From: Planctomycetaceae bacterium
GTDB lineage: Bacteria > Planctomycetota > Planctomycetia > Planctomycetales > Planctomycetaceae
Length of the DNA stretch: 64,000 nucleotides
Assembly (NCBI GenBank): GCA_014762625.1
Contig: JABURQ010000073.1
Span: 1 to 64,000 of the forward strand
Direction: 5' to 3'
This document shows, one piece after another, positions 1 to 64,000 of the stretch. The notes beneath the pieces were generated by a model. It saw only the letters and a program-made list of their open reading frames with translations. It was not told the origin of the DNA and searched no databases. Positions within the stretch are counted from its first letter, which is position 1; each line of letters begins with the position of its first letter. A program made the position numbers and the translations under genes.

Positions 1-30
1 CGTGGGCTCGGAGATGGGTATAAGAGACCG
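1..30. other. Sequencing adapter remnant (Nextera transposase end) at contig start
   Basis: Bases 1-28 match the reverse read-2 Nextera adapter plus 19-bp mosaic end with one substitution (position 17, G where the adapter has T); bases 29-30 differ at one place from the last two adapter bases. Read on the minus strand it appends the residues SYTHLRAH to the adjoining protein, a known artefact string in protein databases. It is not genomic; the native sequence begins at about base 31. Confidence 0.93.
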
Positions 31-1855
31 CTCCGGCTCCTCCCAGTTGATTAGTCTGGCCTTGCGGAAGCTGCAGCGCCTGGAAGGCAGAGTTCAAAAC
101 ATCGGCGACCTCGGAAGCGACCGCATTCTTTAAGGGAATCACTTTCAATTGATTCATCGCCCCTGACGCATCGCGATCGATTTTCAGAATCAATGCCGCA
201 GCTTCTTCCAGATCCCGCGGACGGGCTCGAACGATCAGCGAGTTGGTCCGGACATCGGCAAACGCCGTCAAGGTTCCACCGAGGCTTTCTCGATCCGCAA
301 AGAAATTCGTTACCAGTTCGGCCGCTTGGGTGGCAATCGCACTTTTCAACGAGAAGACTTCGAACTCGGTCAACGGATCGACCGGCTGATCGAGCTCGCG
401 GGCGAGTTCCAGAATAGAAGGAATATCCGCTTCCGGGGCCAGAATGATCAAGGCGTTCGGTTTTGTGACCGGAATGAACGTTACTTTGGACCGATCGGTC
501 GCGGCTTGCGGAGTCTCCGTGGTGGCGCCCGGCTGACGAGCGGTCAAGTCTTCATAAACGCTGGAGAGCAGCGTCGATAACTGCGTCGCGTCCACATGTT
601 CCAGCAGCAGCAGTTGAATAGCCGGAGCGGTCCCGACGGAGAGCTTTTCGATCTCGTTAATCACCGCCATGACGGCTTCCACATCGCGTTCGTTACCGCT
701 CAAAATCAACACGCCGAGGTCGGGCATCGCCTGGACGGTGACGTCGCTACGGAGTTCCGCTCCGAGAGGGTTTCCTCCCTCGGGAAGCTCCTGTGGATTA
801 TTGCTTTGAGTCGCCTGTTGATCGACGGCTTCCTGCTGAGCCCGAATGGCCAGCAGTCGATTCATCGAAGGTTGGAGAGATTTGGCCAGATTGGTGACGT
901 CTACTGTCGAAGGGACAACCCGAACCGTCTCTTCGCCGCGATCGACAGAAGCCTGAATGAGCTGGATCGTCTGTTTGACTTCGTCGGTCGCCTTCTCTGG
1001 ACCTTCTACCACCAGTTGATTCTGATTGACGTCGATGCCGATGGCTAATTCCACCGAAGATTGATCGATGGGCGATTTACGGGAGACCACAAACGACGGC
1101 AGGCCGTTCGGCCCCGAGGAAACCAGTTGAGATTCTTTCCCGAAACTGTTGTGAATCAAGCGCGCAACATCGACGGCCGGCTGTTTGGTGGCAATCGTCG
1201 ATCGCACGATGCGTCGGGAGCGAGGGGCGCCCTTTCCGGCGGCGGATGGCAAATCTTCGGGGACTGTATGTTGTGCCGGGACGACCCCCGAAGTTTGTTC
1301 GGTGCGAGTATCGACTACGGGTGTGACTGTGGAAAATTTCCGCGGATAGACGACTCCCGGAGCATTAGTGTTTCGAGTTTCTCTGGTGGAGGCGACTCCC
1401 GTGGCTCGAGGAACCGGCGAACGTTCGTAGCGGGTACGAACATCTTCCAGTTTGATCAGGATCAGATAATCCTGTTGATGAATGATGCGATATCCCTCTT
1501 TTTCGAGCGTATGGTTCAAGACTCGTACCGCTTCAGAAAGCGAGTATTGGTTGCCGTCCCGACGAGAAAAACGTCCCGGCGGTGAATCTTTCATCACAAG
1601 CGTGGTTTGGCTTTGTTCCGCCAGATCGTTGAGAACCTTTTCCCACGGCGCACTCTGGTAATTGAGACGTAGCGGAGCAGCGGGAGTTTCGACGGAGACT
1701 TCTCCTGAGGAGGCTGGAGCGGTTTGCCTCTGAATCGGGAAACGGGCCACATCGAAAGGACCGGCGCTGGCGACACCGAGAGTGGAGACGGCAATACCGC
1801 CAACGAGGACGCTGCGCAGCCAGCTCTGTAACCAAGGAGGAGCGTGATTCGACAC
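31..1855 (-). CDS. Secretin N-domain (GspD-like) protein, partial at contig end
   Basis: Last visible gene of the secretion operon; the reading frame is open for about 608 native codons and is cut by the contig end. The start is a GTG at 1855-1853: an in-frame stop lies 15 bases upstream and AAGGGA sits just ahead of it. The protein has a signal peptide (VASAGPF, cut after about residue 28), a short secretin/TonB-type N0-like module near residues 45-105 (NYQSAPWEKVLNDLAEQS), a linker rich in Thr/Arg/Pro, then at least four repeated ring-building N1-type modules, each ending in the usual V-x-x-L-D-type turn (for example KSAIATQAAELVTNFF and LKNAVASEVADVLNSAF). No outer-membrane barrel domain is reached before the cut. 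It probably acts with the other secretin-like protein encoded at the head of the operon. Function as a secretion-ring component is inferred from family and context. Confidence 0.85.
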
Positions 1856-2071
1856 GGAAATCCCTTTCCGTTATGGGGGCGTAAACGACTAATAACGGTC
1901 GACTGACGGGGGAGTCGTTATAACCGTTCTTATCCTTATTATCGGCACAGTTTGACATGCAGATGAGGGAATCATCTTGTCAGAAACCAGAATCTGAGAA
2001 TTCTGCCGACCCTCAAATTCGGCGCATAGTTCGAGACAGTCTGGAGATACGTCTTCGCCGACGGCGCGGAA

Positions 2072-3754
2072 TCAATCCGCTCCGGGAATTTGAGCCTGAC
2101 TGCGGCTGAAGAGATTCTGCCCCAGCTTGAGTTGCCACAATGCCTCGCCCGATTGCCAGAGGACGAAGTCACGGCCGATCATCATCACGACCCCACTCAC
2201 TCCCGCCACATCGAATTCTTCCCCTTCCGTGACCGTGGTCGTTTTGTTCTCAGCGCGATTGTAAAACATCGCCTTGAGATCATCGTCGGGCTTGATAATT
2301 CCTGTCAGGTAGGTGTCGCGGGTGAAATCTTCGATCACCGAAAACTGGAACGTCTTGCTTGACGATTCCGGGGGTACACCGTTATCGGTCACTGTAAAGG
2401 TAAGTTCATAATCACCCGGAGGAGTGACCACCGGTGGCGTCCAGGTCAAGGTTCCCTTCGCGCCATCAAATTGAGCCCCCGCCGGCAATTCCCCCTGAAA
2501 AGAAAATTTCAATTCTTCGGGGGCGGTTTCAATATCGATCGCCTCCAGTTGCAATTGATATTCCGAACCCGGCAGTACTTTCTGAGGACCGATATCGGAG
2601 AGTTCCGGCGGAAAATTCGGATCTCGAAGGGTTAGTTTAACCTCTTCGCTGAATCTCGGTTTCTGTTCCCCTTCAATCCGGACGGCGAACTGCAATGGAT
2701 ATTCGCCAAGTTCGACATTTTGATCCGGTTCCCAGACCACTTCCCCCGTCTGAGCGTTCAATTCCAGACCGGCGGGAACCTCCCCTTCGACGCTGTAAAT
2801 ACGTGGCGGAGTTTTCGCATTGAATCCGTCTGCTTGTAACTGAAGCCGATAGGGACGACCGCGAACCGCAATTTGATCTCCCACATTCTTCCATTGAGGT
2901 TGGCTGGGAGGAGCCGGCTTCACGAAAAAGTTGCCGTCGATAATCCGTTGCAGATCCTGCTCGGAAATGAGCGGTCGATCTTTCCGGAGTTGGAACAATT
3001 CCACTTCCGCTCCCGGTTCGTGGTTGGCGGCGATCGTTCCTTCGTATCCGCGTTTGAGCGTCCACTGTCGGGAGTTGCCGGGAAGCACCTGAATGAGTTC
3101 GCTTCCGATCCGCACCAGAAACGACTGATCCTCGGGAAAGCCGGCGGGAGTTTTGGGAGTGAACGTCGTCGCCGTCTGACTCAAGACCTGATTGAGTCGA
3201 AAGCGGGGAAAGATCGTTTCTCGCATCGGACTGTTCGGCAGGGCCAGCGCTTCCGCGGAAAGTGTGATTTCCACTAGCGGGTTCCCGCGATGTTCGTCAC
3301 ATTCCAAACGCAATCCCGACACGCGGTGCAGAATATCGGCATTCTCGAAAGCGGCGAGAAAGCGGCATATCTGTTCGTAACTCGCCTGCGCCGACAATCC
3401 GACCCGTACCGCCGTATAAACTTTCCCGCGTGAGGAACGGCCTTCCGGTTTGACCTGCGGATTCCGGAATTGATACATGTTCGCCAACTCGGTCACCCAT
3501 TCCTGATATAACCGTTGGGCCACCAGTTCTTCGGGAGGGAGCGCCATCCGGGTCGCATTAACGACTCGAGTTTGTGCCGCCAGAAGCTGCATATCTTTGA
3601 TTTCGAGGGTATCGACCGAATCGAGCAGCGTTTGCAACTGGATCTTCTTCTCATCGATCGGATCCACAAACCAGCTGACGTACATTGGCTTTCCGAACCA
3701 GTAGAGGATCACCAGTCCGAACAGCAGGGCTAATTTTTTCTCGCGTTGATTCAT
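2072..3754 (-). CDS. GspM/PilO-like inner-membrane protein fused to Ig-like domains
   Basis: 560 residues. The N-terminus is a short cytoplasmic tail and one membrane helix (residues 8-28, LALLFGLVILYWFGKP), followed by a coiled-coil segment and a ferredoxin-like PilO/GspM-type periplasmic domain to about residue 185 (it contains the FLAAFENADILHRV stretch typical of these assembly-platform proteins). The rest is unlike GspM: about residues 290-385 and 390-485 are two putative-Ig (He_PIG / cadherin-like) repeats, each with the P-A-G-(L/A)-x-(L/F)-(N/D) and W-x-P signature, and a small C-terminal domain ends the protein. The gene follows gspL with a 12-base gap, which supports its place in the platform. 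GspM normally has about 160-180 residues, so this is a three-fold longer fusion. The Ig part might contact peptidoglycan, substrate or the secretin-like ring; that is inference. Confidence 0.8.
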   Translation of the reverse strand: MNQREKKLALLFGLVILYWFGKPMYVSWFVDPIDEKKIQLQTLLDSVDTLEIKDMQLLAAQTRVVNATRMALPPEELVAQRLYQEWVTELANMYQFRNPQVKPEGRSSRGKVYTAVRVGLSAQASYEQICRFLAAFENADILHRVSGLRLECDEHRGNPLVEITLSAEALALPNSPMRETIFPRFRLNQVLSQTATTFTPKTPAGFPEDQSFLVRIGSELIQVLPGNSRQWTLKRGYEGTIAANHEPGAEVELFQLRKDRPLISEQDLQRIIDGNFFVKPAPPSQPQWKNVGDQIAVRGRPYRLQLQADGFNAKTPPRIYSVEGEVPAGLELNAQTGEVVWEPDQNVELGEYPLQFAVRIEGEQKPRFSEEVKLTLRDPNFPPELSDIGPQKVLPGSEYQLQLEAIDIETAPEELKFSFQGELPAGAQFDGAKGTLTWTPPVVTPPGDYELTFTVTDNGVPPESSSKTFQFSVIEDFTRDTYLTGIIKPDDDLKAMFYNRAENKTTTVTEGEEFDVAGVSGVVMMIGRDFVLWQSGEALWQLKLGQNLFSRSQAQIPGAD

Positions 3755-3766
3755 AATTCACTCAAC

Positions 3767-5218
3767 TTACGAACGAGGAGTGTTCGTCGTTGTCTCGGTT
3801 GCTACAGGACGCTCCAGGCTCAGCTCAAACTCGACGGGGTATTCGGAATCTCTTCGTCCGCTACGAATGGCGGCGGGTGTCACATTGAATCCGGCGGAAT
3901 CGAACTCCCGGTAGACTTCCTCCACAACATCGCGTTCAACCGCCTGACCCTCGGCGTGGACTTTAGCCAGATTCTTTCCCAGCGCGACATCAAACTGATA
4001 TTCACTCAGATAGACACTCCCCGTTCCCGGCAGTGTCTGTTGAGTCAAGTCAAGTTCCTGCAACGTGTGGACATCGCGATCCAACCACTCTTTGAGTTGG
4101 GCATCCGTATCCAGAACCATTTGTCCGTTTGCCAGTCCGGATTTCAGATTCGACTCATCCAGTTGTAATTGTGAGATTTGCCGATCGAGATCCCGAACAT
4201 ACACGTAAAAGCGGTAATAACCCAAAGACAGGATTGTCAGGATGCCTGCCGCGTAAATGGCCATTTTACGGCGTGAATCGTCTTGGACGACTCTCTTTTC
4301 GCGCGGGTGAAAAAAATCGACCCCTGGATACTGATTCAGCAACAGACCCAGCGGCGCGATCAGCCGACTTGTATTCAGATCTGATGGTAGCGATGCCGCG
4401 ATCTTCAACGGCGGTGCGTCTTCCGGCGTCAACAGCGTCAATTGACCTTCGATCAGAGAAGACAACCCGGCGAACTGTTGGAATTCGTCGGCACCGACGA
4501 AGAAGACAGTTTGTCCTACCGTCACATCACCCAACGTTTGCTGAGCTGCGAAGAGGATACGTCGGAATTCTGAAGCAACACTTTCGCTCGAAACATCAGC
4601 GAGAGACGAAGTCTGCATCAGTTGAATAGTCTGCTGGCGGATTAACGCGACTTCCAGACGCGATCCAATAAGTTCCGCCGCGACCACTAACTCTTGCGGT
4701 GCAACTTGAGTGCTGGCACTGGCGAATTCTGCGAGCCCCAGGCTCGATAACCCGATACCTTCCAGTTCGATGCCCGCCACTTTCAGCGTTTTCTCAATGG
4801 TTTGTGCCACGGATTGATTGAGAGTGGCGGCGAGGACCGATCCGAGCTCTCGTCCCGGCTGGTCCGGTTGAGGCAAAAAGTCGATCAGAAGCTGATCGAC
4901 CGGCTGCGACGATTTCGTCGCCGCCTGCATTTGAACGATCTCGGCAAGTTCTTCTTCGGGAACGCGAGGGACATCGAGATGACGCACAATCACCTGATCG
5001 CGTGGCAGGCAAATGCGGGCAGAATCGCCCGTGATTCCCGCCTGACGCAGAAACGTTTTCAGAGCTTCGCCGGCAGCTTGAGGATTTTGTTTCGGTGCCG
5101 CGTTTTCCGGCCAGACCAGTTCCGCCGCCTGATTCAGACGAATTGTCTGACCGCTGGCTGTCGCGGCGACCGCGACAACGCCGTTGCGTGCCCAGTTCAA
5201 AATGAGAGAATCTGCCAT
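3767..5218 (-). CDS. gspL: GspL-type PilM-PilN fusion, secretion assembly platform
   Basis: 483 residues from ATG 5218 (MADSL); an in-frame TTG at 5233 would add five residues. Residues 1 to about 290 form an actin-like PilM/GspL cytoplasmic domain (VRHLDVPRVPEEELAEIV is the typical PilM segment), a single membrane helix follows at about 312-335 (MAIYAAGILTILSLGYYRF), then a PilN-like periplasmic part with a coiled coil and a ferredoxin-like fold. This is the GspL arrangement, in which the fusion anchors the GspE ATPase to the inner membrane. It lies 120 bases after gspK and 12 bases before the GspM/PilO-like gene. Classification as GspL rests on domain order and operon position. Confidence 0.82.
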   Translation of the reverse strand: MADSLILNWARNGVVAVAATASGQTIRLNQAAELVWPENAAPKQNPQAAGEALKTFLRQAGITGDSARICLPRDQVIVRHLDVPRVPEEELAEIVQMQAATKSSQPVDQLLIDFLPQPDQPGRELGSVLAATLNQSVAQTIEKTLKVAGIELEGIGLSSLGLAEFASASTQVAPQELVVAAELIGSRLEVALIRQQTIQLMQTSSLADVSSESVASEFRRILFAAQQTLGDVTVGQTVFFVGADEFQQFAGLSSLIEGQLTLLTPEDAPPLKIAASLPSDLNTSRLIAPLGLLLNQYPGVDFFHPREKRVVQDDSRRKMAIYAAGILTILSLGYYRFYVYVRDLDRQISQLQLDESNLKSGLANGQMVLDTDAQLKEWLDRDVHTLQELDLTQQTLPGTGSVYLSEYQFDVALGKNLAKVHAEGQAVERDVVEEVYREFDSAGFNVTPAAIRSGRRDSEYPVEFELSLERPVATETTTNTPRS

Positions 5219-5340
5219 AACTATAAGTCTCAAAAGAGAATCTGTTTCCCTATTTTAACACCCGAACCGCAAATTCGGACCGCCCTTCTTGGAAGATCGG
5301 GGAATTCGATGGGGGTTAATCGTCATAATCGGCTCCGCAA

Positions 5341-6999
5341 TCACTCCTCGGTCCCCTGCTGCCAGTCGAACAGAGAATACCCGGCCCCAAGCCGCGAATA
5401 GTCGCCGACCGACAGCAAAGTCGGCGGAGACTCAGACGCGTCGATCATCACTTTCAGACGTGTGGAAATCCCGGTCCGACTGAAGTATCCGACGACCTGA
5501 GCGGTCAGAACGTCGCCTCCCGAAGTGATATAGGGATCGAGCAACCGCATCGTTTCCAGATCGACGAGCCCCTCCACCATTAACCAGCAGTTGGTCGATC
5601 GAGACGCCGCCAAATCCGGATTCGGACGCCCCGAGGCCAATTGATGACCGGCAGACACAATGGAGGACGCGAGTTCTTCGGTCATCGCGGGGATCCCCAT
5701 CAACGTCTCGAAACGCGCCTCGTTGACATTAATCCGCCCTTCAATCGTGGGGGAATCAATCACACCGAACGCCTCGTTGATGACCGGGAAGCTCGCCGAC
5801 AGTGATCCCGAATCACTACTCCAGGGACTCACGAGCGTCTGCTGCCCCCCTTCCATTTGCGCTTCGACTTCGGCATCGACCAAATCATACAACGAGCGAA
5901 TCTCGAAATCGCCGCCCGAGGAAAGGTCCATCCCGTTTCGGGTCACCTGCCCTCCATTTGCAATCGCGTCGGAGATACCCTCGGCGAGATCGTCCAGAAT
6001 CGCCTGATCTTCAAGCGATAGATCGGAGAAATCTCCCCCCGCCAGTCCGGTCGGCGTGATGTCGAATTCGTCCCGGTTGGAGGGACCGAAAATCCGATAA
6101 GCGACGACGAACGTCGCCACTTCCTCTCCGAACTCTTCGTCGAGTTGATCGTAGAGATCGGTCAAGGTGTTGGTATTGAGCGGTATTTTGGGACTGCCGT
6201 CCAGACGCAGGTTCGATTCGCGAGCAGTCACGGTCAGATAGTCCGACCAGCCGGCATCCAGAATGCCGTCCGCATTGTCGAACGGCTCCGTCACTCCGGC
6301 ATCGTCTTCGTTCGCATCGAGCAGGCCGTTGCGATTGGTATCTTCTCCATAGAGCAGCGTCGCGGTCACGCCGTCGACCGCCAGTAACTCATCGAGAGAA
6401 AGCAGCGGCGCGTTTTTGGGTTTACGGGGGGGATAAAAATTCGCGTAGGCCTCAGCTTCTGCACCGAAATAACGAGCCTCGGTATCGGCGTCGATCCAGT
6501 CGAGAATCGCATCGGCGATCGATTCCGTCATGGACGGAAGCTCCATCAGGAAGAAGCGGACTTCATCCTCCGTGAGACCGCTGTTGGCGAGTGCGTTCAA
6601 ATTCAGCTTCGCGGATTCATTCCGCAATCCAAACCGCACTCCCGCCGTCGAGGAAGGGGCGTCAACGGGAGCCACGACGGAAAAGTATCCGACGGGGCGT
6701 CCTTCAGTCCCCTCCTGAACCACAATTTGATGAAACTGGTCTGGATTATTGAACAGATCGGGCGGCTCTTCCGAAGCTTTCAACGCGACGAGCGATAATG
6801 TCCAATCAACTCCCGAATCCGCCAGCGTCCGAGATTCGGTCAGCAGTCCGGTCCGAATCGAGGCTTCGTATTCCGCCAGCATCACTTCCGAATAGGTATA
6901 AGCCGCCAAAGAGAGCATCGCCACGATGACCAGGACCGCCAGCAAGGCGCTACCGCGTCGATTATCTGAAGGAGGGAGAGAGACGTATTGCCGCTTCAT
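5341..6999 (-). CDS. gspK: GspK-like minor pseudopilin
   Basis: 552 residues. The N-terminus has a short basic leader ending RRG followed by SALLAVLVIVAMLSLAAY, the class III signal of GspK, which lacks the Glu at position 5 found in other pseudopilins. Large size and helix-hairpin-helix-like segments (LNLNALANSGLTEDEVRFF and INVNEARFETLMGIP) match the GspK family, whose members usually have about 300-350 residues; this one is longer. Residues about 218-231 carry a calcium-type loop DTNRNGLLDANED. GspK caps the pseudopilus tip together with GspI and GspJ, whose genes lie directly upstream. The ATG overlaps the gspJ stop by four bases, so translation is probably coupled. Confidence 0.85.
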   Translation of the reverse strand: MKRQYVSLPPSDNRRGSALLAVLVIVAMLSLAAYTYSEVMLAEYEASIRTGLLTESRTLADSGVDWTLSLVALKASEEPPDLFNNPDQFHQIVVQEGTEGRPVGYFSVVAPVDAPSSTAGVRFGLRNESAKLNLNALANSGLTEDEVRFFLMELPSMTESIADAILDWIDADTEARYFGAEAEAYANFYPPRKPKNAPLLSLDELLAVDGVTATLLYGEDTNRNGLLDANEDDAGVTEPFDNADGILDAGWSDYLTVTARESNLRLDGSPKIPLNTNTLTDLYDQLDEEFGEEVATFVVAYRIFGPSNRDEFDITPTGLAGGDFSDLSLEDQAILDDLAEGISDAIANGGQVTRNGMDLSSGGDFEIRSLYDLVDAEVEAQMEGGQQTLVSPWSSDSGSLSASFPVINEAFGVIDSPTIEGRINVNEARFETLMGIPAMTEELASSIVSAGHQLASGRPNPDLAASRSTNCWLMVEGLVDLETMRLLDPYITSGGDVLTAQVVGYFSRTGISTRLKVMIDASESPPTLLSVGDYSRLGAGYSLFDWQQGTEE

Positions 7000-7934
7000 A
7001 ACTCCACCTCCATCAAAGGTGGGGGCGCCATCGCGATCGCAACCACAAACCGGATCATATTCGATGACAGCCCGGACGGATCCTCACCAAACAGAATCGC
7101 GTTTGTATTCACTTCCAGTTCTTTGAATGTGAGCGTGACCTCCACCGCACTCGGAAGCCGCTCCTGAATCGCCGAATCCCATTGAGTCGCCCACTCCACG
7201 CCGTCAAAGTAACGAAACTGGACGCTGGAGATTTCGGGAGCCAGCAATTCCGCGTCGAGGGCCAACAGATCGATAGCATCGTCGGAATAGCTCAATTCGA
7301 GCGCATCTCGTTCGAGTCGCGACAAACCGCCAGTAGGTATGTTGGACAGGGAGGCTCCGCTTGACTCATCGAGCGTTCCCACCAATGAACCGATCGAAGA
7401 CGTCCCGTTCGCAAACCAGGAGATAGTCCGTACTCCACTATCCGTTACTGTCTCGACCGATTCCTGATCGTCCTCCGACATCGCGGTTTGCGTGGCGATT
7501 CGCGCCGGTAGACGCTCGGGGCGATTCACGAAGACGACCAACGAAGACTCATCGCCGTACAATCCCTGTGTCTTCTTCAGGATCGCCTCTGACGGGGTCA
7601 GAAACTCTTCGCTGTCCTCGATTCCAAGGCTCGATTCGATGTCATCCTGATCGACATCTTCGGCCGCAGTCTGATTGCTGGCTTCTTCCGTTACAAATTC
7701 CTCAAGATAGGTAACCGATCGCAGATCGTTCGTCATACGCAAATAGATCGCCCGAACCAGTTGCGCCCGTTCCATTCGCTTGCGGCCCATCGATTCCGCC
7801 CGCAAGGTCACCATCAGCGTCGCCCCAATGGATCCGATCAGCAGAATTCCCAAACCGAGAGCGATCAACAGCTCCAACAGCGTAATCCCCTGCCGTGAAT
7901 TCGACGGGGAGATAATCGGAGTCATCCGTTTCAC
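6996..7934 (-). CDS. gspJ: GspJ-like pseudopilin
   Basis: 312 residues with a prepilin leader: basic segment, Gly, then ITLLELLIALGLGILLIG, with Glu at position 5 of the mature helix. Such proteins are cut and N-methylated by a prepilin peptidase, which is not encoded in this window. The globular domain contains a long Asp/Glu-rich insert (about residues 90-110) and ends with a beta-rich segment (VQFRYFDGVEWATQWDS) typical of GspJ. It overlaps gspI and gspK by four bases on either side. The GspJ assignment is from gene order H-I-J-K and size, since minor pseudopilins diverge strongly. Confidence 0.82.
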   Translation of the reverse strand: MKRMTPIISPSNSRQGITLLELLIALGLGILLIGSIGATLMVTLRAESMGRKRMERAQLVRAIYLRMTNDLRSVTYLEEFVTEEASNQTAAEDVDQDDIESSLGIEDSEEFLTPSEAILKKTQGLYGDESSLVVFVNRPERLPARIATQTAMSEDDQESVETVTDSGVRTISWFANGTSSIGSLVGTLDESSGASLSNIPTGGLSRLERDALELSYSDDAIDLLALDAELLAPEISSVQFRYFDGVEWATQWDSAIQERLPSAVEVTLTFKELEVNTNAILFGEDPSGLSSNMIRFVVAIAMAPPPLMEVEL

Positions 7935-8371
7935 GATCCACCTCCCAACGCCGCGTCGAGGAAGATTTGCGGATCGCGGACAAACCGTGTCGCCGAATAT
8001 TCGTGGGCCGAGACCGTCGTATCGCCGTCCCGATGAGCGGTGACCGTCACCTGCAACAAACCCTCGATGCCGGCATCATCGACGGACATCGACCACAGCC
8101 AGCCGGGATAATCTTCCGATTCTTCATCGGTTGTCGATTGCAGCGTGAGCACCCCGGCGACCGCCTCATTGAGTTTGGTATCGACGAGCATCACCGCCTG
8201 GGTCCGGAATTGCGCCTGCACGGACGCGCGATGACCGTGATTCATTAACTGGAACAACGCGGTGATCGAACCAAGCAGGACTGCGACGGCAATCACCACT
8301 TCCAGCAACGTAAACGCGGAACGTCGGGAAGATTTCCCACTCTGTCTCAATGTTTCTTTCATTCGCATCAT
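7931..8371 (-). CDS. gspI: GspI-like pseudopilin
   Basis: 146 residues; basic leader followed by AFTLLEVVIAVAVLLGSI, a class III pilin signal. The residue before the mature Phe is Ala rather than the usual Gly, which is worth noting because prepilin peptidases prefer Gly there. The size and the VLLGSITALFQLMNHG start of the long helix match GspI, the second component of the pseudopilus tip. Four-base overlaps with the genes on both sides indicate translational coupling. Confidence 0.8.
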   Translation of the reverse strand: MMRMKETLRQSGKSSRRSAFTLLEVVIAVAVLLGSITALFQLMNHGHRASVQAQFRTQAVMLVDTKLNEAVAGVLTLQSTTDEESEDYPGWLWSMSVDDAGIEGLLQVTVTAHRDGDTTVSAHEYSATRFVRDPQIFLDAALGGGS

Positions 8372-8967
8372 CGTTGCCTCCTCTCAATCGAGGAGAGAGA
8401 GGCGGTTCCCGTCAGCGCCCGCACCGCAAAGGAGAGGTATTGGGCCTGGTCGTCTTCCAGTTCGAAGGTCGCATCACTACCGCTGCCGTCTGGATAAAAG
8501 ACGATCGGCAACGACCAACGGACGTTGGTCAGGTTGAGTTCTTCCGGGACGTCCGCCAGCAGTTTCGGAGAGATCGAGACGCTGCCCGACTCTTCACCTT
8601 CGGGAGTTTTGAAGGTGAATTCTTCGGGAACCTGCCCCGCCCGCGCGGGAAGCGTCAACGTCACTCCCGCATCCTCCGACTCTCCGGTGGGAGGAGTATC
8701 TTCAGTCGGCACCATCACATAATGTCGCCCGTTCGGTTCGTAGAAAAACTGGTACGGGATACCGTTGTCGATGGCCGCGAGACGCGCGGCGGAGACCGTA
8801 TCGTAGACCCGCCGCCCGTGATCCTTCAGTTCCGCAGTCTGATAAAAAGCCAGCATTCTCGGCCAGACAATCCCCGCAATCAGCAGCATTACTCCCAGAA
8901 CCAGGATCAGTTCAAACAGAGTAAAGCCGGACCTGCGCGAATCAATATGGCGAGAGACCGTCTTCAT
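8368..8967 (-). CDS. gspH: GspH-like pseudopilin
   Basis: 199 residues with the prepilin signal G-FTLFELILVLGVMLLIAG and Glu at mature position 5. The following segment (LKDHGRRVYDTVSAARLAAID) matches the GspH/FimT family start of the globular domain. Members act as minor pseudopilins between the GspG shaft and the I/J/K tip. It starts 28 bases after gspG and overlaps gspI by four bases. Confidence 0.84.
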   Translation of the reverse strand: MKTVSRHIDSRRSGFTLFELILVLGVMLLIAGIVWPRMLAFYQTAELKDHGRRVYDTVSAARLAAIDNGIPYQFFYEPNGRHYVMVPTEDTPPTGESEDAGVTLTLPARAGQVPEEFTFKTPEGEESGSVSISPKLLADVPEELNLTNVRWSLPIVFYPDGSGSDATFELEDDQAQYLSFAVRALTGTASLSSIERRQR

Positions 8968-8995
8968 TCCGCACCTATTTCAAAACCAATCCAAC

Positions 8996-9457
8996 CTACA
9001 GATTGGCTTGTCCCCAGTTCGTGATGTCGTCTCCACCACCATCCTGGTTTTGCTTATCCGGTCCCGAGGACCAGATTGCCGGTTTAACGGCGTTCGGATC
9101 CTTCGTATTCGGAAATTCGTAGAAGAGCGGAACACCCCAGGCGTCTTTCGGGATTGCTTCCAGGTACGGTTGGATCATTTGTCCTTCGGCGGACTGACTC
9201 GACATCAGCATCTGCACAACTTCGGTTTGCCCCCCTTGCGGGAACTCCGCATTGTGACTGGCGGCGTACTGTTTCACCGCTTGCTCGAAGTTGGCGATGT
9301 TGATTTTCGTCTGTTTGATGTTCGCTTCCTGCTGACGTCCCAACAGGTTCGGAACGACCATCGCGGCAATCGCCAGAATAATGCCCAGTACGATCAGCAG
9401 TTCGAGCAGGGTAAAACCGCCGCGAGGCGTGGGACGTTGTTTTCGTGAATTGTTCAT
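8996..9457 (-). CDS. gspG: GspG major pseudopilin
   Basis: 153 residues from ATG 9457, chosen because GGAGTGA lies eight bases ahead; an in-frame TTG upstream (9484) has no such site. The leader ends RGG and the mature helix begins FTLLELLIVLGIILAIAAM, followed by the hallmark GspG segment (PNLLGRQQEANIKQTKINI) and a C-terminal region with DAWGVPLFYEFPN and a run of Asp/Gly residues (DGGGDDI) like the calcium site of GspG. It forms the pseudopilus shaft. The gene sits between gspF and gspH. Confidence 0.93.
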   Translation of the reverse strand: MNNSRKQRPTPRGGFTLLELLIVLGIILAIAAMVVPNLLGRQQEANIKQTKINIANFEQAVKQYAASHNAEFPQGGQTEVVQMLMSSQSAEGQMIQPYLEAIPKDAWGVPLFYEFPNTKDPNAVKPAIWSSGPDKQNQDGGGDDITNWGQANL

Positions 9458-9524
9458 GGGTGTTTCACTCCGTAGTTCGATCAATGATTCGAGAGGATAT
9501 AAGGATGGTTCCTGAGACGGGACG

Positions 9525-10733
9525 TTACGACAGTCCCGACATCATCAGGACCGGGTATAACAGTGCAAAGATGATGTACACAACAATCACCGCCATCAAC
9601 AGCAACATCAACGGTTCGACCATGCGTACCAGCATATCGAGTTGACGGTTGGTCTGACGTTCGAGATTGTCGGAAATATTAATCAAAACCTGTTCGAGGT
9701 TGTTCGCTTCTTCGCCGACCGAGATCATTTCCATAATTTCTTTGGGAAATTGCCCGGAGGCTCTCAACGGCTCGGCCAGTGATTTACCGCTGGAAACGTT
9801 GTCCGCCGCCTCACCAATCGCGACCGAGAGCACACGGTTCCCGGTGGCGTCTTTCGCGATGCGCAACGACTGCAGGATCGGAACGCCGTTATGCAACAGC
9901 GTACCCAGAATGCGACAGAAGCGGGCGATGGCGAGATTCTTGACGATCACCCCGATCCCCCACGCTTTCAGACGAAATAAGTCGAATTTTTCACGACCGT
10001 CTTCGGTCTCCAGCCAACGCTGAGCCGCCACGCCCAATCCAACGAGCGCCAACGCAGCGAGAATCCAGTAGTTTTGCAGGAACTCGCTAAGCGCCAGCAA
10101 CGAGGTGGTCGCCATCGGCAATTCGCCCCGTTCCTGCATCCTCGAAAAGATGGGCGCAAATTTCGGCACGAAAACCACCATCATCACCGTGACGATCGAG
10201 GCGCCTGCCAGACACAAAAATGAGGGATAAATCATCGCGCCGAGGACGCGGCTTTTGAGTTCTTCCTGGTGTTCGTTAAAGGCGGCGACTCGCTTAAGCA
10301 CGTCTTCGAGAAAACCCCCTTCTTCTCCAGCGCGAACCATACTCAACACAAGTTCGTTGAACGTTTTGGGATGTCGAGCCATCGCGTCGGCGAGTCGCGT
10401 CCCGTCCGCCACCTGATCGTTGATGTCCTGGATGATCCCCTTCAAACCTGAGTGGGAGGTTTGTTCGATGATCAATTGCAACGAACGGAGCAGCGGCACG
10501 CCGGCGGCCAACAGATCGGCCAGTTTCGTGTAGAAGCCGGTCAGGAGTTTGTTACTGACTTTTTTCTGCGATTTGGCGGCGGCTTTGACCGATTCTTCAG
10601 ACAATTGAACGCGCATCGGGAACATCTGCCGACTCGAAAGGATGCCAAGGGCATCCTGTTCGCTGGCGGCCGTCAAGACGCCGCTGGTTTGCTGACCCGA
10701 GGCGAGTCGGGCTTCATACTGAAATTCTGGCAT
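9525..10733 (-). CDS. gspF: GspF inner-membrane platform protein
   Basis: 402 residues, the usual GspF/PilC length. Two homologous T2SSF domains (about residues 68-191 and 270-393) each carry the (L/T)-x-L-x-x-x-G-x-x-L signature (ADLLAAGVPLLRSLQLI and LGTLLHNGVPILQSLRI) and are separated by membrane helices; a further helix ends the protein (LMLLLMAVIVVYIIFALLY). It organises the pseudopilins and the ATPase in the inner membrane. It lies 30 bases after gspE. Confidence 0.95.
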   Translation of the reverse strand: MPEFQYEARLASGQQTSGVLTAASEQDALGILSSRQMFPMRVQLSEESVKAAAKSQKKVSNKLLTGFYTKLADLLAAGVPLLRSLQLIIEQTSHSGLKGIIQDINDQVADGTRLADAMARHPKTFNELVLSMVRAGEEGGFLEDVLKRVAAFNEHQEELKSRVLGAMIYPSFLCLAGASIVTVMMVVFVPKFAPIFSRMQERGELPMATTSLLALSEFLQNYWILAALALVGLGVAAQRWLETEDGREKFDLFRLKAWGIGVIVKNLAIARFCRILGTLLHNGVPILQSLRIAKDATGNRVLSVAIGEAADNVSSGKSLAEPLRASGQFPKEIMEMISVGEEANNLEQVLINISDNLERQTNRQLDMLVRMVEPLMLLLMAVIVVYIIFALLYPVLMMSGLS

Positions 10734-10763
10734 GATACGTTCCGTCTGAATTCAATCACTGAA

Positions 10764-12452
10764 TCAGGAATATTCTCCCTTACTGATTCTCAGAACTTCG
10801 TCGATGCTGGTGACTCCTTCGAGAACTTTGTTCCAGCCTGATTGCCGCAGGGAAACCATCCCGTTCTTCAGAGCGTGGTTGCGGATGGCTCCCGTACTGG
10901 CGTTGTTCACCGTCATATGTCGGATTTCTTCATCCATCTGCATCAATTCGAAAATACCGGTTCGCCCGGCATAGCCGATGTCGCGACAGTCGCGACATCC
11001 GACCTCTTTGTAAATCGGGCCCTCGATCTGTTTGACCGGAAAATCGACCGGAAAATCTTCAACCAGCGAATTGTCGATCGCTTTACACTTCGTACACAAT
11101 TTCCGCAACAGTCGTTGTGCGAGTACACCTTCCACCGTACTGGCAACCAGATACGGTTCGACGCCCATATCGATCAAACGGGTCATCGATCCGGGGGCAT
11201 CGTTCGTGTGCAGCGTGCTGAACACCAGGTGCCCCGTCAGAGACGCCTGAATGGCGGATTGGGCCGTCTCACCATCGCGAATTTCCCCGATCAGAATCAC
11301 ATCCGGGTCGTGACGAAGAATACTTCGCAGTCCGGCAGCAAAGGTCAACCCGATCCGCGAATGGACCTGAATCTGGCTGATACCGGTGGAGTGATATTCG
11401 ACCGGATCCTCGACGGTAATAATTTTGGTCTTGGGGTCTTTGATCTCGTTCAACGAACTATACAGCGTACTCGACTTACCGCTACCGGTCGGACCGGTGA
11501 CGAGGATAATCCCGTGCGGCAGGCTGATCAGTTTTTTGAACGGCGAGATGATTTCCGGCGGCATCCCGACGTTGGCCAGGTTAAAGACCATGCGTTCTTT
11601 ATCGAGCAGACGCATGACGATCCCCTCTCCGAAGATCATCGGGATAATCGACACACGAACGTCGATTTCGCGTCCCTTCACTCGCAGCTTGATGCGACCG
11701 TCCTGAGGTAATCGTTTCTCGGCGATATTCAAATGCGACATGATCTTCAATCGCGTAATGATCGCTGAGGCAAAGTGGTTGATTTCCGGCGGAACTGGCT
11801 GCACACGAAGCAATCCGTCGACCCGGAAACGAACCGTTAATCCTTTCTCGTGTGGTTCGATGTGAACGTCACTCGCCTGCTGGTCAATCGCCTCAACCAG
11901 CAGCTCATTCACCAACCGAATGACCGAAGCGGCTAACGCCTCTTCCGCCATCTCGCCGATGTCTTCGTCGATTTCCTCCAGCAACTCAACGCCGTTTTCC
12001 TGTTGTCGTTGAGAGACGAGTTGGTTGATGGTATCACCGCCGACGCCGAGATGAGTTTTGATCATCTCGACAACTTCCGACTTCCTGGCGAGCACCGGTT
12101 TGAGTTCGCGACCGCTGAGCGACGAAAGCTCGTCGAGCGATTCGAGATCGAAAGGGTCTCCCGTGGCAACGTGAACCAGATCGTCCACTTCACGGAACGG
12201 CAGGATCGAATGACGGTAGATGACCGTCATCGGAAACGTTCGCAACAGGTCCAGATCGATCTCGGTATTCTGGAGATCGACATACTCCATGCCGAGCGTG
12301 TCGGCCCAGGTCCGAAGGGCGTCCTCCTCGGTAATCACTCCCATCTCGACGAGTTGTTCGTCGATGCGATGGCCGTTGCGCTGGGTGTGCGCCAAATCCA
12401 ACTGCTGCTGGGAGATGAGGCCTTTCTGGAGTAGTAACTGATCGATCTGCAT
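10764..12452 (-). CDS. gspE: GspE/PilB-type secretion ATPase
   Basis: 562 residues. An N-terminal MshEN-type domain (about 1-150) is followed by the secretion-ATPase core: Walker [10 protein letters not shown] near residue 320, Asp and His boxes, Walker B region [19 protein letters not shown], and a tetracysteine zinc motif (CTKC about residue 455, CRDC about 488) that marks GspE/PilB rather than PilT. It powers pseudopilus assembly and docks on GspL. The gene is the second of the operon, 83 bases after the GspD-like gene. Confidence 0.95.
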
Positions 12453-12535
12453 GGAATTCTCGAATCCGTTTTGTGAACGGAATGTGGTTCGGTCGGAAGA
12501 TAATTCAGAAAATGGAAGGAGTCTCTCGGAAGGGA

Positions 12536-15500
12536 TCAGCGTCCGCGGCCACCAAAACGCGAACCACCGCCACCGCGTTGTCCACCACCACCGGGGGAAA
12601 AGAGACGAGTTCGTGCTCCGCCGTCCTGGCCGCCACCGCCGCCTTGTTGCATCCGTTCCCGCATGCGTTGTTCCATCATGCGACGGAACTGGTCGGCTTC
12701 ACGTTGACCTTCGTTGTCGCGGTCACCGCGATTCCCCTCATTGCGGTTATTGGAGTCATCGTTGCCGCCTCGACGTTCGGTCGATGTCGCACTGACTTTG
12801 ACTTTCGGTAAGAGCGATTGCAGTGTTTGCTGCACCATGATGGGATCGGCGGATTCCAATCGCACTACACGAACGGTCTTGTTGGCCTCTTTGGCGGATT
12901 GATCCACCGATTCGACTAAAGTTTGAATCTCCTGGAACAGGGCATCACTCGCCGACACGATCAGTTGGCTGGTGCGTTCATCCACACCCAACGTCAATTT
13001 CGCCAACTGGGGACCGTTGGCTGCACCGCCATTCTGCCCCATCAGCATTGCGGCAAACGGATTATTGCCACCGTTGTTGCGTCCACCGGCCTGCGGCCCC
13101 GTACTGAGGTAATCTTTATAGACATCGCTGACGATGTTGAAGACTTCATTGACATCCGCGTATTCGACCGGAATTTGACGCGGCTCGCGATCACGAAGCG
13201 ATTCGGGAAGATCGGAGGCGTCGAGCACTTTCAGGAATTGCTCCACCTCGGCCACTAGATGATTCGGCCCGGTCACAAATAACGCATTCAGACGAGTCTC
13301 GGGAATGATTTTCAATGACGTCGCACTATCCAACGTGGCGCTCAAACCCGAAACATCGGCCATCTGTTCCCCAAGTCCCATCAAGCTTCCCATCAAGGAA
13401 CTGTCTCCGCCGCTGGAAGATGAAACCGACGAATCAGGAATCAGTTGTTCCAGGGTGTAAGCCACTTCCGTAGCATCCGTTGATTGCAGATAGAAGAGCG
13501 TCCAGTTTTTTTCCGGCGGCATCGCCAAACCGATCGCCTGAATGAGTTCTTTCATCAATGTGATCGCTTCAGGATCATCCGAACCGACGACGAGATTGTC
13601 TCCCTGGACCGTGAGAATCACCGGAGGAGCCTCGTCACCACTTGCTGCCCCCGTATTTTCGGCCTCAGGTTCTTCGAGACGGCGTTCGAGCTCGTTTAAC
13701 AGGTTTTCTTCTGGATTGGACTCGGTTTGCGGTCGCTGACTGGCGGGCGTGAGGTCGAGAACTGGTTTCTTATTTTCCTCGATCGCCTGTTGTAATTCTT
13801 CGTCCATTTCCTGCAACACCTGATCGACGCTCAACTCCTCGCGTTGCTGAACCAGCAGTTCCAACTCGCGATACATCTGGGCCGTAAACGAATCCCCCTT
13901 AGGAGCGCTTTCGCGAGTCGAGACATCCTGCGAACTCTCGGAGGATGTGCCGCCGGACTTCGAAGGAACGTACTCCCCTTTCACCGGATTTCGCGTTCCG
14001 GGAATTACGACGCGAATCGGATTCGGTTGCTGCGATTCCCAGTTACGTTGCAGGATGCGAATCATGTCAGCCGCGTTGCGACCGCCGAGCGGTATTGAAA
14101 TGACCGGCCCTGAAACACTTTGTTTCTCCGTTCCGTCTTCTCCCAATTCCGCCAGTACAAGCTTGATCTGCGTCAGTTGTTCGTGCGAACCGCGGACCAG
14201 CAATCGACGTCCAAATGCATCCGCCTGAATCACGGGAGCAGCTTCTCCATCCGCTATGAACAGTGAATCCAAGGATGCTGCCGCACTCACCGGATCGAGT
14301 CGGCTGAGAGGGATCACAGAAACAGCAACGTCTCCCCCTTCGCCGTCCAGTTCTTTGATCATCCGCCCGATTTCTTCGTGTTCGGATTCGGTGGCCACGA
14401 TATGAATCCGTCGCGAACGTCCGTCCTCATTAACGACAACCCCCGGGCGAATTGCACTGAGCGTCTTAGTGATCTCGCGGGCATCGGCATTCTGAACAAC
14501 ATACACCTTCAGGTACGGTTCCCCTTCGGCGACTGTTGTCGTGCCGTCCCCCTCAACATCGATCGCCTTGATAAATTCCTCAATCAGTTTCATCGTGGCC
14601 CGCGGTGCCGTTACCAGCAGACTTTGAGTTCGGCTATCAGAAGTCACGTTCAAGTCGCTGGAACCGGAAGATCTTGACGAACTTGAAGACCGGCGGTTGT
14701 CAGCACCCGTAAAAGAGGAAACATTCGCGATCGTTTTCTCGATTCCGAACTGCTGTCGGACCATCGTTTCCGCTTCACTGGCCGTGAGATTCTCCAGAGT
14801 AAACTGTTGAAAGATCACTTCTTCGGGATCCTCTTCAGAGGTCACGCTTTCCAGCAACTGCGAAATCGCTCGCAGATTATCGCCGATATCCGTTACTAAC
14901 AGAGAATTCGACGCACGTAACGGAACCACACTTCCCTGCGGGCCCAAAAGGGCTTCCACTTCGCGAGCTGCCTGATCGGCTTCAATCCCGGCCAGAGGCA
15001 CGCGGATTCGCATAATTTCGTTCTTGCCCCGATTTTTCAGTTCGCTGACTTCCACATTCGGAATCAGATTCGGGGGAATCCCCTCGTCGATATTGAGAAC
15101 CACAAGAAAATTATCGCGACGAACCAGCAAGTACCCTTTTTGTAGGAGATAGCCGTTCAGAACGTCCAAAGCTTCCAGCGGCGTGTATTCCTTGGTGTCG
15201 TAGTAATTGAAGGTTCCGGGAGGCGTGACGTTCAGATCGATCGTCAATCCCGCCAGTTCCGCAAACATTTTGAGGACATCGGCCCAGGGAGCGTAGCGGA
15301 AATTGAAAGAGACTTTTTTCGTATCGGACCCTTTGAGCCCACCAAACCCGATGGTTCCATCCTGCTCGGGAAGTTTGGCGGCGGGATCAGATCCTTCTTC
15401 GGTCGTCTCGTCCGCTGCGGCGGTCTCCATCGGCGATGATTCATCAGCCTCCACTCGCGGTGCGGTAATGGCATTCTCCACCTGGGATGGTTTCACGGGA

Positions 15501-16327
15501 GTAGCTTGCGCCACACTACCGAAGGAGGCCAGCGGCCCTTCTCCTGGTCCATCTGGACGAATCATCTCACTGTTAATATTGGTTTTGGCATCAGTCGCTT
15601 TACTTCCGATTGCGGAAAAGTTAGCTGATCGGGAACCGGGGGCTCCGTTGTTCACGATCACTTTCCCGACCATCCCTTCCCATTTCTGACGTTGCTCCGG
15701 AGTCAGGACCGCAAAGATTTTTGAATTCCACTCCTGTTCGAAGGCTTCACGTTCCTCTTCCGAGGCACGGAAGCCGAGTTCGCGGCGGGCTTGTCCCCGT
15801 TCTTCCATCAATTCGCGAATTTTTTCCTGCTGGGCGTCCGTCAGTTCCAGTTTCTGGATCGTATCCGGCGTGAGTAAAGCTCGGTGCCCCTGAAACTGTA
15901 CTGAGAGTTGTTGCAGGCGGTTGACTTTATCACCGCCGATCAACTTTTTGATTTCTTCATCCGATTGAGCTCTCTTTTTCTCCATCATCGCCGACATTTC
16001 CGCGCGAATTTTTTCGCGTTCCTCGTCGGACTTGGCTTCCCGCATTCGTTCGAAATAAGGCTGCATCTCTTCCCGCTGCGGGCGGAATTTCTCCGCAATA
16101 CTCTGGGCTTTATCAATCTGATCCTGAGATAGATTCAATTCCTGTTGGGTTTCTTCCCGCATCAAGGTTCCTGTCAATCCCGGACTGAATCCCCTTGAGA
16201 TCCCAACTCGCGGCCCCCCAAAAGGTTGAGCATGAGCGGAGGAGCCCATGCATAGAGAAATGACTCCCACACAGAGCAGTAAACCGCTCGGACAATGGCG
16301 AAGGGATAACTGTCGAGATGAACTCAT
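12536..16327 (-). CDS. GspD-like secretin N-domain protein with Spy/LTxxQ-like front domain
   Basis: 1263 residues from ATG 16327, chosen because it starts a clean signal peptide ([19 protein letters not shown], cut before QPFGG). Residues about 45-230 are helical and charged with repeated LTxxQ motifs ([27 protein letters not shown]), resembling Spy/CpxP periplasmic chaperones. From about residue 350 come an N0-like domain ([20 protein letters not shown]) and at least six N1-type ring domains, with Ser-, Glu- and Asn-rich linkers, and a Gly/Arg-rich tail. No C-terminal secretin barrel domain is recognisable after the N-domains, which is odd for GspD. It heads the gspEFGHIJKLM operon. Whether it forms a pore or only a periplasmic ring cannot be told from sequence. 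Confidence 0.85.
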
Positions 16328-16738
16328 GTTATTCTCACTTAGGCTTGCGACTTGAGGTATCACGTTGATCACAGGCCCCCTCAAATGCGAAACTTGTTGC
16401 AATAAATATACTTACGACCAATCAGGCCGTTGAATGGACTCTTGTATTCATCATGACCGGCACGGCGGGTCACCGTGAACCCCGATTCGTGCAAAACTTT
16501 TCCTAATTTGGAGTGTTTAGTCACGTATGATACTCTCACCAGTATGAACCCTTGAGCCCGAATATGGGTTTCTCAGGATTTGAGAGAACCATCCTTTCCT
16601 GTCATTCACCGGAATCTACAAGGGTTTTGACGATTATGGCGTCTGACAGCTAACGGAAAAACCGGTTCTCTTTGACGACAGACCTAAATTAAACCCCTGA
16701 ACGGTCTTGAAGTACCGCAAAAAATCGGAAAACGACCT
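16328..16738. promoter_or_regulatory. Divergent intergenic region, presumed promoters for both sides
   Basis: This 411-base stretch separates the secretion operon (minus) from the EF-hand gene (plus) and has no convincing gene. It is AT-richer than its neighbours and must hold the promoters of both transcripts. TTGACG hexamers occur near 16626 and 16673 on the plus strand but lack a good -10 partner, so no exact promoter is called. No long hairpin or repeat is evident. Confidence 0.45.
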
Positions 16739-17719
16739 ATGAGCCAATATTCTTTTTTTCGCATTCTGCTCACCTGTGGTTTGTTGTTCGGTACGTCTGT
16801 GGGCATCGCAAACGCCCAGGATAATAGTCGATCCGAGCGGTTTTTCGGCTATCTCGATCGCGATAAAGACGGTCGCCTGAGTAGTGAGGAAGCCCGCCGG
16901 ATGCCAAGTTCCATTCGCGAAGCATTCGAACGTGCTGACTTTTCACTGGATCGTGGAATTTCGAAAGATGATTTCATCCGAGAAATGCCGCGCGTGATGG
17001 AAGAGATGCAGCGTCGCCGCGAAGAGGAACGGAATCGCGACCGAAGTCGCGACGATGACCGGCGCCGTGAAGAGCCTCGCCGTGAAGAGAGTCGCCGCGA
17101 TGATGATCGCAGAAGCTCTCGGGGATACACCTATTCGCCCCGCAGACGTCCCAAAATAACTATGGACATTCCGTCAAAATTCGAGGACGGCGATACGGAC
17201 GAGGACGGACAGATTGGCCTCTACGAATGGCGTCAGTGGAAACCGGAGGAGGAGAAATATCATTTTCCGGTCTACGACATCAATCGGGATGGATTCCTGA
17301 CGCCGCGCGAGTTGAGTAACCCTCCCAGTCGCGAGGAAATCGACAATTACCTTGCCTCGATTGGCGCTCCCCCTCAACCGGCCGGGCGTCGTCCTTCACG
17401 CCCCTCCTCGGGATCACAGACGCCGTCTCTCAACCCGACCGCACAAGCAAATAAACCTGTACCAATCGGCGATCAACCAAAACCCGCCACTGCAAAACAA
17501 CCCCAGCCCAAACCAGCGGAACAGGACGCAACCACAAAAACCGCCAAGCTCTTCTTCAGTCAAATGGACGTCGATAAGAGCGGACAACTCACCCCGGACG
17601 AATGGGAACGAAGCCGACGTCTGAAACCGAAATTTGAAGAAGTCGGCATCGATTTGTCGAAACCGATGAATCTCGAACAGTTCACAGACGCCTATCGTCA
17701 AGCTTATGGCGAGACCTGA
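16739..17719 (+). CDS. Exported EF-hand protein
   Basis: 326 residues with a signal peptide cut after residue 26 (IANA-QD). Four canonical 12-residue calcium loops are visible: 40-51 (DRDKDGRLSSEE), 152-163 (DTDEDGQIGLYE), 180-191 (DINRDGFLTPRE) and 277-288 (DVDKSGQLTPDE). Between the first and second lies an extremely charged Arg/Asp/Glu tract (about 90-128), and a Pro/Gln/Lys-rich linker spans about 210-265. Such EF-hand proteins are abundant in planctomycetes; their role is not established. It is transcribed divergently from the secretion operon and may be exported. An enzymatic domain is not seen. Confidence 0.88.
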   Translation: MSQYSFFRILLTCGLLFGTSVGIANAQDNSRSERFFGYLDRDKDGRLSSEEARRMPSSIREAFERADFSLDRGISKDDFIREMPRVMEEMQRRREEERNRDRSRDDDRRREEPRREESRRDDDRRSSRGYTYSPRRRPKITMDIPSKFEDGDTDEDGQIGLYEWRQWKPEEEKYHFPVYDINRDGFLTPRELSNPPSREEIDNYLASIGAPPQPAGRRPSRPSSGSQTPSLNPTAQANKPVPIGDQPKPATAKQPQPKPAEQDATTKTAKLFFSQMDVDKSGQLTPDEWERSRRLKPKFEEVGIDLSKPMNLEQFTDAYRQAYGET

Positions 17720-17824
17720 TCTGTCGAGGAATCAATAACAATCGTGGCGGAACGTCTCGCGATTGGTTAATGTGATCAGACTGACTGATCAACTTAACCA
17801 TCTTGCAGATTTTCAGGTGACACG

Positions 17825-18811
17825 ATGACGAACCGCACGCTCTCTGTTTTCGTTTTGTTGATTCTGACCGGAGTTCTGTTGCCCCTTCCTTCCGGCTGTG
17901 CCGCGGATCCCAAAGGGAAAACCGCCTATCTAACGCCTGAAGCAGCCGGCCCCGATTTTCTCGTGCAGGGTGAATATCGGGGCATGAAAGGTTCCGATCA
18001 TAACGTCGGAGCGCAAGTCATCGCCCGCGGCAAAGGCGAGTTCGAGATAGTATTTCTCGATGGCGGTCTGCCGGGAGCGGGATGGGACGAGGAAAAGAAA
18101 CAAACGTTGCAGGGAAAAACGGGACCGGACGGAGTCGTCACCGTCTCGGCAGAGAAGTTCGCAGGCCAGATTCGTGACGGGATTCTGACTGGCGTCGGCG
18201 ATCAGGGAGTTCACTACCGACTCTACAAAGTGCTGCGTCGCTCTCCCACTCTCGGGGTCGAACCTCCCGAAAACGCACTCGTCCTGTTCAACGGCGAGGA
18301 TGTCGAGCAGTGGAATGGGATGAAGCTCGAAGAAGATAACCTGCTGGGGGTCGGCGGACGGACGAAGAAAGTCTTTAAGGATTTCCACCTCCACCTCGAG
18401 TTCCGCACGCCCTTCATGCCCGATTACACCGGACAGGCACGCGGGAACAGCGGCATGTACCTCGGCGATCAGTACGAGTGTCAGGTTCTCGACTCCTTCG
18501 GCCTCGAAGGTCTCGATAACGAATGCGGCGGCATCTACAAAAACGCCCGACCGAACGTCAACATGTGCCTGCCTCCTCTCAGTTGGCAAACCTACGATGT
18601 CGATTTCCAGGCTGCCAAATTCGATGACTCGGGTAAAAAAGTGAAGCCCGCTGTTGTCACCATCCGACACAACGGCGTCGTCATTCACGACGAGTTGGAA
18701 CTGGCCACGACTCCGGGTGGCGGCCGCAATGACGAAAAACCGGGATCGCTATACCTCCAAAATCACGGCGATCCGGTCCGTTATCGCAATATCTGGATCG
18801 TGGAGAAATAG
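17825..18811 (+). CDS. DUF1080 (3-keto-disaccharide hydrolase-like) exported protein
   Basis: 328 residues. A signal sequence ends at LPSGC-AAD; the Cys suggests a lipoprotein, but Pro at -3 is not a standard lipobox, so ordinary cleavage is also possible. Residues about 145-326 form a DUF1080/LamG-like jelly roll with the family phrases LFNGEDVEQWNG, NSGMYLGDQYECQVLDSF and PVRYRNIWI. Members act on glycans as 3-keto-glycoside hydrolases or bind sugars. The N-terminal ~110 residues are a separate beta-rich domain. Its stop shares one base with the GTG of the next gene, so the two are co-transcribed. Confidence 0.88.
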   Translation: MTNRTLSVFVLLILTGVLLPLPSGCAADPKGKTAYLTPEAAGPDFLVQGEYRGMKGSDHNVGAQVIARGKGEFEIVFLDGGLPGAGWDEEKKQTLQGKTGPDGVVTVSAEKFAGQIRDGILTGVGDQGVHYRLYKVLRRSPTLGVEPPENALVLFNGEDVEQWNGMKLEEDNLLGVGGRTKKVFKDFHLHLEFRTPFMPDYTGQARGNSGMYLGDQYECQVLDSFGLEGLDNECGGIYKNARPNVNMCLPPLSWQTYDVDFQAAKFDDSGKKVKPAVVTIRHNGVVIHDELELATTPGGGRNDEKPGSLYLQNHGDPVRYRNIWIVEK

Positions 18812-19827
18812 TGAATTCCTGCGGTTCGCATCTCCACGATCACCCGATTGAGTTTCCCCCGTTTCGCCCCCACCCTTTCCTGAAGAGTGGTGACTGGCAA
18901 ACAATTGCTCCCGTTTTACTTCCAGGACAGCGACATCTGGCGGTAAAAACGCATCACGAAGTCGAACTCGACGACGGCGATCGTATCGTCCTGGTGGAAA
19001 GCTGTCCCGAATCGTGGCAGGCGGGAGATCCGATGGTTCTCATGCTGCACGGTCTGGCCGGTTGCCACATGAGCAACTATATGGTTCGAGCCGCCGCAAA
19101 AATGCACGCACGAGGCTGGCGGACGTTTCGTCTCGACCATCGCGGCGTGGGCGCCGCACAAGGACTCGCCGACCGTCCCTATCATGCGGGCCGAATTCAC
19201 GACGCACTTGCCGGGCTGAAATACATTCAGAAACTCGGCCCCGGCTCACCCATCTCAGCGGTTGGTTATTCCCTCAGCGGCAATCTGATTTTGAAATTGA
19301 TTTCCAACCTGAAAACCGAACTTCCGAGTCGTCTGGTGTCGGTCGTTGCCGTCTGCCCCGCCATCGATCTCATCCGTTCCTCAGAGCGAATCCGAGAATC
19401 ACGCAATCGTTTTTACGATCGGCATTTTGCCAAATTTCTCTGGAAACGCTCGGAAGACTACGCCGCCGTTTCTCGCGAACTGCCTCACTTACAATCCCCC
19501 GCCGAACGTCCGCTTTCGCTTTACGAATTCGATTCCCGTGTGACGGCTCCTCTCGGAGGATTCCGCAATGTCGAGGAATATTACCAGACCTCCAGCGCAA
19601 TTCACGACTTGCATCGCATCGACCGCCCCACCATGATTCTCGCCGCTGAAGACGATCCCCTCATTCCCGCCGAAATATTTCGCGAGGCCCGTTATTCTTC
19701 GACCACATCCCTGGTGATGCCGTCTGGAGGCGGACATCTCGGCTTTCTCGGCAAAAGCAATTCTGATCCCGACCGTCGCTGGATGGACTGGCGGATCATC
19801 GACTGGCTGGACGCTCATTGGGGGTGA
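18811..19827 (+). CDS. YheT-like alpha/beta hydrolase
   Basis: 338 residues starting at a GTG that overlaps the upstream stop codon. It has the oxyanion-hole motif HGLAG (80-84), nucleophile elbow GYSLSG with Ser154, a late acid loop EDDPLIP and a catalytic His in GGGHLGF. Size and motif spacing match the YheT/EMB8 hydrolase family (COG0429), cytoplasmic enzymes of uncertain substrate, perhaps carboxylesters. No signal peptide is present. It ends directly against the stop of the convergent FAD oxidoreductase gene, leaving no room for a terminator. Confidence 0.88.
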   Translation: MNSCGSHLHDHPIEFPPFRPHPFLKSGDWQTIAPVLLPGQRHLAVKTHHEVELDDGDRIVLVESCPESWQAGDPMVLMLHGLAGCHMSNYMVRAAAKMHARGWRTFRLDHRGVGAAQGLADRPYHAGRIHDALAGLKYIQKLGPGSPISAVGYSLSGNLILKLISNLKTELPSRLVSVVAVCPAIDLIRSSERIRESRNRFYDRHFAKFLWKRSEDYAAVSRELPHLQSPAERPLSLYEFDSRVTAPLGGFRNVEEYYQTSSAIHDLHRIDRPTMILAAEDDPLIPAEIFREARYSSTTSLVMPSGGGHLGFLGKSNSDPDRRWMDWRIIDWLDAHWG

Positions 19828-22494
19828 TTATCGTTTCCTCTTAAATACGCGAACCCAGTTCAGGCAGGTGTTCGAACCAGCTTCACCCGAGCCTATGTCG
19901 ATCGTCAGGCGACCGTCCTGTACAGAGAGTTCCGCACTTACTTCCCGGAAACGTCCCTGATCCGTCGTCTCTCGTTCGACCACCGACTCCCCTTCGACAA
20001 CGACTGATTGCAATAATTGCTCGTGTCCTGAATCTCCGACACACAACTCGACCAGGTAGTCGCCGTTATCCAACTCCAGTTCCCAGCGATCATTCGTCCT
20101 TGTGAAAATGAACGAATCGTGCGCCCCTGTGACGGCATTCCGCTTACGGTGAGAGTTCGTCAGGCTCCGACTCCAGCCGTAGCCTCGTTTCTCAGAGTAC
20201 CTTTCTCCCCGATCCTGTTGAAAACCGGAAGCCGGCTTCACTCCAGGTCCGCAGAAATCGACCGCGAAAAGCGATTCTTCTTCGACAGCCCTCGGTAGGC
20301 CATCTGTCTCGGGCGTCAATGGCTCTCGATCAATTTTAAAAGTAATCGGTTCGTTCGGTGTGTAGAGCAACGCATCGTCGGAGTCGGCGATACCGTCGCC
20401 GTCCACATCGCTTGGCGATTTCCGCTCAAACGCAAACGCATCCCAGCCCTGTTGCTGGACTTGCTTCCATACCTTCTGGCAGAATTGACCGCGCGTGATC
20501 GGCTGACTCGACAGCTTACTCTGAACGCCACTCCGTTCCAGCACTTTCCGCATCCATGGCTCATCCGCCAATTCATCCGGGTGAAAATCAACCTCCCGCG
20601 GTGACAACGGTAGCAAACCTAACATCGCCAGACGATTGACCGCGGCGAACGATTCATCGGCTGGTTTCAGGTCGCGGAACGGCCAGATTAACAACGGCAC
20701 GGCCCCCTCGGTTCCACCGCACAAAGCATCGCGGAGTTCTTCCAGCTTCTCACGGTCGTAAGGAAACGCTCTCGGCTGCTGACTCCTTTTCAATGCAACC
20801 GCAGCCGTGGCTCCTGCCGCCTGACCGATATGGATTCGTTGATCGTGCAGTCGAATCGCGGCACTAACGATGCTGCTGAAGCCAACGTTTCCCTGAGCAC
20901 CGATCAAACCGTCCATTGTTTCCGGGATGAGCGAACGGAGCGGAAACACACATCGATCGCTGAGAAACTTCGTATGACGATTCGGCTTGTGATAATCGAT
21001 CCAGGGACCGGAGTCTCCTTCCTCAACGAGATAGGTTCGACCGGTGCGATGAAAGTCATAATGAAACTGCCACGCAAACAGACCATCCGGATACATCACA
21101 TGCGAAAATCGCGGTTTCGCTTTGGTCTTCGTCTCGCCGTCCCGATTTCGACCATCCTGCTCCCGCATCATATACATCGCTTTCAGTCGCAACGATTCAC
21201 GAATATACGGCTTGGGTGGCAGATGATCTGCAGTGCCGAATTCGGAACTCAGATGAAAATTTCGAAAGGAGTTGGCTTTATCCTGAGCCCGATCGTGAAC
21301 GAAATTCTGCAGGTGATAGAGCACTCCCAATGCATGTTGTTTTGCATCGTTAAAAACAATCTCCCGCTGTTCACGCGTCATCACCACAATGTTCTTCTGG
21401 GACGCACCCGGCTCGGTCGCTTCGAGTTGTTCAACTACATGTTTGGGCAGTCGTTCGAGCGGGTAGTCCTGACCGTTCATGTAATTCAACAGGATTGAGG
21501 TTTTGCCGTCCTTGCTCGAATAACCGTCGACAATGCGTCGGACCGAATAGACACTCAGTTGCCGCTTCGACTCCTGTCCCGCAGGAGGCCAATGCAGAAT
21601 CGAGCCGAGTCCGGGATTCTTGACATCCCAGTTCAAATGCGCGAACTCCTGATGGCTGAAGGGAGTCGCGCGGGGATAATTACGATCGTCGAAATTCGCG
21701 GGTTGAGAAATGGGCGTCTCTCCGTCTGATTCTTCGACGATCATCGCCCATGTGATGGGATTCATTTCGTTGAGTGGAGCATCTTTGGGAGCACTCGGCT
21801 CGCCGTAACGTTCTGGAGGATCGGGGCCATATTCAAACCCAGTACCCGAAACCTGAATCGCGTCTCCCCAGTCGGACGCATCGATCGTCATGCCGGCAGA
21901 GACGTGGAGTGAGGGGGTCTCTGTTCCCAATTTGGCGAAAGACAGCCCTGTCAAACGTGGGTGATCCCCGGAAGAATCAACATCCGCTTGCACCGGATAA
22001 TGATTCCAGATCACTTCCACCTGCCCGGAATCGATGTAAGGTTGAAGCATTCCTCGAAAAACGGTTTCCGCTTCTGTGGGTCGAAATGTTGAAGGTCCGT
22101 GCCACGGTTTCCCCGGCATGGGCGAGCCGTATTTCTCGGTATTGAAGGCTTCGATTTGGTCCATCAATTCCTTGAAAAGCCCCGACCGGTGAAACGAACG
22201 TTTCATCGGGTGCCAGTCCACGCCCCAGCCGACCCTGCCGGTCCCTTTGTTTTCATCAACGCAGGCGAGGGCCTGCTCGGTGTATTGGCCGCCCAGCCAT
22301 TCGCCATCGTGAACGATAAGAATTTTCGGGACATCCATCCGGGCGGCTTGAATCGCGGCCGCCCAGCCCGATTCCGTCCCGCCGACGATCAGTAAGTCGC
22401 AGGTTTTCTGCGAGACTGCCGACGCCTTCGCTTCGACACCTGCCAGTACGAGGGAGAGGAGAATAACAAACAAAGTTCGTGGTGTGTGAATCAT
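19828..22494 (-). CDS. Exported FAD-dependent oxidoreductase with C-terminal binding domain
   Basis: 888 residues. After a signal peptide (LLSLVLAGVEAKASA) comes an FAD-binding Rossmann start (DLLIVGGTESGWAAAIQAA) and the WLGGQYTEQ segment of the FAD_oxidored (PF12831) family, which in planctomycetes is often labelled xanthan lyase-like. Residues about 700-885 look like a Golvesin/CBM-type beta domain, after a DVDGDGIADSDDALL calcium-like loop near 690. A GGGAGA site precedes the ATG. The substrate is unknown; sugar oxidation is a guess from the family context. It converges with the hydrolase gene, stop codons abutting. Confidence 0.85.
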   Translation of the reverse strand: MIHTPRTLFVILLSLVLAGVEAKASAVSQKTCDLLIVGGTESGWAAAIQAARMDVPKILIVHDGEWLGGQYTEQALACVDENKGTGRVGWGVDWHPMKRSFHRSGLFKELMDQIEAFNTEKYGSPMPGKPWHGPSTFRPTEAETVFRGMLQPYIDSGQVEVIWNHYPVQADVDSSGDHPRLTGLSFAKLGTETPSLHVSAGMTIDASDWGDAIQVSGTGFEYGPDPPERYGEPSAPKDAPLNEMNPITWAMIVEESDGETPISQPANFDDRNYPRATPFSHQEFAHLNWDVKNPGLGSILHWPPAGQESKRQLSVYSVRRIVDGYSSKDGKTSILLNYMNGQDYPLERLPKHVVEQLEATEPGASQKNIVVMTREQREIVFNDAKQHALGVLYHLQNFVHDRAQDKANSFRNFHLSSEFGTADHLPPKPYIRESLRLKAMYMMREQDGRNRDGETKTKAKPRFSHVMYPDGLFAWQFHYDFHRTGRTYLVEEGDSGPWIDYHKPNRHTKFLSDRCVFPLRSLIPETMDGLIGAQGNVGFSSIVSAAIRLHDQRIHIGQAAGATAAVALKRSQQPRAFPYDREKLEELRDALCGGTEGAVPLLIWPFRDLKPADESFAAVNRLAMLGLLPLSPREVDFHPDELADEPWMRKVLERSGVQSKLSSQPITRGQFCQKVWKQVQQQGWDAFAFERKSPSDVDGDGIADSDDALLYTPNEPITFKIDREPLTPETDGLPRAVEEESLFAVDFCGPGVKPASGFQQDRGERYSEKRGYGWSRSLTNSHRKRNAVTGAHDSFIFTRTNDRWELELDNGDYLVELCVGDSGHEQLLQSVVVEGESVVERETTDQGRFREVSAELSVQDGRLTIDIGSGEAGSNTCLNWVRVFKRKR

Positions 22495-22556
22495 CGCGTC
22501 TCCCTGAAGGTTCCAGGCTCGTCCGTTGAAGGTATCAATTCAATCACCGATCCCAT

Positions 22557-22581
22557 AAAAAAACCGGCCTATCGGCCGGTT
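22557..22581 (-). terminator. Rho-independent terminator
   Basis: Eight-base perfect stem AACCGGCC / GGCCGGTT (22562-22569 with 22574-22581), four-base loop, and a run of seven A on the plus strand, i.e. U-tract on the minus strand. It ends transcription of the TPR-like gene at 22618-23373. Confidence 0.88.
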
Positions 22582-22617
22582 GGAGAGCTGCTTTATAGTT
22601 TGATCTCCTAAAGAGAA

Positions 22618-23373
22618 TTACTTCCCGATATTGCGGCCATCCGGGGCAAGGACGTATCCCGAAAGCTGCACGTTCAGCGTTCCCGAGACACGGGCCGTGG
22701 CGGGAGTATTCACTTTCAAGTACAGGAAGCCGGTATCTTTCGGTGTCACTTCTTTCTGGGCTCCGAATTCAATCGGCTCAAGTTCATTCTCTTCGTTGTT
22801 TCCTCCCCGATTGCGTGCCCTTTGTCGGGGAATGATTAAACCGACCAGCTTTCCGGCGGGAATGTCTTCCAGCAGATCGGTTTGAATATTGCCTTCCGGA
22901 AATCCTTCGGGGGAAACGGTCTCACTGATGGTCAATTTATAACTTCCTGCGGCTTTCAGCATGAACGGCTTCCCGGCTCGCACGAAGGCGACGGGATCGC
23001 CCCAGCTTTGCTGAACTTCCATGCGAAACTCGAAGTCGTTGGCGGAAATGATATCCGCTTTCAGATCATCGATTTTCTTTTCGAGACCGTCGAGGTCCGG
23101 ATTGATTTTCAACATCGCTTCGAGGTATTCGATCGCTCGCTCGAGGTCCCCCGCTTTTTCATATTTTGCAGACAAATCATAGGCGTTTTTGAGAAACTCT
23201 GTTTCGACCTTCCCCGCCTCCTGGTCGAGTTTTTTCAGTTCGGAAGTCCGAATAGCCGAGGGGGCGTCGCCGGAGCCTCGTTGAGCTTCAGAGGTGGCGA
23301 CCAGCAGGGTTCCCGTCAGCACAAATGAGCAAACGCAGATCATTACAAATTCATTTAGGGAGAAGCGGCGCAT
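22618..23373 (-). CDS. Exported TPR-like protein of unknown function
   Basis: 251 residues from ATG 23373 (MRRFSLNEF); AGAAAG lies ahead of it, and the longer in-frame reading would disrupt the signal peptide. A signal peptide (VLTGTLLVATSEA) precedes a coiled helical region with one TPR-like pair (LERAIEYLEAMLKINPDLD, about 75-95). The C-terminal 130 residues are beta-rich and include KPFMLKAAGSYKLTISE, a pattern seen in planctomycete exported proteins. No catalytic motif is visible. A strong terminator follows and a TATAAT element lies upstream, so it is likely a single-gene unit. Confidence 0.75.
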   Translation of the reverse strand: MRRFSLNEFVMICVCSFVLTGTLLVATSEAQRGSGDAPSAIRTSELKKLDQEAGKVETEFLKNAYDLSAKYEKAGDLERAIEYLEAMLKINPDLDGLEKKIDDLKADIISANDFEFRMEVQQSWGDPVAFVRAGKPFMLKAAGSYKLTISETVSPEGFPEGNIQTDLLEDIPAGKLVGLIIPRQRARNRGGNNEENELEPIEFGAQKEVTPKDTGFLYLKVNTPATARVSGTLNVQLSGYVLAPDGRNIGK

Positions 23374-23446
23374 GGAATTTCTTTCTGAAACGCGGGCAAA
23401 TGATAGGAACGTATCGAGCTTTGGGAACCAAAAGCCCGTTGACACA

Positions 23447-23475
23447 ATTATACGGGATGCCCATGCTCGAATGAA
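23447..23475 (-). promoter_or_regulatory. Candidate sigma70-type promoter for the TPR-like gene
   Basis: Minus-strand TATAAT at 23447-23452 with TTCATT 17 bases upstream (23470-23475); the -10 is perfect and the -35 matches three of six. It lies about 75 bases ahead of ATG 23373. A plus-strand TTGACA overlaps it (23439-23444) but has only a weak -10 partner. Confidence 0.35.
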
Positions 23476-23579
23476 GCATGTTTCCCGTTTGTCGATATTT
23501 TTTCCAGTTCGACCGAGAAGCGACTAAGGTATTGGAATGGTAGCACTTAACCCCTTCGTATCCCAGACAGGATCTCACC

Positions 23580-24683
23580 ATGATTGTCGGTGTCCCTAAA
23601 GAAATCAAATCAGACGAATATCGCGTCGCCATGATTCCCGCCGGTGTGGAAGAACTCACCCTTCGCGGACATCGCGTGTTGATCGAGCGCAACGCGGGGG
23701 CCGGCAGCGGACTGGATAACTCCCTCTATCGCTCCGCAGGAGCCGAAATCGTGGACACGCCGGAAGAACTCTTCGGACAGGCTGATCTCGTCGTCAAGGT
23801 GAAAGAACCGCTCGAACCAGAATGGAAACTGCTTCGGGACGGCCAGATGCTCTTTACCTACTTCCATTTTGCCGCCGATCGGGATTTAACGTTCCACGTG
23901 CTGGAGACCGGCATCACCGCCATCGCCTACGAAACACTTCAGGGTCCCAAAGGTGGTTTGCCGCTCCTCACGCCGATGTCCGAAGTCGCGGGGCGGATGA
24001 GTATCCAGGAAGGAGCCAAATACCTCGAAAAACCGCAGGAAGGACGAGGCATCCTGCTCGGAGGAGTTCCCGGCGTGAAACCGGCGCACATCGTCATTCT
24101 CGGCGGCGGTGTCGTCGGTAAAAACGCGGCACAAATCGCGGCCGGTTTTCAGGCCGATGTCGCGATTCTCGATATCAACGTCGATCGTCTGAGATATCTG
24201 GAAGACATCATGCCGGCCAACGTGAACACAATCTTCAGCGACCGGCATAATATTCGCGAGCAACTGCAACTTGCCGACCTGGTGATTGGTTCGGTTCTGA
24301 TTCCCGGTGCGCGGGCACCACAACTGGTCCGCGCGGACGACTTGAAGCTGATGAAACCGGGAGCCGTGATCATCGATGTCGCCGTCGATCAGGGTGGTTG
24401 CGTGGAGACGTCCCGCCCGACGACCCACGCCAACCCCACCTTTATTGTGGACGACATCGTGCATTATTGCGTCACAAATATGCCGGGAGCCGTCGGACGC
24501 ACCAGCACATATGCCCTCTGTAACGTCACTTTCCCGTATGTTTTCAAACTCGCCGAACAGGGACTTTCGCAAGCCGCCGACGATCCAGGCATCGCCTCCG
24601 CGGTCAACATGCACGCCGGGAAAGTAACGAACCGGGCGGTGGCGGAAACGTTCGATCTGGAGTTGAGCGACTTCGGCGGTTAA
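23580..24683 (+). CDS. ald: Alanine dehydrogenase
   Basis: 367 residues, the normal length. It catalyses NAD-dependent interconversion of L-alanine and pyruvate plus ammonia in the cytoplasm. Family landmarks are the start IVGVPKEIKSDEYRVAMIP with Arg15, the substrate lysine in VKVKEPL (about 75), His in TYFHFAAD (about 96), the nucleotide-binding GGGVVGKNAAQIA and the catalytic Asp in IDVAVDQGGC (about 270). It stands alone between a minus-strand gene and the following small membrane protein gene. Confidence 0.96.
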   Translation: MIVGVPKEIKSDEYRVAMIPAGVEELTLRGHRVLIERNAGAGSGLDNSLYRSAGAEIVDTPEELFGQADLVVKVKEPLEPEWKLLRDGQMLFTYFHFAADRDLTFHVLETGITAIAYETLQGPKGGLPLLTPMSEVAGRMSIQEGAKYLEKPQEGRGILLGGVPGVKPAHIVILGGGVVGKNAAQIAAGFQADVAILDINVDRLRYLEDIMPANVNTIFSDRHNIREQLQLADLVIGSVLIPGARAPQLVRADDLKLMKPGAVIIDVAVDQGGCVETSRPTTHANPTFIVDDIVHYCVTNMPGAVGRTSTYALCNVTFPYVFKLAEQGLSQAADDPGIASAVNMHAGKVTNRAVAETFDLELSDFGG

Positions 24684-24750
24684 TCTGAAAAGAGGCCACC
24701 GGTCGGATTGAAACGACTCTTCCTACACACGCACGAAAGATGAACGCTCG

Positions 24751-24975
24751 ATGAAATTGATCACCGGAGCACTCCTGCTACTGATCGCGGAACTCGCTTA
24801 CGCCCACACCCACCTGATGCAGTTTCCGCATCATGAAGCGGCACGAGTCGTGTTGATTCCCGCCAGTGTCATCTCGGCGTCACTGGGAAGCCTTTTTCTC
24901 TTGTGGGGGATTCTCGCCGAACTAATCTCATCCAGCCGCAAGAATTCTGAAGTCCCCGTTACCGAGAAAGTTTGA
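24751..24975 (+). CDS. Small two-helix membrane protein
   Basis: 74 residues. Two hydrophobic segments (about 3-18 and 33-60) enclose a His-rich stretch (HTHLMQFPHHEAA); the end is short and charged. It may begin with a signal sequence (ELAYA-HTH). Only one base separates its stop from the ATG of the following TPR/VCBS gene, so the two are probably translated from one message. I do not recognise a family. Confidence 0.65.
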   Translation: MKLITGALLLLIAELAYAHTHLMQFPHHEAARVVLIPASVISASLGSLFLLWGILAELISSSRKNSEVPVTEKV

Positions 24976-24976
24976 G

Positions 24977-27913
24977 ATGTCAGCGTTACGCGGGAACATT
25001 CTGAATCGCCTTGTGGGGATCATCGTTCTGTTACTGGCCGGTTGCGGATCAGCGTATCTGATGAAACAGATAATTGCTCCTGCCGAAGCAAAACAGCTTT
25101 TTCGAGCCGGCACAGAATCGTTTGTCGGTCAGGATTATCGAGAAGCGGATCGATTCAGTAAGGATTTGATCGAACTCTCGCCGGACGATCCCGCCGCCAT
25201 CCTGCTCCGGGGGCAGATTCTGGCTCGACTCCATCGCGATGCGGAAGCCCTCCCTTTCTTTCGCCGATTGACGACTCTTGATGAACCCTACGCAACTTAC
25301 GGCCATTATCAACTGGCCGAACATTTTTACTACAACAGCAACTATCCGACGGCCGAAAAACATTACCGCCAATTTCTCAGCGTTCAGCCTGACCATCTGG
25401 TGGCCAACGAACACCTGGCATTCCTGTTACAGATTCAGGGGCGGACCTGGGAGTCGATCCCGTTCGCACAACAGCGAGTGAACCTGGGCGCCTTTACGGC
25501 TAAAGAACTTATCATGGTAGCCCTCGCGGATAGCAATTGGGTCGCCGATGAGAACATCTCCCACCTCAATCGACTGCGTTATCCCCATCACTCGCTCAAT
25601 CAGCTTCCTGAAGTCAAACAGGCGGTTGCCGATAACCGAACTTCAGAGGAACTCGCTTTGCTCCTGCAAATCATTGACAAGTATCCCGAGCAGATCGAGC
25701 CGCTGGCGATTCTGGGGCATTACTATCTGGAAACCGGTAAGGAACGAGAGTTTCTCGCCTGGCATCAGCAGTTACCTTCGCGTGCCAACTCGCATCCCGA
25801 AATCTGGTACTTGCGCGGGCTGTGGGAAAAAGATCAAGATGAGAACCGACGCGCCGCGAGATGTTTTCTAAAAGCGCTTTCCTGTTCGTTGGCACATTCG
25901 AAGTCGTTGTTCCAGCTCTCACAAGTTTTGTCTCAGCTTCCCAACGTCGAAATCCCAACGTCACTTCCAAATCAGGTCAAAGCCGCCTCCGACGTCTCTT
26001 ATTTGATCACGGGAATGATGGATGATGTCAATCCGGATCGCGTGCGAAAACTGATCGTGGCGATGGAATCTCTCGGTCGCTATCAGGAAGCGGCGGCCTG
26101 GTGCGATGTGGTATGTCGCTTCGCTGGCGAGATCGCCTGGGCCGATTCTGAACGATTGCGTTTTACTCACCTCTACCTGAATCATCCTGAATCGCCGGAA
26201 GCTCGTTTTCTCAAACAGATCAAGGCCACCACCTTGCTTTCACCGGAGACCGACCCGTATCAACTCTCTCCGCCGCATCGCACTGGCTCAGAGGTCCCTG
26301 TGGAAACATCCCCGTCCCGGGTTCGATTTGAAAACGAAGCTGCCAGCGCGGGACTCGATTTTCAATATTTTAACGGAACCACCGAATCCGATGGCCTCCA
26401 GCATATCCTGCAGGCAACCGGAGGGGCATCGGTGGTACTGGATTACGACCTCGATGGCTGGCCCGATATCTATCTGTGTCAAAGCGGAACTTGGCCGGTG
26501 GACGAAGAGACGAATCCTTATCGAGATCGATTGTTTCGCAATCTCGGAGGGATGCGGTTTCAGGATGTTACGGAGCATGCCGGACTGGGAGACGCACGCT
26601 ATTCGCAAGGAGCCACCGCCGGTGATCTCGATAACGACGGCGATCCGGACCTCATCGTCACCAACGCGGGAGGAAATCGATTCTATCGCAATCAGGGGGA
26701 CGGCACCTTCGTCGAAGAGACCGCATCGTTTCCCGATTCCTTTGCTGCGGAGACCTGGTCGATGAGCGCTGCGTGCGCGGACTTCAACGGAGACGGGAAT
26801 CTCGATTTGTACGTCGTAAACTACGTATTACTGAATCAGGTCCTGGAAATCACCTGTCGCGCGAATGGACAACCGCGCGGCTGCGACCCCACGATGTTCG
26901 ACGCCGAACAGGACCGCGTCTATCTGAATCAGGGAGACGGTTCCTGGAACGACGTCACGGAGCAAAGTGGGTTCGTCGTTCCCGACGGGAAAGGATTGGG
27001 TATCGTAGCGGCGGATTTCGATACCGACGGTCAGCCTGAAGTCTTCATCGGGAACGATACTATCGCCAACTTTTTCTTCAGTCCCGTCTCAACCACAACG
27101 TCAAATTCGGTTCGCTATGCAGAACGAGGTATTCTCAGCGGTACGGCCCTGAACGATCAGGGAACGGCTCAAGCTTGCATGGGCATTGCGTCGGGGGACG
27201 TCAATTCCGACGGTCGGCTCGACCTTTTCATCACCAACTTTTATTCCGATACGAATACCCTCTATTTGCAAACGTCCGCGTCCTCTTTTCAGGAACAAAC
27301 TCGACAATACCAACTGCGCGATAACGGTTATTATCAACTCGGATTCGGAACCCAGTTCCTCGATGCGGAACTTGACGGCGATCTGGATTTGCTGGTCGCC
27401 AACGGGCACATCGATCGAACGCACGCCACCGGCGAACCCGATGTCATGCCGCCCCAGTTTCTGGAAAATCGCCACGGGGTATTCGAGGAACAACCGGCAA
27501 CGAACCTCGGAAAATATTTCACCGGCAAATATTTTGGACGCTCCCTGTCACTGCTGGACTGGAACGGCGATAGCCTGCAGGATGCCGTGGTGACGCATCT
27601 CGACCAGCCTGTTGCATTGCTGACGAACCGCTCCTCTCCAGTCGGACGGCCCCTCAAAATTCGCCTAATCGGCAGACGCGGAAATCGGGACGCCATCGGA
27701 GTCCGTATCAAAATCGAACAAGGAGAGAGTGTGCAATACCGGTTTCTTCAGGGGGGAGACGGCTATCTCAGCCGCAATGAGCAACGAATGATCGTGGGAC
27801 TCAACGACTCGAATGAGAAAGTTCACCTGACAATCGACTGGCCCGGCGGAAAGAAGCAAACAATTTCGCTCGCAGCAGATAAAAGTTCCGTCATACTGAT
27901 TGAGCCGAAGTGA
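24977..27913 (+). CDS. TPR + VCBS/ASPIC (CRTAC1-like) exported lipoprotein
   Basis: 978 residues. The N-terminus has a lipobox (LLAG-C23). Residues about 30-380 are TPR repeats (for example YREADRFSKDLIELSPDDP). From about 450 to 880 there are at least six FG-GAP/VCBS calcium loops of the D-x-D-x-D-G-x-x-D type (DYDLDGWPDIYL, DLDNDGDPDLIV, DFNGDGNLDLYV, DVNSDGRLDLFI), forming a beta-propeller. The last ~80 residues are an ASPIC/UnbV domain ending in IDWPGGKKQTISL. Such proteins are outside-facing and may mediate binding; the role is unknown. A paralogue of the same build is encoded at 56532-59453. The spacing to the upstream small membrane protein gene is one base. Confidence 0.88.
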   Translation: MSALRGNILNRLVGIIVLLLAGCGSAYLMKQIIAPAEAKQLFRAGTESFVGQDYREADRFSKDLIELSPDDPAAILLRGQILARLHRDAEALPFFRRLTTLDEPYATYGHYQLAEHFYYNSNYPTAEKHYRQFLSVQPDHLVANEHLAFLLQIQGRTWESIPFAQQRVNLGAFTAKELIMVALADSNWVADENISHLNRLRYPHHSLNQLPEVKQAVADNRTSEELALLLQIIDKYPEQIEPLAILGHYYLETGKEREFLAWHQQLPSRANSHPEIWYLRGLWEKDQDENRRAARCFLKALSCSLAHSKSLFQLSQVLSQLPNVEIPTSLPNQVKAASDVSYLITGMMDDVNPDRVRKLIVAMESLGRYQEAAAWCDVVCRFAGEIAWADSERLRFTHLYLNHPESPEARFLKQIKATTLLSPETDPYQLSPPHRTGSEVPVETSPSRVRFENEAASAGLDFQYFNGTTESDGLQHILQATGGASVVLDYDLDGWPDIYLCQSGTWPVDEETNPYRDRLFRNLGGMRFQDVTEHAGLGDARYSQGATAGDLDNDGDPDLIVTNAGGNRFYRNQGDGTFVEETASFPDSFAAETWSMSAACADFNGDGNLDLYVVNYVLLNQVLEITCRANGQPRGCDPTMFDAEQDRVYLNQGDGSWNDVTEQSGFVVPDGKGLGIVAADFDTDGQPEVFIGNDTIANFFFSPVSTTTSNSVRYAERGILSGTALNDQGTAQACMGIASGDVNSDGRLDLFITNFYSDTNTLYLQTSASSFQEQTRQYQLRDNGYYQLGFGTQFLDAELDGDLDLLVANGHIDRTHATGEPDVMPPQFLENRHGVFEEQPATNLGKYFTGKYFGRSLSLLDWNGDSLQDAVVTHLDQPVALLTNRSSPVGRPLKIRLIGRRGNRDAIGVRIKIEQGESVQYRFLQGGDGYLSRNEQRMIVGLNDSNEKVHLTIDWPGGKKQTISLAADKSSVILIEPK

Positions 27914-27979
27914 TCACCCCTGACGTGTATTTTTGTTTTTTTATTCTAATCCCGACACTCGGAATTGTATAAAAAATAA

Positions 27980-28008
27980 TTGAGTCGCAGATCAACTTAT
28001 GCCATAAT
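27980..28008 (+). promoter_or_regulatory. Candidate sigma70-type promoter for the DUF1559 gene
   Basis: TTGAGT (27980-27985) and CATAAT (28003-28008) with an exact 17-base spacer, in a notably AT-rich intergenic stretch, about 100 bases ahead of the ATG at 28109. Each hexamer matches the consensus at four to five of six positions. Confidence 0.5.
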
Positions 28009-28108
28009 CCTAGTTAGTACGTCAAGGAGGGGGTTCCACCTTCCTGTTCAATCGGTTTGACGATTCATTCTTTGAAGCGTCATTTTCTTCATTTCACAGG
28101 AGATTCTC

Positions 28109-29185
28109 ATGCTAAAGTCCACACACAGACGGCAGCGAGGGTTCACATTGATCGAACTGCTCGTTGTCATCGCAATTATTGCGGTTCTGGTCGCGCTGCT
28201 CTTGCCCGCTGTCCAGCAGGCCCGCGAAGCAGCCCGCCGCTCCGCCTGCAAAAACAATCTGAAGCAAATCGGTCTCGCTCTCCACAATTATCACGACAAT
28301 TACAATGGCTTTCCGATTGGAGTTACTGCCTCTTGGACCAATCCTGGCAGAGGTGGTGGTTGGGGGACAACTTGGTGGGCTCGTATTTTACCCTACATCG
28401 ACCAGGCTCCTCTTTATAACCAATTAAGCTTCGAAGGAACGCACCATGGTTGGGTTCACACTGCATCTCCGGAAGGAGCCGCAAATGGTGATGCCGCACG
28501 TGGGTCAGTTATCCCAGTCATGATCTGTCCTTCTTCACCTCTAGATAAACTAATCAGCGCCGGTAACCGTGGCCCGATTACTTCTCCACATTATGTGGGT
28601 GTTGGTGGAGCTGCTAACGGTGATGGCTTCACGAATGGTGCCAATCATCCTCAAGGAAACCGAACAGGATGTTGTGGTTCTTCCACGGGAGGCCGAATTG
28701 CCTTCGGTGGTATGCTCGTTCCCTCCAGCGCCTACGGGATCGAAAAGATTACAGACGGATCGACAAATCACATCATGGTTGGGGAGGCATCACATTTCGC
28801 TCTTGACGTCAATGACTCTCCTGTGAGCATCCAGGGGGCTCACGGTTGGTTGATGGGAACCTCACACCACTGGGGCTTTGGAACTGGTCGGGCAAACTAT
28901 AACACGCGAATGTTTAATCTGACGTTTATCAATTACCCCATCAATTATGTGCGGAACTGGAAAAGCCAACCTCAGCGTTTACCCAACGACCAATCGAATA
29001 TCCTGAATGGCAACGGTGTCGGGAGTAACTTCGGCGCTAACAACGGTATCTATTCGCCCCATACTGGTGGCGCACAGGTCGTTCTGGGAGACGGATCGGT
29101 CCGCTTCATCAGCGAGAATATCGACATGCAAACCTTCCGTCGTCTCTGTACCCGCGATGACGGTCAACCGGTCGGCGACTTCTGA
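28109..29185 (+). CDS. DUF1559 pseudopilin-like protein (H-X9-DG)
   Basis: 358 residues. The start RGFTLIELLVVIAIIAVLV is a class III prepilin signal with Glu5; PAVQQAREAARRSACKNN and the H-N-Y-H-D segment follow, as in the large planctomycete DUF1559 family. The C-terminal HTGGAQVVLGDGSVRFI carries the H-X9-DG motif that names the family. These proteins resemble major pilins but their function is unknown. AGGAG lies eight bases ahead of the ATG. A hairpin terminator follows within 50 bases, then the small lipoprotein gene, a pairing common in this phylum. The middle of the gene is AT-richer than its neighbours. Confidence 0.93.
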   Translation: MLKSTHRRQRGFTLIELLVVIAIIAVLVALLLPAVQQAREAARRSACKNNLKQIGLALHNYHDNYNGFPIGVTASWTNPGRGGGWGTTWWARILPYIDQAPLYNQLSFEGTHHGWVHTASPEGAANGDAARGSVIPVMICPSSPLDKLISAGNRGPITSPHYVGVGGAANGDGFTNGANHPQGNRTGCCGSSTGGRIAFGGMLVPSSAYGIEKITDGSTNHIMVGEASHFALDVNDSPVSIQGAHGWLMGTSHHWGFGTGRANYNTRMFNLTFINYPINYVRNWKSQPQRLPNDQSNILNGNGVGSNFGANNGIYSPHTGGAQVVLGDGSVRFISENIDMQTFRRLCTRDDGQPVGDF

Positions 29186-29203
29186 TCTGATATCGACAAC
29201 GAA

Positions 29204-29235
29204 GCCAGTCGTTCTCACGAGCGACTGGCCTTTTT
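29204..29235 (+). terminator. Rho-independent terminator after DUF1559 gene
   Basis: Eight-base stem GCCAGTCG / CGACTGGC (29204-29211 with 29222-29229), ten-base loop, then TTTTT after CC. It sits between the DUF1559 gene and the small lipoprotein gene, so it could set their relative expression. Confidence 0.75.
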
Positions 29236-29285
29236 AAGTCTTACGAAATTTTCAAATTATTGTCACTGAATAGAAAGCGACTCCG

Positions 29286-29459
29286 ATGACTAAGTTATTA
29301 ATTGCCCTGGGACTCTCCAGTTTCTGTTTTATTCTCACGGGTTGTGGTGGAGGTGAAGAGATCAGTGAGGAAGCTCAGCAACAGGCTGACGAACTGGCCA
29401 ACGATCCCGATTACGAACAACAGATGATGGGCGGAGCCGATCCTTCCACGGACGAGTGA
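29286..29459 (+). CDS. Small lipoprotein following DUF1559
   Basis: 57 residues. A hydrophobic signal ends in the lipobox LTG-C20, followed by GGGEE and an acidic, helix-prone tail (EEAQQQADELANDP). Tiny lipoproteins of this design regularly sit after DUF1559 genes in planctomycetes; none has a known function. A strong terminator follows 40 bases later. Confidence comes from the lipobox, the position and the clean start and stop. Confidence 0.72.
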   Translation: MTKLLIALGLSSFCFILTGCGGGEEISEEAQQQADELANDPDYEQQMMGGADPSTDE

Positions 29460-29499
29460 TCATCATCATTGACTGACTCACTACAAGACAGCCAAACAA

Positions 29500-29540
29500 A
29501 ACCGCCCCTGGAATCTTTGCGATCCCAGGGGCGGTTTTTT
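29500..29540. terminator. Bidirectional rho-independent terminator
   Basis: Twelve-base perfect stem (29500-29511 with 29525-29536, AACCGCCCCTGG and its complement), 13-base loop, T-run to 29540 on the plus strand and an A-rich flank on the other side. It serves the small lipoprotein gene (plus) and the convergent esterase gene (minus). Confidence 0.9.
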
Positions 29541-29574
29541 CTAGCCAGGAGCCAATGCTCCTCGCTTTCAGCAA

Positions 29575-31131
29575 CTATTTCGTCACGTCCGCCGTCACGC
29601 CGGGCCAGTCGTCCGTGCGGAACGGCGTCATTTTTAAGCCGTGAACGTTCTGCATGTTGGCAACCGGGTTATCGGCCCAACCGTAGCGGACGGCTACCGG
29701 ATTCGTGACCGATTCGCTCCAGACTTCCACTTGATTGGGAGTCACGATGCGAGCACTGGCCCAGTGAAACTGCTTGTCTTCACCGGCTATCGCAAAGCCG
29801 ACCGGCTGACGCACGTCGAACGTGTCCAGTCCGCCACCGACATAATCGAACGTCAACACGATGCGGCTGCCGTTCTTTTCCATCGATTTGTATTGCGGGC
29901 TACGGAATGGAATTTCGTAGTCGTATTCATTGGCGAGCGCCCAGCGTGCCAGTCGTTTGGCGACGTTCTGTTTGTCGCGAGGATGAATGTCGTGAGCTTC
30001 ACCGAGGTCGGTAATCACCGCCTGCCCGGTGTGAGGAAGCTTCATCGTCATGGTTTGCGCTTCCCGGAGTTCGGCCCAGGCAGATTCCTGCGGCTCAGGA
30101 GACTCGTCTCGGAAGTCGGCCAATTGAACCCAGTAGAACGGGAAATCGCCGAGGCCCCATTCTTTCCGCCATTGGGTAATCATCAGAGGAAATAGATCGC
30201 GATACTGGTACGCGCGATTTGCATTGCTTTCCCTCTGATACCAGATCACTCCCCGAATGCCGTAACCGATCGTCGGTTTGAGGACGCCGTTGTAGATATT
30301 CGCGGGACGATGATTGCCCGTCAAAGGATTGCGGGGAGCGCGGGGACGATTAGGAAGCGGCTTGCCGGCGGCTCGTGCTTCCTTTACTTTTTCCTGCCAG
30401 GCGGCGAACTGCTTCTGATAACGAGCCTGGACCGCTTCCCAGTCAAAGTTTTTCTCAGTTTCCGCCCAGCTTGCCAGCAGATCATCGTACTTGGAATCAG
30501 CGGCGAGAACGTCTTTGGGAACCCAGGCTTCCGCGGAGGAACCACCCCAGGCGTTATCGATCAATCCGATCGGGACGTCGAGTGTCTGATGCAGTTGTCG
30601 CCCGAAAAAATAACCGACGGCCGAGAAGCTTTTCACCGTTTCGGGAGTGCAGCGTTGCCATTCTCCGTTGAAATCGTTCTGGGGTTCCTGAGTGCCGACC
30701 TGGGGAACGGAAATCAAGCGGATATTCGGATACTTGGCGGTCATCGCTTCGAGGTCAGAATCGTTGGCGTTACTGACCGGCCACGCCATGTTCGATTGCC
30801 CGGAGCAGATCCAGACCTCCCCCACAAGAACGTCCTCAAAGGTCACTTCGTTGTTCCCTTTGACGGTCAGTTGATGCGGTCCGCCCGCTTGCAGCGGTTC
30901 CAGATGCAGAGACCAATTTCCCTTTTCGTCGGCTTTGGCGGAATGTTTTTGCTCGCCGATCGTGACAGTGACGTCTTCGCCGGCGTCGGCCCATCCCCAG
31001 ACTTTGCAAGGGATGTCGCGTTGCAGCACCATATGGCTGCCGAAGATGGAAGGAAGTTTCACATCGGCGGATGCCATCGATGCGGCGGTGAGTATCAACA
31101 CGAGACTCATCAAGGGGGTTACACGTTTCAA
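29575..31131 (-). CDS. Sialate O-acetylesterase-like exported esterase
   Basis: 518 residues from a TTG at 31131, selected because AGGAG lies nine bases upstream and it gives a proper signal peptide ([16 protein letters not shown]). It matches the sialate O-acetylesterase family: an N-terminal beta domain ([19 protein letters not shown]), the SGNH nucleophile motif [10 protein letters not shown], the oxyanion block [18 protein letters not shown]-type segment ([13 protein letters not shown]), and the catalytic Asp/His near [13 protein letters not shown]. It removes acetyl groups from sugars. It lies 110 bases after the amidase gene in the same direction. Confidence 0.9.
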
Positions 31132-31241
31132 GGGAAGTATCTCCTGCTGAGAGTGTGAGGAATGAAGGCATTTCTTTCTTCTACTCGGTCCGGCAACTAC
31201 ATTCAATAAGCGGCTGTTGAATTCAAGATTCTCGACACCCA

Positions 31242-32639
31242 CTATTCGGGCGGATGGGGTCGATGCCAGTCAGTCTGTTCCTGATACGCTGCGGCAATCG
31301 AAAGCAGCGTTGCTTCGGAGAGCGCCTGTCCTGTGAACTGCACGCCGGTCGGTAATTGTTCCTCCGTCAGACCGTTCGGAACCGTCAAAGCCGGCAAGCC
31401 GCAAGCATTCGCGGCTCCGTCAAAAGTCCCCACTGAATACCCTCGCGACGATTCCCGAAACGGTTTCTTCGCAGAATAAGCGGGGGTCGAGCGACTCGGC
31501 GTCACAACCGCATCAAAGGGGCTGACCAGCTGGCTCATGGCCGGCTGCATCCGGTGGCGACGGATTCGCAAGGCGTTGATGTAATCGACAGCAGGAAGCA
31601 CCTGTCCCGCATATGCGCCGTGGTGATCTTCAGGTGCCGTCAGTTCCCAGGCCTCACCCGAAGTCACCATCCCCTCAAATGCAGCGGCGATTTCGCAATC
31701 AATAATCGTCGCGGGAACGGTATGCCAGGGGAGATCGTCCGACATCTCGATCTCGGTAATCGTGCCAATCTTTTCCAGAGTCGCAAGCGAGCGTTCGAAA
31801 TTGGATTTCACGCCGGGGTGAGACGATTCAAAGGAACCTTTCACAATGGCAAGTTGATACGGAGGCTCGGATCGGGAAGCTTCGTTCCAGACGAATTCCG
31901 CGTCTACGGCGGATTCATCCAGCGGATCCGGGCCGGCGATCACCTCCAGCACCAGCGCGCAATCCTCCGCCGATCGGGCCATCGGTCCGATCTTATCCAT
32001 CGACCAACTGAGAGCCATCGCTCCCGCCCGGCTGACGCGTCCGTAGGTCGGGCGCAAACCCGCGATGCCGCAAAAGCTGGCGGGACACATAATCGATCCC
32101 CACGTTTCCGTCCCCAACGCGAAGGGAACCAAACCCGCGGCTACGGCGGCTCCACTGCCGCTCGAAGAGCCTCCTGCCCAGTAATCAGTATTCCAGGGAT
32201 TCAGCCCCGGCCCGGTCAACGCAGCGTTCGCCTGTCGGTAGCCCATCCCTCCCGCTATTTCCACCATGGCGAGTTTCGCCACGAGCACTGCTCCCGCGTC
32301 TTTCAGGCGTTGATAGACGGTCGCGTTTTCATCGAGAATGCGTTCCCGGTAAGGGGCCGCCCCCCAGGTGGTCGGAATCCCTGGCGTCGCAAAGAGGTCT
32401 TTGAGGCCGTAGGGAATCCCATGTAACGGTCCGCGATCCTGGCCCGCTTTCAGTTCGCGGTCCGCCTGGTCGGCCTGTTCGAGGGCGGCCTCTTTCGTCA
32501 CCGTAACGACGGCATTCAACGATGTTCCCCGTGTTTCCAATCGATCCAGAAAATACTCCGCCAGCTGACGCGCCGAGACTTTCCCCGCACGGAGCAGTTG
32601 CCCGACTTCAGATAGGGACAAAAAAGCATACTCGGTCAT
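31242..32639 (-). CDS. Amidase (amidase-signature family)
   Basis: 465 residues. The Ser-cisSer-Lys triad of the amidase-signature family is visible as Lys80 (PYGLKD), Ser158 (GGSSSGSG) and nucleophile Ser182 ([13 protein letters not shown]). The usual TGGS around the nucleophile reads TWGS here, and the SWSMDKIGP block marks the planctomycete branch of GatA-like amidases. It is shorter than GatA, there is no GatB/C nearby, and it probably is not part of the tRNA amidotransferase. The ATG overlaps the stop of the zinc-ribbon membrane protein gene by four bases. The substrate is unknown. Confidence 0.9.
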
Positions 32640-33964
32640 GACGCGGGCGTTTCCGGGGCTGGGGGATCAACGGATTCGAAGACTTGCTCCTTGAGTCGCT
32701 TGAGCTTTTCCATTTTTTTCAGTCGTTTTTTTCCGCCGTCCGGCTCGATCAGCACGCGCCAGCCAAGACGTCCAAGCAACCGAGCGTGAATGAAGATCAC
32801 GGACGCCGTCAACGGCCCCATCCACAACGCTGAGAAGATCGGATCAAACAGAACCGACAACCCCGCTACAGAGACATATCCGGCGCTGAGACTCCCAGCC
32901 AACAGATAATAAAGAAACCAATAGCGACCGTGCGACCACATCGACTGATACACGGGAACGCTGAACGGCCAGAACATCGTCCCGGTTTCGAGCGCCGAAA
33001 GCAAAATGACCGGATAGATTACATGGACTTGTGCCAGGGAAATTAGCCAGGGAGCCGGCAGATTGGGAGAGACCATCTCCAACACTACACTGATCCCCTG
33101 AGCGACCAGTCCGATAAAGGCGACGTAGAACATGTTGGTGGCCCACTCCCGCCAGTCCGGCTCGGGCCATTCATCAATCACCACCTGCCCCGCTCCCGTT
33201 CCTTCCAGAATGGCCATACCGCATGCGGACGTATAGGAGAGCGTCCAGAAAGAGACCCAGAATGTCGGCAAGGCGAAAAATCCCGCGGCGACTGTCCCGG
33301 CTCCCCCCACGAAAAGAAACTGGACCACCAGAGCAACCAGAACCCAACTCGCGCTCCAAGCCAGTGAAGTCCAGAGCCAGCGGGACAACACGTACTTTGT
33401 CCAGGGATACTCGAACACTTTCGAGAAATAGACCCACTTGGGCGGTGGATCGATCTCCACCTGTTTAATCTCGCTGATGTGATCGTAAACTTTCGTATTC
33501 ATTGGAACCGGTTTCGACGCCACACCCGCGGTGTACTGGCCGGGATCGGGTATGGGGATCGGCTTCGGTTTTTCCGGGTTCTCGCTTCGTCCCGGAACGC
33601 GATACTCTTCGAGACAATCGGGACAGGTATCTGTCCACGCTTCGTCTTTCAGTTCGGGGGACAGGAGCGAGAGGCATTGCGGACATTTGAGAGTGATCGT
33701 TTCCTGGCGAAACGGATTTTTTATCTGGATCACATCCTCTTCTGATTGCTGTGCGATGCCATAGACACCGGGATCGACATTCCGCGGTTCCGCCAGTTTT
33801 CTCTGGAACTCAGCTTCGATCGGATCGTAAGCAGGCACATGGATCGGGGCCTCACACTCGGGGCATTTCAGCTTGCGAGCGTAGGGTTTCGCAACCGCTG
33901 TCAAACGTTCGTGACACGTATGGCAAGTCACTTTGACACGGATCCGTGGAGACGTTCCGTTCAT
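32636..33964 (-). CDS. Zinc-ribbon membrane protein of unknown function
   Basis: 442 residues from ATG 33964, preceded by AAAGGA. The N-terminal part has two zinc-ribbon-like pairs of CxxC: VTCHTC with KCPEC (about 12-40) and KCPQC with TCPDC (about 91-118). The C-terminal half (about 195-415) has six or so membrane helices (WSASWVLVALVVQFLFVGG, FYVAFIGLVAQGISVVL and others) and a basic Lys-rich tail. It is cytoplasm-facing zinc-binding plus membrane-anchored; the function is not known. It overlaps the amidase gene by four bases and shares a presumed operon with the esterase. Confidence 0.75.
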   Translation of the reverse strand: MNGTSPRIRVKVTCHTCHERLTAVAKPYARKLKCPECEAPIHVPAYDPIEAEFQRKLAEPRNVDPGVYGIAQQSEEDVIQIKNPFRQETITLKCPQCLSLLSPELKDEAWTDTCPDCLEEYRVPGRSENPEKPKPIPIPDPGQYTAGVASKPVPMNTKVYDHISEIKQVEIDPPPKWVYFSKVFEYPWTKYVLSRWLWTSLAWSASWVLVALVVQFLFVGGAGTVAAGFFALPTFWVSFWTLSYTSACGMAILEGTGAGQVVIDEWPEPDWREWATNMFYVAFIGLVAQGISVVLEMVSPNLPAPWLISLAQVHVIYPVILLSALETGTMFWPFSVPVYQSMWSHGRYWFLYYLLAGSLSAGYVSVAGLSVLFDPIFSALWMGPLTASVIFIHARLLGRLGWRVLIEPDGGKKRLKKMEKLKRLKEQVFESVDPPAPETPAS

Positions 33965-34339
33965 GCAATTCGATCCTTTCGAGAGGTCTCCGAGAGGAGA
34001 GTGAAGATTTCCATTATGAGCAAATGAGAGACGGAATCGCCAGCCGCATTTTGAAACGATACTTTTCCCGAGAGCCGAGTGGTGATTTCCCGGAGCCAGT
34101 CGGCATAAATTGCCGCTCTTGCGCGATGTGCTCCAATCCGGCATGATTTTCGACGGAATAGATTCCCCAGACGGAAAAGTCTCCCAGAAGCCTCAGAAGG
34201 TCCACGACGTTACAGATAGTGCAGCTCCCAAAAGGCTCAACTTCTCTTGGGAATCTGGACGACATGATAGACCGGGCCCTCACGCATTCACGCCCAATTT
34301 TGCACTTCCTTCCTCAACAGGACGTTGACAGGAGTCTTT
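33965..34339. promoter_or_regulatory. Divergent intergenic region
   Basis: A 375-base stretch between the zinc-ribbon gene (minus) and the FHA-like gene (plus). Short open frames exist in it but none resembles a protein. It must contain promoters for both transcripts, though I see no convincing -35/-10 pair. No repeat or long hairpin stands out. Confidence 0.4.
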
Positions 34340-35233
34340 ATGTCATCCGTATCATCGAATCCCCAGTTCCGATTCTCTCCCGAGGGTTCTGGACATCAAC
34401 CACCGACACGAGAATTCGTGCTTGAGATCATGAGCGGGAAGACAAAATTCCCGAATCGCCCCATGCCGCTCGGCAGACTCTCCATCGGTTCCGGAAACAA
34501 ATGCTGGCTACAACTGGGGGGACCCGACATCCCCGAGATCCATTCATGGATGGAAGTGGGGCAAAAAGAGATCGCGCTGTATGTGTTTGAAGAAGAGCCC
34601 TCCATTCAGGTAAACGGCTCGAAGGTCCAGTTTGCATTACTCAAAGGGGGGGAAACTCTTCAAATCGGTCCGTTTGAATTTCAACTACACACACAAATCC
34701 AAGACGATTCTGACAAAACCTGGCTCAAGCCGCATCTCAGCCCGCAACAACTTGAAAACCTGAAACAGGAACTCGAAGCACAAGCTCCCGTCGATGAAGT
34801 CGAAAAAATGTCGGCGGAAGAGTTGGTCGATGCCCTCGAACGGGAAATGCACACGCTCGAACAACACGATGCCCGCGAGCGGACCGGTATGAATCGATTG
34901 CTGGAAGCGGTTCGAGAGACGCAGGAAGAACTCGGCATTAAACGGACTGCCTCGGTGGACGAGAAACCGATCCTGCCGATTCCCGAACTCAACAACGTCG
35001 CCGTCTCGGATGATTTCATTGCTCGCATCGAGGAAGTGACACGTTCCTTGCGTGACCGAACCGCGATGCTGGAATCGGAAGAAACCGGATACGCGCGAGC
35101 CGCCGAATCGTTGCTTCGCACGCAACAAAGACTCATCGAACAAATGGATCAGTTGATTTCGGCTCTCGATGAATCTCCCCGTTCAGAAGTCGAGAACGAC
35201 GACGATTCACCACAAACAGCGATCGCCGGATAA
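34340..35233 (+). CDS. FHA-like domain protein with coiled coil
   Basis: 297 residues from ATG 34340; AGGAG lies seven bases ahead, better than the TTG at 34325. Residues about 30-115 fit a forkhead-associated-type beta sandwich: G-R-L-S-I-G-S-G-N-K, then IHSWMEVGQKEIALYVF and the NGSKVQFALLKGGETLQIG pattern of FHA domains. The remainder is helical and Glu/Gln-rich with coiled-coil stretches. FHA domains bind phosphothreonine; the exact Arg/Ser residues of a functional site are only partly conserved, so binding is uncertain. No export signal is present. Confidence 0.7.
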   Translation: MSSVSSNPQFRFSPEGSGHQPPTREFVLEIMSGKTKFPNRPMPLGRLSIGSGNKCWLQLGGPDIPEIHSWMEVGQKEIALYVFEEEPSIQVNGSKVQFALLKGGETLQIGPFEFQLHTQIQDDSDKTWLKPHLSPQQLENLKQELEAQAPVDEVEKMSAEELVDALEREMHTLEQHDARERTGMNRLLEAVRETQEELGIKRTASVDEKPILPIPELNNVAVSDDFIARIEEVTRSLRDRTAMLESEETGYARAAESLLRTQQRLIEQMDQLISALDESPRSEVENDDDSPQTAIAG

Positions 35234-35326
35234 GCAGCCTGTCGGGACGACACATAATTTGCCTGCGGCCAGGTCTGCCGGATTCCTGTAACGTCAGGTC
35301 GATTCTGCATCACGGTATTTCCGCTC

Positions 35327-36904
35327 ATGAATGCTCCTTCCGGTAAGTTCGTAACGCTAACCAGAGCGAGCGTCGGATCTCTGATCGCCGGACTGATCCT
35401 CTCCTGGGCCTTCGTACAATTCGGCCAACATCGCCTCAGCCATACGGACTTGTGGGGGCACCTTGCTTACGGCCGCTATATCGCTCAGGAAGGAAAGTTC
35501 CCCGATCGCGAACCATTCCTGCAAACATCGACCGATCAGGAACTAGTCGTCACCGCCTGGCTCTCACAATGGGGGGGCTATCATCTCTACAGGTCTTCCG
35601 GGGCGGTCGGACTGCAACTCGCCTATGCAGTGATTGTCTCCGGCAGCCTGATCTGTTTCTGTTATCTCATTTTGCAGAAAAGTCGTTCCTGGACGCTGGC
35701 TCTTATCGGAACAGCCTGGTTTCTGGTACTGGAACAACAGCAAGTCACCACCATCCGACCTCAACTGATGGGACTCCTCGGCTTTCTGCTGTTTCTGGCG
35801 ATCGGAAATCCCCGACAGAAGCTGACTCGCCTTCGCTATGGAGCGTTGTTTGTTCTGATGGTGGTGTGGACGAACGCGCACGGCTCTTTCGCGATCGCCC
35901 CGGTCATTCTCATCATCAGTCTGTCAGGACGTCTGCTCGATGTGCTCCGCAGACATTATCGTCGCGGCACACCGCTCTCCAGGACCATCCAATATTTACG
36001 CGGTGACCAGCGACTCCATCGGCACTGTTACCTGCTCGGAGTCGTGCTGATCGCGACATTAGTAACCCCATTCGGAACACAATTGTGGCGAGAGGTGTTG
36101 ACATTCGGCAAGTCACCGAATCTCTACGATCTCATTGAGTGGATGCCGTTGTGGAAAACTCCCAAACAGGGGACGGCGTTTCTGTTGTCCGGGTTTGCCG
36201 TGCTGGCCGTTTTCCTGGTGAAACGCTACCGATTACGAATGGAAACCTGGTTGCCGGTCTTTGCATTGACCGTGCAATTGATCCGGGTCTCGCGATATTT
36301 TGTCTGGTGGTCGCCCCTGTTCGTCAAAGCGATGATTCCTGACTGGCGCCTCGCCGAACGATGGAAGCGCTATTCGAGGATCTATGCGGTGGTCGAACAC
36401 GGTATGAATCTTGCGATACCGGGAGGACGATTTGTTCTTCTGGCCGTAGCGATGGTTGCCCTGTCTTGGACGCCTTGGTCGGCGGCTCTGTTTCACGGCC
36501 AATCGTGGTCTCCGCGAAACTCCTTCAGCATGACGACGCCAATCGAGGCGACAGTTCCGCTCCTGGAATTGGCTCCGGAGACGCTGATGTTCAATACCAT
36601 GGAATGGGGGGACTGGCTCATTTGGGAATCGGAGGCCACTCTTCCCGTCTTCGTCAATTCCCACGTAACGTTAATCGATGAAGAAGTCTGGCGGGACTAT
36701 ATGTCTTTCATCCGCCAATCGACGGGTTGGAAGGAACACTGGGATTCGTATACCTTTAGTGTGGCCATCGTTCAATACCGCCGACACAAAGAACTTGCCC
36801 GCAGTCTGCAAGACGATCCGGAGTGGGAGGAAGTTTACGAAGACTCGAACGCGAAAATCTTCGTCAATAAATCACGGGACAACCTGGGGCGTCCGACACA
36901 GTAA
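35327..36904 (+). CDS. Polytopic membrane protein (GT-C-like)
   Basis: 525 residues with about nine membrane helices in the first 400 residues and a soluble C-terminal domain. The HTDLWGHLAYGRYIAQEG block near residue 40, RPQLMG near 145 and WTNAHGSF near 185 recall GT-C glycosyltransferase-type membrane proteins and their planctomycete relatives, which are unassigned. The C-terminal part (NTMEWGDWLIWES, NSHVTLIDEEVW) may be a periplasmic or cytoplasmic domain. Substrate and reaction are unknown. It lies 93 bases after the FHA-like gene and may be co-transcribed. Confidence 0.7.
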   Translation: MNAPSGKFVTLTRASVGSLIAGLILSWAFVQFGQHRLSHTDLWGHLAYGRYIAQEGKFPDREPFLQTSTDQELVVTAWLSQWGGYHLYRSSGAVGLQLAYAVIVSGSLICFCYLILQKSRSWTLALIGTAWFLVLEQQQVTTIRPQLMGLLGFLLFLAIGNPRQKLTRLRYGALFVLMVVWTNAHGSFAIAPVILIISLSGRLLDVLRRHYRRGTPLSRTIQYLRGDQRLHRHCYLLGVVLIATLVTPFGTQLWREVLTFGKSPNLYDLIEWMPLWKTPKQGTAFLLSGFAVLAVFLVKRYRLRMETWLPVFALTVQLIRVSRYFVWWSPLFVKAMIPDWRLAERWKRYSRIYAVVEHGMNLAIPGGRFVLLAVAMVALSWTPWSAALFHGQSWSPRNSFSMTTPIEATVPLLELAPETLMFNTMEWGDWLIWESEATLPVFVNSHVTLIDEEVWRDYMSFIRQSTGWKEHWDSYTFSVAIVQYRRHKELARSLQDDPEWEEVYEDSNAKIFVNKSRDNLGRPTQ

Positions 36905-36944
36905 CGTCGGGAACTTTGAATGCGAGGTCCCACCCACAGGCATT

Positions 36945-37676
36945 CTAGCCGCGCCCGAGATACAATTGATCGTTGGGAAGTACAATCGCTTCGAGAAAAT
37001 TGACGTGCGGCGGTACGGACAACATGGCGAGCGCCGCTTCGACAATCGTCTCGGTCGCCATCATCGGCTCCTGATCCGATTCCGCGTCCGATTCGTCCCG
37101 TCGTTCGACATTCACATTTCCCGGATGCAGACAACTGCACGCGATGCCGAACGGTCGCCCGTCGATTGCGGTTGCCTGCGTCAATCCCCAGACACCAAAC
37201 TTCGCCGAGGCGTAGGGAGCCGAATTTTCGCGCGGTCGCTGCGCCGAGATCGACCCGATGTTCAGAATGCGTCCGCCTCCGGAAGTCTTCATGCGTCCAA
37301 ATGCTTCCCGGGAACACAAAAACGCCCCCGTCAGGCAGGCCCCAATGACGTTGTTCCAGGCGTCGAGAGTCACTTCATCGACACGACCACCGTCAAAAGC
37401 CCCCGCATTATTAATCAGGAGATCGACCCGACCGAACGTTTCGTCGATTTTCTCAAACAAGGCTCTGACGCGGTCTTCATCCGAAACATCGGTGGGTACC
37501 GCGAGAACTTCCGTTCCTTTCGCTGCCAATTCTTTCCCCACCGCCTCCAGTTTTTCCTGATTCCGGGCACAGATGGCCAGGCGACAACCGGCTTCAGCCA
37601 GGGCAAATGCCAACCCTTTGCCGATTCCCTGATTTGCACCGGTCACCACGGCCACTTTGCCTTTCAGCGACTCCAT
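36945..37676 (-). CDS. Short-chain dehydrogenase/reductase
   Basis: 243 residues from ATG 37676, which follows AGGAG at a good distance and is the usual SDR start. Nucleotide-binding motif TGANQGIG (12-19), NNAG, catalytic Ser in NIGSISAQ and the YxxxK pair in YASAK are all present, so it should be an active classical SDR. Residues following Asp/Arg after beta-2 (ICARNQEKL) suggest NADP preference. The substrate cannot be read from sequence. It is transcribed towards the membrane protein gene and divergently from the ATP-grasp gene. Confidence 0.92.
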   Translation of the reverse strand: MESLKGKVAVVTGANQGIGKGLAFALAEAGCRLAICARNQEKLEAVGKELAAKGTEVLAVPTDVSDEDRVRALFEKIDETFGRVDLLINNAGAFDGGRVDEVTLDAWNNVIGACLTGAFLCSREAFGRMKTSGGGRILNIGSISAQRPRENSAPYASAKFGVWGLTQATAIDGRPFGIACSCLHPGNVNVERRDESDAESDQEPMMATETIVEAALAMLSVPPHVNFLEAIVLPNDQLYLGRG

Positions 37677-37762
37677 CGTTAATCTCCTGTCATGCGAGTT
37701 AGGAATGTCGCAGTGTACCGACATTCGCGCCGCAACTGTAGCAGTGATTTCAAAGGCATCGC

Positions 37763-38938
37763 GTGAATTCTCCCTTGTTAATCGTTGGAGCGTCCGTTCG
37801 CGCGGCGGCGGAATCCGCGTCCCAGGCGGGATTCCAACCGTTCGCCATCGATCTGTTCAATGACACGGACCTGACCCACCTCGGTCCTTGTTCGCTATCC
37901 GAGAACTACCCTGACGATCTTCCTGCTCTGGCGGCAGAATTTGCATCGATGCCGTTTCTCTACACAGGAGCAGTGGAAAATCACCCCAGCATCATCACGG
38001 AACTTTCGAAAACCCGAGAACTACTCGGCAACACAGCGGAGAACATTCAAAAACTCCGCGATCCATTTCAGTTGCGCGATCTGCTGGAATCCCATTCTTT
38101 CCCCACCGCGGAACTGCGCGAGGCCGATGATCCTCCCGGAAATTTCTTCGGCTGGCTGATCAAACCGTATCAGTCGGGCCACGGTCTGCAAATTCGCCCG
38201 GCTTCGGAAAATATTCATCCTGAGAGAGAATACTACCAGCGTCTGATCAGTGGAATTTCAATAGGCGCGCTGTTCCTCGCCAACGGCACAGAGTGCCGCT
38301 TGATCGGACTTCACCAACAGCTCACGGGACTTCATCCCGACCCGAAGCATTCGTTTTTGTTTTCCGGTGCGTTGGCTCCCTATGTTCTGCCGGAACGAGC
38401 CACCGAAACAATCGTCGAGATCGGCCAACTCATCTGCCGGACCACTGGCTTGAGGGGGCTGTTTGGATGTGACTTCATCTTTCGGGAGGTACCGTATCTT
38501 CTGGAGGTCAATCCCCGATATACGGCTGCCACGGAACTTTGGGAACGGCTGTTGAAACGCCCGTTGATTGCCGATCATGTTATCGCCTGTCGAGAGGGCA
38601 CATTGCCGGAACGGGAAGAGACAATCGACCGAGACGGTCCCTCGCAACTCAAACTGATTCTGTATGTCCCCCAGTCGACTCAGATACCCCCGAAACTGAC
38701 ACATTGTGTGGAGGATATTCCGGAAGCCCTGCTTGCCGACCTCCCGACAGCGGGACACCAGATCGCACCCGGCAATCCCCTCTGCACGCTTCTGGTGGAG
38801 GGACCGACTCCCGGGCAATGCCGGGACGTTTTGCAGCTTGCCTGGGACCGAATCGCCGTGATTTGTCAGTGGGATCCTGTGTACTCCAGGTCGATGCTGG
38901 AAAATACCATAGAGAGAATTGCGCCAAAATATCCTTGA
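37763..38938 (+). CDS. ATP-grasp family protein (COG1821-like)
   Basis: 391 residues starting at GTG 37763 with AAAGG ahead of it. The ATP-grasp core carries WLIKPYQSGHG (ATP-binding lysine and glycine-rich loop, about 132-142) and the metal-binding LLEVNPRYTAATELWE (about 250-265). This resembles the COG1821 group that includes archaeal MfnD and an uncharacterised ATP-grasp gene found in tetrahydromethanopterin clusters of methylotrophs and planctomycetes. A role in C1 cofactor synthesis is therefore plausible but inferred. The next gene (enolase superfamily) starts about 60 bases on. Confidence 0.75.
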   Translation: MNSPLLIVGASVRAAAESASQAGFQPFAIDLFNDTDLTHLGPCSLSENYPDDLPALAAEFASMPFLYTGAVENHPSIITELSKTRELLGNTAENIQKLRDPFQLRDLLESHSFPTAELREADDPPGNFFGWLIKPYQSGHGLQIRPASENIHPEREYYQRLISGISIGALFLANGTECRLIGLHQQLTGLHPDPKHSFLFSGALAPYVLPERATETIVEIGQLICRTTGLRGLFGCDFIFREVPYLLEVNPRYTAATELWERLLKRPLIADHVIACREGTLPEREETIDRDGPSQLKLILYVPQSTQIPPKLTHCVEDIPEALLADLPTAGHQIAPGNPLCTLLVEGPTPGQCRDVLQLAWDRIAVICQWDPVYSRSMLENTIERIAPKYP

Positions 38939-38999
38939 ACGAAAGCGAAATCAGGATTACGATTTGGGCGTCCATTCCATTCTATTGACTGACAGAAAG

Positions 39000-40352
39000 A
39001 TGTCCCGCGATACCGACATTTGCATCACCGATGTGCAACTGACCTTCGAGCCGATTCCGTTTCGCGCTCCTCTCAAATTTGGCGGTCGTATTGTTGATCG
39101 ATCTTTCTCGATTGAAGTTTCGATACAGGTCGAAACTCGCGATGGACATCACGGTACAGGTCTCGGCAGCATGCCGGTCGGCAATATCTGGGCCTGGCCG
39201 TCCGAAAAGCTGGACGGTGATACCACCGCGAACCTGATGAAGAAATTCGCCGAGGAAACCGCTCTTCTCTACGGCCAGTTTCCCGATTATGGGCATCCCC
39301 TGGATATCGTGTTTCAGCTCTCCGCCGAATATCATCACCAGGGCAAAGCCATTTCGACGATGAAGCACGTCGATGAAGTGATGCCCGATCTGGCGCAACT
39401 CGTTTCAGCCAGTCCGTTCGATGCCGCGCTCCACGACGCATTCGGTCGCGCCAACGCCATCAATACCTACAACGGCTACTCGTCCGATTACATCGACTAC
39501 GATCTTTCCGAGTATCTCGACGATCAGTTCGCGGGAGAATATCTCGACCAATATACAACGCGAGAACCGAAAGACCGCATGCCGCTGTATCACCTGGTCG
39601 GCGCGATCGATCCTCTGACCGAGGGTGATATCGAAAAGCGGATCGACGACGACTTGCCCGAAACGCTGGGTGAGTGGATCGCCGCCGACGGTCTCACGCA
39701 TATGAAAATCAAACTGGCCGGGGATGATCTGGACTGGGACGTCGATCGAGTCTTGTCGATCGATCAAGTCGCAGCGGAAGCGCAGAACGCGCGCGGCTGC
39801 AAGGAGTGGTTCTATTCCTGCGACTTCAACGAAAAGTGTCCCGACATCCAGTACGTCATCGACTTCCTCAACAAGGTCAAAGAGCAGAATTCCGCCGCTT
39901 ACGACCGGATTCAATATCTGGAACAACCCACCAGTCGGCATATCAAAGAAGCCTCAGCGATCAATGTCGCCGAAGCCTCCAAACTGAAACCTGTGGTGAT
40001 CGACGAGGCTCTGGTCGATTACGAATCATTGCAACTCAGTCGCGAACTCGGTTACTCGGGAGTCGCTTTGAAAGCCTGTAAGGGCCAAACGGAATCCCTG
40101 TTGATGGCGGCGGCGGCTCAGAAATTCGGCATGTTCCTCTGTGTGCAGGATTTAACCTGCCCCGGCTATTCGTTTCTGCATTCCGCGTCACTCGCAGCTC
40201 GAATCCCGACGGTCGCCGCGATTGAAGGAAACGCCCGACAGTATTGCCCCGAAGCCAACAAGAAATGGGCCAACCACTATCCCGGCATGTTCGAGATCAC
40301 CGACGGCACTGTGGAGACGGGCTTGCTGAACGGCGAAGGACTCGGATTCTGA
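39000..40352 (+). CDS. Enolase-superfamily enzyme (MLE/mandelate racemase type)
   Basis: 450 residues from ATG 39000; an earlier TTG would overlap the preceding gene. The barrel has the MLE-type catalytic set: Lys236-Ile-Lys238 (second strand), metal ligands Asp275, Glu308 (YLEQPT) and Asp335 (VVIDEA), and Lys358 in VALKACK. With Lys on both sides it fits the muconate-lactonizing/dipeptide-epimerase branch more than mandelate racemase. It is longer than most (about 350-370), with an insert near residues 155-230. The substrate is unknown. It is probably co-transcribed with the ATP-grasp gene. Confidence 0.85.
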   Translation: MSRDTDICITDVQLTFEPIPFRAPLKFGGRIVDRSFSIEVSIQVETRDGHHGTGLGSMPVGNIWAWPSEKLDGDTTANLMKKFAEETALLYGQFPDYGHPLDIVFQLSAEYHHQGKAISTMKHVDEVMPDLAQLVSASPFDAALHDAFGRANAINTYNGYSSDYIDYDLSEYLDDQFAGEYLDQYTTREPKDRMPLYHLVGAIDPLTEGDIEKRIDDDLPETLGEWIAADGLTHMKIKLAGDDLDWDVDRVLSIDQVAAEAQNARGCKEWFYSCDFNEKCPDIQYVIDFLNKVKEQNSAAYDRIQYLEQPTSRHIKEASAINVAEASKLKPVVIDEALVDYESLQLSRELGYSGVALKACKGQTESLLMAAAAQKFGMFLCVQDLTCPGYSFLHSASLAARIPTVAAIEGNARQYCPEANKKWANHYPGMFEITDGTVETGLLNGEGLGF

Positions 40353-40389
40353 GACCTTCGCTCCTCATTCGATTGTGTGAAAGAATCCC

Positions 40390-42147
40390 ATGAAGCACTC
40401 GCTCGTTCTTCTCTGCGCATTTCTTATCTCCTCATTCGCGGGATTTCTAACCGCCGAACCTCCTAATGTCATCGTATTTCTGACCGACGACCAGGGCTGG
40501 GGGGACTTGTCATTGAATGGCAACGAAAACCTTTCTACGCCGCATATCGACGCTCTCGCCCGGGAGGGAGCGTCCTTCGACCGGTTTTACGTCTGTCCGG
40601 TCTGCTCCCCGACGCGAGCCGAATTCCTCACCGGACGATATCATCCACGCGGCGGTGTGAAGGGAGTGAGTACCGGAGAAGAGCGGCTGGACCTGGACGA
40701 AGTCACCATCGCCGACACATTCAAACAGGCAGGATACGCCACCGCCGCCTTCGGAAAATGGCACAACGGCACGCAATACCCCTATCATCCCCGCGCCCGT
40801 GGTTTCGATGAATACTACGGTATGACGTCCGGTCACTGGGGACATTACTTTTCGCCGATTCTCGACCACAACGGTAGGATCGTGCGGGGCAAGGGTTACG
40901 TGATCAACGATTTAACCGATCATGCGCTCGACTTTATTGAAAAGAATCACGAACATCCCTTCTTCTGCTATCTGCCGTATAACACTCCTCACTCACCGTT
41001 CCAGGTGCCGGATGAGGATTACCGGAAATTCGCCGATGCCCCGATCGAGATGCGAAACCGGGATCCCGAGAAGGAGGAAATTGATAAGACACGCGCCGCA
41101 CTCGCGATGTGCGAGAACATCGATCACAACGTCGGTCGTATCCTGAACAAACTCGACGAGCTTCAACTCACCGAAAACACCATCGTCGTCTACTTCACCG
41201 ACAACGGTCCGAATACCTGGCGATGGAACGGCGGAATGAAGGGTAAGAAAGGGGCGACCGATGAGGGAGGCGTCCGGGTGCCGTGCCTGATTCGCTGGCC
41301 GGGTCAGATTCCCGCGGGAATCAAAATTCCACAGATTGCAGCGGCCATCGACCTGTTACCGACCTTGACGGACCTGGCCGGAATTGAGCCGGTCGGTCGG
41401 AAACCTCTGGACGGGAAAAGTCTCAAGCCGTTGTTGACCGCGACGGCCGAAAAGTGGCCGGAGCGAATGATTTTCTCCAAATGGCAAAAGAAAGTGAGTG
41501 TGCGAACGCAACGTTACCGACTCGATCACACCGGTAAATTATTCGACATGATCGATGATCCCGGACAACATACCGACATCAGCAATCAATTGCCGGAGGT
41601 CGCCAAACTCTTACGCGCGGAGGTAGGTCGCTGGAAAGCGGAAATGAACGCCGAACTCTCCGCCGATCACCGCCCCTTGACGCTGGGCTACGCGACCGCT
41701 CCCGAAACTCAACTTCCGGCGCGAGACGGTGATTATTCCGGCCACGTCGCCCGCAGCGGTCGCGCCCCGAACTGTTCCTTCTTCACAAACTGGACTTCGA
41801 CCGAAGATCGGATCTGGTGGGACGTCGATGTTCTGGAACCGGGAACTTACGACGTGCTTATGATGTCGACTTGCGAAGCGCAAAACGTCGGAGCGAGATT
41901 CGAGTTAAGCCTCGGAGAGGCGAACCTCACCGCAACCGCGGAAGAAACCCACGACCCTCCTTTGCATGGAGCTGAAGCGGATCGGGCCAATCGCGGAAGC
42001 GAATCGTACGTGAAAGACTTTAAGGAATGGAAGCTGGGACAGATGACATTAACTCCCGGTGAAGGACGTCTTTCACTGAGAGCGTTGGAGATCCCAGGTC
42101 GGGGAGTGGTCGATGTGCGGATGTTGATCTTTCGACGCACCGAATAG
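40390..42147 (+). CDS. Exported sulfatase (FGly-type)
   Basis: 585 residues with a signal peptide (LLCAFLISSFAGFLTA). Family features are NVIVFLTDDQGWGDLS with the metal Asp pair, the formylglycine site CSPTR with Cys72, GKWHNG and FTDNGP. The Cys must be oxidised to formylglycine by a maturase that is not in this window. From about residue 440 on there is an extra beta-rich domain (TNWTSTEDRIWWDVDVLEPG), probably a carbohydrate-binding type. It likely removes sulfate from polysaccharides outside the cytoplasm. It follows the enolase gene by 37 bases. Confidence 0.95.
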   Translation: MKHSLVLLCAFLISSFAGFLTAEPPNVIVFLTDDQGWGDLSLNGNENLSTPHIDALAREGASFDRFYVCPVCSPTRAEFLTGRYHPRGGVKGVSTGEERLDLDEVTIADTFKQAGYATAAFGKWHNGTQYPYHPRARGFDEYYGMTSGHWGHYFSPILDHNGRIVRGKGYVINDLTDHALDFIEKNHEHPFFCYLPYNTPHSPFQVPDEDYRKFADAPIEMRNRDPEKEEIDKTRAALAMCENIDHNVGRILNKLDELQLTENTIVVYFTDNGPNTWRWNGGMKGKKGATDEGGVRVPCLIRWPGQIPAGIKIPQIAAAIDLLPTLTDLAGIEPVGRKPLDGKSLKPLLTATAEKWPERMIFSKWQKKVSVRTQRYRLDHTGKLFDMIDDPGQHTDISNQLPEVAKLLRAEVGRWKAEMNAELSADHRPLTLGYATAPETQLPARDGDYSGHVARSGRAPNCSFFTNWTSTEDRIWWDVDVLEPGTYDVLMMSTCEAQNVGARFELSLGEANLTATAEETHDPPLHGAEADRANRGSESYVKDFKEWKLGQMTLTPGEGRLSLRALEIPGRGVVDVRMLIFRRTE

Positions 42148-42153
42148 CGAGAC

Positions 42154-42903
42154 TCAACGAATCGTCGCCAGTTTCATTTCGATCAGCTCCAGACACAGAT
42201 CGATCAATTCCTCTCGTGATATTTTGAACGACATCGCAACTTGAAGCTCTTCCAGTGTCACTGCGCCTCGTTCGTGCAGCACATCGACCATTTCCAGGCC
42301 GTCCTCTTCGAGTAACGCCGTCCGGATATCATTTTTGACCGGATAAAACTGGACCACCGCCGGGACATCCGCATTATCCCCCAGCAGAGCGGCGGTGTGG
42401 AACGTGGTGCGTACGCAAATTGGATTGACCTGTATTTTCAGGTGTTCATTATCGCCGAACTCTGCCGCCAGCTTCTCTGAGACAGTCAATTGTCCCTGAA
42501 AAGCGACGTGCGTCAACCGGTTCTCCCGGGCGACCTCTTCGATTTGGTGACGAGCCTGCTGACAGCGAATAACGTCTTGCTGTTCTGCGGTTAGTTCAAC
42601 CTGTTCGGGAAGCCAGTTGAGAAATCGTTCGCCGTCCGAAATACCGGTATCGTACGCCAGTAACGGCACAGTCTTCACGTATTGGACAATCAGGTTTTCG
42701 AATTGGTCTTCATCGAAGAACTCAGCGACGAATTCGATCTGATCTTTCACCTTGTTGAATCGCTTGTCGAGATTTCCGTCGGTGAACATCTTCAGCATCT
42801 CGGCGGTATTGCCGTTTTTCAGATCCCCCACCACGTTGTCATTGCGCGCGATGGAAAGCGATTCCGCGTATTTGTCGAGCTGTTGACGATAAGCGTCTGA
42901 CAT
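42154..42903 (-). CDS. Putative partner protein of the MNIO oxidase
   Basis: 249 residues. The N-terminal half is helical and lightly resembles DUF2063/MbnC-type partners (DQFENLIVQYVKTVPLLAYD, ISDGERFLNWLPEQ); the C-terminal part ends in a winged-helix-like segment (ERGAVTLEELQVAMSFK). No enzyme motif is visible. Its ATG is only 20 bases from the MNIO stop and the two genes run in one direction, the usual layout of MNIO-partner pairs in which the partner delivers a peptide substrate. The family match is weak, so the assignment rests mainly on context. Confidence 0.6.
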   Translation of the reverse strand: MSDAYRQQLDKYAESLSIARNDNVVGDLKNGNTAEMLKMFTDGNLDKRFNKVKDQIEFVAEFFDEDQFENLIVQYVKTVPLLAYDTGISDGERFLNWLPEQVELTAEQQDVIRCQQARHQIEEVARENRLTHVAFQGQLTVSEKLAAEFGDNEHLKIQVNPICVRTTFHTAALLGDNADVPAVVQFYPVKNDIRTALLEEDGLEMVDVLHERGAVTLEELQVAMSFKISREELIDLCLELIEMKLATIR

Positions 42904-42923
42904 GATTCACTCCGAGCCTACTT

Positions 42924-43754
42924 CTAAGTCGAGACGGCGTAAACCTCTTCCATGATCTCGCGGACTCGTCGCACTTCGTTGCGCCAACCCGCTTCGTCCG
43001 GAAACTCCTGATCGCGTTCGATAAACACCGCGTTGACTTTCCCTGTTCCCTGTTCCAGAGAAAATCGGTAGAGATCGAAAACATCTTCGGGAATCGGGTG
43101 GGAATGACTGTCGATATATTTTTCGACTTTCTCGTCATAAACACCGCCCGCTAGATGCATTTGCACTGCGTTCGCGTGAGACATCACCTCGGCGATGAAC
43201 TCGTAAGCGTCGTAACCAAAGTTGACCGAGTTGGCATAAACGTTCGTCACATCGAGCAACCAACCGCTTCCCGAACGTTTCAGAGTTTCCGTGAGAAACT
43301 CCTGTTCGCTCATTTCTCCCTCGAACTGGAACAGATAAGCGATATTTTCAAGATAAAATCGACGATCACCGAAGTAGTTCTGAATGACGTCCAGATTCCG
43401 GACAGTCGCTTCCAGCGCTTCTCGCGTATAGGGAGGAGGGGCGAAGTGACCCATCTCGACTCCCTCGTGCGCGTTCCGGGTAAAGCCGAGGTGATCGCTG
43501 ATCGAGTCGGCTCCGTTTTCGTCGGCGATCTCTTTCAGCGCCTGCATGTATTTTTCACCCGGAGGGTCGGCCGAGGCGACGGAGAGCTTGAGCGCGTGGA
43601 TGCTGACGTGATCGAATTCGAGGTCCTGTAGATATCTCTCCACGCGCAGTGGATCGTCGGCGCGTTCGAAGGTAATCTCGCAGCCGTTAATCGCGGGATC
43701 GGTCAATATAGGCCGATTCTGTTCGCGAAGTGCATATCCGATGGTTGGTAACAT
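42924..43754 (-). CDS. MNIO-family (DUF692) multinuclear iron oxidase
   Basis: 276 residues from ATG 43754, which follows GAGGAG at seven bases; a longer in-frame reading to 44048 runs through a terminator and is not used. The TIM-barrel shows the DUF692 series: start LPTIGYALREQN, SDHLGFTRN, ENIAYLF, DVTNVYANSVNFGYDAYEF, MHLAGG, DSHSHPIPEDVFDLY and the final IERDQEFP, giving the His/Glu/Asp set that binds two or three irons. Known members (MbnB, TglH, ChrH, bufferin enzymes) modify cysteines of peptides. The adjacent downstream gene may be the partner. HLAGG replaces the usual HLAGH. No peptide substrate gene is seen nearby. Confidence 0.88.
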   Translation of the reverse strand: MLPTIGYALREQNRPILTDPAINGCEITFERADDPLRVERYLQDLEFDHVSIHALKLSVASADPPGEKYMQALKEIADENGADSISDHLGFTRNAHEGVEMGHFAPPPYTREALEATVRNLDVIQNYFGDRRFYLENIAYLFQFEGEMSEQEFLTETLKRSGSGWLLDVTNVYANSVNFGYDAYEFIAEVMSHANAVQMHLAGGVYDEKVEKYIDSHSHPIPEDVFDLYRFSLEQGTGKVNAVFIERDQEFPDEAGWRNEVRRVREIMEEVYAVST

Positions 43755-44098
43755 TCCCGCTCCTCTACTCCAAAATTCCCTGGAAAGTGAAGATGCTGTT
43801 TTGCCTATTAGGGCATCCGATTTTGCGGATCGATCGGACAGAGAACTTACTACCTTTTTGTCGAGAAGTGGGCCATTGCCCATAAAAAACCCCGGCAAGC
43901 CGGGGTAAGAGCTTGTCTTCGCTTTCGCTTTTCGAGGCGAGAATGAGCGAGCTGCTGCCCGATTGAGGCGGTCGAAGCAGCCGAATCCCCAAGATTCGGC
44001 GATGCAGATCAACGACGAGCGGGTGACAGACTCGCCATTCGTCGCCAAAATGGAATTTGAAGACTGGCTCTACAGGGAAATGATAACAGCAGCCGGAA
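43755..44098. other. Intergenic region between MNIO and pilT
   Basis: A 344-base gap holding the pilT terminator (43884-43905) and the presumed promoter of the MNIO gene; GAGGAG lies just ahead of ATG 43754. No gene is supported in it: an open frame crosses it on the minus strand, continuous with the MNIO gene, but its extra residues look unlike protein. No precursor-peptide gene with Cys-rich content was found. Confidence 0.5.
43884..43905 (-). terminator. Rho-independent terminator of pilT
   Basis: Seven-base stem CCCCGGC / GCCGGGG (43890-43896 with 43899-43905), two-base loop as drawn, and an A-run on the plus strand (U-tract on the minus strand). It lies about 190 bases beyond the pilT stop and upstream of the MNIO start. 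Confidence 0.8.
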
Positions 44099-45247
44099 TT
44101 ACAAAATGGCGGCGGCTTTGACGTTGATGCCTTTGAGTTGCATTTTGAGTTCTTCGACATTCGGAGAAATCTCGAATGCGGCGGCTCGACTGACCAGTTC
44201 CTTATTGATGAAGTAATACAGGCTGTCGTTGAACAACTGCATCCCGTCGTCTTTACCGATGCGGATTGCGGCGGCCAGTTTTTCGTCCTCTTCTTCCAGC
44301 ACCAGTTTGCGGACGGTCGGATTGAATCGCATGATTTCGACGATCGGCACGCGAGGTGGAACATCGACAAGTGTCGGCAACAGTTTCTGTGCGACGATCG
44401 CTCGCATATTAAAGCCCATCGATCCGCGGATCGCCTTGTGCATATCCATCGGGAACAGGTCGAGAATACGACCGATCGTACTCGGGGCTCCCGAGGCGTG
44501 AATCGTTCCGAACACCAAGTGCCCCGTTTCGGCGGCGTGGATCGCCGTTTCGAACGTTTCGCGGTCACGCATCTCACCCACCAGCATGATATCGGGGTCT
44601 TCACGCACGGCGTGTTTCATGGCGACGTGAAAGTCGATCACGTCCTGACCGATTTCACGTTGATTGATGAGGCACTTATCGGAGGTGAAAATAAATTCGA
44701 TCGGGTCTTCAATTGTGAGAATGTGTTTGCGGTAATTCGCGTTCACCCAGTTCAGCATCGACGCGATGGTAGTCGATTTACCGGAACCCGTCACCCCAGC
44801 GAGCAGGACCATTCCCTGGTCGAACTTACAAAGCTCTTCCATCACAGGAGGCAAATTCAATCCTTCGAAGTTGGGAATCGAGCGTTCAATTTTACGAGCC
44901 ACCATCCCGACCTTGCTCAATTGAGTCAGCAGATTGACACGAAAACGCCAGGACTCGCCATCCTGGATGATCGTTTTCGCGAAGTCGGCCCCGCCGTCCC
45001 GATGGAAAATATCCAGGTTCCGCTGGTCCATCATGGCAAACGTGAGCTTGATCATCTCCTCTTCGGAGATGGGATCCATTTCCAGCGCTCGCAAGGTTCC
45101 CTTCACGCGAAAAATCGGAGGTCGATTCACTTGCAGATGGATATCGGACGCACCATGTTTGATACCGAGACGGAAAATCTTGTCGATCTCGATTTCTTTC
45201 TTGGGAACGAAAGTCGATTCGGTGTAGTCGGCAACTGTCAGAGGCAT
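44099..45247 (-). CDS. pilT: PilT-type retraction ATPase
   Basis: 382 residues, typical of PilT. Walker A (AGVTGSGKSTT), the Asp box, Walker B (DIMLVGEMRDRETFETA), His box GHLVFGTIHASGAPSTI, and the AIRL-like segment around residue 270 (IVAQKLLPTLVDV) are present. There is no tetracysteine motif, so it is not PilB/GspE. PilT powers pilus retraction; here it is isolated from other pilus genes, and the secretion operon is 30 kb away, so its partner machine is uncertain. Confidence 0.93.
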   Translation of the reverse strand: MPLTVADYTESTFVPKKEIEIDKIFRLGIKHGASDIHLQVNRPPIFRVKGTLRALEMDPISEEEMIKLTFAMMDQRNLDIFHRDGGADFAKTIIQDGESWRFRVNLLTQLSKVGMVARKIERSIPNFEGLNLPPVMEELCKFDQGMVLLAGVTGSGKSTTIASMLNWVNANYRKHILTIEDPIEFIFTSDKCLINQREIGQDVIDFHVAMKHAVREDPDIMLVGEMRDRETFETAIHAAETGHLVFGTIHASGAPSTIGRILDLFPMDMHKAIRGSMGFNMRAIVAQKLLPTLVDVPPRVPIVEIMRFNPTVRKLVLEEEDEKLAAAIRIGKDDGMQLFNDSLYYFINKELVSRAAAFEISPNVEELKMQLKGINVKAAAIL

Positions 45248-45306
45248 GAAAAAAACCTCGAATTCTCGGGAATGGGCAAGAAATCAGTAATAGATGTGAA
45301 CGAGCA

Positions 45307-46086
45307 TTATACCGTCAAATTGAAGCGAACGGGAACCCCCTTTTCCGCAAGATAATGCTTTGTTTCATCAATCGTGTATTCATTGAAATGGAAAATGCTC
45401 GCCGCCAAGGCCGCGCTCGCTCCTCCCGCGGTCAACGCTTCATACAAATGATGTGGATTCCCCGCTCCACCGCTCGCCACGACCGGAATCTGTACCGCAT
45501 CGGACACTGCGCGGGTGATCTCGATATCGTATCCATCCTTCGTTCCATCAGCATCCATGGATGTAAGCACGATCTCACCCGCACCGAGCTTTTCAACTTC
45601 GAGCGCCCACTCCACCGCCTGTAATCCGGTCGGGATGCGCCCGCCGTTGATGTGAACGTCCCAGAATTCTTCGCCGTCTTTGTCGATTCGTTTAGGATCG
45701 ATATTCACCACGATACATTGGCTCCCGAACCGCAACGCAGCCTCTTTGACAAAATCCGGATCTTTCACGGCGGCGGAATTGATGGAAACCTTGTCGCATC
45801 CGGCATTCAGCAACAGACGGATATCCTCCAGGGTCCGAATTCCACCTCCGACCGTGAGCGGCATGAAAATCACTTCCGACGTTCGACTCACGACGTCCAG
45901 AATGATATCGCGTTCCTCGTGGGAAGCAGTGATATCGAGAAAGACCAGTTCGTCGGCCCCTTCATCTTCGTACCGACGGGCGATTTCGACGGGATCGCCG
46001 GCATCGCGCAGGTTGAGAAAATTTACCCCTTTGACCACGCGTCCGGCGTGAACGTCGAGACAGGGAATGATTCGTTTGGCTAGCAT
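45307..46086 (-). CDS. hisF: Imidazole glycerol phosphate synthase cyclase subunit HisF
   Basis: 259 residues, full length. HisF uses ammonia from HisH to close the imidazole ring in histidine biosynthesis. Motifs are KRIIPCLD with catalytic Asp11, [30 protein letters not shown] with catalytic Asp130 and [14 protein letters not shown]. HisH, its partner, is not in the window. hisB and hisC lie about 5-7 kb away on the same strand, so the pathway genes are scattered. Confidence 0.97.
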
Positions 46087-46193
46087 AATATCCTCGGTCG
46101 TCTCAATAGTTCATTCCCGAGACGTGAGTCGGGAGTGCGATCCCTCCAGACTATCAGATCATCAATCGAGCGGGAATTGAGCGAGCCGATTTC

Positions 46194-47627
46194 TTATCTC
46201 GCCATAAGATATTGGGCCAGCAATTCAAGGTTTTCACTGAAGACTTCGCTGGAAATGTAAGGGTCCCCTTCGCGGAACTTCGCCTGTCCGATGAGGCGAC
46301 GACCGTCATATCGCAGAATCCACCTCCCGGAATCGTCCAGAGAACGTAGAACGGTCTGCACCTGTGTCTCCAATTCCTCGCGAGTCAGTTTCGGCGTCAG
46401 AAATGTGCCGTTACGAACCAGTTCCCGATATTGGGCTTCGAGTTCTTCGATATGCGATTCGGTCTTCCAGCCGTAGTGACTGGGAAGATCGCTGTCGTCG
46501 TATGTCAGAAAGTACCTCTTCCCCTGTCGGTTCATGTAGAGGGGACGATTGGTTTCGAGTTCGTAATAGCGTGCATACCGTCCATCCGGAAGACGCGACC
46601 TTTTGAGATAGGTGATCGCCTTGGGAATCGGGTCCAGATAACGGTCGTCTCCCGTTAGATTGTAGATTTTCATCAGCACTTCCATAGCGGTCTCCGACTC
46701 GCGTCCACTCACGCCCGGCGGTTCGAATGCCCGCGCCCAACTCGGTTGCATGTCGTAGTTATACTGTTGAGCCCAAGCCGGTTGAGGATTGGGGAGTTGC
46801 GCGTCGATTAGAAAATCTCCGAGACGCACAATCGCCTGTCGATATTTCGGATGTCGATAGATCTCCCAGGCATCATTGAGTGTCTCGAAAACGTAGCCCG
46901 CCAGATCATCGTTTAGCGTGTAAAGATCCCAATAGTTCTTGATCCGATTCTCACTCCGCCAGTCATAATCGGGGAAGTTTGCTTTCTTCCGCGGATGTGG
47001 AGTGATGCCTTCCTCATCCCAGCCTTGCGGAAAAGCGCCGTTGGAAAATTGAGCGGCGAGCAGCGCATCGAGCCCAATCTGGACCGCTTCATGGATTGCC
47101 GCATGATTGAACTGGAGGGCGCGATCGGTCTGCATCAGAAATCGTAATGCCGTTTGAGAGATGCCGTCATCGAGACTCGAAAAATTGCGGTTCTTACCTC
47201 CCCCTTTTCCGTTTTGATAACGGGCAAGCTTGTCTCCTCGCGGATTGAAATCAATGGCGTTCGTCCAGGCTCCAGATTGAAGTTGACCGTGCAACAGAGC
47301 TTTCGCGGCCGAGGTCGCCGCGTTCAGGTAATATTCGTCTCCGGTCGCTTCCCAGGCACGAAGATAGGCTAGGCCCACACGAGGAGTTCCCGGAGGCTGA
47401 ACCCAAATCTGGTCGATTGTTGCTGGGCCTTCTCCCCAGCGGATTTTCAGATCGGGGCTGTAGTGGTAGACGTAGCCGCCGTGATTGGCGACTTGTTCGT
47501 AGTAGAACGTCGCGGCCTTTTTCATTGCCGCTTCAACCTCATCCGCCAGAGATTCCGCAGCAGCGGAGCGAAGCCCCGACAGAGTGACCAGCATCAAAAG
47601 ACAGGACAAAAATAATTTCTTTCGCAT
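46194..47627 (-). CDS. Exported pectate lyase-like protein (PL10-like)
   Basis: 477 residues from ATG 47627, with AGGGGTG seven bases ahead; an in-frame GTG at 47636 is a weaker choice. A signal peptide ([15 protein letters not shown]) precedes an alpha-helical toroid with repeats like [17 protein letters not shown] and [15 protein letters not shown], and phrases ([33 protein letters not shown]) that recall PL10 pectate lyases. It could cleave pectin-like polysaccharide. Catalytic residues were not assigned with certainty. The mgtE gene precedes it with a 35-base gap. Confidence 0.78.
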
Positions 47628-47662
47628 AGAACGCACCCCTCAAGCATGTGCCATCACCCAAC

Positions 47663-49030
47663 TTACCCGGTCGCGACGTTCCCTAACAATAATATTGCCA
47701 CGGAATAGTAAATTACGACGCCTAAAATATCGACCAGTGCGGCGATCAACGGATTCGACATCAACGCCGGATCCATTCCGAATTTACGGAACAGCATCGG
47801 CAACATCGCTCCACTGCAAGTTCCCAGGGTGACCACCATGGCCACGGTTAATCCAACCACAGCCCCTTCCGTCTTTCCGACGAACATCCAGCCGAACGTG
47901 AAACCGATGAGGGCCAGAAAGGATCCCAGCGTCAGCCCCAGAATCAGTTCGCGAGTGGCCAACCGAAGATGGGGAGAGCGCGTTTGCTGATCGTCAACCG
48001 CCAGAAATCGGATGATCAATGTGGCCGATTGTGAACCCGCGTTTCCGCCACTCGCCAAAACCAGCGGAAGAAATAGAATCATCCAGGTATACGTTTCTGA
48101 AACAGACTCGTATTGACGCAGCATGGCAGCGGTGGCAACGGCTGCTGAAGACAGAATCACCAGCCAGATACCGCGTTTATGCAATAACGTGAACAGCGGA
48201 GTATCGAGGTAGCTATCTTCGAGCGGTGCCACCGCACCGGCGAGATGAGCATCCTCGGTCGCTTCTTCCTCCAGCACATCCATCGCGTCGTCGTGCGTGA
48301 CAATCCCAACCAGACGGTTCTGATTATCAACCACCGGAATCGCGATAAAGTTGTACTTCTGCAATTCCCCTGCCACGAATTCCTGGTCGTCATCGACCCG
48401 GACCGAGATCACGTCTCGCTTCATCAAATCGGTAAGCACAGTTTCCGGTTTGGCGAGAATCAAATCACGGAGCGAAACAAACCCGAGCAGATGCCGACCG
48501 TCGTCTATGATGTAAACATAATAAATCGTTTCGCGATCGGGGGCCTGCTTGCGAAGTCGTTCCAGTGCTTCCCGCACCGTAATCTGTTCCGGCAGGAGCG
48601 CATATTCGGTCGTCATGATTGCGCCGGCGGATTCTTCCGGGAACGAAAGCAATTTACGGATATCGTTCCGCTCAGCCTGAGCGATTAGAGGCAGCAGAGC
48701 TTCCACCTGGTCGTCGCTGAGTCGGGAGAGCAAATCGACCCGGTCGTCGGACGACATCTCCTCCAGCCAGCGCGTCAAACGTTTCCGATTATTTCGTTCC
48801 AGGTCCTCCACAAGTGCGATCTGCACAGAAAGCGGCAGGAACTCAAGGATCTCGACCTGCTTGCGCAGATTACACGCATCGAGTACATCAAGGATCTCCG
48901 AGTTTTCCAGCCCCTCGAGAACTTCCGCCGAAACCGCCGGGTGCAACACATCACAGAATTCGGACATGCCGTCCCGGTCTGCTTCCCCAAGCATCTGCTG
49001 GAGATCAGGTTTCAATAGTGAGTGATACAT
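47663..49030 (-). CDS. mgtE: MgtE-type magnesium transporter
   Basis: 455 residues from ATG 49030, with AGGAG eight bases ahead. The domain order is that of MgtE: N-terminal superhelical domain (about 1-130), two CBS modules (about 135-255, with AGAIMTTEYALL and IPVVDNQNRLVGIVTHDDA), a plug helix and five membrane helices with LASGGNAGSQSATLIIRFLA and the late ALVDILGVVIYYSVA. CBS domains sense cytosolic Mg2+ and gate the channel. It probably shares a transcript with the lyase gene downstream. Confidence 0.95.
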   Translation of the reverse strand: MYHSLLKPDLQQMLGEADRDGMSEFCDVLHPAVSAEVLEGLENSEILDVLDACNLRKQVEILEFLPLSVQIALVEDLERNNRKRLTRWLEEMSSDDRVDLLSRLSDDQVEALLPLIAQAERNDIRKLLSFPEESAGAIMTTEYALLPEQITVREALERLRKQAPDRETIYYVYIIDDGRHLLGFVSLRDLILAKPETVLTDLMKRDVISVRVDDDQEFVAGELQKYNFIAIPVVDNQNRLVGIVTHDDAMDVLEEEATEDAHLAGAVAPLEDSYLDTPLFTLLHKRGIWLVILSSAAVATAAMLRQYESVSETYTWMILFLPLVLASGGNAGSQSATLIIRFLAVDDQQTRSPHLRLATRELILGLTLGSFLALIGFTFGWMFVGKTEGAVVGLTVAMVVTLGTCSGAMLPMLFRKFGMDPALMSNPLIAALVDILGVVIYYSVAILLLGNVATG

Positions 49031-49102
49031 GACACGATCTCCTGACGGCTGTCCGAAAAAGAGTCTTTCCGAAGCCTGGAAATTCAAATTTGTGTCGGCG
49101 AT

Positions 49103-49136
49103 AAAAAACCCCTCGCGGAAAACTCCGAAAGGGGTT
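49103..49136 (-). terminator. Rho-independent terminator of rplM-rpsI
   Basis: Seven-base stem AACCCCT / AGGGGTT (49107-49113 with 49130-49136), 16-base loop, and a run of six A on the plus strand. It follows rpsI by about 32 bases on the minus strand and separates the ribosomal genes from mgtE. Confidence 0.8.
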
Positions 49137-49167
49137 GAAGTTCAAATTGATACAGGAACCGTCCGGT

Positions 49168-49806
49168 TCAACGCTTGGAGAACTGGAAGCTTTTACGAGC
49201 TTTCTTGAATCCGTATTTCTTCCGTTCGACCATGCGCGGGTCACGTGTGAGGAACCCATTATCGGACAGCACTTCATGCAGTGAAGGGTCCATGACTTGT
49301 AGAGCACGAGCGAGTCCTAAAACCACGGCACCGGTTTGACCAGTGATTCCACCACCGGAAACACGCGTCCAAACATCGACCTTGCCGGTTTTTTCAGTTT
49401 TCTCCAAAACCGCAAGAATCATCTTCTGATCGCGTTCGACCGGAAAGAATTCCGTCAACTCTTTGCCATTGACCGTGAATTTCCCCTTACCAGCCTGGAC
49501 GCGGACGCGAGCCACGGCCGTCTTACGACGTCCGGTCCCCATCGCTACGCCGAACTTGTCGATTTTTCCTCGAACGACCGGTTCGAAATCAGGATCGACC
49601 TCATCGGCGACTGCTGTGGCTGTGGAACCAATTTCCAATCCCTCGGCAACAGATTCGGTGGCCTCTTCTGCCGGTGCATCTTCAGTGGTCGCCGTCTCTT
49701 CTGCGGCGGGAGCCGCTGCAGCTTCTTCCGTAGACGTCGTTTCCTCGGCCGCTGGAGCTTCAGCAGTTTCTTCGACAGGTTTTTCTTCGGGGTTCTCAGT
49801 CGACAT
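49168..49806 (-). CDS. rpsI: 30S ribosomal protein uS9 with acidic N-terminal extension
   Basis: 212 residues. Residues about 87-212 are a complete uS9: GTGRRKTAVARVRVQAGKG, GGGITGQTGA-type RVSGGGITGQTGAVVLG, RDPRMVERKKYGFKKARKSFQFSKR with the basic tail that reaches the decoding site. The first ~80 residues are an Ala/Glu/Thr/Pro-rich acidic extension (EEKPVEETAEAPAAEET and alike), absent from ordinary bacterial uS9 of about 130 residues. It is 56 bases downstream of rplM, the conserved uL13-uS9 pair, so the start at 49806 is plausible; a shorter start inside the extension cannot be ruled out. Confidence 0.93.
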   Translation of the reverse strand: MSTENPEEKPVEETAEAPAAEETTSTEEAAAAPAAEETATTEDAPAEEATESVAEGLEIGSTATAVADEVDPDFEPVVRGKIDKFGVAMGTGRRKTAVARVRVQAGKGKFTVNGKELTEFFPVERDQKMILAVLEKTEKTGKVDVWTRVSGGGITGQTGAVVLGLARALQVMDPSLHEVLSDNGFLTRDPRMVERKKYGFKKARKSFQFSKR

Positions 49807-49862
49807 AACGAATCGTGAATTCCGTAAAAAAGTGAATGTGTATTCGAGACTAATTCCGGAGC

Positions 49863-50348
49863 CTACGGCCGCAGGTGCTCGGGAAGTTCCGTTGGGCTTT
49901 GAGCTTGAAAATTATGTTCGGTTCCGACCACAAGCTTTAGTTTGCGGAGCATCTGGCGTCCCAGTTTGTTTTTGGGCAACATACGGCGGACGGCTTCATG
50001 CAGAATTTTTTCCGGATGCTTTTGCCAAACCTGCAAAGCCGACTCTAGTCGACGACCACTCGGGTATCCCGTGTAGTGCTCGTAGACCTTTCGGTCCGTT
50101 TTGTTCGTGTAGTACGGCATTTTGGGATGTGCGAGCGGCTTGCCGGTAAACCGAACACGATCGGCGTTCAGCACGACGACGTAATCGCCGGTATCGACGT
50201 GAGGTGTATAAGTCGGCTTATGCTTGCCCATCAGAATGGTGGCCAATTTGGCAGCCAGGCGTCCGACGACCATTTTGTCGGCATCGACCACGTACCATTC
50301 CGGAATGTGTGTTTCTTTGCGAGCCATGGTTGACTTGTTGGCAGTCAT
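49863..50348 (-). CDS. rplM: 50S ribosomal protein uL13
   Basis: 161 residues from ATG 50348; a second ATG at 50327 (MARKETHIP) is possible since neither start has a strong ribosome-binding site. uL13 landmarks are WYVVDADKMVVGRLA, HVDTGDYVVVLNADRVRFTGKP, the YPSGRR-type segment and the LPKNKLGRQMLRKLKLVVG block. It is an early 23S-binding protein in 50S assembly and is paired with rpsI directly downstream. Confidence 0.97.
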   Translation of the reverse strand: MTANKSTMARKETHIPEWYVVDADKMVVGRLAAKLATILMGKHKPTYTPHVDTGDYVVVLNADRVRFTGKPLAHPKMPYYTNKTDRKVYEHYTGYPSGRRLESALQVWQKHPEKILHEAVRRMLPKNKLGRQMLRKLKLVVGTEHNFQAQSPTELPEHLRP

Positions 50349-51009
50349 GGCACATCCATTTCATTGTAAAGTATTATGAAGACAAGAGATATGGCTCCTC
50401 GGGCAGCTTTGCCCGGGCGGTCCTCAAGCTCTTGCACGGTCCTTTTGTGCTTGAATCGAAAAATCGTAACGTTTCAGCAGTGTCTGTTCAACGCATACGG
50501 GCAAAAAAACAGGCAACTTCAGCGTCCCAAATGAGAGACACATTCCGTCGAGAATGCTTCTTTCTACCTGCTCGCCCCAGAGAGAAAGGGAACAACCGAA
50601 CTCACGCCGCGTACTGCGAGAAACGTAGGTCGCGTTTCCATCTCTCCGTAGGAGACCGCAGTCCTGAACTCCTGCTTGCGCGAGTCCGTCGCTCTCAAAC
50701 AGTCGTTGAATTAACCATGGTTTGCCCTCCGTATTGGCAATCGCGTTGTTTGTTCGGCCGTCCCCGGGGTTGTTCGGAGATCAGCACTCGCTTCGATGTT
50801 CCTCGGCGACAGACGGGAACAAGGCTCCGCTTGTTCTATCTGCCTGTTGTAAAATCACCTCATCACTTACGAGTTGGTCTGAAGATATCGCAAGCCGCCG
50901 TGATTGAAAAGGAGTCGTCCCGCACTTTTCACAAGATTTCAAAAGCGGTCAAAAAACGAATTTGCAACCTTGATTCTTTCCTCAAAAGTTGCCATGCCGG
51001 AACGATCCT
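50349..51009. other. Long intergenic region upstream of rplM, no recognised gene
   Basis: A 661-base gap between rplM and the hisB stop, the longest in the window. An 849-base open frame crosses it on the plus strand but overlaps rplM and hisB, is rich in Arg, Ser and Cys and matches nothing I know. A small hairpin (CGGGCA / TGCCCG near 50402-50417) lies 70 bases ahead of rplM on its transcript side and could be part of a leader. I searched by eye for tmRNA, RNase P RNA and SRP RNA signatures and saw none. Confidence 0.45.
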
Positions 51010-51603
51010 TTACTCCGTCAACGTCCCTTTCGAGGAAGGAACCCCCGCTTGACGGGGATCGATACTGACAGCGATCCGAAGTGCGCGAGCCGAGGCTTTG
51101 AACAATCCTTCCGCGATGTGATGACTGTTGGATCCGTAATGCACTACCTGATGCAGGTTCATCAAGCCATTAGCCGCCACCGCCGACCAGAACACATCCA
51201 CCAGTTCGGTATCAAATTCACCAATCTTCTCACTCGGATACTCGGCTTGCGAGACAAACCACATCCGACCGCTGAGATCGATCGCCGCCGTCGCCAGTGT
51301 TTCTTCCATCGGCAACGTCATCGAACCATACCGCGTAATGCCCGCCTTGTCCCCCAACGCTTCGTTGATCGCGCGTCCCAGACAAATACCGGTATCTTCA
51401 ACCGTGTGATGTGCATCGACGTGTAGATCGCCGACCGCTTTCACCTTCAAATCGAACAATCCGTGCCGAGCAAACAATGTCAGCATGTGATCGAAGAAAC
51501 CGACGCCGGTTTCGATCTCGTGTTGACCGCTGCCGTCGAGATCGATCGACAAAGTAATGTTGGTTTCGGCAGTTTTTCGTGAGATTTCTGCGGTACGTTT
51601 CAT
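51010..51603 (-). CDS. hisB: Imidazoleglycerol-phosphate dehydratase HisB
   Basis: 197 residues, a monofunctional IGP dehydratase. It removes water from imidazole glycerol phosphate in histidine biosynthesis. The two metal-binding repeats are present: [13 protein letters not shown] with [13 protein letters not shown], and [20 protein letters not shown]. It lies 130 bases after hisC on the same strand. Confidence 0.97.
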
Positions 51604-51733
51604 GGGATTGTCTTGGGTGAGTGTGAAGTTTTATGTGGTAAGTTTTCAGCTGGAATCCGCTGGTTCAATCCGGCAAGAGAAATTCAAGTTTTCTCTTTAT
51701 AGTTCGTTAGCCTTCAGGAGGTTTCTACCCTCT

Positions 51734-52813
51734 TCAGGAGGCAAGCTGCTTCAATGCATTCAGCAGCATGTCGATCTCTCCATCGGTCCCGATGCTGATG
51801 CGGAGCCCCTCTCGCAATTCATTCTCCTCAGGCCCGCAGTAAGGAAACTTCATATAACGAACTAAAATTTTTCGTGCTTTCAACGCTTCATACAGTTCTC
51901 CCGAGTTATCGCCGGGAGGAGTACACCAGACGAAATTCGCCTGGCTGGGGGTAACATGAAAACCGAGTTCCCGGAGGGATTGTTCCAGTCGTTCGCGCGT
52001 CGCCAGAATCTTTTCCCGGTTCTTCAACATCCAGACTTGATCGCGGATGGCGGCGGTCGCCGCGGCAATCGACAGGCTGTCGCAATTGTAACTGTCTTTG
52101 ACCTTGCGCATCCCGGCGATGAGATCGGGATGAGCGACCGCAAATCCGAATCGAATCCCCGCCAGAGAATACGATTTGGAGAGCGTACGTGTAATCACCA
52201 TCCGTTTGCCGATCCCCGAATGCAGCAGTTCCGCCTTGTGGGGCTTGTCCGGAAAGTCGCCGTAGGCCTCATCGAGAACCAGAATGCCTTTTTCTGGTGT
52301 CAGCCATTGCAACTCTTCATCGCTCCAGCGATTTCCGGACGGGGAATTCGGATTCGGGATGAAGGTTAATTTGCTGGCTGCGACGCGCGGGTCGGTAATT
52401 TTCCAGTCGAACTTCCATTCCGGCGTCAGCGGTAATCGGGCGACTTTGGCTCCCTGAATTTCCGCCAGCGTTTCGTACAACACATAACTGGGATAGGGAT
52501 ACGCGATTTGTTCGCCCGATTCGACGAACGAACGCATCAGGATCGTCAGGTTTTCGTCACTCCCATTCCCCGGCAAAATCCACTCCGCATCCACTCCAAA
52601 CAGCTCCGCCGCCGATTCGCGAAACGATTTGACCAGAGGATCCGGATAGACGTTCAAACGCCCTTCCGCCGCTGCCACAATGGCATTACGAACCTCGGGA
52701 GACGGAGGGTAGGGATTTTCGTTGGTATTTAGTTTGACCCAACCCGCTTCGGTCGGTTGCTCGCCGGGGAGATACCCCTGCATCGCATCAACGGCGGGAC
52801 GAAACAGACTCAT
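51734..52813 (-). CDS. hisC: Histidinol-phosphate aminotransferase HisC
   Basis: 359 residues from ATG 52813 (MSLFRPAVDAMQGYLPGEQ, the usual HisC start). PLP-binding features are LNTNENPYPPSP, GNGSDENLT, the NPNSPSG motif, DEAYGDF and the Schiff-base lysine in TRTLSKSYSLAG, plus the phosphate-binding RFGF. It transfers the amino group in the seventh step of histidine synthesis. hisB is next downstream. The ribosome-binding site is weak, as elsewhere in this genome. Confidence 0.95.
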   Translation of the reverse strand: MSLFRPAVDAMQGYLPGEQPTEAGWVKLNTNENPYPPSPEVRNAIVAAAEGRLNVYPDPLVKSFRESAAELFGVDAEWILPGNGSDENLTILMRSFVESGEQIAYPYPSYVLYETLAEIQGAKVARLPLTPEWKFDWKITDPRVAASKLTFIPNPNSPSGNRWSDEELQWLTPEKGILVLDEAYGDFPDKPHKAELLHSGIGKRMVITRTLSKSYSLAGIRFGFAVAHPDLIAGMRKVKDSYNCDSLSIAAATAAIRDQVWMLKNREKILATRERLEQSLRELGFHVTPSQANFVWCTPPGDNSGELYEALKARKILVRYMKFPYCGPEENELREGLRISIGTDGEIDMLLNALKQLAS

Positions 52814-53002
52814 AAGATCACTTTCTCGGCAAAGATCGCTCGCACTTGGCGAGACTTTAATAGGCGAGGACACAAGCCCCGCTCCTTTATTATGCCCTCT
52901 TCCCTGAAAACTGGCAGTTCGTGGAGGTGGAAACCTCCCCAGAGAACAGAGCCGACCGTCTATTCTGAGGTTCGTGCGGAATAATCGCGACCGGATTAAT
53001 CG

Positions 53003-53386
53003 TCAGAACAGGCTCGATCCGTCCGACGCGGAATCTTTCTCGTCGTCCGTCGCTGATTTCTTCTTCCGCCTCCCTGCGGATTTTTTGTTGGCATCGATGG
53101 TCGAAGAGGCGTCGAAATCGGCCAGTATCGGGTTTCCCTCCTCATCAACATCCGTCAGGACTTTGATTTTCTGTTCCGCATGTTCGAGTGTCGCGTGACA
53201 GGAGCGAATCAACCGGACACCGTCTTCGAACTTCTCCAGCGACTGATCGAGCCCCAGTTCCCCCTCTTCCAGTTGTCGAACGATCTCCTGAATTTCGCCG
53301 ATTGCGTCCTCGAAGTTAAGATCGGAAGATTCGTCTTTTGCTTTCGTTTTTTTCTTGGCCATGATGGCTCTCTTTCCAGGAGTCAT
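53003..53386 (-). CDS. xseB: Exodeoxyribonuclease VII small subunit
   Basis: 127 residues from ATG 53386, whose ATGA overlaps the xseA stop; an inner ATG at 53362 (MAKKKTK), preceded by GGAAAGAG, is an equally plausible start. The XseB core is residues about 22-80 (NFEDAIGEIQEIVRQLEEGELGLDQSLEKFEDG split across two helices). It pairs with XseA in six-to-one complexes that degrade single-stranded DNA. The C-terminus is a Lys/Asp/Ser-rich tail longer than usual. Confidence 0.93.
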   Translation of the reverse strand: MTPGKRAIMAKKKTKAKDESSDLNFEDAIGEIQEIVRQLEEGELGLDQSLEKFEDGVRLIRSCHATLEHAEQKIKVLTDVDEEGNPILADFDASSTIDANKKSAGRRKKKSATDDEKDSASDGSSLF

Positions 53387-54588
53387 TTGCTTTTGTTTGA
53401 GGAGGAGACCTGACTGGCGACTTCTCCGTCAATGAGTCGTGTGATGATCTGGTCACCTGCTTGGACATCGTCAGTTTTTTTGACGACGCGTCCCTCCGCG
53501 GTACGGGTCACCGAATAGCCTCGCTTCAACACATTAAGCGGGCTGAGTGCGTCGAGTCGCGATGCGAGTTGCTCGATGTCTTTTCGTTTCTGCTCGAACG
53601 CACGGGAGAGGGTTTGTTTCAGATCAGCGTCCCATTCGTCCAACTGCTGACGCAATCCGTCGATGATCTGCATCGGGCGCGCAAACACGGGGCGTGATTC
53701 GAGACTTTCGAGTTGCAATCGTGCCTGATGCGCGCGATTCCGCAAAGCAGTCGCCATTTGATTCTGAAGAGCGACCAAACCGGTTTTCAAATCCTCCGCA
53801 GACGGTGTCGAAAGTTCTCCCGCTTCACTCGGAGTCAGCGCTCGGCGATCGGCAACCAGATCGGAAATGCTCACATCGATTTCGTGGCCGACTGCGCTGA
53901 TCACGGGAATCGGACAAGCAAAGATTTCCCGCGCCACCATTTCTTCATTGAACGGCCATAAGTCTTCCAGACTGCCGCCTCCCCGTCCGGTAATGATCAG
54001 ATCGACGTCTGGGATGCGGGGGGCGTAATTGATCGCGGCGGCAATCTGCTCGGCGGCTCCTGCTCCCTGAACGGCGACCGGAAGTAAGACAACATTCAGA
54101 CCGGGCCAACGACGCGTCATGACCTGCAACATATCGCGAACGGCCGCCCCCGTGGGACTCGTCACCAACGCGATCCGTCTGGGGAAGCGGGGAATCGGCT
54201 GCTTGTATTCGGGATTGAACAGTCCTTCTTTCGCCAATTTTTCCTGTAACTGACGGAACGCCAGTTCGAGACCGCCCATCCCTTGGGGGATCATGCGGCT
54301 GGAGATCAGTTGGTAGCTACCTCGCGCTGCGTAAACTTCCAGACGGCCCGTTACAATCACTTCCAGGCCGTCGTGGATGTCGAACTTCATTCGCGCAGCA
54401 TTTCCCTTCCACATGATGCCGCGAAGCTGTGACTTGTCGTCCTTCAGCGTGAAGTAGAGATGGCCCGAGGAGGCACGGATGAAGTTCGAGATCTCTCCCA
54501 CGACCGTCACCGTATCGAAATTGGCTTCGATCAGTTCTTTCACCTGAGAGGTGAATTCCGTGATGGTAAGTGGTGCCGACTCGGTCAT
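53383..54588 (-). CDS. xseA: Exodeoxyribonuclease VII large subunit
   Basis: 401 residues. An N-terminal OB-fold (about 1-100, VVGEISNFIRASSGHLYFT) binds DNA, and the catalytic exonuclease part follows with SPTGAAVRDML, RGGGSLEDLWPFN and AVGHEIDVSISDLVADRRA, then coiled coils that hold XseB. It cuts single-stranded DNA from both ends in recombination and repair. The permease gene upstream ends 39 bases before its ATG. Confidence 0.97.
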   Translation of the reverse strand: MTESAPLTITEFTSQVKELIEANFDTVTVVGEISNFIRASSGHLYFTLKDDKSQLRGIMWKGNAARMKFDIHDGLEVIVTGRLEVYAARGSYQLISSRMIPQGMGGLELAFRQLQEKLAKEGLFNPEYKQPIPRFPRRIALVTSPTGAAVRDMLQVMTRRWPGLNVVLLPVAVQGAGAAEQIAAAINYAPRIPDVDLIITGRGGGSLEDLWPFNEEMVAREIFACPIPVISAVGHEIDVSISDLVADRRALTPSEAGELSTPSAEDLKTGLVALQNQMATALRNRAHQARLQLESLESRPVFARPMQIIDGLRQQLDEWDADLKQTLSRAFEQKRKDIEQLASRLDALSPLNVLKRGYSVTRTAEGRVVKKTDDVQAGDQIITRLIDGEVASQVSSSNKSK

Positions 54589-54627
54589 GAAACTGGAGGT
54601 TGAAGAGAGACTTGTCGTCCGTACAAG

Positions 54628-56358
54628 TTACTTGTCGATGGTTGTCCGCCCGAGCGCCGCATCAAATTCGCTCACGGTCGGAATCAACATCGCTAATGTG
54701 GTGAATCCGTACGCGGCGGTGATCGCCAGAAAGACGCTCAAACTTCCGCCGAGGATAAATTCGGTAATCGCATAGAAGGTGAGAAACGGCAGAATTCCGG
54801 CGGAAAGAGTGAGCGCACCCGAAGGATTACTGTGCGTCAGCGACGCATACAACCCGATGGAACCGACGCCGATAAACAGAATGAATGACTGGAACTGAAT
54901 GAAGAACGAGGACCGCGCTTCAAGCAACAGCACCATAAAAATGAAAATCCCGACGAACAGGAAAAACATCGTGCCGAGACTGTTCCCGATGGCGGCTCGC
55001 GAATTCTCAAAACCGAGCCCCGAATGCAACCCGAGAATCGTGGCAAAGGAAACCAGCACCAGATACCCCAGACATAGATAAAGCAGCGGCTCGAAACCGA
55101 CCGAAAAGGAGAACGCGATGTATCCAATCATCACCAAAGGGAGCAGGATCAGTTCCTTGGTGTTGTAAAGAATCCCGCCAATCTTGCCGTAGATGAATTC
55201 TTTCGCGGTCAGGTCGGTCGCCAACAGCAGGACGAGCGTTTTGGCATCCTTCTCGGAAGTGATTGCGGTCACCGCCTGAGCGTTGATCAACAGCAAACTC
55301 AAAATGCAGAGCCCGACAAAACAGAAGGTCGAAGGCTGCACAATTCCCATCAACTGCTCGCCACCCGCCGCCGCACTCATCAGGAAGTAAAACAGAAAAC
55401 CCGCCAGCGCGAAATAAGCCGCTTTGATCGCCAGGACTTTCTTGCCGTACGCTCGCGTACAGATTTCCCGCCACAGAACCGGATTGGCCCAGATTTGGCG
55501 GGTTTTGACGCGAGTCTCGCCGGTTGCGGCTTCTTTTTCTTCGCGCGGTCGGGAATAGCGAAGCGTGTTCCAATGCCGCAGAGAGAAGGTCGTCGAAATG
55601 TTCAACACGCCCGAGAGCGCCAGCAACATGATCACCGACTTCAGTCCACTCACCTCAGCCACTCCAGTCCCCGTCATCCGGGAAAACGGATCGAGTAACT
55701 GATTCAAAGCCGCATAGGGATTCAACGCCGCAATCCAGTCTCCCGCAGTCCCCGGCACAAATGACGCAACGGCCTGAACCACGCCGAGAAACAGAACGGC
55801 TCCCAAAACACTGACGGCCAGGGTCTGAAAAGTTTTTTCGCGCCAGTAAGCCACCAGACTTCCCCAACTCCCCGCCGCCAGGACGGTCACTCCCGCAATC
55901 GCCAGTGACCACAGGATCTGAGCGAGGGAGACTCCCCCCAATAGATAAATGAGTAGAAAGACGGGAATCGAAGCGGCCCAGGTCACCCCCACAATCAGCA
56001 GCGACGCAAACAGTTTTCCGAACACAAGCTCCCGTTCGCGGAGATCCGTCAGCAGCAACAACACCAGCGTGCCGCGGTCTTTCTCCTGAGCCACGCTCGA
56101 CGCGGAAAACAACAATGCGAAAAACATTAGCAGCGATAACTGAACCACCGAAAAGACCTTGAACAACAAGGCTCCGAAGCGGGCATAATCGCCGACACCA
56201 ATCGCCTGTTGCCAGCCGAAAGTCGCCTGCGATGCCGTATACATGAGCACCATGAACGCCGCCACGTATCCGACGCGAATCAGAAAATGACGCGTCTTAC
56301 GGGGCGAAGTCAGAGCTTCACGGCTGAAAATCGGTCCGGCAAACACAGGTGGTCTCAA
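54628..56358 (-). CDS. ABC-2 type permease protein
   Basis: 576 residues, TTG start at 56358 (an in-frame GTG at 56346 is an alternative). About 12 membrane helices are arranged in two halves; each half begins with a PVFxxEALT / NPVLWREICT type cytoplasmic segment and contains EKDRGTLVLLLLTDL or EKDAKTLVLLLATDL, the sign of an internal duplication typical of planctomycete ABC-2 permeases. An ATP-binding partner would normally be encoded next door but none is seen. The substrate is unknown. It is transcribed with xseA and xseB in a likely operon. Confidence 0.85.
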   Translation of the reverse strand: MRPPVFAGPIFSREALTSPRKTRHFLIRVGYVAAFMVLMYTASQATFGWQQAIGVGDYARFGALLFKVFSVVQLSLLMFFALLFSASSVAQEKDRGTLVLLLLTDLRERELVFGKLFASLLIVGVTWAASIPVFLLIYLLGGVSLAQILWSLAIAGVTVLAAGSWGSLVAYWREKTFQTLAVSVLGAVLFLGVVQAVASFVPGTAGDWIAALNPYAALNQLLDPFSRMTGTGVAEVSGLKSVIMLLALSGVLNISTTFSLRHWNTLRYSRPREEKEAATGETRVKTRQIWANPVLWREICTRAYGKKVLAIKAAYFALAGFLFYFLMSAAAGGEQLMGIVQPSTFCFVGLCILSLLLINAQAVTAITSEKDAKTLVLLLATDLTAKEFIYGKIGGILYNTKELILLPLVMIGYIAFSFSVGFEPLLYLCLGYLVLVSFATILGLHSGLGFENSRAAIGNSLGTMFFLFVGIFIFMVLLLEARSSFFIQFQSFILFIGVGSIGLYASLTHSNPSGALTLSAGILPFLTFYAITEFILGGSLSVFLAITAAYGFTTLAMLIPTVSEFDAALGRTTIDK

Positions 56359-56531
56359 TCGGGCGGGTGCTGATAAATTTCAGAACTTCAGATTCAAAAT
56401 TGTGGGGTTTTCCCGGAAATTAGTCAACGAGGTCTCCCACTCGTAACGGAGACTCAGCGAAACTTCCGCATCTTTTTTTCTTAACGAGACATTCGACCTC
56501 TGGTCTTCCATCACTATTTCAAGCACGTGAT

Positions 56532-59453
56532 TCACGGATGCCTCAGGAGTCTCGGCTCCCCCTCCACCACAGTGAGATGCTGATTGGCACCAACTTTCCC
56601 AAAGGTCGAGGTTTCTCCATGCGGCCATGTTATTTTGATCTCATCAACCTGTTCTGCATCAGCCAGCCCGAAGAATAAACGCTTCTCGTTGTTGCACTGA
56701 TAGCCGTCTCCCGTCGTCAGTTGCTGCGTCTGTTGTCGTCCGCCCGCGTCAATGGTGACCCGCGTTCCCACGGCATCGCGCGAACCGTTCACGCCAACGA
56801 GACGTAAAGTGATCCACCGGTGTTCCGTTTCCGTTCGGTTCTCGGCGAGTTGTGTGGGGGAATCGAGGGCCGAGGCGACAAAGTCCGGTTTTCCGTCCCG
56901 ATTCCAGTCGAGCCGAGCCAGAGAACGACCAATGAATTTTTGTTCGAAGAACGCTCCGGATTCCGATCCGGGCTGTTCGACAAACGCCTCTCCCTGCTGA
57001 TTCCTCAATAACAGCGGCGGCATACGCTCATCGCGTCCTTCCATAAACGAAAAATCGTCGATATCCCCATTCAACACCACCAGATCGGGCCAGCCATCCA
57101 GATCAGCATCCAGGAATTGAGTGCCGAATCCCAACAGCTCATAACCCGGATCGCGAAGTGAATACTCGTCGGTTTGATCGAGAAACAGATGCGGCTGTTG
57201 TTGTCGGTAGAGAGTGTTTGATTCCTGATAGAAATTCGTGACGAACAAATCGAGGATGCCGTTACCGTCCACATCCCCCGCCGCAATCCCCATGCAGGCT
57301 TCCGCCCGACCGTTCGAATTCATCGCGGCTCCGGAAAGCAAAGCGGTCTCTTCCAGCTTGAGAGTCTCATCTGACTGATTGACCCAGTAGTGATTCGCGA
57401 CGGCGTCATTTGCGACAAAAATATCGGGCCGCGAGTCACCATCGAAATCTGCAACCAGCACCCCCAAACCGTTTCCTTGCGCCTGATTCAATCCGCTGGA
57501 GTTGGTTTCGTCCGAAAACCGACCCGCTCCCCGGTTCTTCCAGACCCGATCTTGTGCTGGAGAGAACACGACCGGCGTGCAGACGCGGGCAATCCCCTGC
57601 ACGTAGCAGGTCTGCGTCAGAAGATTCTCACCCGTCAGATAATCGACGTCATACAGTTCCGGTAAACCGTCTCCATTGAGATCAGCGATGGCGCAGCTGG
57701 TGGTCCAGGATTCTCCCTCGATTCCCGCGGACTCAGTGATGTCTGTGAAAGTACCATCGCCGTTATTCCGCCACAGTTGATTCCGCCCAAAATTCCCCAC
57801 GTAGATATCGGGGAAACCGTCATTGTCGATGTCTCCGATGGCCACTCCCTGTCCGAACCCGAATCCGGCAATACCCGCCGGCTCTGTGATGTTCTGGTAA
57901 CGGGTCCCGCCCGAGTTTCGATAGAGTTGATCGCTACGATTCGGTTGGGGATCGTGAGGGCCCTTCTCGAGTCCCTGCGCCAGATAAAGATCGGGCCAAC
58001 CGTCCAGGTCATAATCGAGAATGCCGACTCCTCCTCCCGTATATTCGTAGATCGCGCGTCCTTCCGTCGCAGGATCGCCCCCATTCACATATTCGAATTG
58101 CAATCCCCTCTCCGCGGCGACATCTTCGAACCGGATCGCGACCGCCTCGTTCTGTGATGGTCGCTCGTCTCGCAAAGTCTTGGGCATCACGTCCAGTTCG
58201 TCCCACTCTGGATCGCGTAGTGTGGAAAGATCGATGTTGGCTGCCGGTCCCGCAGGAAACTCAATCGAGGGAGAGGATGGCAACTGCTCCAATTTGGCCA
58301 TCAGACTGGTGAGTGAATTCGGTTCAATCTGACGCCCCATATACACCCACGCACGAGCCTCATTCACGCGTCTGAGTTTCAACAATTGCTCGGCAATTTT
58401 CGTGATGCCTGGAATATCGGGCGTCTCTTTGTTAATTCCCTTCGACAAGGCTTCCAAATGAGAAAGATCGCTTGCCCACTGCGAGCAGACTTGAGACTCA
58501 GAGTCTCTACCGAGTTCTCGTAACATTTGTCCCAGTTGAAAATGAGAGGCAATATGGTCGGGGGCAATTTTAGCCGCCTCCCAGTAACATCGCGCAGCCT
58601 CCGCAGTCATTCCCGAACGACGACAAAGGTCGCCTTTTAACTGCCAGTAGCCGGGCAATCGATCCGCCCCGGCGGTTTCAGCCGCGAGCAACTTCCTGAC
58701 TGTTTGCCCTTCACGAAGTTCGACCGCCATCTCCAAGGACTTCACCCAGGCGACGGCTAAGTCGCCCTGAGATTGAAGTGCCGACTGGAAATGTTTCAGA
58801 GCGGCATCGGGGCGACTCGCATCCTGATCGATCAAGCCGGCGGCCATTTGAACTAACGGGTCTTCCGGAGCGTTTGCCAAACCTGTTTCGACCAAGGCGT
58901 CATTGCGGCGGTGTGTCGACGTGTCGCACAACAACAATAACAATTCAGGATCCACTCGCCCTTCCTTGACCAGGGCCAGGATGTGAGGCAGCGATTCACG
59001 AATTAAACCGGTGACATTCAGAAGAAAGACCAACTGTCGACGAGCACCTGAACGGGAAGCATCATCGGTGAGAATCGTCTCATACAGTTTTTTTGCAGTC
59101 TTCAACTGCCCCAGTTGCAATAACGCCTCTGCCCGAAAAATGCGAGCCAGCCGAGCGGTGTCCGAAGTCGCGTCTTCAATTTCGTTAAGATACGACAATG
59201 CAGCCGCGAAATCCCCTTTTGCCCGATTGATATTAGCGACGAACAGCCACAGTTCGTTCGGCACATCCCACAGCTTCAGCAAAGGTTGGATTGTTTGTTC
59301 GGCTCCATCCAGATCGCCTGTCTCCACCATACTCGCCGCCTCGGCGAGCAAAGCCTCCTGATCGAGAAACATTCCCGATTTAGATGCGTAATACCAGAGA
59401 CCGAGGAACACCAACAGGACCGGAACGCCGAATTTCAGAAGTATCGTCTTCAC
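56532..59453 (-). CDS. TPR + VCBS/ASPIC (CRTAC1-like) membrane-anchored protein
   Basis: 973 residues from GTG 59453, which overlaps the stop of the upstream gene in a GTGA. The N-terminal helix (FGVPVLLVFLGLWYYASKS) serves as signal anchor. TPR repeats fill residues about 30-430, followed by seven or so VCBS calcium loops (DYDLDGWPDLYL, DIDNDGFPDIYV, DLNGDGLPELYD, DVDGNGILDLFV, DADLDGWPDLVV) and a C-terminal ASPIC/UnbV domain with ITWPHGETSTF. It is the same architecture as the protein at 24977-27913, including the phrase ACMGIA and TNFY-x3-NTLY. Function is unknown; the upstream gene is a lone ABC membrane domain. Confidence 0.88.
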   Translation of the reverse strand: MKTILLKFGVPVLLVFLGLWYYASKSGMFLDQEALLAEAASMVETGDLDGAEQTIQPLLKLWDVPNELWLFVANINRAKGDFAAALSYLNEIEDATSDTARLARIFRAEALLQLGQLKTAKKLYETILTDDASRSGARRQLVFLLNVTGLIRESLPHILALVKEGRVDPELLLLLCDTSTHRRNDALVETGLANAPEDPLVQMAAGLIDQDASRPDAALKHFQSALQSQGDLAVAWVKSLEMAVELREGQTVRKLLAAETAGADRLPGYWQLKGDLCRRSGMTAEAARCYWEAAKIAPDHIASHFQLGQMLRELGRDSESQVCSQWASDLSHLEALSKGINKETPDIPGITKIAEQLLKLRRVNEARAWVYMGRQIEPNSLTSLMAKLEQLPSSPSIEFPAGPAANIDLSTLRDPEWDELDVMPKTLRDERPSQNEAVAIRFEDVAAERGLQFEYVNGGDPATEGRAIYEYTGGGVGILDYDLDGWPDLYLAQGLEKGPHDPQPNRSDQLYRNSGGTRYQNITEPAGIAGFGFGQGVAIGDIDNDGFPDIYVGNFGRNQLWRNNGDGTFTDITESAGIEGESWTTSCAIADLNGDGLPELYDVDYLTGENLLTQTCYVQGIARVCTPVVFSPAQDRVWKNRGAGRFSDETNSSGLNQAQGNGLGVLVADFDGDSRPDIFVANDAVANHYWVNQSDETLKLEETALLSGAAMNSNGRAEACMGIAAGDVDGNGILDLFVTNFYQESNTLYRQQQPHLFLDQTDEYSLRDPGYELLGFGTQFLDADLDGWPDLVVLNGDIDDFSFMEGRDERMPPLLLRNQQGEAFVEQPGSESGAFFEQKFIGRSLARLDWNRDGKPDFVASALDSPTQLAENRTETEHRWITLRLVGVNGSRDAVGTRVTIDAGGRQQTQQLTTGDGYQCNNEKRLFFGLADAEQVDEIKITWPHGETSTFGKVGANQHLTVVEGEPRLLRHP

Positions 59454-60388
59454 GGTTCCTGCCCTCGGCCTGGTTTTTCCATTTGTCTCCGACCGGTCCG
59501 TTTCCCGATATCTTTCAAACGGCTCATCTGCTCCACCAGTCGCGGTACGGTATCCATTCCCATCATAAACATCAGCACGTAGCGAAACACAGCGAAGATG
59601 TCTCCCGCCTCGGGAGTCCCCGACGAACAGAATCGAACCAAGCAGGCAATCATCACCCCCAGAATGAATAACTCCATCAGGCTGAAATTGATCGCTTCCG
59701 CGTCCGAGAGACGAATTCGCCAACCGGCGGCTTTGTCGAAATGGTCTCGAACATCGGCATCGCCCCCCTCTCGAATGATGTCAACCTCATGCTCCAGTTG
59801 ATCGTGTAACCCGGTACTGAGCTGCAGGGTCCTGAGGGAGTAAAATCGGTTGAGGATCAGCGCCGGAACGATCAGTCCTCCGCAATACGCAATCAGCCAC
59901 GGATCGTAGAGCCCCAGCATCAATAATGCCCCCACAATCGAGTAACCGCTACGAATGATCATGGGGACGTAACGTTCGAAGAACTCGACATATTCCCGTG
60001 ACATCGCCGATCGGGCCGCGATTCGAGAGACGGCTTCCTGCTGTGCTTTCTGGTCGGTAATGACATTTGTCGCCAGTTCGGAATAGATCGACGTAAAAGC
60101 CCGCGTGTCGTACATTTTTCGCAAGGTACCGATCAGCATATGAGAAAGATGCTGAGCCACCAGAATCCAGACTCCCGTCCAGCGATCGTGCAGGAGATCG
60201 TTGATCGCCCAACCCAACGCCGCAGGCTGAGCCAATCGCAGCAGGTTTTCGATATTAAACAGCGTGTAAGTGAGCAGCATCTTGCCGCGATGTCGGCGAA
60301 AGAGCCCTTTAAGCGTGATCGAAGCAGTCGCCGTCCCGGTCATCGGTGGAAACGAGGACTCCGGTTGCTGTTCGGACGGCTGGGACAT
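59450..60388 (-). CDS. Lone six-TM ABC transporter membrane domain
   Basis: 312 residues with the six helices of an ABC exporter membrane domain (FNIENLLRLAQPAALGWAIN is the start of the domain; AISRIAARSAMSREYVEFFERY-type loop follows). It matches the short ABC_membrane_3-like group that lacks any nucleotide-binding domain; none is fused and none is encoded nearby. The Arg/Gly-rich C-terminus is short. It probably works with a separate ATPase or has lost transport. Its stop overlaps the GTG of the CRTAC1-like gene by four bases, so the two are translationally coupled. Confidence 0.8.
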   Translation of the reverse strand: MSQPSEQQPESSFPPMTGTATASITLKGLFRRHRGKMLLTYTLFNIENLLRLAQPAALGWAINDLLHDRWTGVWILVAQHLSHMLIGTLRKMYDTRAFTSIYSELATNVITDQKAQQEAVSRIAARSAMSREYVEFFERYVPMIIRSGYSIVGALLMLGLYDPWLIAYCGGLIVPALILNRFYSLRTLQLSTGLHDQLEHEVDIIREGGDADVRDHFDKAAGWRIRLSDAEAINFSLMELFILGVMIACLVRFCSSGTPEAGDIFAVFRYVLMFMMGMDTVPRLVEQMSRLKDIGKRTGRRQMEKPGRGQEP

Positions 60389-60556
60389 GCTGTTTTCTAT
60401 CGTTCGACGTTAACAATCGCCCCCTGAGGGACTTACGAATGACCGTTTCCGCGGATTTGGCTATGATTCCAGCGGAGTTTGACTATGATGGACAGAGTTA
60501 ACAACTCCTGCCGCAGGCAGAACCTCCCAGAGTAAGCCACCCGAGACCCGACCTCA

Positions 60557-60904
60557 ATGACCGAGACGTTTATCCTGATTCCCGGACGGACCAGCAAACA
60601 GGGCACCACCCTGAACGAAGGCAAATACACCGAGGGCTATCAAACTGAAATCAATACCCTCAAAATGAATCCCGACGACATGGAGCGTCTCGGGATTGCT
60701 GAGGGGGAAGATGTCCGGATGTGGAACGAGTATGGCTCGGTCGTCGTCCCCTGTTCCACCGGCAAGGACGAACTGCCACCCGGTCTCCTTTTCATCAGCT
60801 ACGGCGACAAGTCATCGCAGCTGATGCCGGGGGAGACTCACGGTAGCGGCATGCCGGACAGCAAAGGCCTCGACGTCCAAATCCAAAAAATCAGTAACAA
60901 CTAA
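60557..60904 (+). CDS. fwdD: Formylmethanofuran dehydrogenase subunit D-like (MPT-dinucleotide binding)
   Basis: 115 residues. It has the fold of the C-terminal molybdopterin dinucleotide-binding domain: R-T-x-x-Q-G start (GRTSKQGTTLNEGKYTEGYQ), LGIAEGEDVRMWNEYGSVVV, LPPGLLFISYGDKSSQLMP and SGMPDSKGLDVQI. In archaea FwdD supplies the pterin-binding half for FwdB. The next gene is the FwdB homologue, 30 bases on, so the pair should form the oxidoreductase core that interconverts formylmethanofuran and CO2. Subunits A and C are not in the window. Confidence 0.85.
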   Translation: MTETFILIPGRTSKQGTTLNEGKYTEGYQTEINTLKMNPDDMERLGIAEGEDVRMWNEYGSVVVPCSTGKDELPPGLLFISYGDKSSQLMPGETHGSGMPDSKGLDVQIQKISNN

Positions 60905-60934
60905 GTTCTAGTTTCCTACTGCTAGTCACGACCT

Positions 60935-62281
60935 ATGAGTATCGCCGAACAACCAACCAACGAAACCGAGAATCCTCTCAAAATCGTCGAAGACGCGACC
61001 TGCACTTTTTGCGGCTGTGTCTGTGACGATATCAACCTGACGGTCGAAGGGGATCAAATCACCAAGGCACAAAACGCCTGCGTCCTCGGAAAGGCGTGGT
61101 TCTTCAATCACCACATTGAAGAACGTCCCGAGGCCCTCATCGACGGTCAACCCGCCACCTACGAACAGGCGATCGACCGAGCTGCCGAGATCCTGCTGGA
61201 GTCCCAATACCCGATCACCTACGGACTCTCGGACACCACCTGCGAAGCACAGCGCGTCGCGGTTGCCATCACCGACTGGATCGGCGGCTGCCTCGACACC
61301 ACAACTTCTGTCTGCCACGGACCGTCCGGCATGGCGTTTCAGGGGGTCGGCGAAGTGACCTGTTCCTTGGGGGAACTCAAAAACCGAGCTGACTATCTCA
61401 TCTATTGGGGCGGCAACCCCGCGGAGTCGCACCCGCGACACTTCACCAAATACAGCCTGATGCCCAAAGGGGAATTCGTCCCCAAAGGTCGTAAGGACCG
61501 GACTGCCGTTCTCGTCGATGTCCGTAAAACGAAAACCGCCAAAGCGGTCGATATCCATCTGCAACTCAAACCCCGTTCCGATTTTGAACTCGCGTGGGCA
61601 CTCCGTGCACTCGCCAAAGGAATCGAACTCGACGACTCCGTCGAAGAGAAAACCGGCATCCCGCTGGAACAACTTAAAGAAGTCATGGACGGCATGAAAA
61701 AGGCCAAGTTCGGCGCCATCCTGTTCGGGATGGGGGTCACGATGACCCGCGGCAAACACATCAACAGCGAAGCCGTCCTTGCCCTGGCTCGGGATATGAA
61801 CGAGCACACCCGCTGGGTCGCCAAGCCGATGCGCGGACACGGCAACGTCACCGGAGCCGATAATGTCGTCTCCTGGTCGACCGGCTATCCTTTCGGGATT
61901 CATCTGGGGCGCGGCTATCCACGATTCAATCCGGGCGAGTTCACCAGTTCCGACGTCCTCGGACGCGGCGAAGCGGATGCGGCCCTCATCATTGCTTCGG
62001 ATCCGTATTCGAACTTCAGCCAACCGGCCCGCGATCATCTGAAAGCGATCAACACCATCGTCCTCGATCCAAAGCTCTCGGAGACTGCCAAAATCGCCAA
62101 GGTCGCCTTTACCACCGCGACCTACGGCATCAACGTGCCGGGCACAGTCTACCGGATGGACGATATTCCGATCCCACTCCGACCAGCGTTCGACTCCCCC
62201 TACCGCAGCGATTACGAAATCCTGAAGGCGATTGAAGGCAAAATCCGCGAACGCCAGCTCGCCGCCGTTAACGCAGGATGA
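60935..62281 (+). CDS. fwdB: Formylmethanofuran dehydrogenase subunit B-like
   Basis: 448 residues. The N-terminus has a full 4Fe-4S set for molybdopterin oxidoreductases, Cys23, 26, 30 and 49 (CTFCGCVCDD ... NAC), and the metal ligand Cys127 in the SVCHGPSG motif. Further landmarks are WGGNPAESHPRHF, DVRKTKTA and ASDPYSNFS. FhcB of aerobic methylotrophs is known to have lost the metal site, whereas this protein keeps all of it and travels with a D subunit, so it may be redox-active. The gene is followed by a tRNA-Pro gene. No signal peptide is seen. Confidence 0.87.
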   Translation: MSIAEQPTNETENPLKIVEDATCTFCGCVCDDINLTVEGDQITKAQNACVLGKAWFFNHHIEERPEALIDGQPATYEQAIDRAAEILLESQYPITYGLSDTTCEAQRVAVAITDWIGGCLDTTTSVCHGPSGMAFQGVGEVTCSLGELKNRADYLIYWGGNPAESHPRHFTKYSLMPKGEFVPKGRKDRTAVLVDVRKTKTAKAVDIHLQLKPRSDFELAWALRALAKGIELDDSVEEKTGIPLEQLKEVMDGMKKAKFGAILFGMGVTMTRGKHINSEAVLALARDMNEHTRWVAKPMRGHGNVTGADNVVSWSTGYPFGIHLGRGYPRFNPGEFTSSDVLGRGEADAALIIASDPYSNFSQPARDHLKAINTIVLDPKLSETAKIAKVAFTTATYGINVPGTVYRMDDIPIPLRPAFDSPYRSDYEILKAIEGKIRERQLAAVNAG

Positions 62282-62369
62282 TTCCCGAACCTCCCATTTG
62301 AGATCCTTGTCTGTTAGTGTGTTGACCACGAGAAGTCGCTCATCTAGAATACGCGACGTAAGAATTTTA

Positions 62370-62443
62370 CGGGATGTAGCTCAGCCTGGTAGAGTGCCTG
62401 CTTCGGGAGTAGGAGGTCGCAGGTTCAAATCCTGTCATCCCGA
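62370..62443 (+). tRNA. tRNA-Pro (anticodon CGG)
   Basis: 74-nt cloverleaf: acceptor CGGGATG / CATCCCG with the C1-G72 pair typical of bacterial tRNA-Pro, D-arm GCTC/GAGT, anticodon stem CCTGC / GTAGG with loop TTCGGGA (anticodon CGG), T-loop TTCAAAT and discriminator A73. CCA is not encoded. A terminator hairpin follows at 62457. Confidence 0.95.
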
Positions 62444-62767
62444 CTATCTTTCAGACAAAGCCCAGCGTCGATTTTGGCGATGGGCTTTTTGCTTGGAATC
62501 GCAGCGTTTTTCACTCATAACATCCAGTTCCAACGGCTTCCCGTTCTCCAATGGTTGAGCGAAATACTTTATTGCAACTTGTTAATTACTTGCCCTCAGT
62601 TTGACATGGGTTTATCGTCCTGTCGCTCCTGAAGGTGCTGTGCTACAGTCGATCGCATCCAAGTGAAAAAAACTCCACCGGATTTATCGGAGATTACGAC
62701 CGCCTGAGTAAACGATTCCGACTCAATAATCTCGACAATTCAGCCTTAAATCCCAATGGGGAAACAA
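62444..62767. other. AT-rich intergenic stretch after tRNA-Pro
   Basis: This 324-base gap begins with the tRNA terminator and otherwise holds no gene I can support. It is AT-rich compared with the window, as is the following small gene. No direct repeat of the tRNA 3' end was found in it, so there is no sign of an integrated element. Confidence 0.4.
62457..62490 (+). terminator. Rho-independent terminator after tRNA-Pro
   Basis: Stem AAAGCCCA / TGGGCTTT (62457-62464 with 62481-62488), 16-base loop, five T at the end. It lies 14 bases behind the tRNA and is probably its transcription stop. Confidence 0.8.
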
Positions 62768-63253
62768 ATGAACGCAAGCTATCTCTTGCCAATGGGAGTA
62801 ATCCTGCTGTTCCCCTTGGGCGCCGCCGCACAAGACAATGATACGGATGATCTGCTGGCACGCTGTCAAGGCCGTTGGGTGAGACTCGTTAATGGTGAGA
62901 AATCAAAGAACACAAAGTACACAATGGAGTTCGACGACCATACCAGAACGACGACATTGCAAATCAATAATGCGATCGTCAGTTATGTAGATAATGTTAG
63001 TATTACATCTGCCGAAAATCTCACCTTTTTGACTGCAAAAAACCGTCGAGCGGTTGAAGGCAAGATTGCCGGTAAAGCTCGAGAACCTAGCGTTTCCATT
63101 CTGAGAATTCGGGTTGAAAAGACGAAAGACGGAACAACCTTTGAAAAGCTTGTGCTGGCTAATGGTCTGTTCAATGACTCAACGTCTGCACCTCGCTTGG
63201 CGACTTTTGTTCGTCTCGAAGAAAACAAATCCGACAATTCGAGCGATAACTAG
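62768..63253 (+). CDS. Small exported protein of unknown function
   Basis: 161 residues from ATG 62768 with GGGGAAA ahead of it; ATG 62756 is an alternative. A signal peptide (LLPMGVILLFPLGAAA, cut before QDND) precedes a compact beta-rich domain with WVRLVNGEKSKNTKYTMEF and a Ser/Asn-rich end. No family is recognised; the pattern of a small exported domain with W-x-(L/V)-V near the start recalls lipocalin-like TIGR03067 proteins of planctomycetes, but the match is weak. The codon use is AT-richer than neighbours. A strong terminator lies 130 bases downstream. Confidence 0.65.
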   Translation: MNASYLLPMGVILLFPLGAAAQDNDTDDLLARCQGRWVRLVNGEKSKNTKYTMEFDDHTRTTTLQINNAIVSYVDNVSITSAENLTFLTAKNRRAVEGKIAGKAREPSVSILRIRVEKTKDGTTFEKLVLANGLFNDSTSAPRLATFVRLEENKSDNSSDN

Positions 63254-63381
63254 CCGGATCGGAAATTCGCACTGCGATAACCAGTTAAGTCGCCATTACC
63301 AACCGCACGACACCGCCATCCCACTCGGCGAAGGAGGATAGAAATAATTACGACTGATTTCTGAAACCTCGACTCGAAATC

Positions 63382-63422
63382 AAAACAGCTCGTCACGTTA
63401 ATTTCGTGACGAGCTGTTTTTT
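63382..63422. terminator. Bidirectional rho-independent terminator
   Basis: Perfect 16-base stem (63382-63397 with 63405-63420; core ACAGCTCGTCACG), seven-base loop, T-run to 63422 and A-run on the opposite side. It separates the small exported protein gene (plus) from the oxidoreductase gene (minus). Confidence 0.92.
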
Positions 63423-63481
63423 CTTGAATAGGTATTTGCAGCTAACGAAGTCTTATTTCGTCAGCTCGATCAGGCGGGGCC

Positions 63482-64000
63482 TCAGACGAGTTCGGGAACC
63501 TCGAAACCTTTTCGATATTGTCGCTTGAGAAAACCGTTCGCCTGCTCGGCATGCTCGCCGACGAACTTTTCCTTTTCGACATCGACTGTCAGCATCGGAC
63601 TCAGCTTGATCTGGGTACTTTCCATCTCGATGTTGTGTGTTTTGAGGTGCTTTTCCGTTTCCTCAAGCAGGCTCACCCAGACACCGCTGCCACCACTGAC
63701 TTCTTTCGCAGCAGCGTGGCTGTAGGTGTCACCCGCGCGGAAGGCGATGTTGGCGAGATTGCACCAGCCAGTGGAATCGTGCCCCACTTGCACATCGGTA
63801 TTCAGCGTCGATGCATCGCGAGACCGAACGGCATCAATGAAATTCTGCTGATGCAGGACGTTGCCGCCGGTTCCTTTGAACGACTTGATTTTTTTGCCTT
63901 CGCTGTCGAAGGCAACGGCTCGACCACGTTGGCCTTCCAGTCGTCCACCCTCGCAATAGGCAATGTAACCGCTGCCGGGACCGGGATGCTTTGCCGATCC
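63482..64000 (-). CDS. Gfo/Idh/MocA family oxidoreductase, C-terminal part
   Basis: The C-terminal 172 residues of a gene that enters from the right edge; the reading frame is open to base 64000. The visible part matches the C-terminal domain of Gfo/Idh/MocA proteins: GYIAYCEGGRLEGQRG, NFIDAVRSRDASTLNTDV and the helix VGHDSTGWCNLANIAFRAG, phrases that recur in planctomycete members, which are often exported and act on sugars. The nucleotide-binding domain lies outside the window, so the cofactor cannot be checked here. A strong terminator follows the stop. Confidence 0.85.
   Translation of the reverse strand, partial: GSAKHPGPGSGYIAYCEGGRLEGQRGRAVAFDSEGKKIKSFKGTGGNVLHQQNFIDAVRSRDASTLNTDVQVGHDSTGWCNLANIAFRAGDTYSHAAAKEVSGGSGVWVSLLEETEKHLKTHNIEMESTQIKLSPMLTVDVEKEKFVGEHAEQANGFLKRQYRKGFEVPELV

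Follow-up and report, generated by a model that had tools for sequence, protein, structure and literature searches.

A ring-only secretin paralogue as the probable inner part of a two-gene type II secretion channel in planctomycetes

What can a secretin-like protein without a secretin barrel be doing at the head of a type II secretion (T2SS) operon? The question arises from a gene of a Planctomycetaceae bacterium lying in the window, that is the whole stretch of 64,000 nucleotides analysed here. This gene is read on the minus strand from an ATG at 16327 to a stop codon at 12538-12536, and the first-pass annotation had given its extent (12536-16327) and its 1263 residues exactly. The same annotation had described a chain of N0/N1-type domains at the GspD position of a complete gspE-to-gspM operon, and had offered two options, namely a periplasmic ring or scaffold replacing the outer-membrane pore, or a barrel encoded by a different gene.

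The description of the domains is borne out by the Pfam scan, in which the product, a ring-only secretin paralogue hereafter called the ring protein (D*), matches Secretin_N in six stretches (E 4e-49; 165.1 bits, the cut-off being 28.2) and shows no PF00263 barrel at E up to 10. In the same line, Secretin_N was found in all 32 ring proteins scanned with Pfam, the one of the window included, and PF00263 in none of them, and a locally built barrel HMM gave no match among the ring-only proteins searched. The protein starts with a signal peptide read by eye from the sequence (residues 1-33, cleavage after AHA; 16229-16327), followed by a helical LTxxQ/Spy-like front (residues 45-222; 15662-16195). 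An N0 domain (residues 336-419; 15071-15322) is recognized at E 7e-39 by a local N0 HMM whose building set includes the ring protein itself, and the best stretch for the NCBIfam GspD model TIGR02517 covers residues 342-529; the Pfam N0 model PF21305 matches only one of the 32 ring proteins. The chain of N1-type ring units detected with Secretin_N and local HMMs then extends over residues 443-1143 (12899-15001), one unit being split by a poorly conserved helical insert at residues about 780-900. It is followed by a half ring unit (residues 1153-1181; 12785-12871) matching positions 1-36 of the 63 of the model at E 3e-4, a stretch which is occupied in 33 of 33 aligned ring-type proteins, and by the Gly/Arg-rich tail (12539-12784) that had already been pointed out. 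Matches of the first ring-unit HMM, of length 104, can overlap adjoining units, and the second one, of length 63, finds 6-7 units in most ring proteins, these numbers being approximate. For the ring region, an AF2 model built from three sequences over residues 330-1185 reached a pLDDT of 36.6 and was set aside as unusable.

The run from gspE to gspM is real and lies entirely on the minus strand. Pfam and NCBIfam identify gspE, whose ATPase product carries an MshEN domain (10764-12452), gspF (9525-10733), gspG (8996-9484), and gspK (5341-6999). Between the latter two stand a gspH-like pseudopilin gene (8368-8967; N_methyl and gene order), a gspI-like one (7931-8371; N_methyl just under cut-off and gene order), and gspJ (6996-7934; T2SSJ). 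They are followed by a gspL/pilM-like gene (3767-5233; PilM, sub-threshold) and by a gene with He_PIG Ig-like domains (2072-3754), placed as gspM by gene order and giving no NCBIfam match. The best NCBIfam models for the operon genes are GspE, GspF, GspG, and GspK, each under the equivalog cut-off, as is also the case for GspD. No GspC match was obtained in the genome with PF11356 at E <= 1, a search that did give matches in three of the 14 control genomes, including E. coli, and that would miss a divergent GspC. The first-pass description is, however, incomplete, as the operon contains more than one GspD-like gene: past gspM, the minus-strand positions 2-1855 encode the 5' part (N0 and ring units) of a second, GspD-like secretin, cut by the contig end.

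The barrel half of this gspD is most likely the first gene of another contig, C181, which opens with a frame (G000:C181:3-1970) matching PF00263 at E 6.9e-44 and overlapping the product of the gspD piece in the window by 36 residues. A loss of the barrel was rejected in view of this frame and of a second gene with Secretin_N at the end of the contig. An assembly fault within the ring gene was likewise discarded as the origin of the missing barrel, since the gene has its own stop codon, gspE follows 83 bases on, and the relatives agree. The order D*-E-F-G-H-I-J-K-L-M-GspD recurs in seven loci (G003, G006, G010, G016, G024, G026, and G174), and in five loci of relatives the operon is closed by an intact GspD of 1266-1362 aa, the gspD of G006 and G174 being cut by the end of the analysed stretch. 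The second option of the first-pass annotation, a barrel coming from another gene, is thus the one that stands, with this gene most likely present here in two pieces. Linkage is not general, the ring gene and gspD being widely separated in several genomes. At thresholds chosen afterwards, the 59 related genomes contain both proteins in 49 cases (five of them as fusions), neither in eight, the ring protein only in one, and GspD only in one; the ring protein is matched at E <= 1e-20 in 50 of the 59, five times as a fusion.

The pair exists in several versions, fused, split, and complementary in N0 content, and for this reason the ring protein and GspD resemble two portions of a single secretin. 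In five of the six genomes of the f3 family, the two are joined into one chain of 2137-2328 aa, and a second system in two of the three f4 genomes consists of one fused chain of 3240-3269 aa, each of these chains having a single N0. Two of the seven fused chains were scanned with Pfam and both contain PF00263, and a stretch resembling the Gly/Arg-rich tail lies between both parts in the three fused proteins that were read. All 44 ring-only proteins carry an N0, and 10 of 27 intact GspDs have none. The other 17 keep theirs, as is the case in the window's own clade, where GspD does not depend on the ring protein for an N0; two N0 rings within one stack would moreover be unusual, and both points speak against one secretin in two parts. 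In an N0 tree given without support values, the N0 of the fused chains groups with those of the ring proteins; neither group is monophyletic, since the GspD of G008 (L115) has an N0 of the ring-protein type. As support at deep nodes of the barrel tree amounts to 60 and 65, one fission, several fissions, or re-fusions are not separable.

The border between the two proteins was also considered at the level of single units. The last unit match ends in the first half of the unit in 29 of 41 ring proteins (E <= 0.01 in 6 of these 29, up to 4.3 in the others) and is a full unit in the remaining 12. On the GspD side, the GspD of G046 and the N-terminal GspD pieces of G043 and G050 appear to start with the latter half of a ring unit, through weak matches (E 0.1, 0.083, and 0.0099). 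Profiles of the ring protein and GspD align over 719 columns with a probability of 99.95, the alignment ending about at the start of the barrel.

Taken together, these sequence data make it probable that the ring protein is the inner ring module, close to the cytoplasmic membrane, of a T2SS secretin encoded by two genes. Judging from its signal peptide, it would be exported to the periplasm, where its N0 domain and N1-type units are most likely stacked as rings. This stack would dock end to end with that of GspD, possibly through an N1 unit completed across both chains, so that the two would make up a single tall channel in the periplasm, with the barrel of the outer membrane at its end. Such a height would suit the wide planctomycete periplasm. 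As for the LTxxQ front, it may, at a guess, hold substrate or contact peptidoglycan.

This front is also where another reading finds its arguments. The LTxxQ-like character that had been attributed to it holds in so far as it is modelled as a helical bundle (pLDDT 76.1) and as Pfam LTXXQ reaches E <= 0.01 in 14 of the 32 ring proteins, including that of the window; in the ring protein itself, however, the score of 17.7 bits stays under the cut-off of 24.3. Rows 1-10 of the VIA structure comparison of the front model are STV, CnrX, and Spy, with Z of 7.8-6.1, below the stated caution level, and Foldseek returned nothing at E <= 0.001 for this model. In addition, G042, G038, and G051 have a separate LTxxQ-like gene immediately upstream of gspE, whose score exceeds the Pfam cut-off in G042 and stays below it in the other two. 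The matches in 14 proteins, the Spy-like rows, and the separate genes would all agree with a periplasmic factor that helps to assemble or hold GspD or the substrates and remains outside the finished channel, in which a Spy/CpxP-like chaperone front would be tethered to secretin-like domains binding GspD. Nevertheless, the fusions to a barrel and the GspDs devoid of N0 are more in keeping with a structural component of the channel, and the likeness of the fused proteins to the ring protein starts only near its N0; the assembly or holding role is thus considered unlikely. The same fusions and N0-less GspDs suggest a single common axis, which makes it quite improbable that the ring protein builds its own stack or string beside the GspD channel and anchors the inner-membrane platform to the peptidoglycan or outer membrane, even though barrel-less ring-only proteins of 2095-2690 aa exist, 17 of the 27 GspDs retain an N0, and a genome in which no GspC profile match is seen may require some other connection between the membranes.

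The lack of a barrel in the ring protein had led to the idea of a scaffold replacing the outer-membrane pore, the first option mentioned above, but in relatives this operon ends with a complete, barrel-bearing GspD, and the present genome most likely has one in two pieces, so that this idea is now very hard to maintain. A decaying gspD duplicate that lost its barrel and its function could account for the homology, extending over 719 columns, with the ring region of GspD. However, the ring protein gene is under purifying selection, with a dN/dS of 0.087 between two relatives, 17 columns are invariant across 32 ring proteins, and the gene is retained in 50 of 59 genomes, five times fused; decay is accordingly given practically no credit.

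Compared with known systems, the pair is a variant rather than something wholly new, since split secretins are known in the rhizobial T3SS and in the mitochondrial T2SS. The rhizobial and rhizobial-like T3SS possess a split secretin, RhcC1 (NolW) and RhcC2 (PMC3574062, PMC3973906), and, as far as the parts of these papers covered go, the likeness lies in the N-terminal and C-terminal parts of the secretin being borne by two separate genes. This arrangement was found here as well, although 17 of 27 GspDs also keep N0, so that the contents of the two genes overlap in those cases. In contrast, RhcC1/RhcC2 belong to type III systems in which one gene is split in two or three, and neither added ring units nor an LTxxQ front are mentioned for them in the covered parts of these two sources, whereas the planctomycete pair is of type II, has many ring units on both products, and has an N-terminal protein mostly exceeding 1000 aa. 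In the mitochondrial T2SS, a two-hybrid signal was reported between GspD and GspDN, of which GspDN1-3 exist (PMC8134430). There too, Secretin_N domains, half domains included, reside on separate proteins and GspC was not found; that system is, however, eukaryotic, its GspDN amount to one domain or half of one, and N0 is missing from it, whereas N0 is on the ring protein here. The canonical T2SS GspD (PF03958 and PF00263), of which PDB 5wq7 was the best-matching chain, shares the N0 and N1-type domains and the gspE-M operon but is a single chain of N0-N3 plus barrel; here, there are more rings, divided between two genes. There are two further parallels. In the Thermus PilQ, N-domain rings form a long stack that reportedly crosses most of a wide periplasm, although as a single chain with six rings in a type IV pilus (PMC5745081). 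DotD of the T4BSS is a separate protein with a domain resembling the N0 of secretins, and is considered to act together with a partner in the outer membrane, but it is a lipoprotein of another secretion system for which no ring chain is described in the portion covered (PMC2951367).

A two-gene type II secretion channel is probably common among the planctomycete genomes sampled. In the phylum survey, a match at E <= 0.001 was obtained in 68 of 148 genomes. Outside the class, the weak matches come mainly from frames of 600-1300 aa; the two that were read (G182 and G092) are ordinary-sized GspDs with a barrel, and these matches were left out of the ring-protein counts. Other planctomycetes have giant single-chain secretins of 4213-5073 aa, two of which, once scanned, showed 41 and 42 Pfam Secretin_N stretches, so that the ring units per planctomycete secretin range from 3-4 to more than 40. 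Among the literature matches listed, titles and the beginnings of abstracts mention neither a ring-only secretin paralogue nor a split T2SS secretin in planctomycetes, preprints and most subscription papers lying outside this coverage. If true, the present case would be, within that literature, the first bacterial type II system with a split secretin. The presence of the pair in most of the 59 related genomes and its fusion in others would offer a natural comparison of both states.

Finally, crateriform structures have been seen to keep the cell membrane close to the wall (Boedeker et al. 2017, PMC5394234), and the literature search found no paper linking them with type II secretion. It could be imagined, as a tentative and rather unlikely extension, that channel height is tuned by adding ring units, either in one chain or in two that complete each other's units, thereby bridging or pinning a periplasm of unusual width; in that case, the crateriform structures would have the ring protein and GspD as their backbone, and the giant single-chain secretins would stand at the extreme of the series. 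In any case, the range from 3-4 to more than 40 units would constitute a natural series for the role of ring number and for how a channel crosses a wide periplasm, and the ring protein and GspD would be candidate genes for planctomycete envelope structures.

The ring protein gene lies on the minus strand at 16327-12536, from an ATG at 16327 to a stop at 12536, and encodes 1263 residues that comprise, in order, a signal-peptide-like start (read by eye), a helical LTxxQ-like part, a linker, an N0 domain (residues 336-419, local N0 HMM), N1-type units, a half unit (residues 1153-1181, unit HMM) and a Gly/Arg-rich tail. The first-pass annotation had described this protein in the GspD position as one of N0/N1-type domains with no barrel, and the Pfam scan bears this out: Secretin_N is recognized at 165.1 bits and PF00263 is absent at E values up to 10. 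The stretch that best matches the NCBIfam GspD model is residues 342-529. Judged by the barrel, the ring protein does not itself qualify as a secretin, and is probably a working component of one. Divergent from its gene lies that of an EF-hand protein (16739-17719), a similar-looking gene being found at the same place in the relative's stretch L026 (9205-10209).

Downstream of the ring gene, and 83 bases from it, begins the series gspE to gspM, whose neighbours either overlap by 4 bases or are separated by 12 to 107, the H and I labels coming from the N-methylation motif and gene order. The complete gspE-to-gspM operon proposed earlier is thus present, but it extends beyond gspM to a second Secretin_N gene, which starts at 1855, 216 bases further on, carries its own N0 match (C189:1442-1669, on the window's contig) and runs into the contig end. 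The last bases of this contig, where gspD breaks off (window 1-34), resemble a Nextera adapter, so that the break looks like an assembly end. Contig C181 opens with a frame that bears PF00263 and is most likely the missing part of this second gene, the two overlapping over 36 residues that differ at three positions. In the same-genus genome G003, which contains the L019 contig, gspM is followed directly by a complete copy of the same gspD (1266 aa); in the close relative behind L018, the gene encodes 1313 aa and also follows gspM, on a different contig.

Several other features of these loci were recorded. The gspM-position protein (2072-3754) has Ig-like He_PIG domains, and the window gspE (10764-12452) contains an MshEN domain (67 bits), pointing to putative control by cyclic di-GMP. 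In a close relative, an FkbM-type methyltransferase gene (L026:17373-18194) stands between gspF and gspG, where the window has a gap of 40 bases. In a relative (L027:12686-13573) and on C181 (L029:1971-2891), gspD is followed by the gene of a probable lipoprotein, whose Cys motif near the start was seen by eye; neither gave an informative Pfam match, and both are pilotin candidates. Finally, two long proteins encoded on other contigs of the window's own genome match a secretin barrel in part (L116:5842-10176 on C33, 1444 aa, and L117:3557-8560 on C178, 1667 aa).

The ring-only set comprised 44 proteins of more than 600 aa and more than 100 bits in the search, the window's included, of which 32 were aligned and scanned with Pfam (the other 12 were L018, five truncated by contig or stretch ends, three of exceptional length and three members of a second paralogous family). 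All 32 contain Secretin_N and none PF00263, the latter being found in 27/27 intact GspDs. Comparison of the ring-protein and GspD profiles aligned 719 columns with a probability of 99.95, from N0 to about the start of the barrel, the displayed alignment stopping short of its end. The ring protein and the periplasmic part of GspD are thus homologues. The ring genes of L018 and L019 share 88.5% protein identity with a dN/dS of 0.087 (whole open frames, 1294 codons), and dS between them and the window gene is 3.29 or saturated. The second ring-only family (964-1116 aa; L111:4672-8022, L112:503-3562 and L113:4208-7102) has an N0 and about 6 units with no barrel match, and no T2SS operon was recognized near it in the stretches read.

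Among 59 related genomes, the ring protein query found a match in 57 and the GspD barrel query in all, many of these being other secretins. With thresholds set afterwards (E <= 1e-20 for the ring protein, E <= 1e-40 for the barrel), both occur in 49 genomes, five of them as fusions, and neither in eight (seven of family f2, plus G041), giving a Fisher p of 3.6e-8 with kinship ignored. The ring protein stands alone in the draft G034, where its gene is at a contig end, and GspD alone in G053, whose ring match (E 1.6e-15) is also at a contig end. The order from the ring gene through gspE-M to gspD is found in G003, G006, G010, G016, G024, G026 and G174; gspD encodes 1266-1362 aa in five of these loci and is incomplete at the end of the examined stretch in G006 and G174. 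In other genomes, the ring gene adjoins gspE and gspD is located elsewhere. In G046, the ring gene lies directly between gspM and gspD, as it does in G050, where only a 223-aa gspD start precedes the contig end.

Fused versions exist as well. In five of the six genomes of family f3 (G040, G045, G049, G055 and G058), the N-terminal half of a single chain of 2137-2328 aa resembles the ring protein and its C-terminal half the barrel-bearing GspD; in the sixth, G053, the ring-like frame and gspD lie on two contigs and could therefore be a broken fusion. A second system occurs in G046 and G050, with a fusion of 3240-3269 aa after gspK, L and M. Of the seven fusions, two (L088 and L104) were scanned with Pfam, and PF00263 was recognized in both. 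Each fusion has one N0, which groups with those of ring proteins, and a Gly/Arg-rich stretch like the ring-protein tail stands between the two parts in the three fusions read (L088, L105 and L107). Besides, a 1051-aa protein (L115:2461-5616, G008:C63) combines two units and a GspD barrel with a ring-protein-type N0, placed among ring proteins by the N0 tree.

An N0 HMM built from 71 segments, partly from ring-only proteins, detects N0 in 44/44 of the latter and in 17/27 intact GspDs; it is missing from the other ten (G018, G021, G032, G038, G042, G046, G047, G051, G056 and G059). The C-terminus is complete in 41 ring-only proteins; their last unit match is a full unit in 12 and ends within the first half of the unit in 29, of which only six reach E <= 0.01, the others going up to 4.3. 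The stretch equivalent to residues 1141-1180 is occupied in 33/33 aligned proteins, which supports the C-terminal half unit. Conversely, the first match covers the second half only in the G046 GspD and in the N-terminal GspD pieces of G043 (430 aa) and G050 (223 aa); these matches are weak (model positions 35-62, 26-63 and 30-62 of 63; E 0.083, 0.1 and 0.0099), but inspection of the sequences gives the same picture.

Two GspDs of ordinary size (G182 and G092) served as the root of a tree of 45 barrels. In it, nine of the ten N0-less GspDs form one clade (support 100) beside the window's N0-bearing clade (98), the tenth, from G046, falls with the f3 fusions at support 65, and single-chain forms stand outside both main clades. 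The simplest reading is that a single-chain ancestor underwent fission into a ring protein and a GspD without N0, and that in the window's clade GspD later acquired an N0; the deep nodes are too poorly supported (60, 65) for the events to be counted.

Regarding the Spy/LTxxQ-like front claimed from the sequence, the AF2 model, computed from three sequences, is helical throughout (pLDDT 76.1), and LTXXQ is matched at E <= 0.01 in 14/32 ring-only proteins. Foldseek returned no match to this model at E <= 0.001; in a second look (VIA), STV, CnrX and Spy fill the first ten rows with Z of 7.8-6.1, under the tool's safe level. The front is thus probably Spy/CpxP-like. Separate small LTxxQ-like genes (L131:1117-2136, L134:2399-3187 and L133:17901-18641) lie directly upstream of gspE in three genomes, which are G042, G038 and G051, that of G042 alone passing the Pfam cut-off.

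The unit HMM counts 6-7 units in most ring proteins, ring-only proteins of 2452-2690 aa in G021, G026 and G032 give 24-31 unit matches, and G151 has a 2095-aa one upstream of gspE. Outside the class, five genomes of the phylum encode secretins that reach 4213-5073 aa in a single chain, always with one or more T2SS-like genes nearby (L141:2308-17529 in G084, L143:2065-15936 in G128, L144:2727-16601 in G061, L145:3719-17536 in G172 and L146:3096-15737 in G140); in the two scanned by Pfam, L143 and L146, there are 41 and 42 stretches of Secretin_N, with a single PF00263 in each protein. The six rings of Thermus PilQ are said to reach across most of a wide periplasm (PMC5745081), and the planctomycete periplasm is described as variable and at times greatly enlarged, with crateriform structures that appear to keep the cell membrane close to the wall and of which Planctopirus limnophila has about 104 per cell (PMC5394234). 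A link between these structures and the ring-protein operon is speculation.

Secretin splitting is already known, from RhcC1/RhcC2 in the rhizobial T3SS and in Pseudomonas syringae, which has a rhizobial-like T3SS (PMC3574062, PMC3973906), and from the mitochondrial GspD with GspDN1-3, half domains included, where GspD and GspDN1 gave a two-hybrid signal (PMC8134430). As in both precedents, a secretin would here be split over separate proteins; unlike in them, the setting is a bacterial type II system, N0 is kept on the ring protein, the ring units are many, an LTxxQ front is present, and fused and split versions exist side by side.

Follow-up and report, generated by a model that had tools for sequence, protein, structure and literature searches.

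A planctomycete MNIO and its partner as candidate modifiers of a Cys/Arg-repeat peptide encoded on another contig

An MNIO gene and its partner gene in a Planctomycetaceae genome very probably encode the modifying enzyme in a RiPP system with scattered genes, for which a 42-aa peptide encoded on contig C177 would be the precursor. The pair lies in the window (the whole stretch of 64,000 nucleotides analyzed here) and most likely acts on this remotely encoded peptide, which belongs to the same genome but to another contig. An earlier note on this DNA had described the pair as an orphan with no visible substrate, which is true of its immediate surroundings only. The features discussed below are as follows.

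42924..43754 (-): MNIO (DUF692, MbnB_TglH_ChrH) oxidase, 276 aa, PF05114
42154..42903 (-): PME-type 2 partner, 249 aa, with a helical DUF2063-like domain and a C-terminal RRE-like winged helix (predicted fold)
43889..43906 (-): terminator-like hairpin, ACCCCGGCTTGCCGGGGT + TTTTTATGGG, between the upstream PilT-like gene and the MNIO gene
59450..60388 (-): ABC transporter six-TM protein without ATPase domain, 312 aa, displaced third cluster gene (PF13748, 2.1e-49)
G000:C177:3713-3841 (-), outside the window on another contig: candidate precursor peptide, 42 aa, MKTQTAQKKSVRELKNLRTEAAGKKAADKHRCCRCCRCCRCW

The oxidase, its partner and their surroundings

The window MNIO matches PF05114 over its TIM-barrel domain (residues 6-268; E=1.5e-54, 185.5 bits, cut-off 25). 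Its nine metal-site residues (H53, H88, E136, D168, N171, H200, D215, H217, and E246) are invariant in an alignment of 40 sequences, comprising the window MNIO and 39 planctomycete orthologs (58-91% identity) from one scan of public genomes. Metal-site positions agree with those of MbnB, TglH-like, and bufferin enzymes, with the exception of T170: this position is Thr throughout the window MNIO's branch, N in bufferin/HvfB-type enzymes, H in TglH, and S in MbnB. By alignment offset, the counterpart of T170 in HvfB is probably N175; mutating this site-3 ligand abolishes HvfB activity (PMC13419390).

In a maximum-likelihood DUF692 tree, an analysis that the earlier note had called for, the window MNIO's branch stands apart from MbnB, bufferin, TglH-like, TIGR04222-linked, and verrucomicrobial MNIOs with support of 100/100, as the note's suggestion of a new branch anticipated. 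The branch separating the group has a length of 2.9; a truncated Nonomuraea row, which had disturbed the 59-row tree, was left out, and deeper relationships are unsure because some reference rows have long branches. Membership in a characterized clade was also ruled out by the NCBIfam equivalog cut-offs, every one of which the window MNIO misses by a wide margin. The HLAGG motif, once thought to set this oxidase apart, is no such mark: it also occurs in TglH (PDB 8hci; B. stagnalis TglH-like enzyme) and in an MNIO adjoining a TIGR04222 protein, the bufferin/oxazolin form being HLAGH.

Two members of the window MNIO's branch, at L043:9017-9847 (-) and L044:9099-9956 (-), are 46% and 38% identical to the window MNIO, group inside its branch in the tree, and have neither a partner nor a recognized precursor. 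They carry K/S or C/R for D215/H217 and T/A for N171, and the L044 enzyme additionally lacks H88, E136, and H200; both are likely decayed or repurposed. At L047:8744-10713 (-), a planctomycete MNIO with HFVGG sits beside a membrane protein that looks TIGR04222-like by eye and has a Gly/Cys-rich tail at its end; this is another candidate type of MNIO substrate.

The partner gene starts 20 bp downstream of the MNIO gene on the same strand, and a partner directly follows the MNIO in 38/39 planctomycete orthologous loci, in keeping with the earlier reading of the pair as a two-gene unit. No Pfam or NCBIfam model matches the window partner. When an AlphaFold2 model built from an alignment of 32 relatives (pLDDT 93.8) was compared using VIA-align, TglI was the best match (8hci_A; Z 14.2 over 223 residues, with TglI matches at 14.2 and 14.1), followed by NGO1945 (3dee; Z 13.2 over 190 residues) and then by a match at 8.5. 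From Z 8.5 down, many RiPP enzymes and RRE domains match the C-terminal third of the model, among them TbtB, MibB, MccB, TbiB1, PbtF, and cyanobactin heterocyclases. Foldseek E-values were weak (best 5.9e-3), and the top two families were exactly the known MNIO partners. The earlier description of this protein as weakly DUF2063/MbnC-like thus holds for the predicted fold but finds no counterpart in Pfam or NCBIfam.

According to Antoine et al. (PMC12452194), PME-type 2 partners combine DUF2063-like helices with an RRE-type domain, have no Pfam signature, and accompany precursors without Sec signal peptides. The window partner likewise sits right after the MNIO, lacks the DUF2063 Pfam signature, and has a predicted fold related to NGO1945 and TglI; going by this model, it is a PME-type 2 helper whose C-terminal end is RRE-like.

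The hairpin at 43906-43889 lies between the MNIO-partner unit and the PilT-like gene upstream, and a sulfatase gene at 40390-42147 converges on the pair from the other side. A consensus scan upstream of the MNIO gene, on its strand, found no sigma-70-like site, only the terminator-like hairpin, and did not confirm the likely promoter proposed earlier for the pair. The precursor-family HMM described below detected nothing significant in the 14 kb around the pair, in agreement with the earlier observation that no peptide gene lies beside it. A CCRCC pattern at 47791-47805 was rejected as a precursor: it is a chance match, as the motif has no more genome-wide hits than a backwards control.

A candidate precursor family, its remote member and a third gene

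Clustering of ORFs at the 39 planctomycete loci revealed two further conserved genes besides those for the MNIO and partner. The first is an ORF of ~43 aa, which at most loci precedes the MNIO gene by ~100-500 bp and shares its strand. A precursor-like ORF in this orientation was found at 34/39 loci, 30 by HMM (E 1e-5 to 1e-22, versus a best E=0.19 in a reversed-sequence control) and 4 by inspection; at L080 and L082, the precursor is 1-1.7 kb away from the MNIO. Upstream of the MNIO is the usual position of MNIO precursors (PMC12452194). No Pfam or NCBIfam model covers the family.

These peptides share a Lys/Arg-rich leader containing ..K.VREL..LRT.., followed by a C-terminal Cys/Arg core that is usually (R)CCRCCRCCR. 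What the cores have in common is repetition of a Cys-and-Arg unit, in most cases CCR; variants were recognized by inspection at L078 (CRRGCSRGCNRGC..), L079 (CRSCRSC..), L083 (CRGCRRCRSC..), and L081 (LERCGR repeats). Cores vary among the early branches (CRRG, CRS, LERCGR, CHGCH) and could therefore undergo different chemistry. L055 carries three tandem precursor genes upstream of the MNIO (relative -1432 to -309), with near-identical leaders and the ends CCRCCRCWF / CCRCCRCFFN. The variant precursor with CRRGCSRGCNRGC repeats at L078 (Gemmata sp. IIL30; relative -353 to -138) also matches TIGR04117, a radical-SAM Cys-repeat target family, at E=3e-5, below cut-off. Across 17 precursor leaders, the 15-residue hydropathy maximum ranges from -0.94 to 0.06, versus 1.51 in the bufferin-like precursor of the window's genome; judged by hydropathy, the precursor has no Sec signal peptide. 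A leader plus variable core, genetically linked to the MNIO in these 34 relatives and remote in the window's genome, is a mark of a RiPP precursor.

A search of the window's own genome with a distant relative's single peptide as query returned one strong match, G000:C177:3722-3838 (-) (E=2.4e-10), and the precursor profile recovered the same C177 peptide (E=7e-20), bearing out the earlier suggestion of a remote peptide. The earlier note would have abandoned the orphan reading if the pair fell into a characterized MNIO clade with its precursor elsewhere in the genome: the precursor is indeed elsewhere, but the clade is not a characterized one. The C177 peptide consists of the leader KKSVRELKNLRTEAAGKKAADKH and the C-terminal core RCCRCCRCCRCW. 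Its start is preceded by a conserved, ribosome-binding-like CTCAGGGAG, and its gene has a fructose-bisphosphatase gene on one side and Fic and histidine-kinase genes on the other. Both congeners of the window's genome also have the gene, differing from the window's by 18 synonymous and 4-5 non-synonymous codons, and the flanks diverge; within the 12 core codons, comparison of the congeners yields 2-4 synonymous changes and no non-synonymous ones. These codon counts indicate purifying selection on the core of the peptide. In G308 (locus L051), from another genus, two precursor genes also lie on contigs other than that of the MNIO.

The window's genome contains a second MNIO, on contig C181, within a bufferin-like system (L045:9051-11414) composed of a signal-peptide Cys-rich precursor, an HLAGH-type MNIO, and a DUF2063 partner. 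Since this enzyme has its own precursor and partner, it has no need for the C177 peptide and was ruled out as the peptide's owner.

The second additional gene, conserved after the partner at 24/39 loci, encodes a ~300-aa PF13748 protein. The six-TM protein of the window is 57% identical (E=5.4e-106) to the product of the gene right after the partner in relatives and is encoded ~16 kb from the MNIO; the distance is 17-18 kb in both congeners, whose six-TM ABC proteins are 81-82% identical. Because both the peptide and six-TM genes are displaced from the pair, the four-gene cluster is in three pieces in the window's genus. On Cronobacter and Pantoea plasmids, PF13748 (ABC_membrane_3) adjoins a TetR regulator with no MNIO and was therefore set aside as a clue to function, since it says only "transport-like" and provides no specific evidence. 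Within the window (56532-62281), the six-TM gene is flanked by a TPR/FG-GAP/ASPIC protein gene and a divergent molybdopterin-oxidoreductase-like gene, by eye of the formylmethanofuran dehydrogenase type.

Co-occurrence was examined in 170 genomes of the family and 392 genomes drawn across the phylum. Within the family, the precursor was present in 28/31 genomes with the window MNIO's branch versus 2/139 without it (Fisher 2e-26), or 13/16 versus 0/42 by genus (Fisher 2e-10); these Fisher values overstate independence because the genomes are related, which does not weaken the pattern itself. The six-TM ABC protein followed the same distribution (27/31 versus 1/139). Phylum-wide, the precursor occurred in 4/4 genomes with the window MNIO's branch (>400 bits) and in 0/388 others, 87 of which have some other MNIO match. 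In three of the family's branch-carrying genomes the HMM detected no precursor: a contig edge truncates G017, and the cores are variant in G033 and probably also in G467. Conversely, G496 and G497 contain the peptide with no detected MNIO.

Proposed mechanism and rival explanations

In the proposed system, the partner would use its RRE-like winged helix to bind the C177 leader, probably via VREL..LRT, and would present the peptide core to the MNIO, whose mixed-valent iron cluster would use O2 to oxidize one or more Cys. As in MbnBC, TglHI, and HvfBC (PMC13419390, PMC12452194), the Cys thiolate of the substrate would be held on one iron and O2 activated at the other. The six-TM ABC protein (59450-60388) would then probably move the product across the membrane, whether by export or import. 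By analogy, the modification likely falls on Cys, the residue altered in most known MNIO substrates and kept in every core variant. The product may be a thiooxazole, an oxazolone-thioamide, or something new, and the density of Cys makes a metal-binding role plausible.

Alternatively, the MNIO may modify the peptide at Arg or at a C-terminal aromatic residue, with Cys serving another purpose. Cys and Arg alternate along the core, whose last residue is often W or F, and MNIOs acting on non-Cys residues exist (PMC12257519, PMC13174530), for example on Phe in a biphenomycin-like pathway. However, Cys and Arg are common to all core variants, many of which lack a C-terminal aromatic (GGR and GR ends), and Cys is the modified residue in most known MNIO substrates (PMC12452194); we therefore regard modification away from Cys as unlikely. 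A more distant alternative is that the substrate of the pair is a host protein or other peptide, and that the C177 peptide is a stand-alone Cys-rich metal-binder that merely co-occurs; Cys/Arg-rich short ORFs could have another role, e.g., as metallothioneins. The location of the peptide on another contig in the window's genome and the two family genomes that have the peptide and no detected MNIO would fit this explanation, but it is very unlikely given the placement of the peptide upstream of the MNIO in 34/39 relatives (the usual place of MNIO precursors; PMC12452194), the phylum-wide co-occurrence, and the leader/core architecture together with an RRE-like partner.

The broken gene order in the window's genus could also mark a relict system whose scattered genes no longer cooperate. 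We consider this extremely improbable: three congeners have all four parts intact or present, purifying selection acts on the core of the peptide, the MNIO retains every ligand, and the congener ABC proteins remain 81-82% identical, whereas the truly decayed branch members at L043 and L044 look different, having lost ligands and partner.

With enzymatic action on the C177 peptide as the preferred reading, we lean toward an undescribed planctomycete RiPP family with (CCR)n cores and a polycationic, densely modified, possibly metal-binding product that is moved by the stand-alone six-TM protein, with the precursor supplied in trans from a remote locus in two or more genera. An apparently substrate-less MNIO thus becomes a testable enzyme-substrate pair, and MNIO precursors can be missed if searches are limited to neighboring ORFs. 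The precursor family adds an unusual repeat core without a Pfam or NCBIfam model, a new link between MNIOs and a transporter is suggested, and planctomycetes, whose RiPPs are little known, gain a defined candidate product.

Comparison with known systems

Systems combining an MNIO with a PME-type 2 partner are already known, while the (CCR)n precursor, the leader motif, and the PF13748 link appear to be undescribed: the searchable literature held no description of CCRCC motifs, planctomycete MNIOs, or the PF13748 link, and an unnamed mention of the (CCR)n family in the supplements of PMC12452194 or in subscription papers is possible. The Adjamnio families with PME-type 2 partners are similar in having candidate signal-peptide-less Cys precursors beside the MNIO and partner, but none in the main text of PMC12452194 has the (CCR)n core, PF13748 gene, or planctomycete distribution found here.

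Bufferin/oxazolin systems (BufABC, HvfABC) resemble this one in their precursor-MNIO-partner order (seen here in relatives), their Cys-rich precursor, and their helper with DUF2063-like and RRE-like domains. However, bufferin precursors carry signal peptides (DUF2282 or Buf2), whereas the precursor here has none and is a 42-aa leader-plus-(CCR)n-core peptide. Neither precursor nor partner has a Pfam match, the window partner lacks the DUF2063 signature, and the window MNIO has HLAGG rather than HLAGH, scores 153.9 bits against a BufB cut-off of 310, and branches apart.

Methanobactin MbnABC shares a very short Cys precursor without signal peptide and an MNIO with a partner. It differs in that the window MNIO scores 39.7 bits against the MbnB (TIGR04159) cut-off of 325, MbnC matches the window partner at only Z 4.7, and the core sequence is unlike that of methanobactin.

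TglHI, of the 3-thia-amino acid/pearlin pathway, has a C-terminal Cys added enzymatically to its substrate (PMC12452194), whereas the substrate here would be a gene-encoded Cys array, and the window MNIO is only distantly related to TglH (E=9e-11), on a long separate branch. Nevertheless, TglHI shares HLAGG and a PME-type 2 partner with the window pair, and TglI provides the closest fold to the window partner (Z 14.2).
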